From Pasteuria penetrans (GTDB taxonomy: Bacteria > Bacillota > Bacilli > Thermoactinomycetales > Thermoactinomycetaceae): DNA of 64,000 nucleotides. Positions 1 through 64,000 of the stretch are shown here, in pieces. The stretch covers positions 372,001 through 436,000 of the forward strand of contig NZ_UZAC03000001.1 of the NCBI RefSeq assembly GCF_900538055.1, given 5' to 3'. The stretch's first letter is position 1, and the number at the start of each line of letters is the position of its first letter. A program made the translations under genes and the position numbers. The notes under the pieces were generated by a model, which ran no database searches, was not told the DNA's origin, and was given only the letters and a program-made list of their open reading frames with translations.

Positions 1-25
1 GGGAATAGAACAAAGGGAAACTTAC

Positions 26-379
26 TTGCAGAATCGTCTATTATCCATGGTGGGTACGAATCAACCTTCTGATATAGACTTGGTTTTCATCCTCCTCGGC
101 CTGTTCTTCACCGAATATGCGATCCATATAGAGTTTTTTATTGATGATTCTAATGATTATATTTTAAGAATTATCAGATATTTGGGCAGCATTTCCAATG
201 GATTGAAAAGGATCGCAGAAGATTCATTGAGGGAGGGGAAAAGGGAAGAGGCAAACGCAAGGGAATATTTTTCCAGCACCAATGGGAAATTCATCGGTAA
301 TTTCTATGATTCCTTCATCCCCCGAACTTCCTTTTCCAATAAAAATCACAGATGGACTGTCTCTGGGTATTTCATGTGA
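26..379 (+). CDS. Hypothetical protein, possibly the 3' part of a gene cut by the window edge
   Basis: The frame is open from the first bases of the window through a TTG at 26 to a stop at 379, so the true start may lie outside. The predicted protein has a hydrophobic N-terminal third (around FILLGLFFTEYAIHIEFFID) and a charged middle (KRIAEDSLREGKREEANARE). I do not recognise a family. A weak AAAGGGA lies 7 bases before the TTG. The next gene starts 91 bp downstream on the same strand. It could be a chance frame in decayed DNA, because a shorter opposite-strand frame overlaps it. Confidence 0.3.
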   Translation: MQNRLLSMVGTNQPSDIDLVFILLGLFFTEYAIHIEFFIDDSNDYILRIIRYLGSISNGLKRIAEDSLREGKREEANAREYFSSTNGKFIGNFYDSFIPRTSFSNKNHRWTVSGYFM

Positions 380-470
380 ATAATCGTTTATATAATTCTG
401 CATAATATACATTAAAGTGATCAACAAGAAGATTTATGGAATGGAAGACAAGGGAATGGGTGGTTAGAAA

Positions 471-2471
471 ATGTGGACCAGTAGGTGGAGCGGAGGAGTA
501 GGGAAAAGTCTCCTATGGAGGAGTATAGTGGGATTTGTCGTGTTTTTTTTCTCCCTTGTTTCGTATCTTCGCATAGCACCCTTGCCTGCAGCGACGACGA
601 AATCCCCTTCCTTAATTTATGATGCCAATGGTAAAGTTTTTGATCAACTGGGGTCAGGTCCCCTTCGTGAATCGGTGGTACTCAATCGTCTTCCCCATGC
701 TGTAGTATTGGCCACCCTGGTTGCAGAGGATCGTTCCTTTTATCAACACTTTGGTTTCTCGTTGCGTGGGATCCTGCGCGCGTTATGGAACAATTTGCGT
801 CATGGGGGGATAGTGGAGGGGGCCAGTACCATTACACAGCAGTTAGCCCGTAATTTGTATTTGGATCATCAACGCACATGGTGGCGCAAACTACGAGAGG
901 CTATTTATACCCTGCAGTTGGAAATACAACTGGACAAGGAAAAGCTGTTAGAAATGTATCTCAGTACGGTATATTATGGGCAAGGAGCCTACGGGATCAA
1001 TCGGGCCGCCAATATTTATTTTGGGAAGTCGGTATACGACATTACATTGGCAGAATCAGCCTTTTTAGCTTCCCTACCACGTGGTCCACTTCATTATTCT
1101 CCGTACCAACATTGGCAGAGAATTCATTCGAGACAGCAATACATACTGAGTTTGATGGAAAAATATCATATGGTTTCCCCACAGCAGGTAAGGGAGGCCT
1201 GTTTAGAAAAATTAAACCTAAAGTTCACTCCGGTTTCCCATGGCTCCCCCGCCAGTTATGTACGAGGACCCATTCTAACACAAGTGACACGATTGTTAGG
1301 ATTGAATGAAGAGGCAGTTAGTCAGGGTGGCTTGCGGATTTATACAACGATTGATGAGCGTTTGCAGAGGAAAGCAGAGTCAATCGTTGCTAATTATATA
1401 GAAAAATATGGGGGTTTACAAGGTGCTTTGGTGGCTGTTGATCCGCGTGTAGGGGCTACACGGGTTTTAGTAGGAGGCCGGGATCCGGTCAAGGCACCCT
1501 ATCATCGAGTTTTTGCGCGACGCCAACCGGGTTCTACTTTTAAATCATTTCTCTATCTACTTGCCCTGGAAAAGGGTTTTACACCGGTAACGCAGATGGA
1601 TAGTGTTCCTACTGTTTTTTCCTACGAAGGTGGATCCTATCAACCGGCAAATTATCAACACCGCTACGCAAATCGTCCAATTACTATGCGTGAGGCTATT
1701 GCTCATTCGGATAATATCTATGCCGTGAATACCTATTTTCGATTGGGTGGAGAGGAGAGTATAGACTTTGCAAGGCGCCTGGGAATTGTGAGTCCTATAC
1801 AACCAACCCCCTCCCTAGCACTCGGGAGTTATGGTGTGACCCCATGGGAATTAACCGAAGCTTATACTACGGTAGCTGCGCAGGGCATCCATCGTCCATT
1901 ACAATTGATTACGAGGGTGGAGGATGCGTTGGGTCGTGTCCTCTATTCCGTCAGACCGCAGCAGGAGCGTGTAGTTTCCGAGCAAAATGCCTATGTATTG
2001 ACAAAGTTGCTGGGGAGTGTTTTCCATCCCGGGGGAACAGCGTATGCAATTGCTGATCAAGTTCCTGATCATGTGGCAGCAAAGACGGGTTCGACCCCAT
2101 GGGATGGATGGTTGGCGGGTTTTACCCCGGGAATGGTAGCGACAACCTGGGTGGGATACGATCACAATGAGCCTGTCACGGCAGAACACATCCAGCTGGG
2201 GCAACATATATGGGCTGATTTTATGAGGTATGCCACACATCAGGAAGAACCAGTTGCATTTTCCCCCCCTGCCGGTGTGAAACGGGTCTGGATAGATGCG
2301 AGAACTGGTAAACAAGCTACTCCTTATTGTCCACACACGTATATGGAGTATTTTGTCGAAGGTACAGAGCCAAAACAAATGTGTTTATTGCATACCCACC
2401 CATCAGTAAACAGGGGGGAAAAACCATTATGGGAAACATTGCGTGATTTTTGGAGAGATGTTTTCCAATAG
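471..2471 (+). CDS. Class A penicillin-binding protein (transglycosylase/transpeptidase)
   Basis: This is a bifunctional peptidoglycan synthase of 666 residues that polymerises lipid II and cross-links stem peptides on the outer face of the membrane. A membrane anchor lies at about residues 15-35. The GT51 domain follows, with the catalytic glutamate E86 in EDRSFYQHFG and the GASTITQQLARNLYL motif near 120. The transpeptidase domain has S355-TFK (nucleophile), S413-DN and K538-TG, so all three active-site motifs are intact. Length and end fit the PbpF/PbpG-type enzymes of spore formers, which lack long C-terminal extensions. The start is ATG 471, with only a loose GGGTGG upstream. PbpG belongs to sporulation in Bacillus subtilis, where its gene neighbours ywhD. 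Here ywhD lies 8 kb away on the other strand, so a sporulation role is only inferred. Confidence 0.95.
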   Translation: MWTSRWSGGVGKSLLWRSIVGFVVFFFSLVSYLRIAPLPAATTKSPSLIYDANGKVFDQLGSGPLRESVVLNRLPHAVVLATLVAEDRSFYQHFGFSLRGILRALWNNLRHGGIVEGASTITQQLARNLYLDHQRTWWRKLREAIYTLQLEIQLDKEKLLEMYLSTVYYGQGAYGINRAANIYFGKSVYDITLAESAFLASLPRGPLHYSPYQHWQRIHSRQQYILSLMEKYHMVSPQQVREACLEKLNLKFTPVSHGSPASYVRGPILTQVTRLLGLNEEAVSQGGLRIYTTIDERLQRKAESIVANYIEKYGGLQGALVAVDPRVGATRVLVGGRDPVKAPYHRVFARRQPGSTFKSFLYLLALEKGFTPVTQMDSVPTVFSYEGGSYQPANYQHRYANRPITMREAIAHSDNIYAVNTYFRLGGEESIDFARRLGIVSPIQPTPSLALGSYGVTPWELTEAYTTVAAQGIHRPLQLITRVEDALGRVLYSVRPQQERVVSEQNAYVLTKLLGSVFHPGGTAYAIADQVPDHVAAKTGSTPWDGWLAGFTPGMVATTWVGYDHNEPVTAEHIQLGQHIWADFMRYATHQEEPVAFSPPAGVKRVWIDARTGKQATPYCPHTYMEYFVEGTEPKQMCLLHTHPSVNRGEKPLWETLRDFWRDVFQ

Positions 2472-2616
2472 TGTACGATTGGGTTCATAGTGGATTCCTA
2501 TCTCTAGAATTAGGGGAAATGTAACTCAGTAATGGGGATGGTCCCTCTGAATGGGGGATTCCTCCTATTTTATAATCAATACCTTTGTCAAATTATTTTA
2601 TATTTGTGTATAATTG

Positions 2617-2644
2617 TTTACAAACAAATTATTTGTTGTATAAT
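2617..2644 (+). promoter_or_regulatory. Putative sigma-A-type promoter with a palindrome in the spacer
   Basis: TTTACA (2617-2622) and TATAAT (2639-2644) are separated by 16 bp, about 50 bp before the start of the secreted repeat protein. The spacer contains the inverted repeat AACAAATTATTTGTT (2623-2637), placed where a repressor would block RNA polymerase. The operator role is inference. Confidence 0.5.
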
Positions 2645-2697
2645 TGTAGTTAATAAATTAATTACTAAAGTACAAGTCAGAAAGGATCATACAGAAT

Positions 2698-4119
2698 ATG
2701 AAAAACGAACAGAATATGAAAAACGAAGCCCCAACGATACTTTTTCAGAGATATCCCCTTTCCAAAATTGTTATTTTTTCCTACCTGCTTTCCCTATGTG
2801 TGATTATTGGAACAGTATTCCCTCCTGCCTCAGCAGCGATCGCAGGGACTGCCCCTGTAGCCAACTCTTCTGGTCAGGGTACCTCTGGGAATAAGATTTC
2901 ATTCTTCCAGAATCCATTTCAGAAGCGGCCCATAAGTTCAGCAGCGATCGCAGGGACTGCCCCTGTAGCCAACTCTTCTGGTCAGGGTACCTCTGGGAAT
3001 AAGATTTCATTCTTCCGGAATCCATTTCAGAAGCGGCCCATAAGTTCAGCAGCGATCGCAGGGACTGCCCCTGTAGCCAACTCTTCTGGTCAGGGTACCT
3101 CTGGGAATAAGATTTCATTCTTCCGGAATCCATTTCAGAAGCGGCCCATAAGTCAAGAAAAAATTAATAATATTAAAAATTTTACAAATTGTTTAGGTGA
3201 AAATTGCCGATTGATGAGGTATGAATTGGGAAATGCACGTGATTTTTCAAAAACAGGATTGGTAATTCATAATGAGGCTATAAAGATAGAAGGAAAAAAG
3301 GTTGGAGGCATGAAGGCATTCCTCCATCCCATAAGATTTATGAAGGATAAAATAAGAGAAAGGGATGATAGTTGGAAGAAGATGGGTCCCCATGTCGATC
3401 CAGCGACAAAGGAAACGGGGAAAATAAAAGAAAAATATGTACCCATGCTAGATGGGGTTTATAAAGACATTAGTGATCTTAAAGAACATCTGGATGGGAA
3501 TAAAATAAAAGAAAAAAAAATAAAAAATTCACTGAATAAAATCAACAAAAAAGGTTCGGAATTATTAAATATGGAAAATGAGATACAAGAAGTTCAAAAA
3601 AAATATTCTCCCTTAGTTGGACAAGGGCATTCATTGGATAGTAAACAGGATGGTTTCCTACAACGGAAGATTTGGAATCCCCTTCAGAAATGGTCCTACA
3701 CTGGGGACAGGGTACGGAATACAAGTCCTAGACAGGTAAAAAACCAGTTCCGTGTAGCAAACAATCACCTCGGGGAAGCGAGCAAAGCCGCAAAACAATT
3801 CAATGAAGACATTGACAAGTTGAGGGGCCTTCACAATGAACTCTTCGGGAGTGGAAAAAAATCAGCTTCCAAGCATTCCAACCGTTCTACTAATTCCCAC
3901 ATACAGAACAATTCCCCTACTGTGGAATCACCCCCCTCTTCATTCTCTTCCTATCCGGAAGAAAAAAATCCGTTCTCTGAAGTTATATCCGGGGATACCC
4001 GTATAGGAACGTCGGAGATATCCTCTTCATCTCCTATAAAAGAAAAGGATACAAAAAATAAAAAAAGAAATAAATGGAAAAATAACGATATTTTTATTCA
4101 AGACACGATGGGAGTTTGA
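2698..4119 (+). CDS. Secreted protein with three identical-type 36-residue N-terminal repeats, function unknown
   Basis: This 473-residue protein has a likely signal peptide (hydrophobic KIVIFSYLLSLCVIIGTVF, possible cleavage near PPASA). Three tandem 36-residue repeats start with SAAIAGTAPVA (residues 45-152). A lysine- and glutamate-rich, probably helical region covers about 155-380. The tail is rich in Ser, Asn and Pro and ends in a basic stretch (KKRNKWKNN). The start ATG 2698 follows AAAGGA by 11 bases. A second ATG lies 18 bp further in, because an 18-bp sequence containing the start is itself duplicated. I recognise no family. An exported surface or adhesion-type protein is possible. 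The A+T-rich helical region contrasts with the GC-richer repeats, suggesting that the repeats spread separately. Confidence 0.75.
   Translation: MKNEQNMKNEAPTILFQRYPLSKIVIFSYLLSLCVIIGTVFPPASAAIAGTAPVANSSGQGTSGNKISFFQNPFQKRPISSAAIAGTAPVANSSGQGTSGNKISFFRNPFQKRPISSAAIAGTAPVANSSGQGTSGNKISFFRNPFQKRPISQEKINNIKNFTNCLGENCRLMRYELGNARDFSKTGLVIHNEAIKIEGKKVGGMKAFLHPIRFMKDKIRERDDSWKKMGPHVDPATKETGKIKEKYVPMLDGVYKDISDLKEHLDGNKIKEKKIKNSLNKINKKGSELLNMENEIQEVQKKYSPLVGQGHSLDSKQDGFLQRKIWNPLQKWSYTGDRVRNTSPRQVKNQFRVANNHLGEASKAAKQFNEDIDKLRGLHNELFGSGKKSASKHSNRSTNSHIQNNSPTVESPPSSFSSYPEEKNPFSEVISGDTRIGTSEISSSSPIKEKDTKNKKRNKWKNNDIFIQDTMGV
2830..3153 (+). repeat. Three tandem copies of a 108-bp coding repeat
   Basis: The units start at 2830, 2938 and 3046. 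They differ visibly at only about one base (CCAG versus CCGG in the Q/R codon), so they duplicated recently or are kept alike by recombination. They encode the 36-residue repeats of the surrounding gene. Confidence 0.95.
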
Positions 4120-9016
<4,897 letters not shown>

Positions 9017-9053
9017 TACCATTAAAATAATTTATTTTTATAATAGAAAAATA

Positions 9054-9087
9054 AGAAAAACACACACCCATAGGTGTGTGTTTTTCT
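9054..9087 (+). terminator. Perfect 15-bp hairpin terminator after the collagen-like gene
   Basis: Arms 9054-9068 and 9073-9087 pair perfectly around a 4-base loop. The right arm ends in TTTTTCT, giving a T-tract within the stem base. It lies 37 bp after the collagen stop codon and could also work in reverse. Confidence 0.85.
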
Positions 9088-9117
9088 AAGGTTATACTTT
9101 AAAAAGTTAAATTAAGT

Positions 9118-9230
9118 TATTGCATCGATAAGCAAACGAACGCAAGATACTGCCACCCTTCGGAATGATAAGGGCTTTCACAGAAAAATAGGAATAACCG
9201 TGATGGCAACTATGGGCTGATGGGAACCAC
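9118..9230. pseudogene. Relic fragment shared with 19508-19625
   Basis: About 110 bp here resembles the stretch at 19508-19625; the common core is GAATGATAAGGGC followed by a similar AGAATAGAAGTAAC-type sequence. On the minus strand the second copy reads as a hydrophobic segment (VVATTVTSILLGNALIILICLST), so both may be remains of one membrane-protein gene. This copy runs directly into a group II intron relic. The family is not identified. Confidence 0.3.
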
Positions 9231-9235
9231 AGAAC

Positions 9236-9731
9236 AGACGAGAGACCTATCCTTGGAACGAGGCCATAAGGGACATAGAGAAACGAACCACTCACCATCC
9301 TGGAGACATCCGGTACACAGAAGGAAGGACCCTGATTTAGGCCCTCCTCATAGGGAAGAACCACGAGAAACTGTCGTACGAACCCGGATAAGGCCAGGAA
9401 AGGACTAATAAGTGGGTATACCAAGGCTTCCGTAAACAGAGCTCGGATCAACTCACAGTAATGATGAAACCCTTGTAATGAGGATGGAGCAGGAGGACCG
9501 GCTGGACCAGCCAACGTACAATCTGAAATAAGGAGATGATCGTAAGTTGGACCAAGCAACATTGGATCAAAACCCGGACAGATACAATACGCGAAAGGTA
9601 TGGGGAACGTGACACCAGACTGGGGTACCACTGAATGGGAAAAAATCCCATGGGAACCGCATAATGAGAAAGTAGTACGTGTGTGTGGTTCTGTGAGAGG
9701 GTTGACTGAAATGCCAGACCCCCTCCAACGC
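9236..9731 (+). mobile_element. ORF-less group II intron relic, 5' truncated
   Basis: The sequence aligns by eye with the fuller copy at 17250-18015 from its CTATCCTTGGAACGA segment to its 3' end. A degenerate domain V is near 9655-9692 (GGAACCGCA pairing with TGTGGTTCT), and a domain VI-like GGTTGACTGAAATGCC lies downstream. The catalytic AGC reads AAC and the 5' end is missing, so it is probably dead. No reverse transcriptase is encoded. Confidence 0.7.
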
Positions 9732-10008
9732 AAGAGGATTAGCCAAAATACTGGGCCCCTATGTCGAGGGAAAAACCAAATTCCCAGAACGGATATTCTG
9801 GGCGGGAATTATCAGATCGTTCCTTTCCGCATAACACCACAAATTATTTTATTTACCTAAAACTTTATTATTAGTGTAGTGGATACTAGGGAGTAGAAAA
9901 ATGAGATGATTGGAATGGTGACACTGCCATCACCATTATTTATAGAATTCCCTATAAGTACACAACAATATTTTCACCGCATGCCTTCAAAATGCCCTAA
10001 TGAAAAAA

Positions 10009-10536
10009 TTATCCCTTAGGGCAGCAAGAGACCAGTGATCCACGAACGGACGCAGGACTGTTTTCCCAGAGATCCCGCTTATCATTTCTTAGGAAGAGCA
10101 TCAACTGTTCCCCCTCTAACGGAGTCAGGGGATCGAGAGATATTTTCCCTTTGAGGGAATCACCCATACTATTCACGTGATCGGGGAGATTTTTATAACC
10201 TTTCTTCAACCCAGCATTGATCAGCATCGTACAGGCTGTCACGCCCGCATAACCTCTCCCCGAGGGATAGTCATCTACGGTAACCCAAACAACCCCATAA
10301 CGCTGATAATTCTCCCCAACACTCTCACGATCCCTGGAGAAACGAATACCCCGTTCGACACGGCTTTTAGCATGTATGAGACCCATATCTACCTCGGCAC
10401 TCGTTTCCGTCAGAAGAATCGCCGACATATGGGATAGATTCAGGGTTCCCAAACCAGCAGGCCCGGGAGGGGGATGCCCTTTCTCATCACGTTTACCCCC
10501 TAGAATGGAAAAATGGACACGCCGCTTTTCACTCAC
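10009..10536 (-). CDS. ywhD: YwhD family protein
   Basis: The 175-residue protein matches the YwhD family of Bacilli in length and conserved stretches: EVDMGLIHAKSRVERGIRF, VVWVTVDDYPSGRGYAGVTAC, and LPDHVNSMGDSLKGKISLD. No biochemical function is established for the family. The start is GTG 10536, preceded by AGGGGGGTGAG. It lies 42 bp after the stop of the upstream sensor kinase on the same strand, so the two are probably co-transcribed. In Bacillus subtilis the gene lies beside a sporulation penicillin-binding protein gene; a related enzyme is encoded at 471-2471 in this window. Confidence 0.85.
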   Translation of the reverse strand: MSEKRRVHFSILGGKRDEKGHPPPGPAGLGTLNLSHMSAILLTETSAEVDMGLIHAKSRVERGIRFSRDRESVGENYQRYGVVWVTVDDYPSGRGYAGVTACTMLINAGLKKGYKNLPDHVNSMGDSLKGKISLDPLTPLEGEQLMLFLRNDKRDLWENSPASVRGSLVSCCPKG

Positions 10537-10578
10537 CTAACTCACCCCCCTAATGGTTAAAATATTGCCCGCCACCCT

Positions 10579-12420
10579 TCATTGTACCTCACTCTCGTAG
10601 GACGCCCAAGCAAAAGCCGCATTCGCCAAACCCCTTGGGAAAGTAGCTTGCGTCACGGCTGGCAAAGGTTCCATATGCCGTTTCGTAAGAGGGAGGTGGA
10701 TTGTAAACGTGGTCCCTACACCCATCCGACTCGTCACGTGAATCTGCCCACCATGATCCTGTACAATACGCTGACACACTGCCAAGCCCATTCCCGTCCC
10801 CTCGCGCTTTGTTGTGAAGAAGGGATCAAAAATCCTCGTCAGATTCACTTGATCAATCCCATTTCCATCATCACCAATTTGAATCACTGCCTGGTCGTGT
10901 TGCTTACTCCAACGAATCTCCACCTTCCCCTTTCGTTGGAAAGCCTCCAATGCATTTTGAATGAGATTGATCAATACCTGCTTGATACGCTCCGCATCAG
11001 CAACAAGTTCAACCAAATAACCCGGCGAAAGAGCCTCTAGTTCGTGACCCATCAAAAACGCCTTGGGACGCAATAGACTCAATACATCATGCATAAGCTG
11101 ATCCAACAGAAAACGATGGAAACGTACAGGTTTGGTTTCACTCAGCTTGAGAAACTGCCGAAGCAAATCATTGATACGATCCATCTCACCTAACATAATG
11201 GACTCCCATTTTTTTAGTGAAACCGATTCCGCAGCAGCAATCTGTAAAAAACCACGGATGGAGGTCAATGGATTACGAATCTCATGTGCCAAACCAGCAG
11301 CCAACTGACCCACAGACGAGAGTTTTTCCAACTGCCGTTGCCGCTCTACCTCACGCCTCCACTGGTAGCGCCGTTGTGTATCCAAACGCTTCCGTGCCAG
11401 CTGTACCAAGTCAAGTGACGCCCTCCCCTCCCTAGGATAGGAAGCTGCACCGATACAGGCAGGCAAACGAAGAAAATCACCTTGATATCCGTGATGGCGG
11501 TGGCAATAATGGAGACGATGAATCAGCGTCTCACGACAGAGTTTCAACTGCTGCCCAGTCCCCAGAAACCCTATCACAATGCGATCATCACCATCGGGGG
11601 CCACCAGGGCTTGTTTGGGTAAACATTGTTGCCACGGCGTAGGACCACCACCATGGCCACTCTTCCCCCCCTCCGGAGCCAAACACAAATCCCAACGACG
11701 AACCAACAAACGCCATGAATATTGATCAAGGCAAAGGATGTGATAAGGCGAGGATGACTCCTGTTGCAAAATTGCATCTACTGCGACTAGGAAAGAACGA
11801 CTGTTGTGGCCATCCTCCATCCACGTCCACTGGTGGGATTGCATTGGAACCTGACGCCGGATCATAACCCCCCGATGGAGAAATTGTACGCGTTCCGCCA
11901 TCCGATGTAGATGATCAACAAGGGACTTCATAGATGATATCAATTTGAATTGAAAAGTCTGAATTTTTTGTAACAAGAAGAGTAAACAGCCCATGAGGCC
12001 ACCAACCAGGATGGTCTCCACCACATGCCATGATGCACTGATTTCCCACTCCCGTATCCAGGTTGGAAAAATATACAAACATGTCATCCCCATTACCAAC
12101 CACCCTGGATAACGCCAGGGGGGAGTCCGCATCAATAGATAGGCTACGACCACCCAATGGATGAATAACATGGGCAAACGTTGAGGAATGCAATGAAGGA
12201 ATAACAAAATGATACCTATGACAATCGTATAACCCAACCTCGAGAACCGCACCACAGCTACTTCCTGCGACATAAGTAAACAAAACAAACCGCTCAGGAA
12301 ACCCGAAATCAATATCCACTCCACAACGTCTGAATCCACAGTTGAAAGCCATCCCCTATCCCCAAAAAGAACTGCCATTCTATTCATTATCCACCCAGGG
12401 ATAAGTAGCAACCTCCCCAT
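10579..12420 (-). CDS. Membrane sensor histidine kinase (sporulation-kinase-like)
   Basis: This 613-residue kinase has five or six hydrophobic segments in residues ~20-150, matching a polytopic membrane sensor like KinB. A poorly conserved linker of about 200 residues follows. The dimerisation domain has phosphoacceptor H379 in LAHEIRNPLTSIRGF. The ATPase domain shows the N box (QVLINLIQNALEAF), G1 (IGDDGNGI), F (FDPFFTTK) and G2 (GTGMGLAVCQRI) boxes, so it should be active. ATG 12420 is preceded by GAGGGGGG. No response regulator is adjacent, which is typical of orphan kinases feeding the Spo0 phosphorelay; that link is inference. YwhD follows in the same transcript. Confidence 0.9.
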   Translation of the reverse strand: MGRLLLIPGWIMNRMAVLFGDRGWLSTVDSDVVEWILISGFLSGLFCLLMSQEVAVVRFSRLGYTIVIGIILLFLHCIPQRLPMLFIHWVVVAYLLMRTPPWRYPGWLVMGMTCLYIFPTWIREWEISASWHVVETILVGGLMGCLLFLLQKIQTFQFKLISSMKSLVDHLHRMAERVQFLHRGVMIRRQVPMQSHQWTWMEDGHNSRSFLVAVDAILQQESSSPYHILCLDQYSWRLLVRRWDLCLAPEGGKSGHGGGPTPWQQCLPKQALVAPDGDDRIVIGFLGTGQQLKLCRETLIHRLHYCHRHHGYQGDFLRLPACIGAASYPREGRASLDLVQLARKRLDTQRRYQWRREVERQRQLEKLSSVGQLAAGLAHEIRNPLTSIRGFLQIAAAESVSLKKWESIMLGEMDRINDLLRQFLKLSETKPVRFHRFLLDQLMHDVLSLLRPKAFLMGHELEALSPGYLVELVADAERIKQVLINLIQNALEAFQRKGKVEIRWSKQHDQAVIQIGDDGNGIDQVNLTRIFDPFFTTKREGTGMGLAVCQRIVQDHGGQIHVTSRMGVGTTFTIHLPLTKRHMEPLPAVTQATFPRGLANAAFAWASYESEVQ

Positions 12421-14388
12421 AGTCCATAAAACCCCCCTCTCCCCTTCCCTCCCCGTAAGAACGTATGATCTCTGAAAACATCACACCGAGAATTATAACC
12501 AAAATAGGAAATTAAGATCAATCCATGAGATACCCACCGGTAGGGGGAGCTGTTTTACCCGACCCTATCCCGTGCCCATCCCTTCGTCAAGGGATAGAGA
12601 TGCATCTGAGCTGGTCCCTTGAGCTGGCCCTATGGTTCCTTTGCTCCACTCCCATTACAAAGCCCACAGCCAGTACAATCCAGTCCGCCCCCGTTGTGCA
12701 AAACCAGCCTCCCCCCTATATCCCTTGGATGGTGTACAGCCCAATGGTGATGAGTCACTAGGCATGTCTATATGACAGGTTCCCCAGTTGCACAGAAAAA
12801 CCTATGTTGAGTCCATTTTCTGTCCTATAACACCGTATGCATGTCGTCACAGAACCGTAGATAGGTCCTCCCATAACCTCCCTCGGGATAGGGAAATCCG
12901 TATCCACCATCCGGTTTCGATATGAACTGCTCCCCTCGGTGCGTCGCCGGCCAGTTTGCTCACGCCAGTCCCCCCAATACTTACCCCTCATCTGACAAAG
13001 GATCACGCCCCCCCTTCTCCCCAGTCACTTACAACCTATAACTCCTACCATTAGCCACGCTAGGGCAGTTTGGGACCCACTCACCTATAGATCGATCCCG
13101 AAGAACCTACCTCCATATTTTCTGAACCCAGCCTAGCATACGATTCCCACTGGATGAAGTCCCTGTAGGAATGCCCCCTTGCCCCTTGGGAAGGGAAATG
13201 CCCCAACCCTTCCGTAAGAAAAGAACAGGGGAAGCCCTCGTTCCCCGTGCCCCCCTCTGTGAGAATTTCCTCTAAACCCCTGGCACCCCTTCCATGGACC
13301 AAAGGACAGGTAAAAATCCCCGAGTCGGATGTGTTTCCAGGGGTATAACAAACCCCCCTGGGGTATGCTAGGGGGACTATACGACCTCCCGCACCATCTG
13401 TTTTTCCGAGGGCAAACCCTGCTATAAATGCCCCTTCTTGAAAGGGGTGCGTTGATACCCCGATTCCCTAGCAACCATGATAATATAATTCGTCCCTGAC
13501 CCCTACGTACCTTCCCCCCCAGTGAGTTTCAGAATCGTCCACACACCTTTTACCAATCACCAAATCACCCAGAAAAAACGGGTATCATATGATAATAGAA
13601 ATAGGACAAACCAGCCCTTACTGTACTGAGATGATCATAATAACGCAGGAAATAGGGATATGTTTTACATAGGTCCCAAAAACTGGAATGAATAGGATGA
13701 TTTGTTGACAATAATTATTTTTTATTAACATATAATGCGAAAATATGAATAGGTTCCCGAGGATTTAGAAACCCTGTGCTAGAAACTTTTGATCCAACAC
13801 CCATAGAGAGAAACCCCATACACTCAGCTCCATGGAAACCAGGGAAAGAACAAAAGATTGGAAAAAAATGGTGAACATATGCCTGCGATCTTCAGAAACA
13901 GGAGAACTATAGGGGGAAATCAAAAGGACCCAAACAACCCACCGCTGAGGTGGATTGATCGGATCCTCCCGTTATGCGCTCTACATATTATTACCTGCCT
14001 GTACATGACCCATCAATGAGTACCAACCAACAATAAAAGTCCATCCCCCCCGGAATCCCTAGGGAGGAAACAAGGAGGAAAAACCATAAATCACCGTAAC
14101 GACCCAACAAACCCATTCATTCCTTCTGGGTTCCATAGTAAGAGAATAGCGAAGAGAAAAAATTTTCTGATCTATACCTCAATCCCTATCTCCCCCACAA
14201 ACCCAAACGGAATCCATACACCTTGCCCAGGAATCCCACCACAGGGGGAGGAAACATGGGAACACAGGGAAAGGGGAGTCACCTTGACCTTTTCCACCTA
14301 ATGAACAGGGAATATCATTTCGTTCACTTCCTGGAAACCCTATGAAAACATACAAAGAAAGAGAACCTCCCCTCCAACCGCGGGAACA
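12421..14388. other. Gene-free interval, probably decayed DNA
   Basis: Almost 2 kb without a supportable gene. The short frames present (for example 12525-12761 and 13133-13474 on the minus strand) lack ribosome binding sites and recognisable content. One 7-bp stem (CCAGGGG/CCCCTGG near 13337-13363) has no T-tract. C-rich runs are frequent on the plus strand. Confidence 0.5.
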
Positions 14389-15093
14389 TTATAAAAGAAT
14401 GGGACGAACACGGGAATTGCCTGCAATCCCCTGATTCCCAGGGACATCACACCCCGGATCTGTAGCGGTGCCTATAGGGGCTGTTTCAATCGGCTGACTG
14501 GGCGGCTTGTCCCAGGTCTGATACGGGGAATCTTCACCCCGAATGGTATCGGAGTTGGGCACCGAATTGGGAACCATATGTTGCTGTGGTGTGGATGCTT
14601 CCTCAGCAGCATAACCAGGGGGGGTACCATAAGCCATACTCTGCCCCGTACGTGGATCCACACTGTAAACGGGTGATGGCAAACTAGGCGCTGACAAACT
14701 TCGCTGTGGTTGCACCTGCGGTTGTGGATAGGAGGAATTGAGCTTATTGTCACTCAGGAGAGTATGTACCACTGTTTCCCGCAGAATGGTCTTAATTTCC
14801 TCACTGCGATAACCACTCTCCAATTCCTTCACCCATTTATAGACAAGACCATCTTCCGGAGTAAAGGTAACATTCCGCTGGGTGGGTACATACTCAGAGC
14901 GCATATCCATCTGGGCTTTTAAACACTGGGGCTCACAAATGGTATGGAGAGGGAAAAACTTCTTACGAAGTAAATAGGACTGCATACAATACTTCACCAA
15001 CATCGGAAACTGCCCTTTGGGGAGAATCTCATACCAATAACGTACAATACGGTCCTTTTTACCTAAATATACACCCACTGTGATCGAGGACAT
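14389..15093 (-). CDS. Hypothetical protein with a Pro/Gln/Ser-rich C-terminal half
   Basis: The 234-residue protein is not recognised. The N-terminal ~125 residues look globular (SSITVGVYLGKKDRIVRYWY, later GYRSEEIKTILRETVV). The remainder is low-complexity and rich in Pro, Gln, Ser and Thr, probably disordered. ATG 15093 has GGAGG nine bases upstream, which supports it as a real gene. It stands alone between long gene-free stretches. The basic-plus-helical N-terminus could bind nucleic acid, but nothing proves it. Confidence 0.6.
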   Translation of the reverse strand: MSSITVGVYLGKKDRIVRYWYEILPKGQFPMLVKYCMQSYLLRKKFFPLHTICEPQCLKAQMDMRSEYVPTQRNVTFTPEDGLVYKWVKELESGYRSEEIKTILRETVVHTLLSDNKLNSSYPQPQVQPQRSLSAPSLPSPVYSVDPRTGQSMAYGTPPGYAAEEASTPQQHMVPNSVPNSDTIRGEDSPYQTWDKPPSQPIETAPIGTATDPGCDVPGNQGIAGNSRVRPILL

Positions 15094-15537
15094 AGTCCAA
15101 CACCTCCGAACTGCTTATAAAAAATTTTCCACCTATTGGATTTATATAGATGGTAACAGTTTTAAAACATCTACGTCAACAGAAAAGTTTGTCGAATTTT
15201 GGGATGATTTGCGTACTGCTATAAAGAGAGACCATTCCGACAATCCATCATCCCTTTGTCGTTGACCTATATCTATCGATAAACCCTGTTTTCATCCCCA
15301 CTCTGACCATATCGGATAGGGATAAATTTCCGTAAATATACTATCCACACCAAGCACTTCATACACCCCAGATACGATGCCCCCTTTTTCATATCATCTC
15401 TAAAAATTTTATAAAAAAAATATGAAACAATTACTTGCAATTAATGATCATATTATATAAAAATTTATTATCATAAAATAATACACTATGTCTATGCGAC
15501 ACAAACCAAACACGTTCCAACGATTCAAGGGATCTCA
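15094..15537. other. Gene-free A+T-rich interval
   Basis: This interval lies between the start of the unknown protein and the end of the ATP-grasp gene. A short plus-strand frame at its left edge has no support. It probably carries the promoter of the minus-strand unknown gene. Nothing else is visible. Confidence 0.4.
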
Positions 15538-16290
15538 CTAATTTGCAGGGGTATGCAAAATACGACGGTGATTCCTCATAATCAGTCGATACGTCTGCCG
15601 TGTAGATAGCAAACGAAAAATATTGAATCGGGGTCTCGTATTCACCTCAAGAATCCACATTCTACCTATATCATTCATCACGACATCCAGGCCTAGTTCA
15701 CGCAAACCACGGTACGTCCTAGTCAGAGTATTGGCAACCTCCACTCCTAATCGGGACAAGGATCCCTGTAACCAGTGAACACCCTCCGCCCCTCCCCCCA
15801 CCACACTATCCAAGGGGAGGGGGCGACCACCCCTACGGAGGTTGGTAACCACCTCACCCTTAGCAGCTATCCGTGCACACATTCCTGTAACCTCCCATGA
15901 ATCCTTGATTCGCTGTAAGAGGACACGAAAATCAAGGGGACGACCCGTATGGAAAATCGGACAAATATTTTGTTGAATGATGTGGGCACGATTCCTGGCC
16001 TCCCCAGTCAACCACTGATATCCCTCCGATATCGGAATTTGTCGATTCCCCCCGTTCTGATGAAACCATAGCGACGTTTCTGAGGGATCCAAGCGAATTT
16101 GAACGATTCCAGCCCCGCCATCACCCCGATCCGGCTTGAAAAAAGCCGCCCCGTGACGGTACAACAGGTACTCCAATGCCTGGAGGGTAAAGGGCCTCAT
16201 CTCGGGGATGTGGTAATGTAGAGAGGGACTGTTTAGCAGTGCCTGATGTTTTTTCCATTTGCTTGCTATCTGCTGATAACGGCGTCTCAT
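15538..16290 (-). CDS. YheC/YheD-type ATP-grasp protein (spore-coat associated family)
   Basis: The protein is about 250 residues with the ATP-grasp features of the YheC/YheD family: an early lysine (FFKPDRGDGGAGIVQI), a central DFRVLLQ strand, GEVVTNLRRGG, LGLDVVMNDIG, and the metal-binding ILEVNTRP near the C-terminus. Family members are tied to spore coat or cortex in Bacillus; the substrate is not established. Known members often exceed 350 residues, so this copy lacks much of the usual N-terminal domain. The start at 16290 has GAAGGGGG nine to ten bases upstream; ATG 16314 is an alternative with a weaker site. The gene is alone. Confidence 0.8.
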   Translation of the reverse strand: MRRRYQQIASKWKKHQALLNSPSLHYHIPEMRPFTLQALEYLLYRHGAAFFKPDRGDGGAGIVQIRLDPSETSLWFHQNGGNRQIPISEGYQWLTGEARNRAHIIQQNICPIFHTGRPLDFRVLLQRIKDSWEVTGMCARIAAKGEVVTNLRRGGRPLPLDSVVGGGAEGVHWLQGSLSRLGVEVANTLTRTYRGLRELGLDVVMNDIGRMWILEVNTRPRFNIFRLLSTRQTYRLIMRNHRRILHTPAN

Positions 16291-16314
16291 CAACTTCATC
16301 CCCCTTCTTTTCAT

Positions 16315-17249
16315 TGCTTGTTACCCCAAGGTATGCTGAAAGGAAGGGAAGGCTACTACAAAATAGAGAGGCGTTTACCCTATACAGACAATATCCCATT
16401 ATGACAAATCCACTACAATGGAACGGAAATCATAATCCATCCAATCCCCTTATGTCCCAGATAACATGGGACCCATGGCGCCCCCTTATTACATCCTCCT
16501 ATCTGGGGGGAATCGAAAACCCTACAAGGAACTCCCGTGGAATACAGAGAACCGAGGGGGTTTCCCCTATACAACCATCCCCCATAAGCGGGAAAACACA
16601 ACCCAAAACGGGAAGGTTAGGGGAAAAACGGCGCTTACCACTCTCGCCCCTATCCCACAACCCAAGGGAGGGAGAATTTTTTTCCGCACTATAACGTTCC
16701 AACCGATGATAGCAAAAGAAATGCCACCCCGGTGGTAACCCTCCAGGGCACGAATCCTAATCGATAGGGGGAAATCATCCACCCATCAGCGATGAGTTTC
16801 TTGGTTCCCTACCGCCTAACCAACAACGATTGACAACTATCCCCACTACCCATGGAACACAAGAACCACGGAAGAAGAGAAACCCCCAAGGCACGAATCA
16901 TCCTAATCGACATGGGAGAGTACTCCATCAACAACAGGTCCCCTGGTTCTTTATCGCCTGACCAATGATTGACTAGTGATCCCCGCTACCCATGTGGACA
17001 TAATGAACCACAAGGGGAAACCCCCCAAGAATTACTGCATCATCCATAGGACCCACCATTTTCTCCACTACAAATCCAACCAAGTTGGAATGAACCAATC
17101 CCTTCACCCCCACTACAAAAATTTTGTAGACTACTACACAGATCAGAGCAACCCTGTGCACAAAACATCGTTGATCCCCCAGCTTTTTTACACCCGAAAA
17201 CCAACCCAAATGCCTACACAACAGATTCCAAAAATTACGCAGAGGATCC
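16315..17249. other. Gene-free interval containing a degenerate direct repeat
   Basis: No gene is supported. Frames occur on both strands but overlap each other and have no recognisable content. The right half holds a pair of diverged ~143-bp direct repeats, listed separately. Confidence 0.5.
16747..17035. repeat. Two diverged copies of a ~143-bp direct repeat
   Basis: GGCACGAATC begins units at 16747 and 16890. Shared later elements include CCTAATCGA, a TGGTTCYYTAYCGCCTRACCAA-type stretch split by indels, and CCCCRCTACCCATG. Divergence is high, so the duplication is old. Confidence 0.6.
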
Positions 17250-18015
17250 GTGTGTCGTGTCGTGCTCTATGAGGGATGGGGGAGGGGCCCCCCGAAACCG
17301 GCAAGTGGTAAGCAGGTTTCAAACCACCCAGTGTTGCTGTTGTAAAGAGCAATGGTGGTGAGCGTTCTAGGAAAAGGCAGGACGAGAGAATCCTGTCAGG
17401 TGTGAATCAGGGAAATTAGTAAAGCGAACCATCGGAGGAAAGCATCGAAAGGCGCAGTTGATGTCGAAACAAGGGTATCGGATCCTATCCTTGGAACGAA
17501 GCCATGGAGGGCGAACCACCTACTGTCCTGACGGCATCCGGTACACAGATGGAATGAACCTGATGTAGGCCCTCATAGGGAACCACGAGAGACTGTCGCA
17601 CGGGCACCTCTGGCCTTAGCCAGGCGTAAAGGGCTAAGGGTATACCGAGGCTTCCGTGAACAGAGTCGGATCAACTCATAGTAGTGAAGAAACCCTTGTA
17701 ATGAGGGTGGAGCGAAGGGGTTGAATGGTCTGCCTGACCAGCCAACGTACAATCCGAAGCAAGGAGATGGTCGTGGGTTAGGCCCGGTGGGTCTAACCGG
17801 ACGCACAATCTGCGATAAGGAGATGATCGCAAGTTGGATCAGGCAACATGGGATCGAAACCCGTATAGAACACAGCAGAGGAAGGTACAAAGAACGTGAC
17901 ACCAGACTGGTGTTTGAAATGGGGAAAATCCTATGGGATCATAAGAGCCGCATAATGCGAGAGTAGTACGTGTGGTTCTGTGAGAGGGTTGGCTGAGATG
18001 CCAGCCCTCCTCGAC
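17250..18015 (+). mobile_element. ORF-less group II intron, near full length
   Basis: The 5' end is GTGTGTCGTGTCGTGCTC, fitting the GUGYG rule for group II introns, and the 3' end is CTCGAC (AY rule). Domain V at 17944-17979 is canonical: AGAGCCGCA pairs with TGTGGTTCT and contains the AGC triad. Domain VI follows with GGTTGGCTGAGATGCC and a candidate branch-point A. No reverse transcriptase frame lies inside the 766 bp, so it would need one in trans to splice or move. Confidence 0.75.
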
Positions 18016-20346
18016 TAAACCGATGCCGCCCCCTACACCACATCCACCCGGACACAATAGATAAATAAATCATCCCCTGCGATTCCCAATCCAGGGAGGA
18101 AACCCACCATGCTCCTCTGAATTCTGACATGAACTGTTCTTTTCACTACCAACATACTCAAATACCGGCAAGAGCACTAGGTAATTTGAAAACCACCCGC
18201 CCCCAATGGACCCGCTCCTCATCCCCCCTGCACCTGGTTTTGACTTGCTTTTCCTTCGCCCCCCATGAGGTAACTAAACCTATAGACGATTCACCCCCAA
18301 ATTCTAGAGGATCCCCTGCAATGGTCACAAAATTGAGTTTTGTTAAAAAACGGTTCTTCGAGCAATAAAGGATGTCAGCAGTGGGACCTGAAAATGCAAT
18401 CATAATGTAACCCTATTATGCGATGAGTTCTTATCCATGGAATATCAAAGGGGGCATTGAAAGGAAACAAGGACGGCCTATCATCAAACAAAGAGGACGC
18501 AACAGTACCAGCACAACCATTTCAGGCAATCAGATATAATAACGCTATAGAAGCCAGGGATGTAACACCTGCGAACTGGCTTATCGAATCACGGGGGAAA
18601 AACGCCCCATCCCCCCATAGAAGACATATCTGTGGTTACTTCCCCCTACCTAACCCAACCAGGCAAGCACCTCTACAATCCATTCCCGTCCCATAAAAAG
18701 GAATGGACTGCAGAATTTCATCCCTTCAACATAATGAATCCACCCTATGGAAATCATTCCCATTGCTAGTCCCCACTACTACCCTCATAAGAACCATGAA
18801 CATGCGGTATAGGTAATGTACGCCTACAATTACCAGACTATGAGTGATGTTATGAAAAAACCAGGAAAAAACCAATCGCTTACCAACCTAACATCCCCAC
18901 CTGTATCTAGACATCCATCCTCCCCGTTCACTACCCCTACAAGGACACACATTAGCAAAATACCGCGAGAGCTGCATGAACACAGTTGTAAGGATAACAC
19001 CCCTACCCGGGCATCTATCTCACATCCGTTCACAAAAAACGATCTGCAACATGAGAGAAGCAAGATGCAATTCCTGGGGGACAAATAACTCCTTCCCCCA
19101 GTTCCAACTCTTCCCTTTATCCATACGATGGCGTGGGAGAAAGAATTACAATACCAGGGGAGAAAACATCCACCCAAACAAAACGGGAAGGGGGGCAACG
19201 TAAGTTAGAACAAAAATGGGGGTGAAAATGATAAGTTATGTAGTTATTTTTTTTATAAAAATAAAAATATAGATAAAATCATTTCGCATTCCATACACGA
19301 CGGGAGGAAAAACAATGACCCCCACCGGGGGTATTATATAGGAATTACTAAAAGTGTTTAGTCAATCCTTGTATGATAAAATAACTATAAAATATATTGT
19401 AAAAACGGTGATATTAATAATTTTCAACTCATTGAAAATTATTAATGAGGAAAATCGAAGGGTTACACTGTAAGAAATAAAGAAAGAATATCTTTTCTTG
19501 GATCGAGTGATTGTGTCGACAAGCAAATCAGAATGATAAGGGCATTTCCCAGGAGAATAGAAGTAACAGTAGTAGCAACAACGGATGAAAAGATATCGCT
19601 GATATGAGCCATAGGACCCACGAATTTAGACGAAATTAGGGTTTCTAAGCCTTTATTGATACCCGGGAATCCACCTCGGGACACGAGGCCCTAGTAGCAG
19701 AAAATGCCTACGACGTACAGGACCCGTTCGAATTGTGTAAGCAGCAACACAATTTGGGGTTGCTGTCTAGATGCAACAAGTGGGGGACTAAAACACCCAA
19801 CTCCCTCGCCAGTCCCTCCGTAAGAAAATAATTTTTATATAATATAAAAAAGAAATAATTAAGAAACTAATGAAAAAATGTTCACCAGGACGCACTGTTT
19901 TGTAATTCTGAGGCATACAATGGGTCTAGAAGGAATAGGGACTCTATAGATATCTAGAATACGCTTTCTGTAACCATTCCTTATCAATTCCTGTATCATC
20001 CCCCTATCGCCCCTCAGGTAGCCCTTCCACCATAGCTAGCTGACCATATCCAATCCCGTACATAATATTGTAAACAATACAGTGGATCGTTCTCGATGGC
20101 CATTCATTATCTTCGAAAAAAAGTTCGAGGAGGATATGAATGAAAACAATAATTCATAATTAAATATATAAAAAATTATTTCAATAGAAGGCTAGAAGTC
20201 GAATTTGTGGTGGTTTAGGGGTCCTGGTGTAAAAATTATATAAATTTTTACATGATTATATAGTAAAATATATAATTTTCTTTATAAAACATTTAATCCA
20301 CAGGAAACATTCGGGTTAATTTTATTTTTCTTTCTGCAGCAGCACC
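18016..20346. other. Long gene-free interval
   Basis: This 2.3 kb lacks a supportable gene. A relic at 19508-19625 resembles 9118-9230. On the minus strand 19463-19684 reads as a hydrophobic 73-residue fragment that may be a dead membrane-protein gene. Minus-strand 18158-18403 gives an 81-residue frame of unknown meaning. The region 19210-19450 and 20150-20330 is very A+T rich. Confidence 0.4.
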
Positions 20347-20404
20347 GTGTGTCAAAAAGTCGTCCAAAGGGACTCGGCTGAAATGCTGGGTGGGTCTACT
20401 CGAC
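20347..20404 (+). mobile_element. 58-bp miniature group II intron derivative (ends only)
   Basis: It begins with the intron 5' end GTGTGTCAAAAAGTCGTC and passes directly into the domain VI end (GGGACTCGGCTGAAATGC ... CTACTCGAC). Domains I-V are deleted. Both termini match the full copy at 62523-63230. Confidence 0.7.
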
Positions 20405-20879
20405 ACTGAATCAAAACCGCCAGGGGGCCCTTGCACAAGTCCAGGTTGCATAGTCTTTTAATATGAGGAAATGAAACTGTTCGCACAAAATTTCCCTGCG
20501 GAATATGGGAGAACGAGTCTAGGTGAGGATGAAATAGTTTTCCAAAAAACTATACAGGAACTGCCCATTCAACAAACCATCTCAAAATATCCAATGGATA
20601 GAATTCTGGATTTAGAAAGATTCCCTCCAATGGTCCCAGTCCAGTTCCAAGCCAAGATTCCTGGAATGCATAATGAGGATAAGGAAAAAGGAAAATCATG
20701 AAATAAGAACCCGAGTTCTGTAGAAAACAAACGACAAATACAAAGATCATTGGAAATTTAAGCCCATCGTCTGTTACAATGTGTTTCAGTAACCAGTGGA
20801 GGCTATACCCTGATTACGACCCCAAAACGGGGGAATTTTTCTATACCAACACAAACACAAGGAGGAATTTGGGGTAACC

Positions 20880-22157
20880 ATGGGCTTTTACACGAATCAG
20901 TCCCCCCGCAACAATCATCGACCACGGTTGATCCTCTACCTACTCATTTCCTCCCTCTCCGGTTCCCTTGTCACACTGATCTTATGGAATGGGATAACAG
21001 GAAGCAGCAAGGACCGAGTGCTATCCACCGTGGACTCAACTACCCCCTCACCGGTATCAGGAAAGACAGCCACCGGTGGGTCTATACCTCAGGCAATTCA
21101 AAAAGCCAAACCCTATGTAGTGGGAATTGTAAGAGATGGCCTTTCCATTGAACGGCTCCACCCCTTTAGCTCGATAGAGGGCGCCAAAAGATCAAAAAGC
21201 ATTGGATCGGGTATCATCGTTCGACTGAAGGAAAATGGCGAAGCCATAATACTCACAAATCATCATGTGGTGGATGAAGCTCAGCATATTGCTGTATTCA
21301 CCCTCAGCGGAAAAGGAGGAAGCATCAAAATACCCGCTAGCTTGGTGGGATCTGATGAAGACACGGATCTCGCTGTTATCAAAGTAAAATTCCCTAACAT
21401 TGAGGGCCTAGGGTCGGCTACCTTCACTGACTCCGATTCCCTAGTAGAAGGAGAATCCGTAGTAGCTATCGGCATCCCCCTAGGGATCGGACAAGCATAT
21501 TCCGCCGGAATCATCAGCCGTCTCCCCAGAGGAAGCAATGCCACCTCACTCCCCATTACTACGAACCTACAGGGCCAGGATTCACTCATCGACGACCTCA
21601 TTCAAACAGATGCAGCCATCAATTCGGGGAACAGTGGGGGGCCACTGATCGATTCCAAAGGACAGGTCGTAGGAATCAATTCAATCAAATTATCATCCAA
21701 TGGATCCATGGGAAGCATCGCAATAGAAGGAATCGGTTTTGCTATTCCCTCCAAATTAGTAAAAAAAGTCGCAGAGGATTTGATGCAATACGGTCGCTTT
21801 CGTAGGGGCCATTTGGGAGTTACGCTAGGATCTATTCCGGATATAAATTCCACCTATAATGTCCCCGACGGGATCCACCGGGGTTGTATCCTCACCGGGG
21901 TGTCCCCCGGACAAGCGGCTGAAAAACATGGTATGCATGAAGGAGACATAATAACCCATGTCCAAAAAGGGGAAGCCTCCAGAAAAGTCGACTTCCCACA
22001 GGATCTCAGGTCCTTTTTGAACCATCACGGTAGGGCAGGAGAGGAGATTACCATTCGGTACTACCCACAGGGAAAAACTGAATTGAAAAGCAAGAAAATC
22101 GTCCTGGGTGATGTCCCCCCACAAGAACCCAAAAAAATAAGGAGAGAACCATGGTAA
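20880..22157 (+). CDS. HtrA-like membrane-anchored serine protease with PDZ domain
   Basis: The 425-residue protein has a single N-terminal membrane segment (about 17-38) followed by a trypsin-like domain outside the cell. The catalytic triad is H129 (TNHHVV), D163 (DEDTDLAVIKV) and S252 (NSGNSGGPLID). A PDZ domain from about residue 310 (HLGVTLGSIPD, later GDIITHVQKGE) would bind substrate C-termini. The family degrades or refolds damaged exported proteins; in Bacillus the paralogues are HtrA, HtrB and YyxA, and I cannot tell which this is. AAGGAGG lies 13 bases before ATG 20880. A hairpin terminator follows at 22256. Confidence 0.93.
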   Translation: MGFYTNQSPRNNHRPRLILYLLISSLSGSLVTLILWNGITGSSKDRVLSTVDSTTPSPVSGKTATGGSIPQAIQKAKPYVVGIVRDGLSIERLHPFSSIEGAKRSKSIGSGIIVRLKENGEAIILTNHHVVDEAQHIAVFTLSGKGGSIKIPASLVGSDEDTDLAVIKVKFPNIEGLGSATFTDSDSLVEGESVVAIGIPLGIGQAYSAGIISRLPRGSNATSLPITTNLQGQDSLIDDLIQTDAAINSGNSGGPLIDSKGQVVGINSIKLSSNGSMGSIAIEGIGFAIPSKLVKKVAEDLMQYGRFRRGHLGVTLGSIPDINSTYNVPDGIHRGCILTGVSPGQAAEKHGMHEGDIITHVQKGEASRKVDFPQDLRSFLNHHGRAGEEITIRYYPQGKTELKSKKIVLGDVPPQEPKKIRREPW

Positions 22158-22255
22158 AATACCCGGGGCGAATCCCTGTATGAGTCAACTTCTCTCCCAC
22201 AAAAATACCACGGGGGATTGGGGAGTTCCAGATTCCATTTCCACACCATGTATGG

Positions 22256-22286
22256 AAACCTGCCCTTGCAAAGGGGCAGGTTTTGG
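22256..22286 (+). terminator. Hairpin terminator after the HtrA-like gene
   Basis: AAACCTGCCC (22256-22265) pairs with GGGCAGGTTT (22274-22283) around an 8-base loop, followed by one further T. It lies about 100 bp after the stop codon. The T-tract is short, so efficiency is uncertain. Confidence 0.7.
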
Positions 22287-22715
22287 CGTTGTGAAAAACA
22301 CCCCCCTATGAGGGGGAAAATGAGGCCCCATACGACTAGGGAACTCAAAAATCCACAACGTAAAAAATACAAATACAATCATGTGTATATAAAAATATAA
22401 AATTAAAATAAATTATCCCTTATGGAATTCGATTTCTCCATTTTGGAGAACTGAACAGGGGAATAACCCCGGTCCTCCTGATGATTTGAACGGGATACAA
22501 TCAATTAGAACAATGAATTTAACATTTTATGATAATAATTATATAAAATTGCATAGTGTATCTTCCGGAAGAAACCAAAAACGCAGGCACAAGGGTGCAT
22601 CATCCTATCCTAAGGACGAAAATCCATAAAAAACCGGGTAAAATGATATACCTCGGATGACACGTATCCGTGCTATACCATACCCACACCAACCATTCAG
22701 AGGGGGAATGAGCCC
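22287..22715. other. Intergenic region before gltX
   Basis: This 430-bp interval has no gene. An A+T-rich stretch at 22380-22560 may contain a promoter. No T-box signature was found. Confidence 0.4.
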
Positions 22716-24191
22716 ATGCATATCCGCGTTCGATTTGCGCCCAGCCCCACGGGTCATCTACACATAGGGGGAGCACGTACCGCACTGTTCAATTACCTAT
22801 TTGCCCGACAAAATCGGGGAACCATGATCCTACGTATAGAGGACACTGATACGGTACGCAACCAAGCAAAGGCACAGGAAACCCTTCTGTCTGGACTGCG
22901 ATGGCTTGGCATAGAATGGGATGAGGGACCTGACGCAGGTGGTAACTACGGCCCCTACATATCCTCCCAACGATCCCACATACATCAAGAACAACTGCAA
23001 AGACTCCTACGTCAAAAAAATGCCTATCCCTGCTTCTGTAGCCCTAAACGGTTGGACGACCTCCGCGAACAGGCCAAGCAAGAGAACAAACCCTTTCAAT
23101 ACCCTGGAACTTGCCGTCTACTGACCAAACAGGAAATTGCGGATCGATTGGCCTCCGGTGAGAAACCTGCCTATCGATTCAGGGTCCCACACGGCGAAAC
23201 CGTTGAAATCGTAGATTCCGTACGCGGTACGGTTTCCTTTTCTACCGATGACCTTGGTGATTTCTTGATTTACAAAGCCAACCAACAACCCCTCTTCAAC
23301 TTTGCAGTCACTGTCGATGATATACTCATGAAAATCACACACGTCATTCGTGGTGAAGAACACCTACCCAACACTCCCTCGCAAATTCTCCTGTTCCACG
23401 CCCTAGGTCACACACCCCCCAAGTTTGCCCACCTGCCCCTGATCCTCAATATGGAGGGGAAAAAATTATCCAAGAGGGATGCCTCCATTGATCAGTTCAT
23501 AGATTGTTATCAGGAACGGGGTTACCTACCTGAGGCCATCATTAACTTTATCTCCCTTCTCGGGTGGTCACCCGCCCCGGGAATTGAAGAGGAATTGTTT
23601 AGCCTCCCCGAATTGATCAAACAATTCTCCCTACAACGTGTCCATAAAGCAGGCGCCATTTTCGATCCGGGAAAATTACAATGGATGAATGGCCAATACA
23701 TTCGTCGTTTATCAAGAAAACAACTCACAAAACTTGCCTTACCCTATCTACAAAAAGTCGGCTACATAGATGGGACAAAGGACAGGGGGAAATTGTCAGA
23801 CATCATCTCCCTCTTTCAAACCTCCCTGCAGGAAATTGGTGAGATTGCTACGCACACAAAATTCATCTTTCAGCCAGAACAGGAAATAGACCCCGATGCA
23901 AAAACCATACTCACCGAACCTGAATCCCAAAGAGTAACAGAAGCCTTCCTTGAAAAAATACAATTCATAAATCCCATGTTCTCCGTGGAAGATATGCGTT
24001 CCCTACTCAAAGAGGTGCAAAAGTCAACGAACCTCCGCGGCAAAAAACTCTTCCTACCCGTCCGCGCCTGCTGCACAGGAAAAACACAAGGACCCGATTT
24101 GCCACATCTACTGCATTGCCTCGGACGAGAGGAGATTTTGTACCGTTCACGCCTCTACCTCAAGCAAGTCGGAATCCCACACTCCTTATAA
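22716..24191 (+). CDS. gltX: Glutamyl-tRNA synthetase
   Basis: This cytoplasmic class I synthetase of 491 residues charges tRNA-Glu. In most Bacillota it also misacylates tRNA-Gln, which GatCAB then corrects; I infer the same here. The HIGH motif is HLHIGG (residues 14-19) within FAPSPTGHLHIGGARTALFNY, and the KMSKS motif is KLSKR (250-254). Cysteines C106 and C108 and a later C lie in the zinc-binding region. The length is standard. ATG 22716 follows GAGGGGG. The gene is 120 bp before asnB on the same strand. The usual gltX-cysE-cysS order of Bacillus is not kept. Confidence 0.97.
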   Translation: MHIRVRFAPSPTGHLHIGGARTALFNYLFARQNRGTMILRIEDTDTVRNQAKAQETLLSGLRWLGIEWDEGPDAGGNYGPYISSQRSHIHQEQLQRLLRQKNAYPCFCSPKRLDDLREQAKQENKPFQYPGTCRLLTKQEIADRLASGEKPAYRFRVPHGETVEIVDSVRGTVSFSTDDLGDFLIYKANQQPLFNFAVTVDDILMKITHVIRGEEHLPNTPSQILLFHALGHTPPKFAHLPLILNMEGKKLSKRDASIDQFIDCYQERGYLPEAIINFISLLGWSPAPGIEEELFSLPELIKQFSLQRVHKAGAIFDPGKLQWMNGQYIRRLSRKQLTKLALPYLQKVGYIDGTKDRGKLSDIISLFQTSLQEIGEIATHTKFIFQPEQEIDPDAKTILTEPESQRVTEAFLEKIQFINPMFSVEDMRSLLKEVQKSTNLRGKKLFLPVRACCTGKTQGPDLPHLLHCLGREEILYRSRLYLKQVGIPHSL

Positions 24192-24311
24192 ACCAATCCC
24201 CCATCCATACCCAATCCCTCCCAAGAGATGGGCAGCTACGCAGTCAGAAGGAAAATAACGCGCTTCCGGAATCATACTAAGTAGTTTGCTTCTCAAAGGG
24301 GATGAGACGAT

Positions 24312-26177
24312 ATGTGCGGTATAGTAGGCTGGATTGATTTCCAACGTTCCCTCCTGGAACCAACATCCATAAATTTGCTGAAGGAAATGAATGAAACACA
24401 AATACACCGCGGTCCCGATGGGGAAGGATTTTTCTCCTCCGAACACCTCCTCCTAGGCCACCGTCGACTTACCATCATTGATCCGATAGGGGGCCAACAA
24501 CCCCTCACACGCAGCTGGAAGGGAAGGGAATATACCCTTGTCTACAACGGAGAAATTTACAATACCCCCACACTACGAAGGCAGTTGGGGGCAGAGGGGT
24601 ACCCCATCACTAGCCATTCTGATACGGAGATCGTTCTTTGGACCTATATCCATTCACCAGGAAACTTCTTGTCCCTATTGGAAGGAATGTTCGCCCTCGC
24701 CATCTGGGACCCCTCGGTACCAAGGCTTCTCTTAGCACGGGATCCATTGGGTATCAAACCCCTCTTCTGGGCACGCATCGGTACGGGATGGGGATTCGCC
24801 TCTGAAGTCAAAACCCTACTACAACATCCCCGTATCAAACCCTCTCTTGACTCTGTCCACCTCAACGAACTCTGGACCATGTGTCCTGGGCACACACCCG
24901 GCTGTGCTCCTTTTTCTACCCTCAAAGAGGTGAAACCCGGTCACAAGTTGTCCATTACACCCCATCAAACCACTGAAGAGCCATATTTTTTTTGGAGGGG
25001 CAACCCTCCCCACCCCGATGATATGGAGACAACGATACAATATGTAAACGATTGTCTCCATAAAATCGTCACAGAACAAATGGCGGCCGATGTACCTATA
25101 GGGGCCATGTTATCAGGAGGTATTGACTCCAGTTTTCTCTGTTCCATAGCTCACCCCTGGTATCAAAAAAATCAGGGAAGAGCTCTCCCTACCTATTCCA
25201 TTGATGATGGTAAGTATGAAGTTCATTTCCAAGCAAGTCGCACCCAACCCGATACGGATACCCGATGGGTGGAAATTATGTCCCACTATCTAGGCACCCA
25301 CCACCGTCGTATAAGCCCCTCTGCAGAAGAAATAATAGATAACCTATCCACCGCTGCCTATGCCCGGGACATGCCGGGAATGGCTGATATCGACACCTCC
25401 TTACTTCTTTTTTCCCGTGCAATGGGTCGGGAGGTAAGCGTGGTCCTCTCCGGGGAAGGGGCTGATGAAATCTTCGGCGGCTATCCATGGTTCCGGGAAT
25501 CACAGGAGGCGTTATCCAGGGAAACAACGCCACACGTATTCCCCTGGATGCGTAACGCCTCAAAACGCATCTCCTTCCTACGACCTTCTTGGCATACCCG
25601 TCTTGATCCACTCTCCTATCTCCATGAACGCTACCATGAAGCCTGCGCAGAGGTACAATCCCCTGAAGGGGAATCCTCCCGCGAGAACCGATTACGAATC
25701 ATTACGTACCTGACCTTAACCCGTTGGTTACCCGTTCTCCTGGAACGTAAGGACCGTATGACCATGGCTGCCAGCCTAGAGGCGCGTGTACCTTTCTGCG
25801 ATGCCAAGCTAGTCTCCTACCTCTGGAATGTCCCCTGGTCCATGAAAAATTACAATGGCCTAACCAAAGGCCTATTGCGCCATATTTGCCGGGGACTCTT
25901 ACCAGACTCCATCCGTTTACGCCCTAAAAATCCCTATCCACGTACCCATAATCCTGTTTATTTCCAAGCCATGCAGAAAAAAATAGCAAGCCTACTGAAT
26001 GACACCACGAGCCCCTTACATGAATTCCTGGATCCTACCACAGTCCAACCCCTGCTACAACCCGGGGCATCCCCCCAATTCGCATGGTTTGGACAAATCA
26101 TGCAGGCACCCTCTTTGCTGGCACATTGGTTGCAGTTGGATACCTGGTGGAAAAGATATGGTGTTACGATACAGTAG
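24312..26177 (+). CDS. asnB: Asparagine synthetase (glutamine-hydrolysing)
   Basis: This cytoplasmic enzyme makes asparagine from aspartate, ATP and glutamine. The N-terminal class II glutaminase has the nucleophile C2 (MCGIVGWID), and RDPLGIKPLFW lies near residue 140. The synthetase domain has the PP-loop SGGIDSS at about 269-275 and LSGEGADEIFGGYPWF. The 621-residue length matches the AsnO-type (YisO) enzyme of spore formers and other AsnB proteins. I use asnB as the general symbol. ATG 24312 follows AAAGGGGATGAG. It sits downstream of gltX and may share its transcript. Confidence 0.95.
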   Translation: MCGIVGWIDFQRSLLEPTSINLLKEMNETQIHRGPDGEGFFSSEHLLLGHRRLTIIDPIGGQQPLTRSWKGREYTLVYNGEIYNTPTLRRQLGAEGYPITSHSDTEIVLWTYIHSPGNFLSLLEGMFALAIWDPSVPRLLLARDPLGIKPLFWARIGTGWGFASEVKTLLQHPRIKPSLDSVHLNELWTMCPGHTPGCAPFSTLKEVKPGHKLSITPHQTTEEPYFFWRGNPPHPDDMETTIQYVNDCLHKIVTEQMAADVPIGAMLSGGIDSSFLCSIAHPWYQKNQGRALPTYSIDDGKYEVHFQASRTQPDTDTRWVEIMSHYLGTHHRRISPSAEEIIDNLSTAAYARDMPGMADIDTSLLLFSRAMGREVSVVLSGEGADEIFGGYPWFRESQEALSRETTPHVFPWMRNASKRISFLRPSWHTRLDPLSYLHERYHEACAEVQSPEGESSRENRLRIITYLTLTRWLPVLLERKDRMTMAASLEARVPFCDAKLVSYLWNVPWSMKNYNGLTKGLLRHICRGLLPDSIRLRPKNPYPRTHNPVYFQAMQKKIASLLNDTTSPLHEFLDPTTVQPLLQPGASPQFAWFGQIMQAPSLLAHWLQLDTWWKRYGVTIQ

Positions 26178-26693
26178 TTTCCCAAGGACCCATTACAAGC
26201 AAGAACATGGAGATCTTGGCCCTGCATGAACCGGGGACTTGGGTTATTGTAAAAGAATCCCCACCCAATCTAGAGTCCACTTTTCAAAAAGCTGCCATCC
26301 CCTGCATAACTCATTCGACATCCCAACAACACGTCGAACTAGGGGGAAAACCACCTTCCACTTGCCGTCCCCTAGAAGACCCGCACCTCCATTGGTATGT
26401 TGTTTTAAAAAATTCATTTTTTATTTACAAACCAAACCAGGGGTGGTAAAATGAGCGAATGTTCCGTCTGGCATATGGAACTCCTACACCATCCTGAAAT
26501 CCCCGCGTATGGAAAACCCCCTTTCCTACGGGTGAGAGCAAGTCGGTCCCCGATCCATTGAACATAAATCAACAAAAATTTTCTGTTTAATTATAATAAA
26601 ATATCACATGAAGTTCCCAATCCTTTTTCCTTGGGGGACATCTTTCTCCGGAATGTTAGGATGAATGGATACGATCCAGGAGGATGGCGCATT
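26178..26693. other. Gene-free interval after asnB
   Basis: One frame runs from inside asnB to 26449 and, from ATG 26207, would give an 80-residue protein without a ribosome binding site. I do not support it as a gene. A+T-rich sequence near 26570-26610 may be promoter DNA for the following small gene. Confidence 0.4.
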
Positions 26694-26891
26694 ATGACCA
26701 CCGGTCGACGTATGAAAATACAATCCATTGGCGCATTTGCTTGTTCATTGTTGATGGTGACGGCCATGTTGGGCATAGGACAACAAACAACCGTGGGGGA
26801 AACTACAGATGTGACCAAGCGAAACGAAGAGGCCACGGAGGAAACAATCCCGGGACAGTCCAAGCGTAATAGGGATGGATTTACCCGATAG
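26694..26891 (+). CDS. Small 65-residue membrane or secreted protein, unknown
   Basis: A perfect AGGAGG (26678-26683) stands ten bases before ATG 26694, which decides this start over the upstream in-frame ATGs. The peptide has a basic N-terminus (MTTGRRMK), a hydrophobic stretch (SIGAFACSLLMVTAMLGIG) that could be a signal peptide or anchor, and a polar tail rich in Thr, Glu and Arg (residues 30-65). No family is recognised. Its isolated position gives no functional clue. Confidence 0.55.
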   Translation: MTTGRRMKIQSIGAFACSLLMVTAMLGIGQQTTVGETTDVTKRNEEATEETIPGQSKRNRDGFTR

Positions 26892-27315
26892 ATTGGGAAC
26901 AAGGGCGATAGGATTGTACAAGGGGATGGATACACCGGAATGATTGTAAAGCAATGGATACGGTTCCCAGGAGCCCATGCTCACACGGATCTCTAGGGGA
27001 CGTTTGGGATCATATAAACCCCCTGATCCTGGCCCCCGGGGGCAGATTTGGGATTCGGTGACGTGAGGACAATCTTGATGTATAAACCCGGTGGATCCAG
27101 TATGTATCATTGGAGAATCGTCCCCCCACCTCTACCCTAAACAGCAAAAAATCCCCCAGGGACCATTTTTATTGGGCTCCCCATGTGAATTGTGGCTAGG
27201 TCACCCACCCCCTGTGCTTTTCGTTGTCCTTAAGAACACCCTATTTCAAACTCAAAACCCCAGGATAGGATATCTGCAACATACCCACAAATCCTAGAAG
27301 GGGGTCGTAATCCCA
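26892..27315. other. Gene-free interval
   Basis: There is no supported gene. Two short overlapping frames on opposite strands lack ribosome binding sites. Confidence 0.4.
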
Positions 27316-28299
27316 TTGATTAGCCATAGGATGCTGACAGATGTAAAACAGCATACGTGTAGAGAATGGCGGTCCCTCAGGGAGGATTTGCCATATCTCC
27401 TTCAATGGAACGTATGGCCCGGTATCCTACTCCGTATATGTACTATTTTTCTAGGATGCCTGGCCATATCCATTGCTGTCAATTTTTTTGTTGTTCCCGC
27501 TAGGCTAGCCGACGGTGGTTTTACAGGGATTGCCCTGATTATCAATTACATGTACGGCATAGATCTGAATGACATGGTAGTTTGGTTGAATATACCCCTG
27601 GTACTTATGGGTATTCCCCTCTTGGGGTATCGGCTCATTATCAATACGATACTGGGTGTTAGCATGCTTCCCCCCGCACTGGTCCTTACCAACCCTTTGC
27701 AACAAATTGCCAAGGATTGGCACATTCAGACTGATCCCTGGATCTCCGTTCTGGTGGGTGGTATCCTGATGGGTCTGGGTTTAGGCTTGGTTCTGCGCGT
27801 GAATGCCAACACAGGTGGATCCGATCTGGTGGCCCTGATTGTGAAGCATTGTGCAGGCATCCCATTGAATTACACTCTTCTATTTTTTGATATCTCCGTT
27901 CTTCTCTGTGCCTGGCCCGCTGTAGGTAGCATTGGCGTTATGTATACTTTACCCTATATGTTCGCTTACACCTCTGTAGTCAAGATAATATTAGAGAATT
28001 TTGGACCAGCATACACTATAATGATCATTTCACCCCGAATCCCATTGATTATACATAAAATTCAAGATAGAAACCTCAACATTGATTATACTGTATTGAA
28101 AGGAAAAAATTCCCAAGACAATAGGGAATGTGATGTCATCTACACTGTAGTTTCTGCCAAGGAATTAGGGACTCTTCGAAACCTCGTTGAGGAAATTGAC
28201 CCTTTCGCCCTTATAACCGTCCAACGCTGTAAGAAATATATACAAAGTTTTCGAAGTAAAATATCCCATCACATAGGGAACCATTGGAGAGTTTCCTAG
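27316..28299 (+). CDS. YitT family membrane protein (DUF161/DUF2179)
   Basis: This 327-residue protein has five or six transmembrane segments in the first ~220 residues, with the family signatures FVVPARLADGGFTGIALI and GLGLGLVLRVNANTGGSDL. The cytoplasmic C-terminal domain (from about IIHKIQDRNLNIDYTVLKGK) matches the DUF2179 region. The family is widespread in Bacillota with no settled function; transport has been proposed. The TTG start at 27316 lies 11 bases after GAAGGGGG; ATG 27331 is a possible alternative with poorer spacing. It is single, and decayed DNA follows. Confidence 0.9.
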   Translation: MISHRMLTDVKQHTCREWRSLREDLPYLLQWNVWPGILLRICTIFLGCLAISIAVNFFVVPARLADGGFTGIALIINYMYGIDLNDMVVWLNIPLVLMGIPLLGYRLIINTILGVSMLPPALVLTNPLQQIAKDWHIQTDPWISVLVGGILMGLGLGLVLRVNANTGGSDLVALIVKHCAGIPLNYTLLFFDISVLLCAWPAVGSIGVMYTLPYMFAYTSVVKIILENFGPAYTIMIISPRIPLIIHKIQDRNLNIDYTVLKGKNSQDNRECDVIYTVVSAKELGTLRNLVEEIDPFALITVQRCKKYIQSFRSKISHHIGNHWRVS

Positions 28300-28772
28300 T
28301 AAGATCCATATTTGTATGATCCTGTAGCCAAAACTATCTTCACGATCCCTAGGTTTAGATACAGGAAGGGGTCGGGGCAGGGCCCCCGGAGGGACCCTTT
28401 TTTGTCCCCCTTGCGGAAAAAAGTATCAAACTTATTTATAGTGTTTTTGTAAACTGAATTATATGTTGGGATGTTTATATTGATAATAATTATAAAATAA
28501 GCATTCTTGAGTATTTCCTGCGTAAGTACTTTGGGGTTGAAAAGTACCCCTTCTTGAAAGGGTGCATCTGAAAATTTAGTGCGGTTGGTTATTCTTTGTT
28601 GAATCCCAGAAATCGCTGAAGGGTTGTAGGAGCTGGTTCCTATCCCGTACCTTTTATGCACACCAAAGAAACCAACATAAAGTAAAATTCTTTTTTATTG
28701 AAATTGTATTTTATATTATGTAGTTATAGGTGGTCTTATTCTCCTATTCCTGATCTCCTTTTGAAGATAGCA
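28300..28772. other. Gene-free interval after the YitT gene
   Basis: A GC-rich stretch at 28360-28403 (AGGGGTC ... GGGACCCTTTTTTG) ends in six T residues and may act as a terminator for the YitT gene, although the stem is imperfect. The remainder has no supported gene. Confidence 0.35.
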
Positions 28773-29294
28773 GACGACTTGGGATCAATGATAAGCCGAT
28801 CCTTTTGCCATCATGGCCCCGTGTGCCACCCCCATCGTACCGCGCACCTTCATCTTGGCGGCCTAAAAACAATTTTTGCAGGAGATAAATCATCCCTCAC
28901 GGTTCATCCCGACGGGTACCCACCTCGGTTTTGACATGGTCTAGGCCTTTCGATGCGTCTTGGAACGGTTTTCTTTCGCTGATCTCCCCGATTCCCCACC
29001 GGACAGAGTTATGCCCTGCCTTTTCCTAGAGCGCTCACAACCGGGACATTTTACCCCAGCAGCACAAGGCAGTTTGTAACCTGCTACCTATTCAGCCGGT
29101 TACGAAGGGCGGGTCTCCGCACTTTAATGGTTACGGAACCAGAGGAGGACCTAGGGCCGGTCCTATTTTTTTTATGGTTCATAATAAAAAAGACAACGGA
29201 AAGAATTGAATCAGCATACCCATACCGCAATGATTTTGCTCAGTATAAATGAATTTAAAATTGAATATGTTCTATTCCGAATATGGATCTGGAG
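28773..29294. repeat. Dispersed two-block repeat, inverted copy at 36855-37379
   Basis: Block A (28773-28881) and block B (29111-29294) recur in inverse orientation at 37273-37379 and 36855-37033. Block B is nearly identical over ~180 bp. In this copy most of the ~230 bp between the blocks is a group II intron fragment (28932-29110); in the other copy it is unrelated sequence of similar length. The element type is unknown. Confidence 0.7.
28932..29110 (-). mobile_element. Group II intron fragment (domain I part)
   Basis: The reverse complement matches about 62550-62730 of the nested intron (GCCCTTCGTAACCGGCTG through CTAGGAAAAGGCAGGGC to CCATGTCA). It lacks both intron ends. The same fragment recurs at 29403. 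Confidence 0.7.
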
Positions 29295-29402
29295 GCAGGG
29301 GTCTCCGCTGTTCATAGCGGGTGGATGAATAGAGGCTTTAGGGTATGAAATTATTGCATGAATCAGGCAGGCAATATTATGGAGTAGCATATGGAGCAGC
29401 AT

Positions 29403-29622
29403 TTGACATGGTCTAGGCCTTTCGATGCGTCTTGGAACGGTTTTCTTTCGCTGATCTCCCCGATTCCCCACCGGACAGAGTTATGCCCTGCCTTTTCCTA
29501 GAGCGCTCACAACCGGGACATTTTACCCTAGCAGCACGAGGCAGTTTGTAACCTGCTACCTATTCAGCCGGTTACGAAGGGCCGAAAACAACCTCCATTT
29601 CCTAAACGACTTCTTGACACAC
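29403..29622 (-). mobile_element. Group II intron 5' fragment
   Basis: On the minus strand it starts at 29622 with GTGTGTCAAGAAGTCG and continues through the same domain I sequence as the copy at 28932-29110, stopping at the same internal point (TTGACATGG on the plus strand). The shared breakpoint shows that the two fragments arose by duplication. Confidence 0.75.
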
Positions 29623-29654
29623 ATACCACACGCGCTGATTTCAGGAGGCTCCTC

Positions 29655-29683
29655 CCCCATAGAGCATGACACGACGCAAAGAT
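29655..29683 (-). mobile_element. Very short group II intron 5'-end remnant
   Basis: The reverse complement reads TTTGCGTCGTGTCATGCTCT and continues ATGGGG. This resembles the GTGTGTCGTGTCGTGCTC end of the copies at 17250 and 32107. It is too short to be sure. Confidence 0.35.
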
Positions 29684-29850
29684 CCCCTCCCGAATTCCCG
29701 TCACAAAAAATAATCCCACACACGGTGGGGTGTTCCCGGGAATACAAAGACGTTATTACATGATTAATTTATATTTTTTTATATTTTTACTAACGCTCGG
29801 ATTAGATTGACAGGGAAGGCATTCCCGCAAAAAATGCACGGTCTCAATAA

Positions 29851-30693
29851 TCACCATCCGTAATTCCTATCCAAGACAAATAAGAGTATAGAGACGATGA
29901 GTACCACCCAAAGAATGCATTTCCATAATGAAAATTTATAATCTACATATATTTTACCAAAACTACCATAAACATCAGACCATAAGAACTTTGAAACATC
30001 CCTATAATAGGGGGAACGTTGTCCTAAACAAATATGAAACCATGAAGGAAGAATGGTGGATGAATACAAAATCGTAAGAATAACAAAAGATAAGGTTTGA
30101 AGTCGATCGGACCACCTATCGCCAAAAAGATAGGATATATACAAAGGAATCATATACAGTAAGAAGAACTGTAGTGTTTTTATCGATACAAATTTCCTAT
30201 TTACGGAATCAGACCTAGCACGCAGATTGATCTCCCTGGAAACCTGCCACTGCAGCAATACACACCAAACCACAATTCCCAAAGTCGATATCCCTATGGA
30301 CCAAGGTGATTTCCCCATCCACAAAAACAGAGAAATTGATACCAACATCCATAAAGGACCTAGAAAGAGAGGGAGATACCAAAGAAACCTAGGAAAACCT
30401 CGCATTTCATATAGAGAAGCGCACCCTCTATGATAAGAATAGACCCTCGTAAATTTATTATATACGTCGTCAAAATAATCCCAGAAGCCACCTTCCTCAT
30501 AATTGTATATCTGTAGTACATGGAACAAATAGTAGGAAAAACCAAAAGCAAACCCTAGTGTAAAATCCGATCCATAAAAATAAAAATGGGCGTGATAGAG
30601 CATGGTCACATGAAAAAGAAGTCCTATTACATAGAATGTGATAATATTTATATTTTTTTTGTTCGTCAACCGTGAACGAGTAGAGGTTTTCAT
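29851..30693 (-). CDS. Multipass membrane protein, paralogue of 31120-31998, unknown function
   Basis: The 280-residue protein has about six hydrophobic segments (for example IITFYVIGLLFHVTML, FLGPLWMLVSISLFLWM, LQFFLLYMIPLYISYLF, LWKCILWVVLIVSILLFVL). It shares three blocks with the gene upstream: LYEMRGFPRFLWY/LYQMQGFSKFRWY, GPLWM with the following segment, and LQTxS...CLGQR. I do not recognise the family. ATG 30693 has AGGGGGA ten bases before it. The two genes are 426 bp apart in tandem on the minus strand, the result of an old duplication. Aromatic content is high. Confidence 0.7.
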   Translation of the reverse strand: MKTSTRSRLTNKKNINIITFYVIGLLFHVTMLYHAHFYFYGSDFTLGFAFGFSYYLFHVLQIYNYEEGGFWDYFDDVYNKFTRVYSYHRGCASLYEMRGFPRFLWYLPLFLGPLWMLVSISLFLWMGKSPWSIGISTLGIVVWCVLLQWQVSREINLRARSDSVNRKFVSIKTLQFFLLYMIPLYISYLFGDRWSDRLQTLSFVILTILYSSTILPSWFHICLGQRSPYYRDVSKFLWSDVYGSFGKIYVDYKFSLWKCILWVVLIVSILLFVLDRNYGW

Positions 30694-31119
30694 GGAAATA
30701 AATCCCCCTATGTATCTGTGGACTATTCCGTCCTATCCCGGTCATGAGGGGCCAAGATATATAATTCTGCCATTCGAAATCAACCGAACTTACCCCTACT
30801 AATCATCATCCTAGATGGGTCTATGGCTTACTACGCACAGATTGGGAAGAATCGATCTGAAATCCTATTATATCAATACGGTCGATTGAAATCCAAAATG
30901 TTCCTTGCATTAGGAAATTTCGGATCTTGTCCCTATATCGGACCTGGGGGTTTTCAATCCCGGGAGTGGGGGTTGAAACATTGTTCGATAAGAGGAATCG
31001 GGTTTTAGAGGATTCAGGATCCCGGGATGAACCTACACGTACTGGTCATGGATGATGATTCATCCGTAAGGGGCAGAGGTATTTCTCTACCCCATCTTTT
31101 GCCCATCAACCGCTTCCCT
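30694..31119. other. Gene-free interval between the two membrane-protein paralogues
   Basis: There is no supported gene. A 61-codon plus-strand frame at 30823 has no binding site. CGGACCTGGGGGTTTTCAATCCCGGGAG at 30939-30966 resembles 34106-34130 (CCTGGGGGGATTCAGTCCCGGGAG), followed by TGGGGGTTGAA/TAGGGGTTGAA, a short dispersed repeat. Confidence 0.4.
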
Positions 31120-31998
31120 CTACGTACCGACATTTCTACTACACACCCAGTACACCAAATACAATAAAAAACCTAACAACATGATGATCAAAATAGAGTC
31201 CATGGACCGACCCACCATAAATATTTTTTTCCTTTCGGAGGGAGAGATAGCAGAGTAAGGGGATGATTGATCAGACCTCCCATCTCCCTCTGTTTCCCGT
31301 AACGGATTCCTAAGAACATCTCTCTTTCCACGCTGTCCCAGGCAGAGAAACAGCCAGAGAGAGGAAAAACACGATTGGGTGATAGGGAAAACCACAGTGG
31401 AAATCGTCTGTAGAAATTCTGGCCAGCTGTCTTCATAGGTGTGTGGGACATACCAAACGATCGCATACCAGATAAATATTATTATTATTATTTTATTAAT
31501 AAATTTTATATGAATAGGCCCCGCTTCATAACACCATCGACATTCTCGTCTCACTTGTAGTTTAAAGAAAATACACCATCCCAAAAGTCCCATCACTACT
31601 ATCCAGAAAGAGATCTCCTGTGAGTTCATGGAAAAAGATATGAATAAAGATGCCACCATCCATAAGGGACCAATCCAATAGAGGACATACCATCGGAATT
31701 TTGAGAAACCCTGCATTTGATATAAATAGAGACATTTCTTCCTGTACATATGCACCGACAAAAGCTCATTGAAAAGAATAAAGCACTGATCTTTCCTTTT
31801 TCTAGCAGAAGGAAGAGAAAAAATCCAAAAATAAATAATAGAATTAATCATTATAAAGAAAATTAGACCAGTAGACAATTTATGACTATAAATGGTCAAT
31901 ATCATCATAAAATTGAACAAAATACCAGTAATAACAAAAAAGAGGAAAATAATCCATCTTGGCCTGGTGATTTTGATACTTTCCAACGATCTATTCAT
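31120..31998 (-). CDS. Multipass membrane protein, paralogue of 29851-30693, unknown function
   Basis: The 292-residue protein has six or so membrane segments in the same arrangement as its neighbour. Shared motifs are LYQMQGFSKFRWY, WIGPLWMVASLF, GWCIFFKLQVRRE and LQTISTVVF...LFLCLGQR. A polar loop (RETEGDGRSDQSSPYSAISP) precedes the last segment and is absent from the paralogue. The start ATG 31998 has GGAGG 15 bases upstream, a little far. Function is unknown. Confidence 0.7.
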   Translation of the reverse strand: MNRSLESIKITRPRWIIFLFFVITGILFNFMMILTIYSHKLSTGLIFFIMINSIIYFWIFSLPSARKRKDQCFILFNELLSVHMYRKKCLYLYQMQGFSKFRWYVLYWIGPLWMVASLFISFSMNSQEISFWIVVMGLLGWCIFFKLQVRRECRWCYEAGPIHIKFINKIIIIIFIWYAIVWYVPHTYEDSWPEFLQTISTVVFPITQSCFSSLWLFLCLGQRGKRDVLRNPLRETEGDGRSDQSSPYSAISPSERKKIFMVGRSMDSILIIMLLGFLLYLVYWVCSRNVGT

Positions 31999-32106
31999 GA
32001 TTTTCCAAGTTAACCTCCAATAGATAATAACTATAAATATCTAGACCATTCATTGCATAACTAGAAATTTTTATCCTTCATTAATTATCATTACAAGCCT
32101 GGGCCC

Positions 32107-32620
32107 GTGTGTCGTGTCGTGCTCTATGAGGGATGGGGGAGGGCCCCCGAAATCGGCAGGTGATAGGTGTCCTAGGAAAAGGCAGGACGAAAGATTCCTG
32201 TCCGGTATGAATCAGGGAGATTAGTAAAGCGAACCAGGGCAGGAAAGTATCGAAAGACTCGGTCGATGTTGAAACAAGGGTCCTATCCTTGGAACAAGGC
32301 TATGGAGGGCGAACTACCTACTGTCCTGGCGACATCCGATACACAGATGGAATGAACCTGATTTAGTTAGGCCCCCATAAAGGGGGGAACCACGAGAGAC
32401 TGTCCGCCCCTTACACCAGCCCTAAGCCAGGTGTAAGGGGCTAAGAGGCTCCCGTGAACAGAGTCGGATCAACTCATAGTAGTGAAGAAACCCTGGTAAT
32501 GAGGGTGGAGCGAAGGGGTTGAATGGTTCGCCTGGACTTAGCCGACATACAATCCAAAGCAAAGAAATGATCGTGGGTTAAACCCGACAATGGGTCTAAC
32601 GGGACGCACAATCTAAGATA
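32107..32620 (+). mobile_element. ORF-less group II intron, 3' truncated
   Basis: It begins with GTGTGTCGTGTCGTGCTC, as in the copy at 17250, and follows it through domain I to ACGCACAATCT, where similarity stops. Domains V and VI are absent. Several internal deletions are visible relative to the 17250 copy. Confidence 0.7.
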
Positions 32621-32725
32621 ACGATAAACTTAACGTAATTTAATGAGAATATGACCAGAAGTAAAAAAATATATATATTATCAGTAAAGATTACTCTAGA
32701 AGGAATCACACATCTCCATGCAAAC

Positions 32726-33508
32726 TCAGCAAACCCATTTTCCTATTTTATTACCTACTATGCCGAGCACTGCACCACAACCCCCAACACCCATCATTCT
32801 CATCACTTTATGGGGCACCCTGGTTACGGGATGTAAGTCGCATATAAGAGCGCCTATCACGGCACCCGACCCTGCAAAGGCATCATCACAATCCATATCC
32901 CAAAAACGTTTCGATCGTACCGTGATCCCCTTTTCAGCATGGGAAGACATGGCGTAGAGGCCATCCATACCATTTTTATCGCTGTGTTTGATAACAGCTG
33001 TAGGAGGAATTGATTCGTCAGCTAAGGAAATCAAAACACCTGTTTTCTGTCCACTTTCTTTATCAACAATAATATGACCTATAAAATAGGCAGATAAGGG
33101 GAAGTCCCTCAAAAAATTCCTTACTTCTTCCCTTACCCCCTCCCTTACTTCTATGGGGGAATCCGTTGTTGAAACAAGTTTCATCAACCGAGCACCTTTG
33201 ATATGAACCTCCATACCTTTATTGCGTAATCTCTCCGATAATTTTTCCTCTAGTTTAAGGGGTTGTCTCATATGTTCCCTTATGGAGTCGGATAAATCCC
33301 GAGGAAGCTCCTGATTCGTTATTTCCTTTATTTCTAATCCCAAATCAGACAAGTTTAAGTTGTAGATTTGGTTTTCCGATGACGATGCAAGGCAATCCTT
33401 CCCCGAGGATACTTGATTCGATTTGGCTATTGAGGTCATAGGAATGCTAAATAAAGGGGCAACTAAAAACAAAACAATAGCACGCTTTTTCATAGGGTAA
33501 GTTTTCAA
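32726..33508 (-). CDS. Secreted protein with a Gly/Cys-rich C-terminus, function unknown
   Basis: The protein is about 260 residues with a signal peptide (KKRAIVLFLVAPLFSIPMTSIAKS). A charged middle region contains IREHMRQPLKLEEKLSERLR and a GHIIVDKESGQKTGVLISLAD block. The last ~55 residues hold four cysteines among glycine-rich hydrophobic stretches (CDDAFAGSGAVIGALICD, then GVGGCGAVLGIVGNKIGKWVC). This arrangement resembles precursors that release a cysteine-containing hydrophobic C-terminal peptide (SdpC- or halocin C8-like). That is a resemblance of layout, not a family match. The TTG at 33508 has GGAG nine bases upstream; ATG 33493 and 33517 are alternatives. No immunity gene is obvious nearby. 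Confidence 0.65.
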   Translation of the reverse strand: MKTYPMKKRAIVLFLVAPLFSIPMTSIAKSNQVSSGKDCLASSSENQIYNLNLSDLGLEIKEITNQELPRDLSDSIREHMRQPLKLEEKLSERLRNKGMEVHIKGARLMKLVSTTDSPIEVREGVREEVRNFLRDFPLSAYFIGHIIVDKESGQKTGVLISLADESIPPTAVIKHSDKNGMDGLYAMSSHAEKGITVRSKRFWDMDCDDAFAGSGAVIGALICDLHPVTRVPHKVMRMMGVGGCGAVLGIVGNKIGKWVC

Positions 33509-34180
33509 AGAAAACATCTCCAATATATTTTATAGTTACCAATCATTCAAATATATTCCCCATTAGCCGATTTAATCCTCGGTTTTTGGTCCACCATAAT
33601 CCAATATTTCAACATTTGCCCTGTGGGGGAATGGAGCAGGATCAATCCCTATTTTTTATATAGTAACCCCCACATTCATGATTCAGTGAACTGAATAAAC
33701 AAACCAATTATGGAGGGAAAGTAGGCATCACCTATCCTTACAATTCAGAGCAGAAAAAAAACGCCCAAGGACACTTTGGATCCGAAGCTTAGCCAAGAGC
33801 CAAGAGCCAAGACACACAGCGGAATTTTTTCCATTGAACGATAAAACATCATCCCCATTTGCAATCCCCACCGAATTTTTCCGTTACCACGGTTGCATCT
33901 GAGATAAACTCAACCCAATGTGCACCTTATCATATACCCATTAGCTATAAACACTAATGTGATCCCCCTCTTGACCCTATATTCTTAATAATTATTTTGA
34001 GTAATGAACCCCACAGGCAGAACTGGAACATACTGGTATTAATATTTCGAATAATTAAAATTTTACAACAATATTTTTTTAAAGAAATTCTTTCAAATTC
34101 GGAAACCTGGGGGGATTCAGTCCCGGGAGTAGGGGTTGAACCATTGCTCGATAAATCGAATGTATCGCGACAGGATTCTA
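33509..34180. other. Gene-free interval
   Basis: There is no supported gene. CGCCCAAGGACACTTTGGA at 33763 begins a short motif that recurs at about 35981 (CGCCCAAGGATATTCCGGG), each followed by TCCGAAG and GCCAAGA. The right part is A+T rich. Confidence 0.4.
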
Positions 34181-34337
34181 TGTGTCGTGTTGTGCCCTAT
34201 GAGGGATGGGGGCCCCGAAATTGGCAGGGTGATATGCAGATTTCAAAACCGCCCAGTACTGCTGTTGTAAAAAGCAATGGACGACTATTGAGTACGGTGC
34301 TGTGAGTGGGTTGGCTGAAATACCGGCCCTGCTCGAC
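34181..34337 (+). mobile_element. 157-bp internally deleted group II intron
   Basis: TGTGTCGTGTTGTGCCC at the left matches the 5' end of the 17250 copy minus its first G. GGTTGGCTGAAATACCGG ... CTCGAC at the right is domain VI and the 3' end. Domains II-V are lost, and only the first ~90 bp of domain I remain. Confidence 0.65.
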
Positions 34338-34469
34338 ATAAATCCATATTGCATACACAAATAAACAATAAATACATATAAAATATAGTTATGTAATAAA
34401 ATATTATATAAACTTTATTTAAATAAAAATGTATAACCCTCCCGTCGTTGAACGCCCCCCAATATCAGA

Positions 34470-34578
34470 TCAGTCCTGACTGGGGGAAAATCCTACGGGA
34501 CCATAAGAGTCACATAATACGAGAGTGGTACATGTGGTTCTATGGGAGGGTTGGCTGAGATGCCAGGCCCCACTTGAC
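34470..34578 (+). mobile_element. Group II intron 3' fragment with domains V and VI
   Basis: Similarity to 17900-18015 begins near GGGGAAAATCCTA. Domain V at about 34505-34541 pairs AGAGTCACA with TGTGGTTCT; the catalytic AGC has become AGT. The end reads CTTGAC instead of CTCGAC. Confidence 0.65.
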
Positions 34579-34639
34579 ATGATAGATCCAGAAAATGCCG
34601 GTCCTTAGGAAGTCCTACTCGACTACAAGCAACAACCAG

Positions 34640-34734
<95 letters not shown>

Positions 34735-35021
34735 ACGGAAGTTCATTGTATGTAAAATACCAATCACTTGTCAAGATGGAATCCATCTGCCCGCTGCAGG
34801 AAAACTCCCTCATCCCCGTCCATTCCAACTACATCCCCAGATTCCATGTGGACACAAACAACAGCCAACGATCCCAATCACATCATTTTTATCCTCTGAT
34901 ATCCCAAATAGACATGGATCAGAGGGAAGAGGGAACCATCGCAAAACACCTATTGGGATTTGATCCTACCACAAAAAAATCCCTTTCCATCCTTCCCCCT
35001 ACCCCTGTATAATAGCACCAA

Positions 35022-35972
35022 ATGGGCATTCTACAATTACTCCGTCGCAAAATTACCGTCCCACACTGGACCATCCTTTACAGGGGCCTCTGCTGCCTGG
35101 GGGGTATCCTCTCCCTGTGGGTGATTTTTTCCACCCCCACATCCACTCCCCCCCCTGTCCCAATTCTCCCGTCCAAGGGTCTTTCCTCCTGCATCCGAAG
35201 AGACATCGTTTTACTGCATGGGTTAGCCAACCAGCATCCCTTTGGGGAGTTTTTTTTGCAAAGTTTACAAAAATACCTATGCAAACAGAACCGACTCATC
35301 CTCGTTCGACTAGATGGATCGCTTCCCCGCGAAATACACCCTCTCCCCGATAGGGAAACCATAAACCAGCGAATTGAAATAGGAAATTACTTCTCCTGGA
35401 ATGCCGGTACCCAATCCATTGCAAGACAAACGAACATCTTGCAAAAAAATCTAGCCGATCTCCATCAGACAGGGCAATTGCTTTATCCCTACCATCTGAT
35501 CACCCATAGCCTGGGGGGCATCGTAGCTCTATCCCATATCCAGCAACAACCCAATGTTGTTGAAAAATTCATATCCATTGGCGCACCTTATCGGGGTAGT
35601 GCCCTCTTCAGGCCCTTCGCCTGGGCCGCCTCTATGGTGGGGGGGAAAGAAGTTACGGACGAGGTAGCCGAGTTTTTTGAAAAGGGCGGTCGACTTTCCA
35701 TCCCTACGAAAAACTTTGCCCCTGGGGGCGGTGCCTATACACTTGCTGGTGACATCTTCACCCTACCCCACGGACGGTATGGCGAACTCCTTTCTGGATG
35801 GTTCTACCTAACCATGCTCCACGGTCGCCCCAGTGATGGGGTTTTATTCCCGGAGGAAACACAGATAGAAGGTGCTAAGCATCTAGGAACCCTTCCCTTC
35901 ACAGATCATTATTCCCTCATCCAGGATCCCCTGGTGGCTTACATCATAGCTACCACACTACTGCAGAATTAG
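35022..35972 (+). CDS. Lipase-like alpha/beta hydrolase, membrane-anchored or secreted
   Basis: The 316-residue protein has an N-terminal hydrophobic segment (about 18-40) that could be a signal peptide or anchor. VLLHGLANQHPFG gives the oxyanion-strand HG motif. The nucleophile elbow is THSLGGIVALSH. Asp in RPSDGVLFP and His in FTDHYSLIQDP complete a plausible catalytic triad. The fold matches LipA/triacylglycerol-lipase-type enzymes; the substrate is not predictable. There is no ribosome binding site. TATAAT (35008-35013) lies just before ATG 35022, so a leaderless transcript is possible, though no good -35 is seen. Confidence 0.8.
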   Translation: MGILQLLRRKITVPHWTILYRGLCCLGGILSLWVIFSTPTSTPPPVPILPSKGLSSCIRRDIVLLHGLANQHPFGEFFLQSLQKYLCKQNRLILVRLDGSLPREIHPLPDRETINQRIEIGNYFSWNAGTQSIARQTNILQKNLADLHQTGQLLYPYHLITHSLGGIVALSHIQQQPNVVEKFISIGAPYRGSALFRPFAWAASMVGGKEVTDEVAEFFEKGGRLSIPTKNFAPGGGAYTLAGDIFTLPHGRYGELLSGWFYLTMLHGRPSDGVLFPEETQIEGAKHLGTLPFTDHYSLIQDPLVAYIIATTLLQN

Positions 35973-36419
35973 GAAAAAACCGCCCAAGGATATTCCGGGT
36001 CCGAAGTTTGGCCAAGATCCCAAAAGTATACGTTTTATATTTAATATGATAAATGTATTTTATATAGTAATCCATAGAGGAAGCACCCCGAATGGGAGAA
36101 AATCCCCCTAAAACCCTGTTCAGAAATTCAGGGTCTCCGGATTTCAATGGGTAGGGGGGGGCTAATCTTTAAATATTTTTTTATGTAATTTTTGTTATTT
36201 GATACGCATATATAACATAGCCTAACGGTTGCCTTCCCCATTGTGAAATACATTCTGTATTTCATTTTTAAATATATTTATTCTAAACTAAGATGTGATA
36301 TCTCAAGCAAATCCCCTACAAAAACATGGGACTAAACCCTTATTTTACAAATATATTCATAAAAAAATTTTATATATGACATAAACACGCACCAAGGGAA
36401 GTTTATGAAGAAAATTTAT
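35973..36419. other. Gene-free A+T-rich interval
   Basis: It holds the second copy of the CGCCCAAGGA motif (about 35981) and long A+T-rich stretches. No gene or clear terminator is seen. Confidence 0.4.
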
Positions 36420-36779
36420 TTAGTAAAATATTTTATTGTTTTTCCTCCACCGTTGCGGTTCCAGTTTTGACTCCTGAATCCATGAGTCGCATTTGGGGTG
36501 AAGAAAGGTTCGGAAGCTACCAAAACCTATTTTGACGAACTTTTGCCCTTTTTCTAGGGATTTTTTACAGGAACACTGGGTTTCGGGTGAGGGTTTTTCG
36601 ACCACTGATCTGAGTACAGATCGGATGGTTCTCATATCCTCATATTCGGATTCTATTTCCTCTAGGCTTATCAGTTCCACTTCATTGGCTAGAGGGGGGC
36701 GCGGTACATTAGGATCCATCTTCTTATCTTCTTTGGTGATCACGGGTGCCCCTCCTACAGAAACATTTAGCATATCCAT
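36420..36779 (-). CDS. Hypothetical 119-residue protein with a possible zinc site
   Basis: The N-terminal half is acidic and probably helical (LISLEEIESEYEDMRTIRSV). The C-terminal half has C-x-C ... H-x-x-C (CSCKKSLEKG, then FLHPKC), which could bind zinc. No family is recognised. ATG 36779 has no clear ribosome binding site; later in-frame ATGs exist. The composition looks coding, but the gene is isolated next to a dispersed repeat. Confidence 0.4.
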   Translation of the reverse strand: MDMLNVSVGGAPVITKEDKKMDPNVPRPPLANEVELISLEEIESEYEDMRTIRSVLRSVVEKPSPETQCSCKKSLEKGQKFVKIGFGSFRTFLHPKCDSWIQESKLEPQRWRKNNKIFY

Positions 36780-36854
36780 AGTAGGGGTATTCTCATAAAA
36801 ATTTCAACGTGGTGTCTACACACTATTCATTTTTCCCGAAAAGTACAACGAAAA

Positions 36855-37379
36855 CTCCAGATCCATATTCAGAATGGAACATATCCAATTTTAAATTCAT
36901 TTATACTGAGCAAAACATTGCAGTATGGGTATGCTGATTCAATTCTTTCCATTGTCTTTTTTATTATGAACCATAAAAAAATAGGACCATCCTAGGTCCT
37001 CCTGGTTCCGTAACCATTAAAGTACGGAGACCCTATGACAGCTACCTATCCTGTAAATCGGGGGATGTAGTGAATGCAGTTCAAACGGTTCTAGATCAAT
37101 ATAATGTAAATGGATCGAGCAATATGATACCAAATCTCTGAAGAGGGGGGTAAGGATCCTGAACACCACGGATGAGTCCTATTCAATGGCGAAACATACA
37201 GAACAAATTGGGACACCCGGAGTACTAAAGAAAAGAGGAATCATCGTACGGCTGTGGAGGGCGGTTGTTTTTCTATAAAAAATTATTTCCAGATCGCCAA
37301 GATGAAAATACATGGTAAGACAAGGGTGACACGGACCATGATGGCAAAAGGGTAAGCTTATCATTGATCCCAGGTCGTC
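36855..37379. repeat. Inverted copy of the dispersed two-block repeat at 28773-29294
   Basis: Block B is 36855-37033 and block A is 37273-37379, both in reverse orientation relative to the 28-kb copy. Block B contains a palindromic AGGACC ... GGTCCT core beside a run of A residues. The 240 bp between the blocks differs from the other copy. Confidence 0.7.
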
Positions 37380-38149
37380 CGTTATCCTCTACTGGAATAA
37401 GGACCCCCTTTGTACGATTCAGAGGGGGCCTATTGTACTTCCCATTTCCTTACGATTCCACCCCGTCGATCCCTAGATCTGATGCTACTGGACTCACCGC
37501 AATCATTTTTCTAACTTTCTTAGAAATTGTATACTAACGTACCAAGCGGCAATTCAGCTCTCCCATCCCACGCTACGAGGGTTTCTACTGCGAAAAGGTA
37601 AGTAGTAGACCCAGAACCCTACGACTGAGCCCCTTTCAGGACCGCACACCATACAATAGTGCTCTATACAGGACCCAAAATCATCCCCCTCCATTAGAGG
37701 GTTCAGTGAACGAACAATCCTGGGGGTGGGTAGGCTTTGGTGAACATAACAAAAATATGGACCTACAACTAACTTCCATTTAATATCTTGGTCCTATTCC
37801 CCTATCCAGACAATCAACCGTCCCTAAGTTATGCTGGAGATCGGTACCCTAGGGTCCTTATCCAGGATCGGATTTTGTTCACCATGATGATCATAAGTGA
37901 TGGTTGTTCTTTAGAATACCCAGTAGTATAGAATCCAGATCTGGTAGATACGGATCCGTATACTGATCTCCCCTGTCTTCGCAGGGGTCATGGCACCTAT
38001 GGATGAATTGGAATGCAAGAGTAGGAAACTAAGAAAGCGTCACAGGGCCGGGGAAATAATGTACCGCCCAGGGGCAGGGCTAGATGTGAAGTATTTCATC
38101 GTGATAAACCCGAAACAAAAGGATTCGATCCGCCCCCAAATTCCCCCAT
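37380..38149. other. Gene-free interval downstream of gyrA
   Basis: A GGACCCCCTTT/AGAGGGGGCC hairpin at 37396-37425 has no T-tract and is not called a terminator. No gene is supported. Confidence 0.4.
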
Positions 38150-40615
38150 TTATACTAATGGTGCATCCATATCGGCAATACCACCATCCCCTAAACGAAT
38201 CTGCGCTACCGTAGCCACGCTCTCGTCCGCCTTAAGATTGATAAGCTTAACCCCCTGCGCATAGCGTCCAAGGATAGACACATCGGAACAATCCAAACGT
38301 ATCACCGTACCCGAATGGGTGACAATCATAAATTCCTCATCCTTAGACACTACCTTATAACCCACCACATCCCCCTTCTTCTCTGTAATACTGAGGGTCT
38401 TGATCCCCTTTCCACCCCTAGACTGCAAACGATAATCCACTAAGGGAGTACGCTTTCCATAACCATGTTTGGTCACAATCAACACGTGCTTATCGGCGGA
38501 TACTAAATCCATATCAATGATTACGTCATCCTCCGACAAATTGATCCCCTTCACGCCTGTAGCGGAGCGTCCCATCGAGCGTACCTCTTGCTCGTGGAAA
38601 CGAATAGACATACCAAGACGGGTACCTAAAATAATCTCTTGTTCCCCATCCGTACGCCGTACGCCTACGAGCTCATCACCGGAACGGAGATTGATGGCAA
38701 ACAAGCCATTACGACGGATATTTTCAAACTCCGATAGCGGCGTTTTTTTAACAAGACCATACCGGGTAGCGAAAAACAAGTATTCCTGACTTGATGTATC
38801 GCCTACGGGAATGACCGCATGTACCCGCTCCTCCTGATCGATATGCACCAAATTACTCATGGCCACGCCACGTGCTGCTCTTCCTAGGCCAGGAACCTCA
38901 TAGGCTTTCATGCGATACACCTTGCCTTTGTTGGTAAACACAAGCAAGTAGTGATGGGAATGGGTAACGAAGAGGTCCTGCACGAAATCATCGTCACGGG
39001 TACCAATCCCAGCAATACCCTTCCCACCGCGCTTCTGTGCCCGGTATGTAGAAAGTGGAACCCGCTTGATATAACCGCGATGGGACAGAGATATAACTAC
39101 ATTTTCCTCCGGTACGAGATCGGACTCAATGATCTCATCCTCCTCATTCACAATCAACGTACGCCGTTCATCACCATATTGATCCTTGATAGCGGTCAAC
39201 TCATCCCGCACAACCGCACGTACCTTGGCCTCATCGGCGAGAAGAGACTCTAGATAGGAAATAGTTTTCAATAATTCCTCGTATTCAAGCTCAATTTTTT
39301 CACGTTCCAATCCAGTCAAACGCTGCAAGCGGAGATCAAGAATCGCTTGTGCCTGTCGCTCAGACAAGGAAAAACGCTCCATCAAACCGGTTCGCGCCTC
39401 AGCCGTTGTACGGGAAGCACGAATGAGTTTGATCACCTCATCGATGTTATCCAGGGCAACACGAAAACCCTCTAGAATATGCGCTCGTTCCTTAGCCTTA
39501 CGGAGATCAAAAACCGTCCTACGCCTAATAACCTCCACTTGATGATCCAGATAATGCTGTAACATCAAACGTAAGTCAAGTACATGGGGCTCGCGTTCCA
39601 CAAGTGCCAGCATATTAACACCAAAATTGGTCTGCATCGCTGTGAACTTAAATAACTGATTCAAAACAAGACGGGGTTTGGCCTCACGACGCAATTCAAT
39701 GACAACACGCATTCCATTTCGATCCGACTCGTCTCGCAAATCGGAAATACCTTCAATCTTACGACTACGAACTAAATCCGCAATCTTTTCTACCAAACGA
39801 GCCTTATTTACCTGGTATGGCAATTCCTCCACAACAATCCTGGATCTACCACTCCCAGTTTCCTCAATGAGCGTCTTGGCACGAACCTTGATACTACCGC
39901 GACCCGTCCGGAAAGCATTGGCAATCCCCCCCTTACCAAGAATAATCCCACCAGTAGGAAAATCAGGTCCGCGTACTACCTTCATTAAGTCCTCCATGGT
40001 AAGATCAGAATCCTCCAGCAACATCAACGCACCCTCAATGATCTCTGTGAGATTATGCGGTGGGATATTGGTTGCCATTCCCACAGCAATACCAGAAGCA
40101 CCATTGACTAGAAGATTAGGAAAACGCGCTGGCAAAACCATCGGTTCCAACTGTTGTCCATCATAGTTGGGTGTAAAATCCACCGTCTCCTTTTGTATAT
40201 CACGTAGGAGCTCCGTTGCAATGGGTGCCATCCGTGCTTCCGTATAACGCATCGCCGCCGGTTCATCGCCATCGATAGATCCGAAGTTTCCATGACCATC
40301 TACTAATGGATAACGATAAGAAAAATCTTGCGCCATTCGGACCATGGCATCGTACACAGCACTCTCACCATGCGGATGGTACTGACCAGTTACATTGGCA
40401 ACGGACCGGGCCGCCTTTCGATACGGCTTATCGGGCAATAAACCCATACCATGCAGAGTAAACAAAATACGGCGATGAACCGGCTTCAAGCCATCTCTCA
40501 CATCGGGTAGAGCACGGCTCACAATAACACTCATTGCATAATCAAGAAAGGCTGTTTTCATTTCATGTCTGATATCGATCTCCTGCGTCCGGTTGGTATC
40601 CCCCACATTGATCAC
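38150..40615 (-). CDS. gyrA: DNA gyrase subunit A
   Basis: The 821-residue DNA-breakage and rejoining subunit works with GyrB to add negative supercoils. The catalytic tyrosine lies in AAMRYTEARM. The quinolone-resistance region reads HPHGESAVYDAMVRMAQ with Ser and Glu at the usual sensitive positions. The GyrA box appears as QKRGGKGIAGIG, marking gyrase rather than topoisomerase IV. The C-terminal beta-pinwheel is complete. GTG 40615 follows GAGGA. The gene is 33 bp after gyrB in the dnaN-recF-gyrB-gyrA transcript. Confidence 0.97.
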   Translation of the reverse strand: MINVGDTNRTQEIDIRHEMKTAFLDYAMSVIVSRALPDVRDGLKPVHRRILFTLHGMGLLPDKPYRKAARSVANVTGQYHPHGESAVYDAMVRMAQDFSYRYPLVDGHGNFGSIDGDEPAAMRYTEARMAPIATELLRDIQKETVDFTPNYDGQQLEPMVLPARFPNLLVNGASGIAVGMATNIPPHNLTEIIEGALMLLEDSDLTMEDLMKVVRGPDFPTGGIILGKGGIANAFRTGRGSIKVRAKTLIEETGSGRSRIVVEELPYQVNKARLVEKIADLVRSRKIEGISDLRDESDRNGMRVVIELRREAKPRLVLNQLFKFTAMQTNFGVNMLALVEREPHVLDLRLMLQHYLDHQVEVIRRRTVFDLRKAKERAHILEGFRVALDNIDEVIKLIRASRTTAEARTGLMERFSLSERQAQAILDLRLQRLTGLEREKIELEYEELLKTISYLESLLADEAKVRAVVRDELTAIKDQYGDERRTLIVNEEDEIIESDLVPEENVVISLSHRGYIKRVPLSTYRAQKRGGKGIAGIGTRDDDFVQDLFVTHSHHYLLVFTNKGKVYRMKAYEVPGLGRAARGVAMSNLVHIDQEERVHAVIPVGDTSSQEYLFFATRYGLVKKTPLSEFENIRRNGLFAINLRSGDELVGVRRTDGEQEIILGTRLGMSIRFHEQEVRSMGRSATGVKGINLSEDDVIIDMDLVSADKHVLIVTKHGYGKRTPLVDYRLQSRGGKGIKTLSITEKKGDVVGYKVVSKDEEFMIVTHSGTVIRLDCSDVSILGRYAQGVKLINLKADESVATVAQIRLGDGGIADMDAPLV

Positions 40616-40648
40616 CCCAAAATCCTCAAGCCATACTTGTACATGCCC

Positions 40649-43742
<3,094 letters not shown>

Positions 43743-43820
43743 CCTACTGCCGCCCTCCACCTGTCTCCACAACAGGAGCCTTCCTTTTTCCTACCCATCC
43801 TAATCTTTCCCATTCATCTT

Positions 43821-44972
43821 CTAAACTTCGGTCCTCACGGGAACCACCAATTGCATTGCGGTCTGTATACCTGGTACTTGGATACGGCAAGGCCTTTGCG
43901 GACCTGGTAACAACATCTCCACTTCATCCGCCCCGCTGAACGCCTCAAGGGAATCTACCAGATAAGTTGCATTGAATGCAAGTGTCATTGGTTCACCCTC
44001 CACCGTTGCTGGTAGGGACTCTGCAACACTTCCCACGCCCGCAGCAATCGCGGCCACGGAGATCCGATCATTCTCCACTACCAACTGAATCAAACGATCG
44101 GGGTGATCACGGCTAATGAGCGAAGCTCTCCCCACCGCACCAAGAAAATTAGCAAGCGGTAGACGAACACGAACAGGTGCCTCTTGTGGAATTACCTTAC
44201 TGATATCGGGATAAGCCCCCCCCAACAGACGCGTGGCAAACCACCATTCCCCTGTGGACACAACCCAATGGCCTTCCACTACCTGACAGGAAACCTCATC
44301 CGCATCATCCATAATTTTTAACAATTCATGAACGCTATGCCCGGGAATGACTATATCCTCGGGATGAACATTTTTTGGATTAGAAATCGGGGTTTGCCAC
44401 TTTGATAACCGAAAAGTATCAGTAGCTATGGCTGTGAGCAGATCAGCATGGCAACCAAGGCAAACCCCAGTCAACACACCTCGCGCCTCCGTGATAGAAG
44501 CTGCAAATACAGTATTCTTTAACATGGATTTCAGATCGGAAGCCTGCATAGAGAAACCTGTACTTGCAGCCGAGATAGCCAACCGGGGATATTCAAGGGG
44601 ATCAAAACCGTGCAATTGAAAATGAGATGATCCTATCCGAAAATCCACTTCAAAATTACCCATAACCTCGATGGAAACTTCCCCTTCGGGAATCTTACGC
44701 ATGATATCACTCAAAATCCGTCCCGGCAACACCGCTTGACCCTCTTGTTCCACAACAACTTGGCGGAGATTCTTTATGCTTTCAGGACTGTCCTGCATGG
44801 AACAGGCGGTACGAATTCTCACATCGGCATTGCTTCCAGTGAAATGAACCTGATCCTCAACAGCTTCTACCCAAATCCCCCCTAAGACGGGTAAAGGGGA
44901 GCGGGGCGTAATAGCTCGTGATACCAATTGAATAACCCGACGCAAAACTGCGCGGCCCATACGAATTTTCAC
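43821..44972 (-). CDS. dnaN: DNA polymerase III sliding clamp (beta subunit)
   Basis: The 383-residue clamp forms a ring dimer that holds polymerase on DNA. The N-terminus KIRMGRAVLRRVIQLVSRAI...LPVLGGI aligns with bacterial DnaN, and FTGSNADVRI, GRILSDIMRKIP and the C-terminal LVVPVRT end are present. GTG 44972 is preceded by AGGGGGG with eight bases between, which decides this start; the longer upstream frame has no homology. It lies just downstream of the oriC region in the dnaA direction. Confidence 0.97.
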   Translation of the reverse strand: MKIRMGRAVLRRVIQLVSRAITPRSPLPVLGGIWVEAVEDQVHFTGSNADVRIRTACSMQDSPESIKNLRQVVVEQEGQAVLPGRILSDIMRKIPEGEVSIEVMGNFEVDFRIGSSHFQLHGFDPLEYPRLAISAASTGFSMQASDLKSMLKNTVFAASITEARGVLTGVCLGCHADLLTAIATDTFRLSKWQTPISNPKNVHPEDIVIPGHSVHELLKIMDDADEVSCQVVEGHWVVSTGEWWFATRLLGGAYPDISKVIPQEAPVRVRLPLANFLGAVGRASLISRDHPDRLIQLVVENDRISVAAIAAGVGSVAESLPATVEGEPMTLAFNATYLVDSLEAFSGADEVEMLLPGPQRPCRIQVPGIQTAMQLVVPVRTEV

Positions 44973-45320
44973 ATTACAGGCCCCCCTGGGAAGATCATAC
45001 CAGTTGATCACCAAAATTCTTATTTCACCGATTATTGTAACGTTAACCCGCGATACATACCAGTCTACACGAAACCAACGCGAAAAACATCCTACGCATC
45101 CCATTTACAATTCCATCCCTTTTGGAGAATGGAACCCCGGTTCTTTTTCGTCTACGTGGAACATAAAGTGTCAGTTGAATCAGGATGAGCGTCCCCTCCG
45201 CACAGCAATATGCTTTATTGTAGCGGGTACGGGCTCGCTTGCATAGTCAGGATAACAGAAAAGATTTGCTGGGAATAGCTTTGCATTTTGAACATTCACT
45301 TCAGGATTCGGACTTGTCCC

Positions 45321-45334
45321 CGCGCGCGCGCGCG
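45321..45334. repeat. (CG)7 alternating tract at the origin
   Basis: Fourteen bases of pure CG alternation directly abut the A+T-rich candidate unwinding element. Such tracts can adopt Z-DNA under negative supercoiling. A role at the origin is inference. Confidence 0.8.
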
Positions 45335-45384
45335 ATTTTTTTAGTTCTTACTTCTTTATTTATTTACCGTCGTAGTAGTAGTAG
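45335..45384 (-). other. Candidate DNA unwinding element with DnaA-trio motif
   Basis: 45335-45367 is A+T rich (runs of T and TTTATTTATTTA). 45373-45384 is four TAG triplets, which read 3'-GAT-5' on the strand DnaA would load on, as in the DnaA-trio of Bacillus subtilis. A one-mismatch DnaA box (TGTTGATAA, 45399-45407) lies 14 bp away. The order DnaA boxes, trio, A+T-rich DNA, dnaN is the same as in Bacillus. Confidence 0.75.
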
Positions 45385-45451
45385 GGGGGCAATAAAATTG
45401 TTGATAACTCGGGAATACCCTGTATTACAAGGGTTTTGTAGTAATAAATCG

Positions 45452-47176
45452 TGTGGATAACTTGTGGATAACCTGTTAATAATCTGTGGATAACTTGTGG
45501 ATAACTGAAGGGGTAGGGTTGGCGTTGCCGCCCCTTTGTGGATAAGTCTGTGGATAACTTGTGGATAACTGAAGGGGTAGGGTTGGCGTTGCCGCCCCTT
45601 TGTGGATAAGTCTGTGGATAACTTGTGGATAACTGAAGGGATAGGGTTGGCGCCGCTGCCCCCCTGTGGATAAGTCTGTGGATAACTTGTGGATAACTGA
45701 AGGGATAGGGTTGGCGCCGCTGCCCCCCTGTGGATAAGTCTGTGGATAACTTGTGGATAACTGAAGGGATAGGGTTGGCGCCGCTGCCCCCTTGTGGATA
45801 AGTCTGTGGATAACTTGTGGATAACTGAAGGGATAGGGTTGGCGCCGCTGCCCCCTTGTGGATAAGTCTGTGGATAACTTGTGGATAACTGAAGGGATAG
45901 GGTTGGCGCCGCTGCCCCCTTGTGGATGAGTCTGTGGATAACTTGTGGATAACTGAAGGGATAGGGTTGGCGCTGCCGCCCCCTTGTGGATAAGTCTGTG
46001 GATAACTTGTGGATAACTGAAGGGGTAGGGCTGGCGCCGCTGCCCCCCTGTGGATAAGTCTGTGGATAACTTGTGGATAACTGAAGGGGTAAGGTTGGCG
46101 TTGCCGCCCCCCTGTGGATAAGTCTGTGGATAACTTGTGGATAACTGAAGGGATAGGGTTGGCGCTGCCGCCCTCCTGTGGATAACTTGTGGATAACTGA
46201 AGGGGTAGGGTTGGCGTTGCCGCCCTCTTGTGGATAAGTCTGTGGATAACTTGTGGATAACTGAAGGGGTAGGGTTGGCGCTGCCGCCCCCTTGTGGATA
46301 AGTCTGTGGATAACTTGTGGATAACTGAAGGGGTAGGGTTGGCGCTGCCGCCCCCTTGTGGATAAGTCTGTGGATAACTTGTGGATAACTGAAGGGATAG
46401 GGTTGGCGCTGCCGCCCTCCTGTGGATAAGTCTGTGGATAACTTGTGGATAACTGAAGGGGTAGGGCTGGCGCTGCCGCCCTCCTGTGGATGAGTCTGTG
46501 GATAACTTGTGGATAACTGAAGGGGTAGGGTTGGCGCTGCCGCCCCCTTGTGGATAAGTCTGTGGATAACTTGTGGATAACTGAAGGGGTAGGGTTGGCG
46601 CCGCTGCCCCCCTGTGGATAAGTCTGTGGATAACTGAAGGGATAGGGTTGGCGCCGCTGCCCCCTTGTGGATGAGTCTGTGGATAACTTGTGGATAACTG
46701 AAGGGATAGGGTTGGCGCCGCTGCCCCCCTGTGGATAAGTCTGTGGATAACTTGTGGATAACTGAAGGGATAGGGTTGGCGCCGCTGCCCCCCTGTGGAT
46801 GAGTCTGTGGATAACTGAAGGGATAGGGTTGGCGCCGCTGCCCCCCTGTGGATGAGTCTGTGGATAACTTGTGGATAACTGAAGGGATAGGGTTGGCGCC
46901 GCTGCCCCCTTGTGGATAAGTCTGTGGATAACTTGTGGATAACTGAAGGGATAGGGTTGGCGCTGCCGCCCACCTGTGGATAACTTGTGGATAACTGAAG
47001 GGGTAGGGTTGGCGCCGCTGCCCCCCTGTGAATAAGTCTGTGGATAACTTGTGGATAACTGAAGGGGTAGGGTTGGCGCCGCTGCCCCCCTGTGAATAAG
47101 TCTGTGGATAACTTGTGGATAACTGAAGGGGTAGGGTTGGCCGCTGCTGCCCCCTTTCGAATGAGTCTGTGGATAA
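45452..47176. repeat. oriC: oriC: 27-copy 64-bp satellite of DnaA boxes
   Basis: A unit of about 64 bp is repeated 27 times between dnaN and dnaA. Most units carry three copies of TGTGGATAA (the complement of the consensus box TTATCCACA), spaced 12-13 bp start to start. A G+C-rich spacer follows (ACTGAAGGGRTAGGGTTGG then a [12 protein letters not shown] type). A few units carry only two boxes, and some boxes are altered to TGTGGATGA or TGTGAATAA. In total there are roughly 70-80 box-like sites. Spacer variants (CGTTGCCG, CGCCGCTG, CGCTGCCG) occur in runs, as expected from unequal exchange. Confidence 0.95.
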
Positions 47177-47287
47177 GTAGGTTGGTAACCCATGGGCAAG
47201 TTGTTCCTTGTATCGTGCTCGGGGTTAGTTTTCACATTGCATATTTCCTGTGCTGAGGACAAAAAAAAAATACCCGCCGTGGGGTAT

Positions 47288-48889
47288 CTAGTTGTTGTGT
47301 TGTGTGATTTTCTGCGAAAAACTTTGTATGATGCGTTGGAGCTGGCTATCCCCTTGGAGCATTTTGGAAATTTTTTCATGAGCGTGGACAACAGTGGCGT
47401 GGTTTCTGCCACCGAAGGCATGGCCAATTTGTAGCAAGGAATGGTCAGTCAGCTCCCTTGCCAGGTACATGGCGATTTGACGGGGAACGCTGATGGGCTT
47501 AGCACGTGATTTCCCGGTGAGATCGTTTATGTTGAGGCTGTAGTAGTTACAGACTGTTTTCTGGATTGTCGATAAGCTCAGGGATGATCTTGAGGGTTCG
47601 TTGTAGCATTTGCTCAAATGTTTATTTACTGACTGGATTGTCACGGGTGTTCCTTCAAGATGGGATCGGGCTACGACGCTGATCCAAACCCCTTCTAGTT
47701 CACGGATGTTGTTGTCAACTCGCTCGGCAATGTATTCAAGAATGTTATCTTCCACTGAGACCTTTTCTATCTCTGCCTTACGGCGGAGGATGGCCAATCG
47801 TGTTTCGTAATCGGGGGGTTCGATATCTACCAGCAAACCAGAGGCAAAACGCGAGCGGAGCCTGGCTTCCAGGGCGGAAATGGCATGGGGACGCCGGTCC
47901 GTAGAGAGAACAATTTGTTTGTTGGCACTGTGGAGGGCATTGAAGGTATGGAAGAATTCCTCCTGTGTTTGTTCCTTCCGTCCTAGAAACTGGACATCAT
48001 CAACCAGTAGGATATCAACATTGCGATAACGGTCCCGAAACTCGCTAGTACGTTCCTTTTGCATTAGGGTGGAAATGAAATGATTGGTGAAGTCCTCTGA
48101 CGATATGTAAACTATTCTATACTGTGCTTCCTCTTTACTCAGTATGTGTTGCGCCAAGGCGTGCATGAGATGGGTTTTACCCAGACCCACACCACCACAG
48201 AGTACTAGAGGATTATAACCACCTGCAGGCGACTCAGCTACTTTACAGGTGGCAGCATAGGCAAGTTCGTTTGTTTTTCCTACGATAAAGGTGGAGAAGT
48301 TGTAATTGGGATTGAATTGGAATGACTGGTCTTTCCCTAGAAAATTTCCTCCCCTGTTTCCCGGTATGTTTTTCTGGCCACTCGTACTTGGGGGGGGTTG
48401 TTCCGAAATCCCCTCCCTTCTCCTAACAGTTGGATCTTCTTTTCGGGGTAAAGGGGTATTTTTGTTTTCCCCTGTCCAGTCTGTTCCGGCTCTCTCCAGG
48501 TAGGTAGGCGCAATTCCCCCGGCAGAAAAGTCGTCCAATAGCTGAGTTTTTGTTACCCCCTCCTTTGGTAAGGGGTGGATTAGGGTACCCTGCAGAGTCT
48601 TCCCCGTCGAACCCGCTACGGGAGGAAATTCAACGAGTATCTTGCAATGACTAGAGGTAACGAACTGGAAGGTTTTTTCTGCTATGGCAATCCCTTCTTC
48701 GATTTGTCGTTTGTCATAATGGAGGGATTCCTGGGGCATTTTCATTAAGATTGTATCATTGTGCCGCCCGGTGATATTGGATTTTTGAAAAAGAATCCAA
48801 ATTGTATCAGGAATGTGTTTTTTCACCCGTTTCAGTGTACGGTTCCACAGTTCCTGAAGATCCCAGTCCTTATACCTATTGGGGAGCAC
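47288..48889 (-). CDS. dnaA: Chromosomal replication initiator DnaA
   Basis: The protein binds DnaA boxes and opens oriC. Domain I is about residues 1-90. Domain II is a long, variable, Pro/Gly/Thr-rich linker (about 92-190). Domain III begins at FNPNYNFSTFIVGKTNELAY, with Walker A GGVGLGKT (232-239) and Walker B ILLVDDVQF. Domain IV ends with the DNA-binding signature FGGRNHATVVHAHEKI. At 533 residues it is about 85 longer than Bacillus subtilis DnaA, mostly from domain II. GTG 48889 has AAGGAGGG six bases upstream. The DnaA-box array starts about 110 bp after its stop codon. Confidence 0.97.
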   Translation of the reverse strand: MLPNRYKDWDLQELWNRTLKRVKKHIPDTIWILFQKSNITGRHNDTILMKMPQESLHYDKRQIEEGIAIAEKTFQFVTSSHCKILVEFPPVAGSTGKTLQGTLIHPLPKEGVTKTQLLDDFSAGGIAPTYLERAGTDWTGENKNTPLPRKEDPTVRRREGISEQPPPSTSGQKNIPGNRGGNFLGKDQSFQFNPNYNFSTFIVGKTNELAYAATCKVAESPAGGYNPLVLCGGVGLGKTHLMHALAQHILSKEEAQYRIVYISSEDFTNHFISTLMQKERTSEFRDRYRNVDILLVDDVQFLGRKEQTQEEFFHTFNALHSANKQIVLSTDRRPHAISALEARLRSRFASGLLVDIEPPDYETRLAILRRKAEIEKVSVEDNILEYIAERVDNNIRELEGVWISVVARSHLEGTPVTIQSVNKHLSKCYNEPSRSSLSLSTIQKTVCNYYSLNINDLTGKSRAKPISVPRQIAMYLARELTDHSLLQIGHAFGGRNHATVVHAHEKISKMLQGDSQLQRIIQSFSQKITQHNN

Positions 48890-49649
48890 TTTACACCCTC
48901 CTTATACGAACTTGGGAAATGAATATTTTAATAAAAATTGATTATAATAATCTTGCACATTATCATCCTATCCATGATTCCCCCATTCCTTGTTGGATGG
49001 GGAAGGAATTCAGACTATCTTTCTGCAGAACCGGGCTATCTCACGGGATTAGTGGGGGTTTCGCCGTATTTGTGTTTTTTCCCGATCGTCCATTCCGCAC
49101 AAACCTCCATTGGAAAGGGACGACCTGTCGCTTTTGCAAGAATAGCGTATCAAAAAGTTTCTCCAGACTCAATTCACCCCCCGAGGGAACAAAAAAGATG
49201 GAAAACTACAATGTTCCATCCTAGGATGTGTATACAAGGGTGTTGCAAATGGTAGTGGTTCGGCTCCTGGTGGAAATCCATTGGGAATGATCCAGCAAAT
49301 TTTGTCGGTATATCCCAGATTGGCTTTTCCACAGGGCTACGGATTATGAAGCCCATGCGAGGGAGTTGGTATTCCCGTAGTTTTCCGTTTTTCTACTGTG
49401 GTAACTATTGTGGAGAAAATGGTTTTCTGTGATTTATTTTGGTGGTTGTTGCGGATGACAGGCGAGCAATGGATGATAACGATCACAGTTCCCTTTGTAG
49501 AAGGAGCTTAGGGATATTGGCCTTATGGTAGTGGGGTTTTGGTAATGATTACCTTTCTGCCATCGTCCCTCGATCAACCAGGTATGCGGCAGTAGAGGGG
49601 ATTTTCTACGTTCCAGGTACGCCTTTGGTGGAAATCCCCCTCTATTGGA
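48890..49649. other. Region upstream of dnaA without genes
   Basis: This 760-bp interval should hold the dnaA promoter. The first 100 bp on the dnaA side are A+T rich (TATAAT is present on the minus strand near 48945). One imperfect DnaA box (TTTTCCACA near 49326) is seen, in contrast to the massive array on the other side of dnaA. No gene is supported. Confidence 0.45.
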
Positions 49650-50600
49650 CTAAAGTCGTTTGGCAAGGATCTCGGATAGGGCATTGTGGAGTTTGGGAAA
49701 ACGAAAACGGTAATTGCGGTTCTGGAGTACTTTAGGGAGAATGGTTCCCCCTTTTAGGAGTACCCCGGCCATTTCACCCAATACTAATTGCATAGCTATA
49801 GCAGGCGTAGGCACAACGGACGGTCGTTGCATGATTTTTGCTAGTTTTTCAGCAAAAACAAGTTGTGGGCAACTATCGGGAGATACGATATTTACGGGTC
49901 CCTGGATATCTTTGTGTCGAATGAGGAACTCCACAATATCGGGGATCTCTGATAGGGACCACCAATTTATGATTTGTTTTCCAGTTCCCATGCGTCCCCC
50001 CAAACCGCAACGGAAGAGAGGAAGCATTCTCCGTAAGGCACCACCCTTTGTACTTAAAATGACGCCAAATCGTAACCAGACCGTGCGTATTCCCGCTTCC
50101 ATAGCTGGCTTCGTGGCCGTCTCCCAGTCCCTTACCACCCGGGAGAGAAAATCATCATTGTCCCCGGCGGGAGGTGGGGAGGATTCGGTATAGATGTCCG
50201 TGTTTTTCCCCGTGCCGTAATATCCAATAGCGGAAGCGGACAACCATACGGAGGGCGGTCGTTGTAGTTTGCATAATGTATTGGCTAATAGGTTTGTTCC
50301 TTTCCAACGGCTCCGATGGATTTTTTCTTTCTGAGCTGTTGTCCAGCGGTGTGCTCCGATGTTTTCCCCTGCCAAATGAATCAGTACGTCGCATCCTTCC
50401 AAATCCTCCGGATTTAGCTGCTCTTTTTCGGGATCCCAGGGAATCCCATATTCCCTTCCCTTTGAACAGCGTACGATGGGAATCATCGTATGACCATGGT
50501 TTTTGCCGTGGGACATCAATTCAGTACCTACCAGGCCTGTAGATCCGGTGATTGCGATTCGTAAGGGTTTCTGTGAATCCTTCCCCCTATTTATAATCAT
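49650..50600 (-). CDS. TIGR01777-type NAD(P)-dependent epimerase family protein (YfhF-like)
   Basis: The 316-residue protein has a Rossmann fold with ITGSTGLVGTEL near the N-terminus (GxxGxxG), DVLIHLAGENIGAHRWT, SASAIGYYG (YxxxK-type region changed, as usual in this family) and the C-terminal DUF1731 domain (LLKGGTILPKVLQNRNYRFRFP). Homologues are SDR39U1 and YfhF; the substrate is unknown. ATG 50600 is preceded by GAGGGAGGAAG. It lies between dnaA and rpmH, pointing with dnaA; this spot is usually empty in Bacillota, so the gene may have been inserted. Confidence 0.85.
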   Translation of the reverse strand: MIINRGKDSQKPLRIAITGSTGLVGTELMSHGKNHGHTMIPIVRCSKGREYGIPWDPEKEQLNPEDLEGCDVLIHLAGENIGAHRWTTAQKEKIHRSRWKGTNLLANTLCKLQRPPSVWLSASAIGYYGTGKNTDIYTESSPPPAGDNDDFLSRVVRDWETATKPAMEAGIRTVWLRFGVILSTKGGALRRMLPLFRCGLGGRMGTGKQIINWWSLSEIPDIVEFLIRHKDIQGPVNIVSPDSCPQLVFAEKLAKIMQRPSVVPTPAIAMQLVLGEMAGVLLKGGTILPKVLQNRNYRFRFPKLHNALSEILAKRL

Positions 50601-50810
50601 CCATTTCTTCCTCCCTCCGCTTGTTTTCCCTAGTTGCAGAAATTGAATTGTTTCTGTAAGCGTATGATACGCAGATTTTCTTGTGGGTTGCTTTCAGTGT
50701 ATCATGGTGTTATGGGTTGGACGTGGGTGGATTCGGACTGAGTACAGGGGTTATTTTGTAGTTCTGTGGTTCTATGGATCTATATTGTTTTATGAGTGAT
50801 TTTGTATCCA

Positions 50811-50839
50811 TTGACTTTTCGTCCTAGAGTCGCTATAAT
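50811..50839 (+). promoter_or_regulatory. Sigma-A promoter for rpmH-rnpA-yidD
   Basis: TTGACT (50811-50816) and TATAAT (50834-50839) are separated by exactly 17 bp, one mismatch from consensus overall. They lie about 125 bp upstream of rpmH on the same strand. Confidence 0.75.
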
Positions 50840-50965
50840 ACCGTGTGCCTTTGGTTTGTGGATCGGCCGTTGTAAGTGAAGTGTCCCTTCTTTTCCCTAT
50901 GTGTTGGGGTCCGTGATTTTTTATTGAGGTTTTGATTAGGAATTTAGGAAGGGGGTGACGTAGCA

Positions 50966-51112
50966 GTGAAACGGACGTATCAGCCCTCGCGGATTAAGCG
51001 AAGTAGAAAACATGGTTTTCGCGCCCGCATGGCTACTGTTGGTGGGCGTTGTGTGTTGCAGGCGCGTCGTCGCAAGGGGAGGAAAACACTTACAGTTCGT
51101 AAGACTGGGTAG
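50966..51112 (+). CDS. rpmH: 50S ribosomal protein L34
   Basis: The 48-residue basic protein of the large ribosomal subunit reads [20 protein letters not shown], followed by [20 protein letters not shown], matching the L34 family end to end; usual length is 44-46. The GTG start at 50966 has AGGAAGGGGG upstream. It begins the conserved rpmH-rnpA-yidD cluster, running away from dnaA. Confidence 0.97.
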
Positions 51113-51190
51113 ATTTTTTCGTTCTTCGCGTTTTCCCCTGTTGTGTGATTGCGGCGGGAGGATATGCCCTTTGGGGAGTTTGATTATCGA

Positions 51191-51625
51191 ATGAGGCGAG
51201 AAAATCGTTTGCGTAAGGGTCGCGAATTTAGAAGGGTGTTCCGATTGGGTTCGTCGATGGTCGGGCGCGCTTTCGTGGTCGTGGTTCACAGGCGCCACGA
51301 TCCAAATGTTGTGGTACCGCGTATAGGTGTTTCTATCAAGCGCAAGATTGGTAAGGCTGTGGTACGAAATCGTATAAAGAGGTTGGTTAGGGAGGCGGTA
51401 CGTGCGCAGTTGCCGGACCTGAGGGATCGTTTGGATGTAGTGATTATAGCGCGTAGTGCTGCGACCTCTCTCTCCTATGCCGAGGTTTGTGGGCACTTAC
51501 AGAATTTATTTCGGCGGGGTCGTTGTTTCAGAGGGTCTGTTGCTTCCAAGCCATGGATTTCTTTGTCTACCCCTACTCCATCGCGACAGCGCCGGCGGTT
51601 GGTGGTGGATAAAAATTGTCATTGA
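51191..51625 (+). CDS. rnpA: Ribonuclease P protein component
   Basis: The basic protein subunit of RNase P helps the catalytic RNA trim tRNA 5' ends. MRRENRLRKGREFRRVFRLG is the family N-terminus, and the RNR motif appears as GKAVVRNRIKRLVREAVR. The total is about 144 residues, longer than the usual ~115 because of a basic Ser/Arg-rich tail (TPTPSRQRRRLVVDK). ATG 51191 has GGGGAG 12 bases upstream; ATG 51164 is too close to its GGGAGG. Confidence 0.95.
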   Translation: MRRENRLRKGREFRRVFRLGSSMVGRAFVVVVHRRHDPNVVVPRIGVSIKRKIGKAVVRNRIKRLVREAVRAQLPDLRDRLDVVIIARSAATSLSYAEVCGHLQNLFRRGRCFRGSVASKPWISLSTPTPSRQRRRLVVDKNCH

Positions 51626-51664
51626 TGGGATGTTGGTGCATTGATGACGACGTGGGGGATGGGA

Positions 51665-51874
51665 ATGCGGGCGATTTTGTTGAGCTTGTTGTGGGTGTAT
51701 CAGTACGGTATCTCCCCTTTGTTTCCTCCCCGGTGTCGTTTTTTCCCCACCTGTTCGGCTTATGCTAGGGAGGCAATCATTCGCTATGGTGCCTGGTGGG
51801 GAATGTGGTTGGCGGTTAGACGGCTGTTGCGGTGTCACCCTCTTTGCCAGGGTGGTGTGGACGAGGTCCCCTAA
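51665..51874 (+). CDS. yidD: Membrane protein insertion efficiency factor YidD
   Basis: The 69-residue family protein has [20 protein letters not shown] and [18 protein letters not shown], including the conserved cysteines. It associates with the inner face of the membrane and aids YidC-dependent insertion. ATG 51665 follows GGGGGA by five bases; ATG 51644 is possible. It is 40 bp after rnpA. The usual next gene, yidC, is not present here. Confidence 0.9.
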
Positions 51875-53427
51875 TACGTGTGCGGCGTGTGTGTTTTTTG
51901 AGAAGTCGTAGGAGGGAAAAGAGGAGGGTTTGTTTGGTCCTTCGAAATCGGTTGGTAGATAAGCGGGTTTTGGATGAGCTAGCGTTGCTGAACTAAGGAT
52001 TGGCTAGGAGAAGAAGTGGGTCTTGCCCTTGTTAGGTTCGGGGATCGGCAAGGGCGAATTGCTGCATTGGTGTCGGTTATGCATGATCGTGAGGGTAACT
52101 TGGGGGATGCTTTGCCCATGCGAGGGGGTAATGTTGCTTGATCCGTTCTCAAGTGCCCGAGAGCCTTTGAGATGGGATGATGGGGAATGTTGTCGAAGGG
52201 GCCTATTCTATAATCGGGGTGAGGGTGGCTGGCGGCGGCGGGATATATTTTTAGTCTAAATAAATAGAGTTTATAAAATATTTTATACATAATGATAATT
52301 TTTGTTCATGCTGGTTGTTTCTGTATCCATGGTAAGGATGTTACTCCTTCCGGTTTTGTGGTTGGGGTAAGAAGATATTGAAGATTTTATTATGGGGCAT
52401 TGTAGCAGAAGAAGGGTTAATGTCCTAATTTTTTTTCTTAATAACTATCAAACTGGGGGACTATGATCCTCAATTTTACAGTCATCGGATAGGTGCTCCC
52501 CAACAAGCATCTTATTCGTTTTCTAATACGTCATCGCCCACCCGATTTCTATAAAAAAATCCATGCTAAAGAGTTACCGTTCATCTACCTGCTATGAACA
52601 GCGGAGACCCGTTTTCCCAACGGTGCTACTGTAGGGGTACTATCCAAATTTTTATAATATTTATATAAAAATACATATTATAAAAATATTTTTATTATGA
52701 AATGGGTATACAAACAGTCTATGCAAGTGTTTCGGTCATAAGCAAGTTTATGGATAAAAATTACCACTTTCCCCAAAAGCACATGTGGAATTTCATTGCT
52801 ATCGGTCCTTTTTATTGGGCACTCCATCGAGGTGGGATCATGGTAGTTAATTCCTGATTTCGCTTCTTTTTGCGTATGCCCAATGAACCAACATGTAATG
52901 ATCTTTAGGGGTTCACTGTAGACCTTGTCCACTGCATTGGCACTATATATCAGCAAATATTGTATCAAATCAATTCATTATTTCATTTTTTTATGATTTA
53001 TGTATGAAAAATAATGTTATATAGGCAACATTTCTGGGGCGGGGATGATACTGATCAAGGTTCGCCTTTCACTTCCCTGTTCCTTTGTGGGTTCGTTGCT
53101 TCCCTGGGGAAAACAATCTACAATATCTTGCAAGGGGATTGTTTTTTCCCTTTGGGTGAACGTCACAGGAAGAATTTGGAGTAAACGGGCTTCATGTAAT
53201 GGAGTGGGGTGCGAGGACGCGGAGTTTTGTTGTTCATGCGCCAGCGGAGTTTTGTTGTTTACGCACCAATGGATGATTTTCACTTTGATTCCGTTGTGGA
53301 ATGTATGGGTAAGAGGGAACCCAGGCAGTGATCATTATAAACATAGTACTCCTAGTGGGTTTTTCGTACTATATCTAGTAACTGTGGTATGCCGGTGTGC
53401 GTTCGGGGGAGAGATGGTGAATAGGAG
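51875..53427. other. Gene-free interval where yidC and jag would be expected
   Basis: This 1.55 kb holds no supported gene. A minus-strand frame at 52678-52968 (96 residues) has no binding site and may be a relic. GCTATGAACAGCGGAGACC (52591-52609) is an exact inverse match to 29300-29318 beside the dispersed repeat. Two opposing frames at 53017-53431 exclude one another and show no family. Confidence 0.45.
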
Positions 53428-54033
53428 ATGAAGGTCATCTACCGCCGGGAAGGTATTTTGTTTGTTCTCTCCGGTCCGTCCGGAGTGGGTAAGGGTACCG
53501 TACGGGCTGCGATGCGTGATGTGCTTCCTGATTTGATTTATTCTATCTCGGTAACCACACGTAAGCCGCGGGCAAATGAGCGGGATGGGGTGGAGTATTT
53601 CTTCACCACACGTGAAGCTTTTCAGGTTATGGTAAGGGAAGATGATTTGATCGAATGGGTGGAGTATGCTGATAATCTTTACGGTACACCCCGTGGCTTT
53701 GTGGAAAAAACGCTAAAATCGGGACAAGATGTTTTACTTGAAATTGACGTGCAAGGGGCAGATCGAGTTCGGCGCTCTTTCGACGGGGGGGTTTTTATTT
53801 TTCTTGTTCCCCCGGATTGGAGGACGTTGCAGGAGCGTATGATGAAGCGGGGCACGGAGACGGAAATGTCCATGATGCTACGGTTGGGTGTTTCCTACGA
53901 TGAGTGTAAGCACCTAGAAGCGTATGATTATGTTGTGGTCAATGACCAGGTATCGAAAGCTTGTGAGTGCATTTGTGCCATTTGCATGGCGGAGAGGTGC
54001 CGACGCAATCGGGTGATCATGTTGGAGGAATAA
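53428..54033 (+). CDS. gmk: Guanylate kinase
   Basis: The cytoplasmic enzyme of 201 residues converts GMP to GDP with ATP. The P-loop is FVLSGPSGVGKGTV, and the GMP-binding region has YSISVTTRKPRANERDGVEYFF and EWVEYADNLYGTP. LLEIDVQGADRVRR and RGTETEMSM complete the lid and core. A looser GGGGGAGAG lies 13 bases before ATG 53428, with AGGAG directly adjacent. It is followed 12 bp later by rpoZ, the usual Bacillota pair. remA and yicC, which often precede it, are absent. Confidence 0.96.
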   Translation: MKVIYRREGILFVLSGPSGVGKGTVRAAMRDVLPDLIYSISVTTRKPRANERDGVEYFFTTREAFQVMVREDDLIEWVEYADNLYGTPRGFVEKTLKSGQDVLLEIDVQGADRVRRSFDGGVFIFLVPPDWRTLQERMMKRGTETEMSMMLRLGVSYDECKHLEAYDYVVVNDQVSKACECICAICMAERCRRNRVIMLEE

Positions 54034-54045
54034 GGAGTAGCAGCC

Positions 54046-54816
54046 ATGTTGTATCCATCCATTGATTTACTTATGCATAGAGTAGAGAGCAAGTATCTAT
54101 TGGTTATTTTGGTATCGAGACGTGCTCGTGAGTTGTTGAATGGAAAAAAATCCAAACTCCCCTTTCAGGGGAACAAGTATGTAGGTTTGTCTCTGGAAGA
54201 GGTAGCGGCTGGTTTGTTGACAGCATCGCCCTCCTCGCATCCTGTAGTGGATCCGCTTGCGAACGTAACCAATACGCATAGGGAACCGGTTGAAGGGGGG
54301 GGGAATGAGGCTGCATCGGGGGCTCCCAGGGCGAAAACAGGACCCCCGGTGGATGGTTCCCAACGGGAGGAAGGCAGGTCCTCAGCCGATTTTGGGATAG
54401 AGATAGCGGGTAGGGATGTCAAGAAAGCAGTGGTTGAGGAAGATACAGAAGAAACAGGGTTGAAGGATGCCAGTTCCAGGGTTAAGAATGGGGTCCAATC
54501 AAAATCTAAGAGGGGGGTGGTGGTAGGCGAAAAAGGGGTTGGAACGGAACCATTAGATGACACCGTAGGGGAGGCTCCTGGGAGAGGATCCAGTGGGGAA
54601 GAGAATGAGGAAATCATAGCAGATAAGAAGTCCAGATCTACAAAAAAAACGAAAAAGGAAACCAAGGCAACGGGGAATCAGCCTATGCAGAACAAGGGAG
54701 CAGAGGTCAAGGCTGTTGGGAAGGAGACGATGGTGGAGGGGATAACAGGAACAAAGCGCGTCAAGGAGGTAGTTGAAGAGGAAAGGGAAGAGGACCCCCG
54801 TGAAGGTGAACCATAG
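54046..54816 (+). CDS. rpoZ: RNA polymerase omega subunit with a very long acidic/basic tail
   Basis: The first ~60 residues are a normal omega subunit: MLYPSIDLLMHRVESKYLLV, SRRARELLNGKK and the GLSLEEVAAGLL end. Omega supports assembly of the beta' subunit into RNA polymerase. The usual length is 65-105 residues, but this frame continues to 256. The extra ~190 residues are low-complexity (E, G, K, T, S), rich in charges and probably disordered, with lysine clusters such as KKSRSTKKTKKETKA. The frame stays open without frameshift. AAGGAG lies nine bases before ATG 54046. It is 12 bp after gmk. Confidence 0.92.
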   Translation: MLYPSIDLLMHRVESKYLLVILVSRRARELLNGKKSKLPFQGNKYVGLSLEEVAAGLLTASPSSHPVVDPLANVTNTHREPVEGGGNEAASGAPRAKTGPPVDGSQREEGRSSADFGIEIAGRDVKKAVVEEDTEETGLKDASSRVKNGVQSKSKRGVVVGEKGVGTEPLDDTVGEAPGRGSSGEENEEIIADKKSRSTKKTKKETKATGNQPMQNKGAEVKAVGKETMVEGITGTKRVKEVVEEEREEDPREGEP

Positions 54817-55739
54817 GGAAACAGGGGGGTAAGGCAGGGATAGCGTTACTGGGATGGTTGGGATTTTCCGCTTTCCTTTTGTTGATAGGGCAGGTGGCGT
54901 GTGTGGGTTATGGGTTTCATTTTTGTTTTACACACAACCGGTTTTCTACTACGGGTAATCCAGTTGTTCCCTAGTACGCATGGTATTTGGAGGAAGCAGC
55001 TTTCCCGTCTTCCGTTTTTTTCTCTGGGTGTTCCATGGATCGGTAGCGCAAGTCCAGGGATGGTAGAATTTTTATAACATTGAATGGTACCCTATCCTAA
55101 TTTTGGAACTTCCTGGGGACAGGGGGGGTCCTATCTGGGTTGTGAATTGGGTGGTTTCAGTGGGATACACGGGGATGATGAATGCAACAGATTTCGTGTA
55201 TACCCGGTGTGGATCATGGTAGCGGTAGTCATCATCGTTTGGATTATGTCATGGTTTTCTATTCAATATTCACTTAAGAGGCTGCTTTTAAGAAATGAAA
55301 TACCTTATTTAGATAGACAGGGATCGGGGGGGTTGTTTCCTCGCCAGCATTGTGTCCAGAATTTTGGGGTCCTGTCGGATCCAGTTTTTTTCCCCGTGCG
55401 AGGTCTTTCTTTTCCCAGATTCATTCCATAAGTACTTGGCATTTGATCTTATGAGTTCGGGATGCGTCCAATGAAGAGGGTGAGATCATGAGGGAAGGGG
55501 ATGGGACGATTGGTGGGTTCTGATGGAAATGGGTGCATACTGAAGTGGGGTGGGACCCGTGTTTTCCCGTGGGATCCACTATGCCCTTTATTTCGATGGG
55601 ATTAGTGTGGGCGTTTCCGATTTTTATAAGTGATGATGGATTACATAATATTTTTTGAATCTATTCGCTTTCGACTATGTTTTTATCCCAGTATGTTTTT
55701 AATCCAAGCTCGGGATACACTAGGGGGTGTGAAATCAGG
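54817..55739. other. Interval between rpoZ and coaBC, possibly with a small membrane protein
   Basis: A frame at 55084-55431 contains one convincing hydrophobic helix (VWIMVAVVIIVWIMSWF) followed by SIQYSLKRLLLRNEIPYLDR, but has no ribosome binding site and no known family. Otherwise nothing is visible. In most Bacillota rpoZ and coaBC are adjacent, so this gap is unusual. Confidence 0.35.
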
Positions 55740-56975
55740 ATGCCACACATAATATTAGGAATCAGCGGCGGGATTGCTGCCTACAAAGCAGCGTCCGTGG
55801 CGAGTCAATTGACGCAGCAGGGTTGTAAAGTTTCAACGATTCTTACAGCGGCAGCTAGTAAATTCATCACACCCTTGACCCTACAGGCCCTAACAGGGCA
55901 GCCCGTAGCTACGGATTTGTTTTCTGAGCCTGATCCCTCTGTCATCCGGCATATTGCTTTGGCAGAGAGTGCTGATTTGGTGTTGGTGGCCCCTGCAACT
56001 GCCAACCAGATAGCCTCTCTGGCACAGGGTTTGGCTGGAGATTTACTTTCCACTTTGCTTTTAGCGACTCGTGCTCCCGTTGTTTTTGCGCCGGCTATGA
56101 ATCCCAGAATGTATGATCACCCTGCCGTGCGGGTGAATCGGGAAATTTTACAGTCCAGGGGTGTTTCCTTTGTGCCCCCTGGTACGGGTAGGATGGCCTG
56201 TGGTTCTGAGGGAGAGGGGAGATTGGCAGAACCAGAGGTCATTGTTCAACATGTAAAAGGAAAATTGTCCCAATCCCAGGGTAATCGCAGCGTTTGGCAA
56301 CAACGCACGGTGCTTATTACAGCGGGCCCGACGATTGAACCCATAGATCCCATGCGATATTTGACCAATCGTTCCTCTGGTAAGATGGGTTATGCTCTGG
56401 CAGGGGCAGCCCAGAGGGCGGGTGCGAAGGTACTTTTGATCAGTGGTCCCGTTTCCCTATCACCACCGTTGGGTGTACAGGTTATTCCTGCAGAGACAGC
56501 AGCTGATATGTTGGCGAAGGTTCAAAAGTATCTATCTCAGGTTGATGTTGCTTTCTTTGTAGCGGCCGTATGTGATTTTCGTCCGCAGCAATTTGAAACA
56601 GAGAAAAAACCCAAACCCGTTGGGGAATTTTTTTTGCCTTGCGTCCTAACGGCTGATATAGCTGCTTGGGCAGGGAAGCAGCGACGTCCTGGACAATTCC
56701 TACTGGGATTTGCTGCTGAAACAGGGAACCCGATGAGTACGTCGGTACAGGCAAGGGCGGAGGAGAAGCGGAGGAATAAAAAACTCGATGCCATTGTGAT
56801 CAACCAAGTGGGTAAGCCAATGGAGGGAGCGGGGAGTGATACCAACCGATTCACTATTTGCTATTCTGGTGGAAAGGTGATCCATTGGTCTTTGGCTACC
56901 AAATACCAATTGGCAGACCAACTGGTAGCCTGGGTGGGAGGGCGTCTGGATTATGATGGTAGAACGGATCGCTGA
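55740..56975 (+). CDS. coaBC: Bifunctional phosphopantothenoylcysteine decarboxylase/synthetase
   Basis: The enzyme carries out two steps of coenzyme A synthesis. The N-terminal FMN-dependent decarboxylase (CoaC) has ILGISGGIAAYKAA, the catalytic His in IRHIALAESADLVLVAPATANQ, and PAMNPRMYDHPAVRVN. The C-terminal synthetase (CoaB) begins near RTVLITAGPTIEPIDPMRYL and has TNRSSGKMGYALA and AAVCDFRPQ. ATG 55740 is chosen because homology starts there; the frame extends 21 codons upstream without support. The 411-residue length is typical. It overlaps priA by 23 bp. Confidence 0.95.
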   Translation: MPHIILGISGGIAAYKAASVASQLTQQGCKVSTILTAAASKFITPLTLQALTGQPVATDLFSEPDPSVIRHIALAESADLVLVAPATANQIASLAQGLAGDLLSTLLLATRAPVVFAPAMNPRMYDHPAVRVNREILQSRGVSFVPPGTGRMACGSEGEGRLAEPEVIVQHVKGKLSQSQGNRSVWQQRTVLITAGPTIEPIDPMRYLTNRSSGKMGYALAGAAQRAGAKVLLISGPVSLSPPLGVQVIPAETAADMLAKVQKYLSQVDVAFFVAAVCDFRPQQFETEKKPKPVGEFFLPCVLTADIAAWAGKQRRPGQFLLGFAAETGNPMSTSVQARAEEKRRNKKLDAIVINQVGKPMEGAGSDTNRFTICYSGGKVIHWSLATKYQLADQLVAWVGGRLDYDGRTDR

Positions 56976-59418
56976 TGTAGTCGTGGATGAACCCTCACGA
57001 TTGTTGGATCAGATTTTTTCCTACCGTATTCCAGTCCCATTGGTAGAAAAAGTTAAGCAAGGGAGTCGGGTCTGTGTCCCCTTCGGCAAACAGATTCATC
57101 ACGGTTTTGTCTACGAGCTCCGTTCTCTGTCCACGGTACCGGATTCGTATCGTTTCCTAGAGGCAGTTCTCGATCCCCTTCCTCTTCTGACTCCTGAACT
57201 TTTGAAAATTGCTGACTATATGGCCACACGCTATTTTTGTACCTTGGGTCACGCCTTAGCAACCATGGTTCCCGTGGCTGTGCGTGGTACCATAGGTCGG
57301 AGGCTGAGGCAGGGCGACGTAGATGCTGACCGTTTTTTGTCGAGTTTAGCAGCGCAGCCTATTTTCACCCACTGGCGCCAGAAGGGGAAACGTAGTTCAT
57401 CCGTGAAGGAATTGTTGTCCTTATCGGGGGTGGATGCAGATCTCTTGCGATCCTTAATCGAGGAGGGTTTATTGGTTTATGAAGATCATCAGAAGGGTGG
57501 ACAGGCATCGAAGGTGCTCTGGGTGGAGTGGCAACCGCCAAAAAAGTTAGCAGAGGGACTGGCTCATCTATCTGTGCGTGCTGTTCGTCAGCGGATGGTA
57601 TTGCAGTATGGAATGGATCATCCGGGGAGAATCCGCTTGCGGGATCTATTGGGGATAACGGGGATATCACGGTCGGCGGTCCGGCGATTGGTGGAGTTGG
57701 GGTACCTTAAGATCATGGAGGGTGGGACGTTACTGGAATGGGGGGGGGGAAATCATGATGGGATACAGGAACAACCGATGCCGTTGGTGCCGGGTCAGGC
57801 ACGGGCATGGGAGTCATTGTGTTCCATCATACGACGGGATGTTTACGCACCTGTACTTTTGCAGGGAGTAACGGGGAGTGGTAAAACGGAATTGTATCTG
57901 CGGGCCATATCCGAGGTACTGTCCCGTGGTAAGGGTGCCCTCGTTCTGGTGCCGGAGATTGCATTGGCACCACAGACAGTTGCCCGTTTGCAGTCCCGTT
58001 TTGGGGACAACGTGGTGGTATGGCATAGTGGTCTAGTGGATAGCGACCGATATGCGGTTTGGCAAAGGATTCGGCAGGGTAAGGTGGATATTGTCGTGGG
58101 GGCCCGTTCGGCTGTCTTTGCTCCCCTTTATCGGTTGGGTATCATTGTCATTGATGAAGAGCACGAATCTACTTATGCACAAGATGGGAATCCAGCATAT
58201 CATGCTGTAGCCATTGCACACCAGCGAGCCCGTTATCATGGATGTGTACTTTTGTTAGGATCGGCTACTCCTTCCCTTCCCACGTATTGCTTGGCCCGTC
58301 GTAACTACTATCAACATCTTGTATTGTCAGAACGGGTTTGCAAACGCCCTTTGCCACCGGTGAGTATTGTGGACATGCGACGGGAAACACTCGATGGCTC
58401 CCGGCATATGTTCAGCCAATCCCTTTATCAGGCGTTGGAGTCCTGCTATCGGTCGGGGGAACAGGCCATGCTTTTTCTCAATCGGCGTGGTTTTTCAAGT
58501 TGTCTGCTTTGTCGTCATTGTGGGGAGGCCATTCGTTGTGAACATTGTGATGTAACCCTTACCTATCACAAACAGGTACACCAGCTTTTATGTCATTACT
58601 GCGATTATCATATTCCCCCTGTTACCCATTGTCCCAATTGCGATAGCGATCGTCTGTACCCCATGGGTATGGGAACACAACGGGTAGAGATGGCCTTGCA
58701 ACAGCTTTTTCCCACCCTACGGGTATTGCGGATGGATGTGGATACTACCCAGAAGCGGGGAGCCCATGAGCGTATGCTGGCTTCTTTCGCGGCGGGTGAG
58801 GCGGATCTTCTGTTGGGTACGCAGATGATTGCCAAGGGTCTTGATTTTACCCGTTTGACCTTGGTGGGTGTGGTTGTTGCGGATACCCTTCTCCACTGGC
58901 CCCATTATCGGGCGGCCGAGCGAACCTTCCAGCTGCTGGTTCAGGTCAGCGGGCGGGCAGGGAGGCATAATCCGGGTCGAGTGATCATCCAAACCTATCA
59001 TCCTGAGCATTACAGCATTGCGTTGGCGGCGCAACAGAATAGTGATATTTTTTATCAGCGTGAATTACAAATGCGTCGTGCACATCATTATCCACCTTTT
59101 TGTATGTTGGGTACAGTATTGATGAGTCATCCCGATCGTGAAATCGTCTGGCAGAGGGCGAACGTTTGGGTGGAACGTTGCAGGCGGGAATTATCCGAGG
59201 TGGCTTCGGAGATATGGGGACCTGTGGTGGCTCCCATTCCGCGGCTGGCGGATCGCCATCGTATGCAAATTGTGATGAAATTGCCGATAGATCCGACGGC
59301 CTACCGACGGGTTTTATCATCCTTACGTACCTGGGTATTGGAGGAACAAAAGAGGGAAAAAATGCGAATCCGTGTTACCTTAGAGGGTGCGGATGTAATG
59401 GTAGCAAAGGGGGTTTGA
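56953..59418 (+). CDS. priA: Primosomal protein N' (replication restart helicase PriA)
   Basis: The 821-residue 3'-5' helicase reloads the replisome at broken forks. The N-terminal DNA-binding domain is followed by helicase motifs: Walker A GVTGSGKTELYLRA, DEEH box VIDEEHESTYAQD and GSATPSLPTY. The zinc domain has paired cysteines (CLLCRHCGEAIRCEHC and later CHYCDYH, CPNCDSD). Motifs V and VI (LLGTQMIAKGLDF, QVSGRAGRHNPGRV) are present. The start ATG 56953 lies inside the coaBC end, implying coupling. Confidence 0.96.
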   Translation: MMVERIADVVVDEPSRLLDQIFSYRIPVPLVEKVKQGSRVCVPFGKQIHHGFVYELRSLSTVPDSYRFLEAVLDPLPLLTPELLKIADYMATRYFCTLGHALATMVPVAVRGTIGRRLRQGDVDADRFLSSLAAQPIFTHWRQKGKRSSSVKELLSLSGVDADLLRSLIEEGLLVYEDHQKGGQASKVLWVEWQPPKKLAEGLAHLSVRAVRQRMVLQYGMDHPGRIRLRDLLGITGISRSAVRRLVELGYLKIMEGGTLLEWGGGNHDGIQEQPMPLVPGQARAWESLCSIIRRDVYAPVLLQGVTGSGKTELYLRAISEVLSRGKGALVLVPEIALAPQTVARLQSRFGDNVVVWHSGLVDSDRYAVWQRIRQGKVDIVVGARSAVFAPLYRLGIIVIDEEHESTYAQDGNPAYHAVAIAHQRARYHGCVLLLGSATPSLPTYCLARRNYYQHLVLSERVCKRPLPPVSIVDMRRETLDGSRHMFSQSLYQALESCYRSGEQAMLFLNRRGFSSCLLCRHCGEAIRCEHCDVTLTYHKQVHQLLCHYCDYHIPPVTHCPNCDSDRLYPMGMGTQRVEMALQQLFPTLRVLRMDVDTTQKRGAHERMLASFAAGEADLLLGTQMIAKGLDFTRLTLVGVVVADTLLHWPHYRAAERTFQLLVQVSGRAGRHNPGRVIIQTYHPEHYSIALAAQQNSDIFYQRELQMRRAHHYPPFCMLGTVLMSHPDREIVWQRANVWVERCRRELSEVASEIWGPVVAPIPRLADRHRMQIVMKLPIDPTAYRRVLSSLRTWVLEEQKREKMRIRVTLEGADVMVAKGV

Positions 59419-59425
59419 AGTAAAG

Positions 59426-59980
59426 ATGGCAATCCGCACTATAGTTCAGCATCCGGCAAGCATTTTGCGCCATTCAACCTATCCCGTGGTTTTCTTTGGT
59501 CCTCGTCTCCATCGTCTTCTAGACGATATGGTAGAGACAATGCAGAATGCTTCCGGGGTGGGGTTGGCAGCTCCGCAAGTGGGAGTTCAAAAGAGAGTAT
59601 TGGTGGCTTATGATCCCGATGATGCGGAGGGACGTGTGCACGAACTGATCAATCCAGAGATTTTGGAAGCGACGGGCGAGCAAACAGAACCCCTAGAGGG
59701 TTGTTTATCGATTCCTGATTTACTAGGAAATGTGGTTCGTTTTCATTACCTGAGGGTAAAGGGGAAAAATAGGAATGGGGGGGATATTCAGTTGGAAGCG
59801 GAGGGTTTTTTGGCCCGTGTGTTGCAACATGAGATGGACCATTTGGATGGTATATTGTTCATTGATCGGGCAAAGGAGGTGTTCCCCCGTTCCCAGTATG
59901 AGAACCGGGATGAAGGACAATCAGTCGACGATGTTTCTGGTTCCTCCCGTACATTTCCGTCCTCAGGAGGAACACTGTAA
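59426..59980 (+). CDS. def: Peptide deformylase
   Basis: The metal enzyme removes the formyl group from new proteins. Its three motifs are intact: GVGLAAPQVGVQ, EGCLSIP (metal Cys) and QHEMDHLDG (metal His pair and catalytic Glu). The 184 residues include a short C-terminal Ser/Asp-rich tail. It starts seven bases after priA, and its stop overlaps the fmt start (TAATG), so the pair acting on formyl-methionine is translated together. Confidence 0.96.
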   Translation: MAIRTIVQHPASILRHSTYPVVFFGPRLHRLLDDMVETMQNASGVGLAAPQVGVQKRVLVAYDPDDAEGRVHELINPEILEATGEQTEPLEGCLSIPDLLGNVVRFHYLRVKGKNRNGGDIQLEAEGFLARVLQHEMDHLDGILFIDRAKEVFPRSQYENRDEGQSVDDVSGSSRTFPSSGGTL

Positions 59981-60942
59981 TGAGAGTTGTTTTTATGGGT
60001 ACACCACAGTTTGCTATCCCTAGTTTGAGGGCATTATTGGGTTCGGATGATTGTCAAGTGGTGGGTGTCGTGACACAGCCCGATCGTTCGGTAGGGCGCA
60101 AACAGGTTTGTACCCCTACCCCCGTGAAGCAGGTGGCGCTCCAACATGGGATTCCTGTGCTACAGCCTATACGGTTACGCGCACCGGAGGCAGTGGACGC
60201 GGTTCACCGGTTGAAACCGGATCTCATTGTGACCGCTGCATATGGACAGTTGATTCCTGATGATATCCTAACGTTGCCTCGTTATCGTTGTCTCAATGTT
60301 CACGCCTCTCTCCTGCCCCGTTACCGTGGTGGGGCGCCTATTCATTGGGCGCTCATCCGGGGGGAGAGGGAGACTGGTGTGACCATCATGATTATGGTAA
60401 AGGAATTGGATGCAGGGGATATGGTAGCACAGGTGGCAATTCCGATTGAACCAAGTGACGATGTGGGTACGCTACATGATCGTCTCAGTCAGGTAGGTGC
60501 GGAATTGCTGTTATTCATTGTACCGGCTTGGTCATCAGGCGATCTGTCCCCAGTACCACAGGACCCGGAAAAGGTTACCTATGCCCCTAATGTGAAGCGT
60601 TTGGATGAGAGATTGGATTTTTTTCAGCAAACGGCACAAGAATTGAGCTATCGTGTCCGTGGCTTGTCCCCCTGGCCGGGTGCTTTTTTACAGCGCGCCA
60701 ATAGGGAAATTTGGAAGGTGTGGGAGGTGTGTTGGCGTCCTGCAACAACGACATTGGGATCCGGATATGTTACATCTATAGATCGGGATCAAGGTGTTTT
60801 GTGGTTGGGGGCCAAGCAGGATGAGTTAGGTCTCCTTACGATCCAGCCGGCTGGGAAGCGGAGGTTGCCCATGCGAGATTGGCTGAGGGGACATTCAGTG
60901 GATGTAGGGGATCGTTGGATTCTTCCAGGGGTGGTTGGTTGA
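59980..60942 (+). CDS. fmt: Methionyl-tRNA formyltransferase
   Basis: The 320-residue enzyme formylates initiator Met-tRNA using 10-formyl-THF. MRVVFMGTPQFAIPSL is the family start; the catalytic region reads NVHASLLPRYRGGAPIHWAL, with the SLLPRYRG and HWA motifs. ELDAGDMVAQVAIPI and the C-terminal OB-like domain (RGLSPWPGAF) follow. The start overlaps the def stop, and the stop overlaps the rsmB start (TGATG). Confidence 0.97.
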   Translation: MRVVFMGTPQFAIPSLRALLGSDDCQVVGVVTQPDRSVGRKQVCTPTPVKQVALQHGIPVLQPIRLRAPEAVDAVHRLKPDLIVTAAYGQLIPDDILTLPRYRCLNVHASLLPRYRGGAPIHWALIRGERETGVTIMIMVKELDAGDMVAQVAIPIEPSDDVGTLHDRLSQVGAELLLFIVPAWSSGDLSPVPQDPEKVTYAPNVKRLDERLDFFQQTAQELSYRVRGLSPWPGAFLQRANREIWKVWEVCWRPATTTLGSGYVTSIDRDQGVLWLGAKQDELGLLTIQPAGKRRLPMRDWLRGHSVDVGDRWILPGVVG

Positions 60943-62285
60943 TGTCCGCGCGTGAGGTGGCTCTCTCATTGTTAGGAAAGGTAGAGGATCAGGGGGCCTA
61001 TTCTAATCTATTGTTGCAACGCGATTTACCGTCTATGTTGTCGGATCAGGATCGTCGTCTGGTGGTACAGCTTTTCTATGGTTATTTTCAGTATCGTGGT
61101 GCCCTAGATGCCATTCTCCACCCTCTCCTCCCCAAGGGTTTACTATCCCTACCGTTATGGATTCAGCGAATTCTCCGGTTGGCCCTGTATCAAATCCTCT
61201 ACCTAGATAAAATTCCTGCCTATGCGGCCGTAAATGAGGCTGTACAGTCAACCCGTACCCATGGTTTTCCCAAACTAGCTGGGTTGGTCAATGGGGTATT
61301 GCGGTCGGCGATTCGTCAGCGGGAACGAGAGGAAAAATCGGCTCCTCCTCCCCCCACCACATTGCCGGAACGGTCGTCCTATGTTTCTGTACCCGCCTGG
61401 ATGTTGCGGAGGTTGGAGAATCAGTATGGACGGAATCGGGCCTTGGATATTGCTGTATCTTGGCTTCGTTTACCGTCGTTGCATGTGCGGGTGAATCCCT
61501 TACGTACAACCCCTGTGAAACTCTGTGAGTTGGGTGGGGGAGAGGTGGTACCCTCTGAATTTTTGCCGGAGAGTTTACATGGAGGGGGACCGAGGGCGGC
61601 TACCCTCATTTTTGAATGGATGAAAAAAGGTTGGTGTACGTTACAGGATGAGAGCTCCATGTTGGTTACCTATGCCTTAGATCCACGGCCGGGGGAATAC
61701 ATTTTGGATGCTTGTGCGGCCCCGGGTGGTAAAACGGGTCATATAGCAGAGCGGATGGGGGATCAAGGAACGATAGTAGCTTGTGATTGTAAACCTCATC
61801 GTGTTCTCTTGCTGAAAGGGATGCAGGAACGGCTCGGATTGGTTTCCATTGACGTTCGTTTGCAAAATTTACTCAATTTTGAACCTAAAGGTTTTTTTGA
61901 TGCTGTTTTACTTGATGCGCCTTGTTCAGGTTTGGGTGTATTGCGACGCAAACCGGAGTTGAAATGGCGTTTTACAGAGGATCAGATTGTTTCCCTGGCG
62001 ATCCTGCAACGCAAGTTATTGTGTGCCGCTGCGCGTTGCCTGCGTCCGAAGGGTCGATTGGTTTATGCTGTTTGTACCTGGACAGAGGAGGAAACAATTC
62101 ATCGTGTGGATGAATTTCAATCAGATTTTCCCGATTTTCTACCAGATGTTGAATTACTGCGTCGTTTTCCTCAGAATGTGCGGGATCGAGTTGTGTTAGG
62201 GTCCTCTCCCCATTGGTTGCAGATCCTGCCAAAGGATCATTGGGTACCGGATGCCTTCTTCCTGGCGGCCTGGCGAAAGCCGTGA
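60942..62285 (+). CDS. rsmB: 16S rRNA (cytosine-967-C5) methyltransferase RsmB
   Basis: The protein has about 447 residues: an N-terminal NusB-like RNA-binding domain (REVALSLLGKVEDQGAYSNLLL) and a SAM-dependent domain. Motif I is LDACAAPGGKTGHIAE, the catalytic cysteine pair is DAPCSGLGVLRRKPELKW and VYAVCTWTEEET. The start at 60942 overlaps the fmt stop; the frame is open 21 codons further upstream without homology. It ends the packed block. The usual next genes (rlmN, prpC, prkC) are replaced by intron relics. Confidence 0.95.
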   Translation: MSAREVALSLLGKVEDQGAYSNLLLQRDLPSMLSDQDRRLVVQLFYGYFQYRGALDAILHPLLPKGLLSLPLWIQRILRLALYQILYLDKIPAYAAVNEAVQSTRTHGFPKLAGLVNGVLRSAIRQREREEKSAPPPPTTLPERSSYVSVPAWMLRRLENQYGRNRALDIAVSWLRLPSLHVRVNPLRTTPVKLCELGGGEVVPSEFLPESLHGGGPRAATLIFEWMKKGWCTLQDESSMLVTYALDPRPGEYILDACAAPGGKTGHIAERMGDQGTIVACDCKPHRVLLLKGMQERLGLVSIDVRLQNLLNFEPKGFFDAVLLDAPCSGLGVLRRKPELKWRFTEDQIVSLAILQRKLLCAAARCLRPKGRLVYAVCTWTEEETIHRVDEFQSDFPDFLPDVELLRRFPQNVRDRVVLGSSPHWLQILPKDHWVPDAFFLAAWRKP

Positions 62286-62358
62286 TCCCAAAATTTTTAC
62301 TATATTTTGGTAAGGAATGTTGTTTATTTGAAAAGGAATAGTCCGATGAGTGTTGGGG

Positions 62359-62397
62359 AATGGCGCAAGCGAATGGCGCAAGCGAATGGCGCAAGCG
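62359..62397 (+). repeat. Three tandem copies of a 13-bp repeat
   Basis: AATGGCGCAAGCG is repeated exactly three times (62359, 62372, 62385), ending where intron-like sequence of the middle nested relic begins. Confidence 0.9.
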
Positions 62398-63604
62398 AAC
62401 TGAACGAGGGCGCATCGAAATGGACCTTTTATGTCGAAATCGGAGGGTAAGGATCCCTACCCTTGGATCGAGGCTAGGGGGGAAGACCTATGCCCTAGCG
62501 GCATGCGGTGTACGGGCGGGATGTGTGTCAAGAAGTCGTTCAAGAGATGAAGGTTGCTCGGCCCTTCGTAACCGGCTGATAGGTAGCAGGTTACAAACCG
62601 CCTAGTGCTGCTGGTGTGGAAACACCCCGGTGGTGAGCGATCTAGGAAAAGGCAGGGCATGACCCTGTCAGGTGGGAATCGGGGAGATCAGCGAAAGCGA
62701 ACCAGCCGAAGACGCATCGAAAGGTATAGTCCATGTCAAAACCGATGTGGGTCCCGAACGTCGGGATGAACCGTGGGGGATGACCTATCTACTGCCCCGG
62801 TGGCATGCGGTGTTCAGGCGGGATGAACCCGATTTAGGCTCTTGATCGGAACTTGAGAGATCGTCGTACGGCGTCTGGCTGTCGCCAGATGTATAAAGAC
62901 CGAGGACAAACCGAGGTTCCGTGCACGAAGTCGGATCAGCTCATAGTAGTGAGGAAGCTTCTGTAATGGAAGTGGAGCGAAGGGGCTGACTCATCCTGCG
63001 GAGGACAGTTAGATGAGAACTTTAGCGGGAGATCCGCTGGAGGAGATCAAACGACAACTTTAGTGGAGATCCACTATAGGAGGTCACTGGAACCTCGGAG
63101 CAACATCCCCATAATCGAAGTAGGACCTAAAGGGTCTGAAGATTGGGATGGGATGAGAAGAGCCGGATGATGCGAGAGTATCATGTCCGGATCTGTGAGG
63201 GACTCGGCTGAAATGCCGGGTCTACTCGACGAACTCAATCCAGGCTTTTTCCGTGCAACCGCTTGGGAAACCTGTCGTGTAGACGCCTAGCAGATGATCG
63301 TCGCCAGGCTGTAAAAGCCAGGGGATATCGAGGGGTCTTGCCATATTAGGATCGTACAGGTTTGTAGGTAGCTAGGGAGCTCCGCAATGGAAGTGGGGCA
63401 AAGGGGCCAGCTTTGTCGGACTGGTTCCCGGAAAGATCAAGTGGAGAACGGGAAATCATACCAGTCCTGCCCGTTTACACAACCATCATAATGGACACAC
63501 GTTGTGCACCGTTGATTTATGTGGAGATGGGAAGAGCCAGATATAACGCTGTTGAGTCCAGTTCTATGGGGGGCTTGGTATGAATACCACCAGGTCTATT
63601 CGAC
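62392..63604 (+). mobile_element. Middle group II intron relic, split by a nested intron
   Basis: 62392-62522 matches domain I of the other copies (CGCATCGAAA ... CCTTGGATCGAGGCTA ... GGCATGCGGTGTACGGGCGGGAT). It resumes at 63231 (GAACTCAATCCAGGCT), exactly where homologous introns continue GGGATGAACC. Domain V is near 63534-63574 (AGAGCCAGA/GTCCAGTTCT), and the 3' end is CTATTCGAC (63604). Its 5' end is missing. Confidence 0.7.
62523..63230 (+). mobile_element. ORF-less group II intron, full length, nested
   Basis: It runs from GTGTGTCAAGAAGTCG to CTACTCGAC, 708 bp. Domain V at 63160-63195 has the AGC triad (GAGCCGGATGATGCGAGAG ... TCCGGATCTG) with one unusual A in the lower stem. Domain VI follows with GGACTCGGCTGAAATGCC. 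Removing it restores the continuous sequence of the surrounding relic. No reverse transcriptase is encoded. Confidence 0.8.
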
Positions 63605-63938
63605 GTCGTATGGTGCCCGTCGTTTGTCGACAGAGGTAAACAAAGACCGAGAATAAACTGGAGTTTCCATGCACACAGTTGGATCAATTCATAGTGGTGA
63701 CGAAGTCCCTGTAGTGGGGATGGGATGAAGGGGATTGAATGGTTTTCTGATTTTACGGTTTAAGTCCCCGTGAGGTCAGAAGTCATCGGACAGGGGTTGG
63801 ATCAGTGGATTTCACACTGGCCGTAAGCCAAGAATCTAAAAGCCAAGATGGCTTGGCTTGGCATGTTAGGGAGCTCTGGTTATCCAAGGCGGAGTTGGTA
63901 TGGATTTGGATGAAATAGCGGGCCTACTCCGTCCTCAA
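63605..63938 (+). mobile_element. Outer group II intron fragment
   Basis: Directly after the 3' end of the middle relic, GTCGTATGGTGCCCGTCG continues the intron at the point equal to about 62870 of the nested copy (CAAAGACCGAG, CAGTTGGATCAATTCATAGTGGTGA). It ends near 63938 with a degenerate domain VI (GGATGAAATAGCGGGCCTACTC). Domain V is not clear. Confidence 0.6.
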
Positions 63939-64000
63939 CTCGTGGGGTGGATTGGATGGTAAGGTGTCTTCTGTCTTTCATCCGTGATAGGTTCCCTATG

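What the first reader, a model, noticed from the sequence alone, without database searches (positions are those of the whole stretch)
45321..45407. DnaA-trio, unwinding element and (CG)7 Z-DNA-prone tract side by side
Four TAG triplets (45373-45384) in DnaA-trio orientation sit beside an A+T-rich stretch that ends in 14 bp of CG alternation, with a one-mismatch DnaA box 14 bp from the trio. The first two match the basal unwinding system of Bacillus. The CG tract could act as a supercoil sink or boundary.
Basis: partly seen in the sequence, partly recalled or inferred. Interest (0 to 1): 0.7.

Follow-up and report, generated by a model that had tools for sequence, protein, structure and literature searches.

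The report
Unwinding site of a remodelled replication origin
This is the place where a spore-forming bacterium, probably the nematode parasite Pasteuria penetrans, is predicted to open its chromosome for copying; the opening motif is a standard one, but the origin around it is unusual, with a huge array of initiator binding sites, an altered initiator protein and a CG repeat that no examined relative has.

Summary
TAG x4, the A+T-rich stretch and the box form the basal unwinding system (BUS) of the chromosomal origin, in the dnaA-dnaN spacer at the GC-skew switch. Box plus trios occurs once in the genome; relatives carry the element (97 of 112 spacers, 5 of 2240 shuffles). That part is ordinary. 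(CG)7 is not chance (1.3e-4 expected per genome), but 118 of 118 relative loci have CG runs of 5 bases at most. A supercoiling model makes it a Z-DNA sink only in small domains; it may equally be a neutral microsatellite, a bubble edge or an antisense terminator. The larger finding is the context: 72 exact DnaA boxes in a 1.7-kb satellite; no exact box upstream of dnaA, where 78 of 78 relatives have some; a decayed second BUS box; and the most diverged DnaA of 81 rows, with three of six base-contact residues and the arginine mapped to sensor 2 replaced. Nothing was tested biochemically, and no same-genus genome was available.

The parts
47288..48889 (-). dnaA, replication initiator; one copy in the genome; strongly diverged
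   Evidence: TIGR00362 466.7 bits, cut-off 343.9; single match; differs at 47 of 183 columns conserved in at least 97% of 80 relatives
45452..47176 (-). 64-bp satellite region with 72 exact TTATCCACA boxes, all in one orientation, spaced mostly 11, 12 and 41 bp
   Evidence: 27.2 copies at 45479-47176 by TRF; boxes; all 43 close box pairs of the genome lie here
45399..45407 (-). BUS DnaA box TTATCAACA (one mismatch), counterpart of B. subtilis box 6
   Evidence: the finder's box in L101 (Litchfieldia) is the same word
45385..45398 (.). 14-nt box-trio spacer ending in six G/C pairs; the second BUS box has decayed here (ATTTTATTG, best 9-mer 4 mismatches)
   Evidence: in 15 of the 21 family loci where a BUS was found, a box with 0-1 mismatch lies in this spacer; in the other 6 the finder had anchored on the second box itself
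45373..45384 (+). four DnaA-trios (3'-GAT-5' read away from the box); the opposite strand carries three TACT words, a DnaD-recognition-element-like pattern
   Evidence: trio and DRE definitions from PMC8287927 and PMC10201434 (passages)
45335..45372 (.). A+T-rich DNA unwinding element; modelled melting 45334-45368
45321..45334 (.). (CG)7 tract: Z-DNA-prone, GC-rich edge of the modelled bubble; with the T7 beside it also an intrinsic-terminator-like site on the + strand
43821..44972 (-). dnaN; likely GTG start at 44972 behind AGGGGGG (the longest ORF begins at 45104)
   Evidence: TIGR00663; matches begin at window residue 40-45 in 79 of 119 rows, the window itself included; sequence

Best explanation
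45321-45407 is the unwinding half of the chromosomal replication origin, a BUS of the Bacillus type. DnaA binds the box at 45399-45407, fed by DnaA on the adjacent satellite (inferred). It polymerises onto the trio strand at 45384-45373 and stretches it; the A+T-rich 45335-45372 opens; DnaD/DnaB load helicase on the other strand (inferred from homology). The (CG)7 tract marks the dnaN-side edge of the bubble. It is a repeat not seen in any examined relative, and its most likely effect, if it has one, is passive: a hard-to-melt boundary that may flip to Z-DNA under high local supercoiling. Shown: anatomy, occurrence in relatives, uniqueness, modelled melting position. Inferred: every protein step and any role of the CG tract (my odds: neutral 0.5, passive edge 0.2, Z sink 0.15, terminator 0.15). 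The confidence below is for the BUS part.
For: Between dnaA and dnaN, where GC skew goes from about -0.2 to +0.24. Box + spacer + trios unique in the genome. An automatic finder puts a BUS in 100 of 112 distinct relative spacers, with spacing 12-13 nt in 79 of those 100; at score 4 or more it is 97 of 112 against 5 of 2240 dinucleotide shuffles. A stress-melting model of 2.5 kb without Z opens, above 10% probability, only 45334-45368 at sigma -0.055 and -0.06. DnaA residues for ssDNA binding (I190, K222 of B. subtilis) are kept, and a DnaD-domain protein and a DnaB-like loader are encoded. Three TACT words lie opposite the trios.
Against: The box has a mismatch, the second BUS box is at the limit of recognition (4 mismatches), the spacer is 14 nt (1 of the 100 distinct relatives with a BUS), and only four trios are clean. 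DnaA has lost contacts that relatives keep, so its site preference could have shifted. In the model the window's 2.5 kb is harder to melt than 11 of 12 chosen relatives without Z, and than all 12 with Z allowed (5-kb domain; the place of melting in relatives was not looked at). With Z allowed, opening of the element is delayed. The finder accepts 19% of shuffles when no score is asked for and picked a wrong-looking site in L012/L032. No biochemical data exist.
Confidence: 0.85

Rival explanations
1. The (CG)7 tract is a functional Z-DNA supercoil sink: it flips first and holds the unwinding element closed until DnaA or local supercoiling exceeds a threshold.
For: Model: Z half-forms at sigma -0.034 to -0.040; in a 2.5-kb domain it moves half-melting from -0.0535 to -0.069. 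Only CG run above four repeats in 2.52 Mb, and it sits next to the element.
Against: Not present in 118 of 118 relative loci. In 20-40 kb domains the shift is only 0.0015-0.0025. Energy parameters are recalled, not fitted; whether (CG)7 flips at cellular supercoiling was not tested. A search for Z-DNA + replication origin + DnaA found 10 papers, 9 listed; none is about a bacterial origin with a Z tract as far as title and start of abstract show.
Confidence: 0.15
2. The (CG)7 tract is a neutral or nearly neutral microsatellite grown by slippage in a fast-evolving origin that also grew a 64-bp satellite.
For: Absent from all 118 relative loci; the same spacer carries a large tandem expansion; DnaA and RecF here are fast-evolving.
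Against: Single such tract in the genome and at a striking place; but that is one post hoc coincidence.
Confidence: 0.5
3. The tract is the stem of an intrinsic terminator on the + strand (CG hairpin then ATTTTTTTAG) that stops antisense transcription from entering the unwinding site.
For: Pattern scan finds it, one of 2 terminator-like sites in 44900-45480; hairpin -8.6 kcal/mol with a T7 tail.
Against: Shuffles of the region give 0.7 terminator-like sites on average, and no promoter-like site was found on either strand; dinucleotide shuffles fold as well (z about 0); dnaN, recF, gyrB and gyrA are on the other strand; no such tract in relatives.
Confidence: 0.15

Closest known systems
Basal unwinding system of Bacillus subtilis oriC (incC: boxes 6/7, spacer, DnaA-trios, A+T-rich element)
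   Same: Order, orientation, position between dnaA and dnaN, box-trio distance, 3'-GAT-5' trios, A+T-rich element, encoded DnaD/DnaB
   Different: Second box decayed and one mismatch in the first; (CG)7 at the far end; DnaA base-contact and sensor-2 residues changed
Bipartite Bacillus-type oriC (box clusters on both sides of dnaA)
   Same: dnaA/dnaN context; a distal group of boxes beside the unwinding boxes
   Different: No exact box in 800 nt upstream of the dnaA frame; the downstream group is expanded to 72 exact boxes, against 0-9 in the spacers of 118 relative loci
Origins of the same family (Thermoactinomycetaceae relatives)
   Same: CACTTATCCACA-n-TATCCACAG-CCCC-TACTACTACT then A+T-rich DNA (read)
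   Different: Many relatives end the A+T stretch in ATATATATG; the window ends it in (CG)7

Membership tests
Basal unwinding system (criteria of PMC8287927, passages read) | DnaA box with at most 2 mismatches | tested here: met
   TTATCAACA, 1 mismatch
Basal unwinding system | spacer of 0-16 bp between box and trios | tested here: met
   14 nt
Basal unwinding system | at least three trios with central A, 3'-GAT-5' favoured | tested here: met
   four GAT trios
Basal unwinding system | tandem second DnaA box (usual, not required; up to 4 mismatches) | tested here: inconclusive
   best 9-mer has 4 mismatches, at the limit
Basal unwinding system | DnaA-dependent strand opening at the site | not testable with these tools
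   needs protein; a DnaA-free melting model places opening at 45334-45368
DnaD recognition element (PMC10201434, passages read) | two or more TnnT on the strand opposite the trios; dnaD encoded | tested here: met
   three TACT; DnaD-domain protein; binding not tested
Bipartite Bacillus-type oriC | DnaA-box cluster upstream of dnaA | tested here: not met
   0 exact and 2 one-mismatch boxes in 800 nt; 78 of 78 relatives with full flank have 1-8 exact
Z-DNA-forming element | long alternating CG tract able to flip at modest supercoiling | tested here: inconclusive
   tract present; the model flips it at sigma -0.034 to -0.040; no experiment
Intrinsic terminator | GC-rich hairpin then T run | tested here: met
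   + strand pattern only, 2 sites against 0.7 in shuffles; hairpin no better than shuffles; no transcript data

The most novel reading that the evidence does not exclude
The origin and its initiator have been rebuilt together. A DnaA with weakened box contacts (P423L, D433N, T435A in E. coli numbering) and no sensor-2 arginine (mapped by motif) is kept working by avidity: 72 exact boxes, 79 with up to one mismatch, all facing one way, raise local DnaA beside a single imperfect BUS box and replace the lost upstream half of the origin, while (CG)7 acts as a topological brake on spontaneous opening.
Probability: 0.25. Interest if true: 0.8.

Novelty: new variant of a known kind. Interest (0 to 1): 0.5.

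Why it matters
How much of a bacterial origin can be lost or amplified while the trio module stays is an open question. This origin keeps the trios but lacks exact boxes upstream of dnaA and a clear second BUS box, has its distal boxes amplified to a satellite, and runs on a DnaA with altered DNA-contact and ATP-sensing residues. It is a natural test of the proposal that distal boxes work by raising local DnaA (PMC6669920, section 7). The CG tract gives a testable case of a Z-prone element touching an unwinding site.

Tried and rejected
Coding reading of the array: minus-strand ORFs of 537 and 687 aa run through it, but they are frames through a 64-bp repeat and were set aside without further test. 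RNA family in 44800-47400: none at gathering threshold. Chance origin of the trios or the CG tract: rejected by expectation and, for the box-trio site, by shuffles. CG tract as a conserved origin part: not seen in 118 relative loci. Order scan for TACT...(CG)5: 42 genomes, hits in 4 including this one; the others were judged not origin-like from the matched letters alone, without testing their surroundings, and the read-backwards control also hits. Class scan of 398 genomes with a looser pattern: 110 matched, the read-backwards control matches widely too, and the listing was truncated, so it cannot exclude every genome. Six of its listed candidates were fetched as 4-kb stretches and none matched dnaA or dnaN. 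Conserved alternation: many relatives end the A+T stretch in TATATATATG where the window has CG alternation, but positions vary and no test was made, so it stays a remark. Supercoil-sink model: its conclusion depends on domain size; energy parameters are recalled literature values, and at most one Z run was allowed. A first DnaA alignment script found no relatives because of a wrong motif and was redone. The BUS finder missed 13 of 118 relative loci (some cut short by an upstream dnaN match), and in 14 of the 105 found it anchored on a box 1-4 nt from the trios (and in L023 on the second box too), so its second-box column is not usable for those rows. Distinct spacers were told apart by their first 200 nt only. 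L111 was dropped because dnaN lay beyond the fetched stretch; L001 is the window's own genome. L054 was left out of the alignment and of the counts because it did not match the motif used; one further locus was left out of the 78 for a short flank.

Changed on re-checking: the count of family loci with a second box (now 15 + 6 of 21), the shuffle control for the finder (new), the melting comparison with 12 relatives, and the split of odds for the CG tract, which had not added up.

Full report
WHERE IT IS. The window lies at 372001-436000 of contig 1 of a 2,519,642-base genome in four contigs. dnaA, dnaN, recF, gyrB and gyrA run leftward on the minus strand and rnpA rightward (gyrA and gyrB named from their sequence, not by a profile search). 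GC skew goes from about -0.2 left of 45 kb to about +0.24 right of it, the usual mark of a replication origin. A DnaA search names Bacilli, with several genera that I recall as Thermoactinomycetaceae at or near the top; the whole-genome tool shows family members but none of the same genus. I infer Pasteuria penetrans: PMC13233619 (passages read) quotes 2,407 genes of 694 bp making 66.33% of its genome, which gives 2.52 Mb, and 46% G+C, with Thermoactinomyces as nearest kin. I did not measure the G+C of the whole genome. The species name is an inference; no call gives it.

THE OBSERVATION. Every stated element is present at the stated place. Read in the direction of dnaA the sequence is TTATCAACA-ATTTTATTGCCCCC-CTACTACTACTA-CGACGGTAAATAAATAAAGAAGTAAGAACTAAAAAAAT-(CG)7. 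TAG x4 is expected 0.07 times per genome and (CG)7 1.3e-4 times. Box plus trios occurs once in the genome. CG runs of six repeats occur at one place only, here, and the other five (CG)4 places do not extend.

RELATIVES. I extracted the dnaA-dnaN spacer from 118 relative loci, 112 of them distinct. An automatic finder (box with at most 2 mismatches, 0-16 nt, at least three NTN) found a BUS in 105 of 118, or 100 of 112 distinct. Dinucleotide shuffles pass this loose test in 421 of 2240 cases, but at score 4 or more it is 97 of 112 spacers against 5 of 2240 shuffles, and at the window's own score, 7, it is 74 of 112 against 0 of 2240. Among the 100, the box-trio distance is 12 nt in 60, 13 in 19 and 14 in 1; 13 are at 4 nt, where the finder took the second box. 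The family pattern is ACTTATCCACA-n-TATCCACAG-CCC-CTACTACTA. In the window the first box has one mismatch and the second has become ATTTTATTG, whose best 9-mer has four mismatches; in 15 of 21 family loci with a BUS the second box has 0-1 mismatch and in the other 6 it served as the finder's anchor. The longest CG/GC run in any of the 118 relative spacers is 5 bases, against 14 here. Spacers are 59-634 nt against 2,184 here (the short ones are cut by the way I placed dnaN), with 0-9 exact boxes against 72. A scan of the 42 genomes of the order for TACT...(CG)5 gave hits in 4 genomes; the three besides this one do not look like origins from the matched letters, which is all I examined.

WHAT THE MOTIF IS. 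By the published criteria of the basal unwinding system (PMC8287927, passages) this is a BUS: box with at most 2 mismatches, spacer of at most 16 bp, at least three trios. The same passages report that in B. subtilis only the upstream box is required for strand separation in vitro, while the downstream one lowers the DnaA concentration needed, so decay of the second box is tolerable. The EMBO Journal paper (PMC6669920, sections 5 and 7 read) shows that in vivo a distal group of boxes is also needed and that DnaA overexpression rescues its loss, and proposes that distal boxes raise local DnaA by looping. It also shows that box 6 alone is not sufficient in vivo, which fits a need for the array here. 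Three TACT words opposite the trios fit the DnaD recognition element (PMC10201434, passages), and the genome encodes a DnaD-domain protein and a DnaB-like loader.

THE CG TRACT. I wrote a statistical-mechanical model of melting and Z-formation in a 2.5-kb stretch with recalled energy parameters. Without Z the only region above 10% opening is 45334-45368 at sigma -0.055 and -0.06, ending at the CG tract. With Z allowed, the tract flips first. Half-melting then shifts from -0.0535 to -0.069 for a 2.5-kb domain, but only from -0.047 to -0.0515 at 10 kb and from -0.045 to -0.0465 at 40 kb; Z half-formation is at -0.034 to -0.040. So a sink works only in a small closed domain. In the same model (5-kb domain) 12 chosen relatives half-melt at -0.0425 to -0.051 without Z and -0.043 to -0.054 with it, against -0.0495 and -0.0575 for the window: the window is among the hardest to open, and the hardest once Z is allowed. 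That fits a brake, but it also counts against easy opening here. The tract with the neighbouring T7 also scores as a + strand terminator, but the region's shuffles give 0.7 such sites on average against 2 found, the hairpin is no better than shuffles, and no promoter-like site was found on either strand of 44900-45480. With no examined relative carrying it, I rank neutral microsatellite first (0.5), then passive bubble edge (0.2), Z sink and terminator (0.15 each).

THE LARGER SURPRISE. First, a 64-bp satellite of 27 copies carries 72 exact boxes, all facing the same way, with spacings mostly 11, 12 and 41 bp. A search for two close boxes followed by a third 25-45 nt on, in 398 genomes of the class, gives 44 matches here and at most 3 in any other; 28 of 398, this one included, have any. 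Second, the cluster upstream of dnaA is gone: 0 exact and 2 one-mismatch boxes in 800 nt upstream of the open frame, against 1-8 exact and 4-15 with up to one mismatch in 78 of 78 relatives whose 800 nt were available (of 80 loci looked at). Third, DnaA is an outlier: it differs at 47 of 183 columns conserved in the other rows, the next worst row at 12 of 180. The neighbours are less extreme: GyrB 13 of 260 (third of 80 rows), DnaN 6 of 48 (third of 81), RecF 18 of 88 (second of 81). So part of this is general fast evolution, but DnaA stands out. Of six base-contact residues listed in PMC7561715 (one passage), P423, D433 and T435 are L, N and A here. P and D are invariant in 118 of 118 relatives in one alignment, from which L054 had been left out because it did not match the motif used to collect rows; in the other alignment 1 of 80 rows (PLLKIG) has L at the P position. 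The T is T in 111 and S in 6 of 119 loci examined by motif, 2 not matched. The arginine that I map to B. subtilis R321, reported essential (passage), is S here and R in 118 of 118; it is the sensor-2 position by recall. Residues I190 and K222 for ssDNA are kept, so trio binding looks intact while box binding and ATP sensing look altered.

MECHANISM. Most likely DnaA loaded densely on the satellite supplies the single imperfect BUS box, polymerises on the trios and opens 45335-45372; the CG tract limits the bubble on the dnaN side. The anatomy is shown; the protein steps are inferred by homology with B. subtilis. A contrary possibility is that the satellite titrates DnaA and delays initiation, which would suit a slow obligate parasite; the data do not separate the two.

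NOVELTY. The motif is a known kind. The combination with a box satellite, loss of the upstream half and a derived DnaA is, to my knowledge, undescribed. Full-text searches for Pasteuria with DnaA (3 papers), DnaA-box arrays (3 papers), oriC in Thermoactinomyces (none) and Pasteuria penetrans with replication origin (1 paper) listed nothing on it by title and start of abstract; the hit is a reference-list line. That library holds open-licence papers only.

LIMITS. No same-genus genome is held; the array length rests on one assembly; the model is rough; DnaA function was not tested.

Noticed in passing
window 45452-47176: 64-bp satellite with 72 exact same-facing DnaA boxes between dnaA and the BUS; no other of 398 class genomes has more than 3 matches to the box-triplet pattern, against 44 here.
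   Followed up: partly
window 47288-48889: DnaA has three of six base-contact residues replaced and the arginine mapped to sensor 2 changed to serine, and is far more diverged than GyrB from the same window.
   Followed up: partly
window 48902-49701: The DnaA-box cluster upstream of dnaA found in 78 of 78 relatives is missing; only two one-mismatch boxes remain.
   Followed up: yes
window 5822-8635: 2.8-kb array of repeats built on ACAGGTGCT, which would read Thr-Gly-Ala and so look collagen-like in one frame (not translated by a call); local G+C up to 64%.
   Followed up: no
window 2830-3153: Three 99% matching 108-bp tandem copies, a multiple of three bases long.
   Followed up: no
L058, L096: Records titled Arthrobacter and Pseudomonas carry dnaA-dnaN loci like those of Bacilli; probably misnamed or contaminated assemblies.
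   Followed up: no
window 45321-45335 versus relatives: Many relatives end the A+T-rich stretch in alternating TATATATATG; the window has alternating CG at the end of its stretch.
   Followed up: partly
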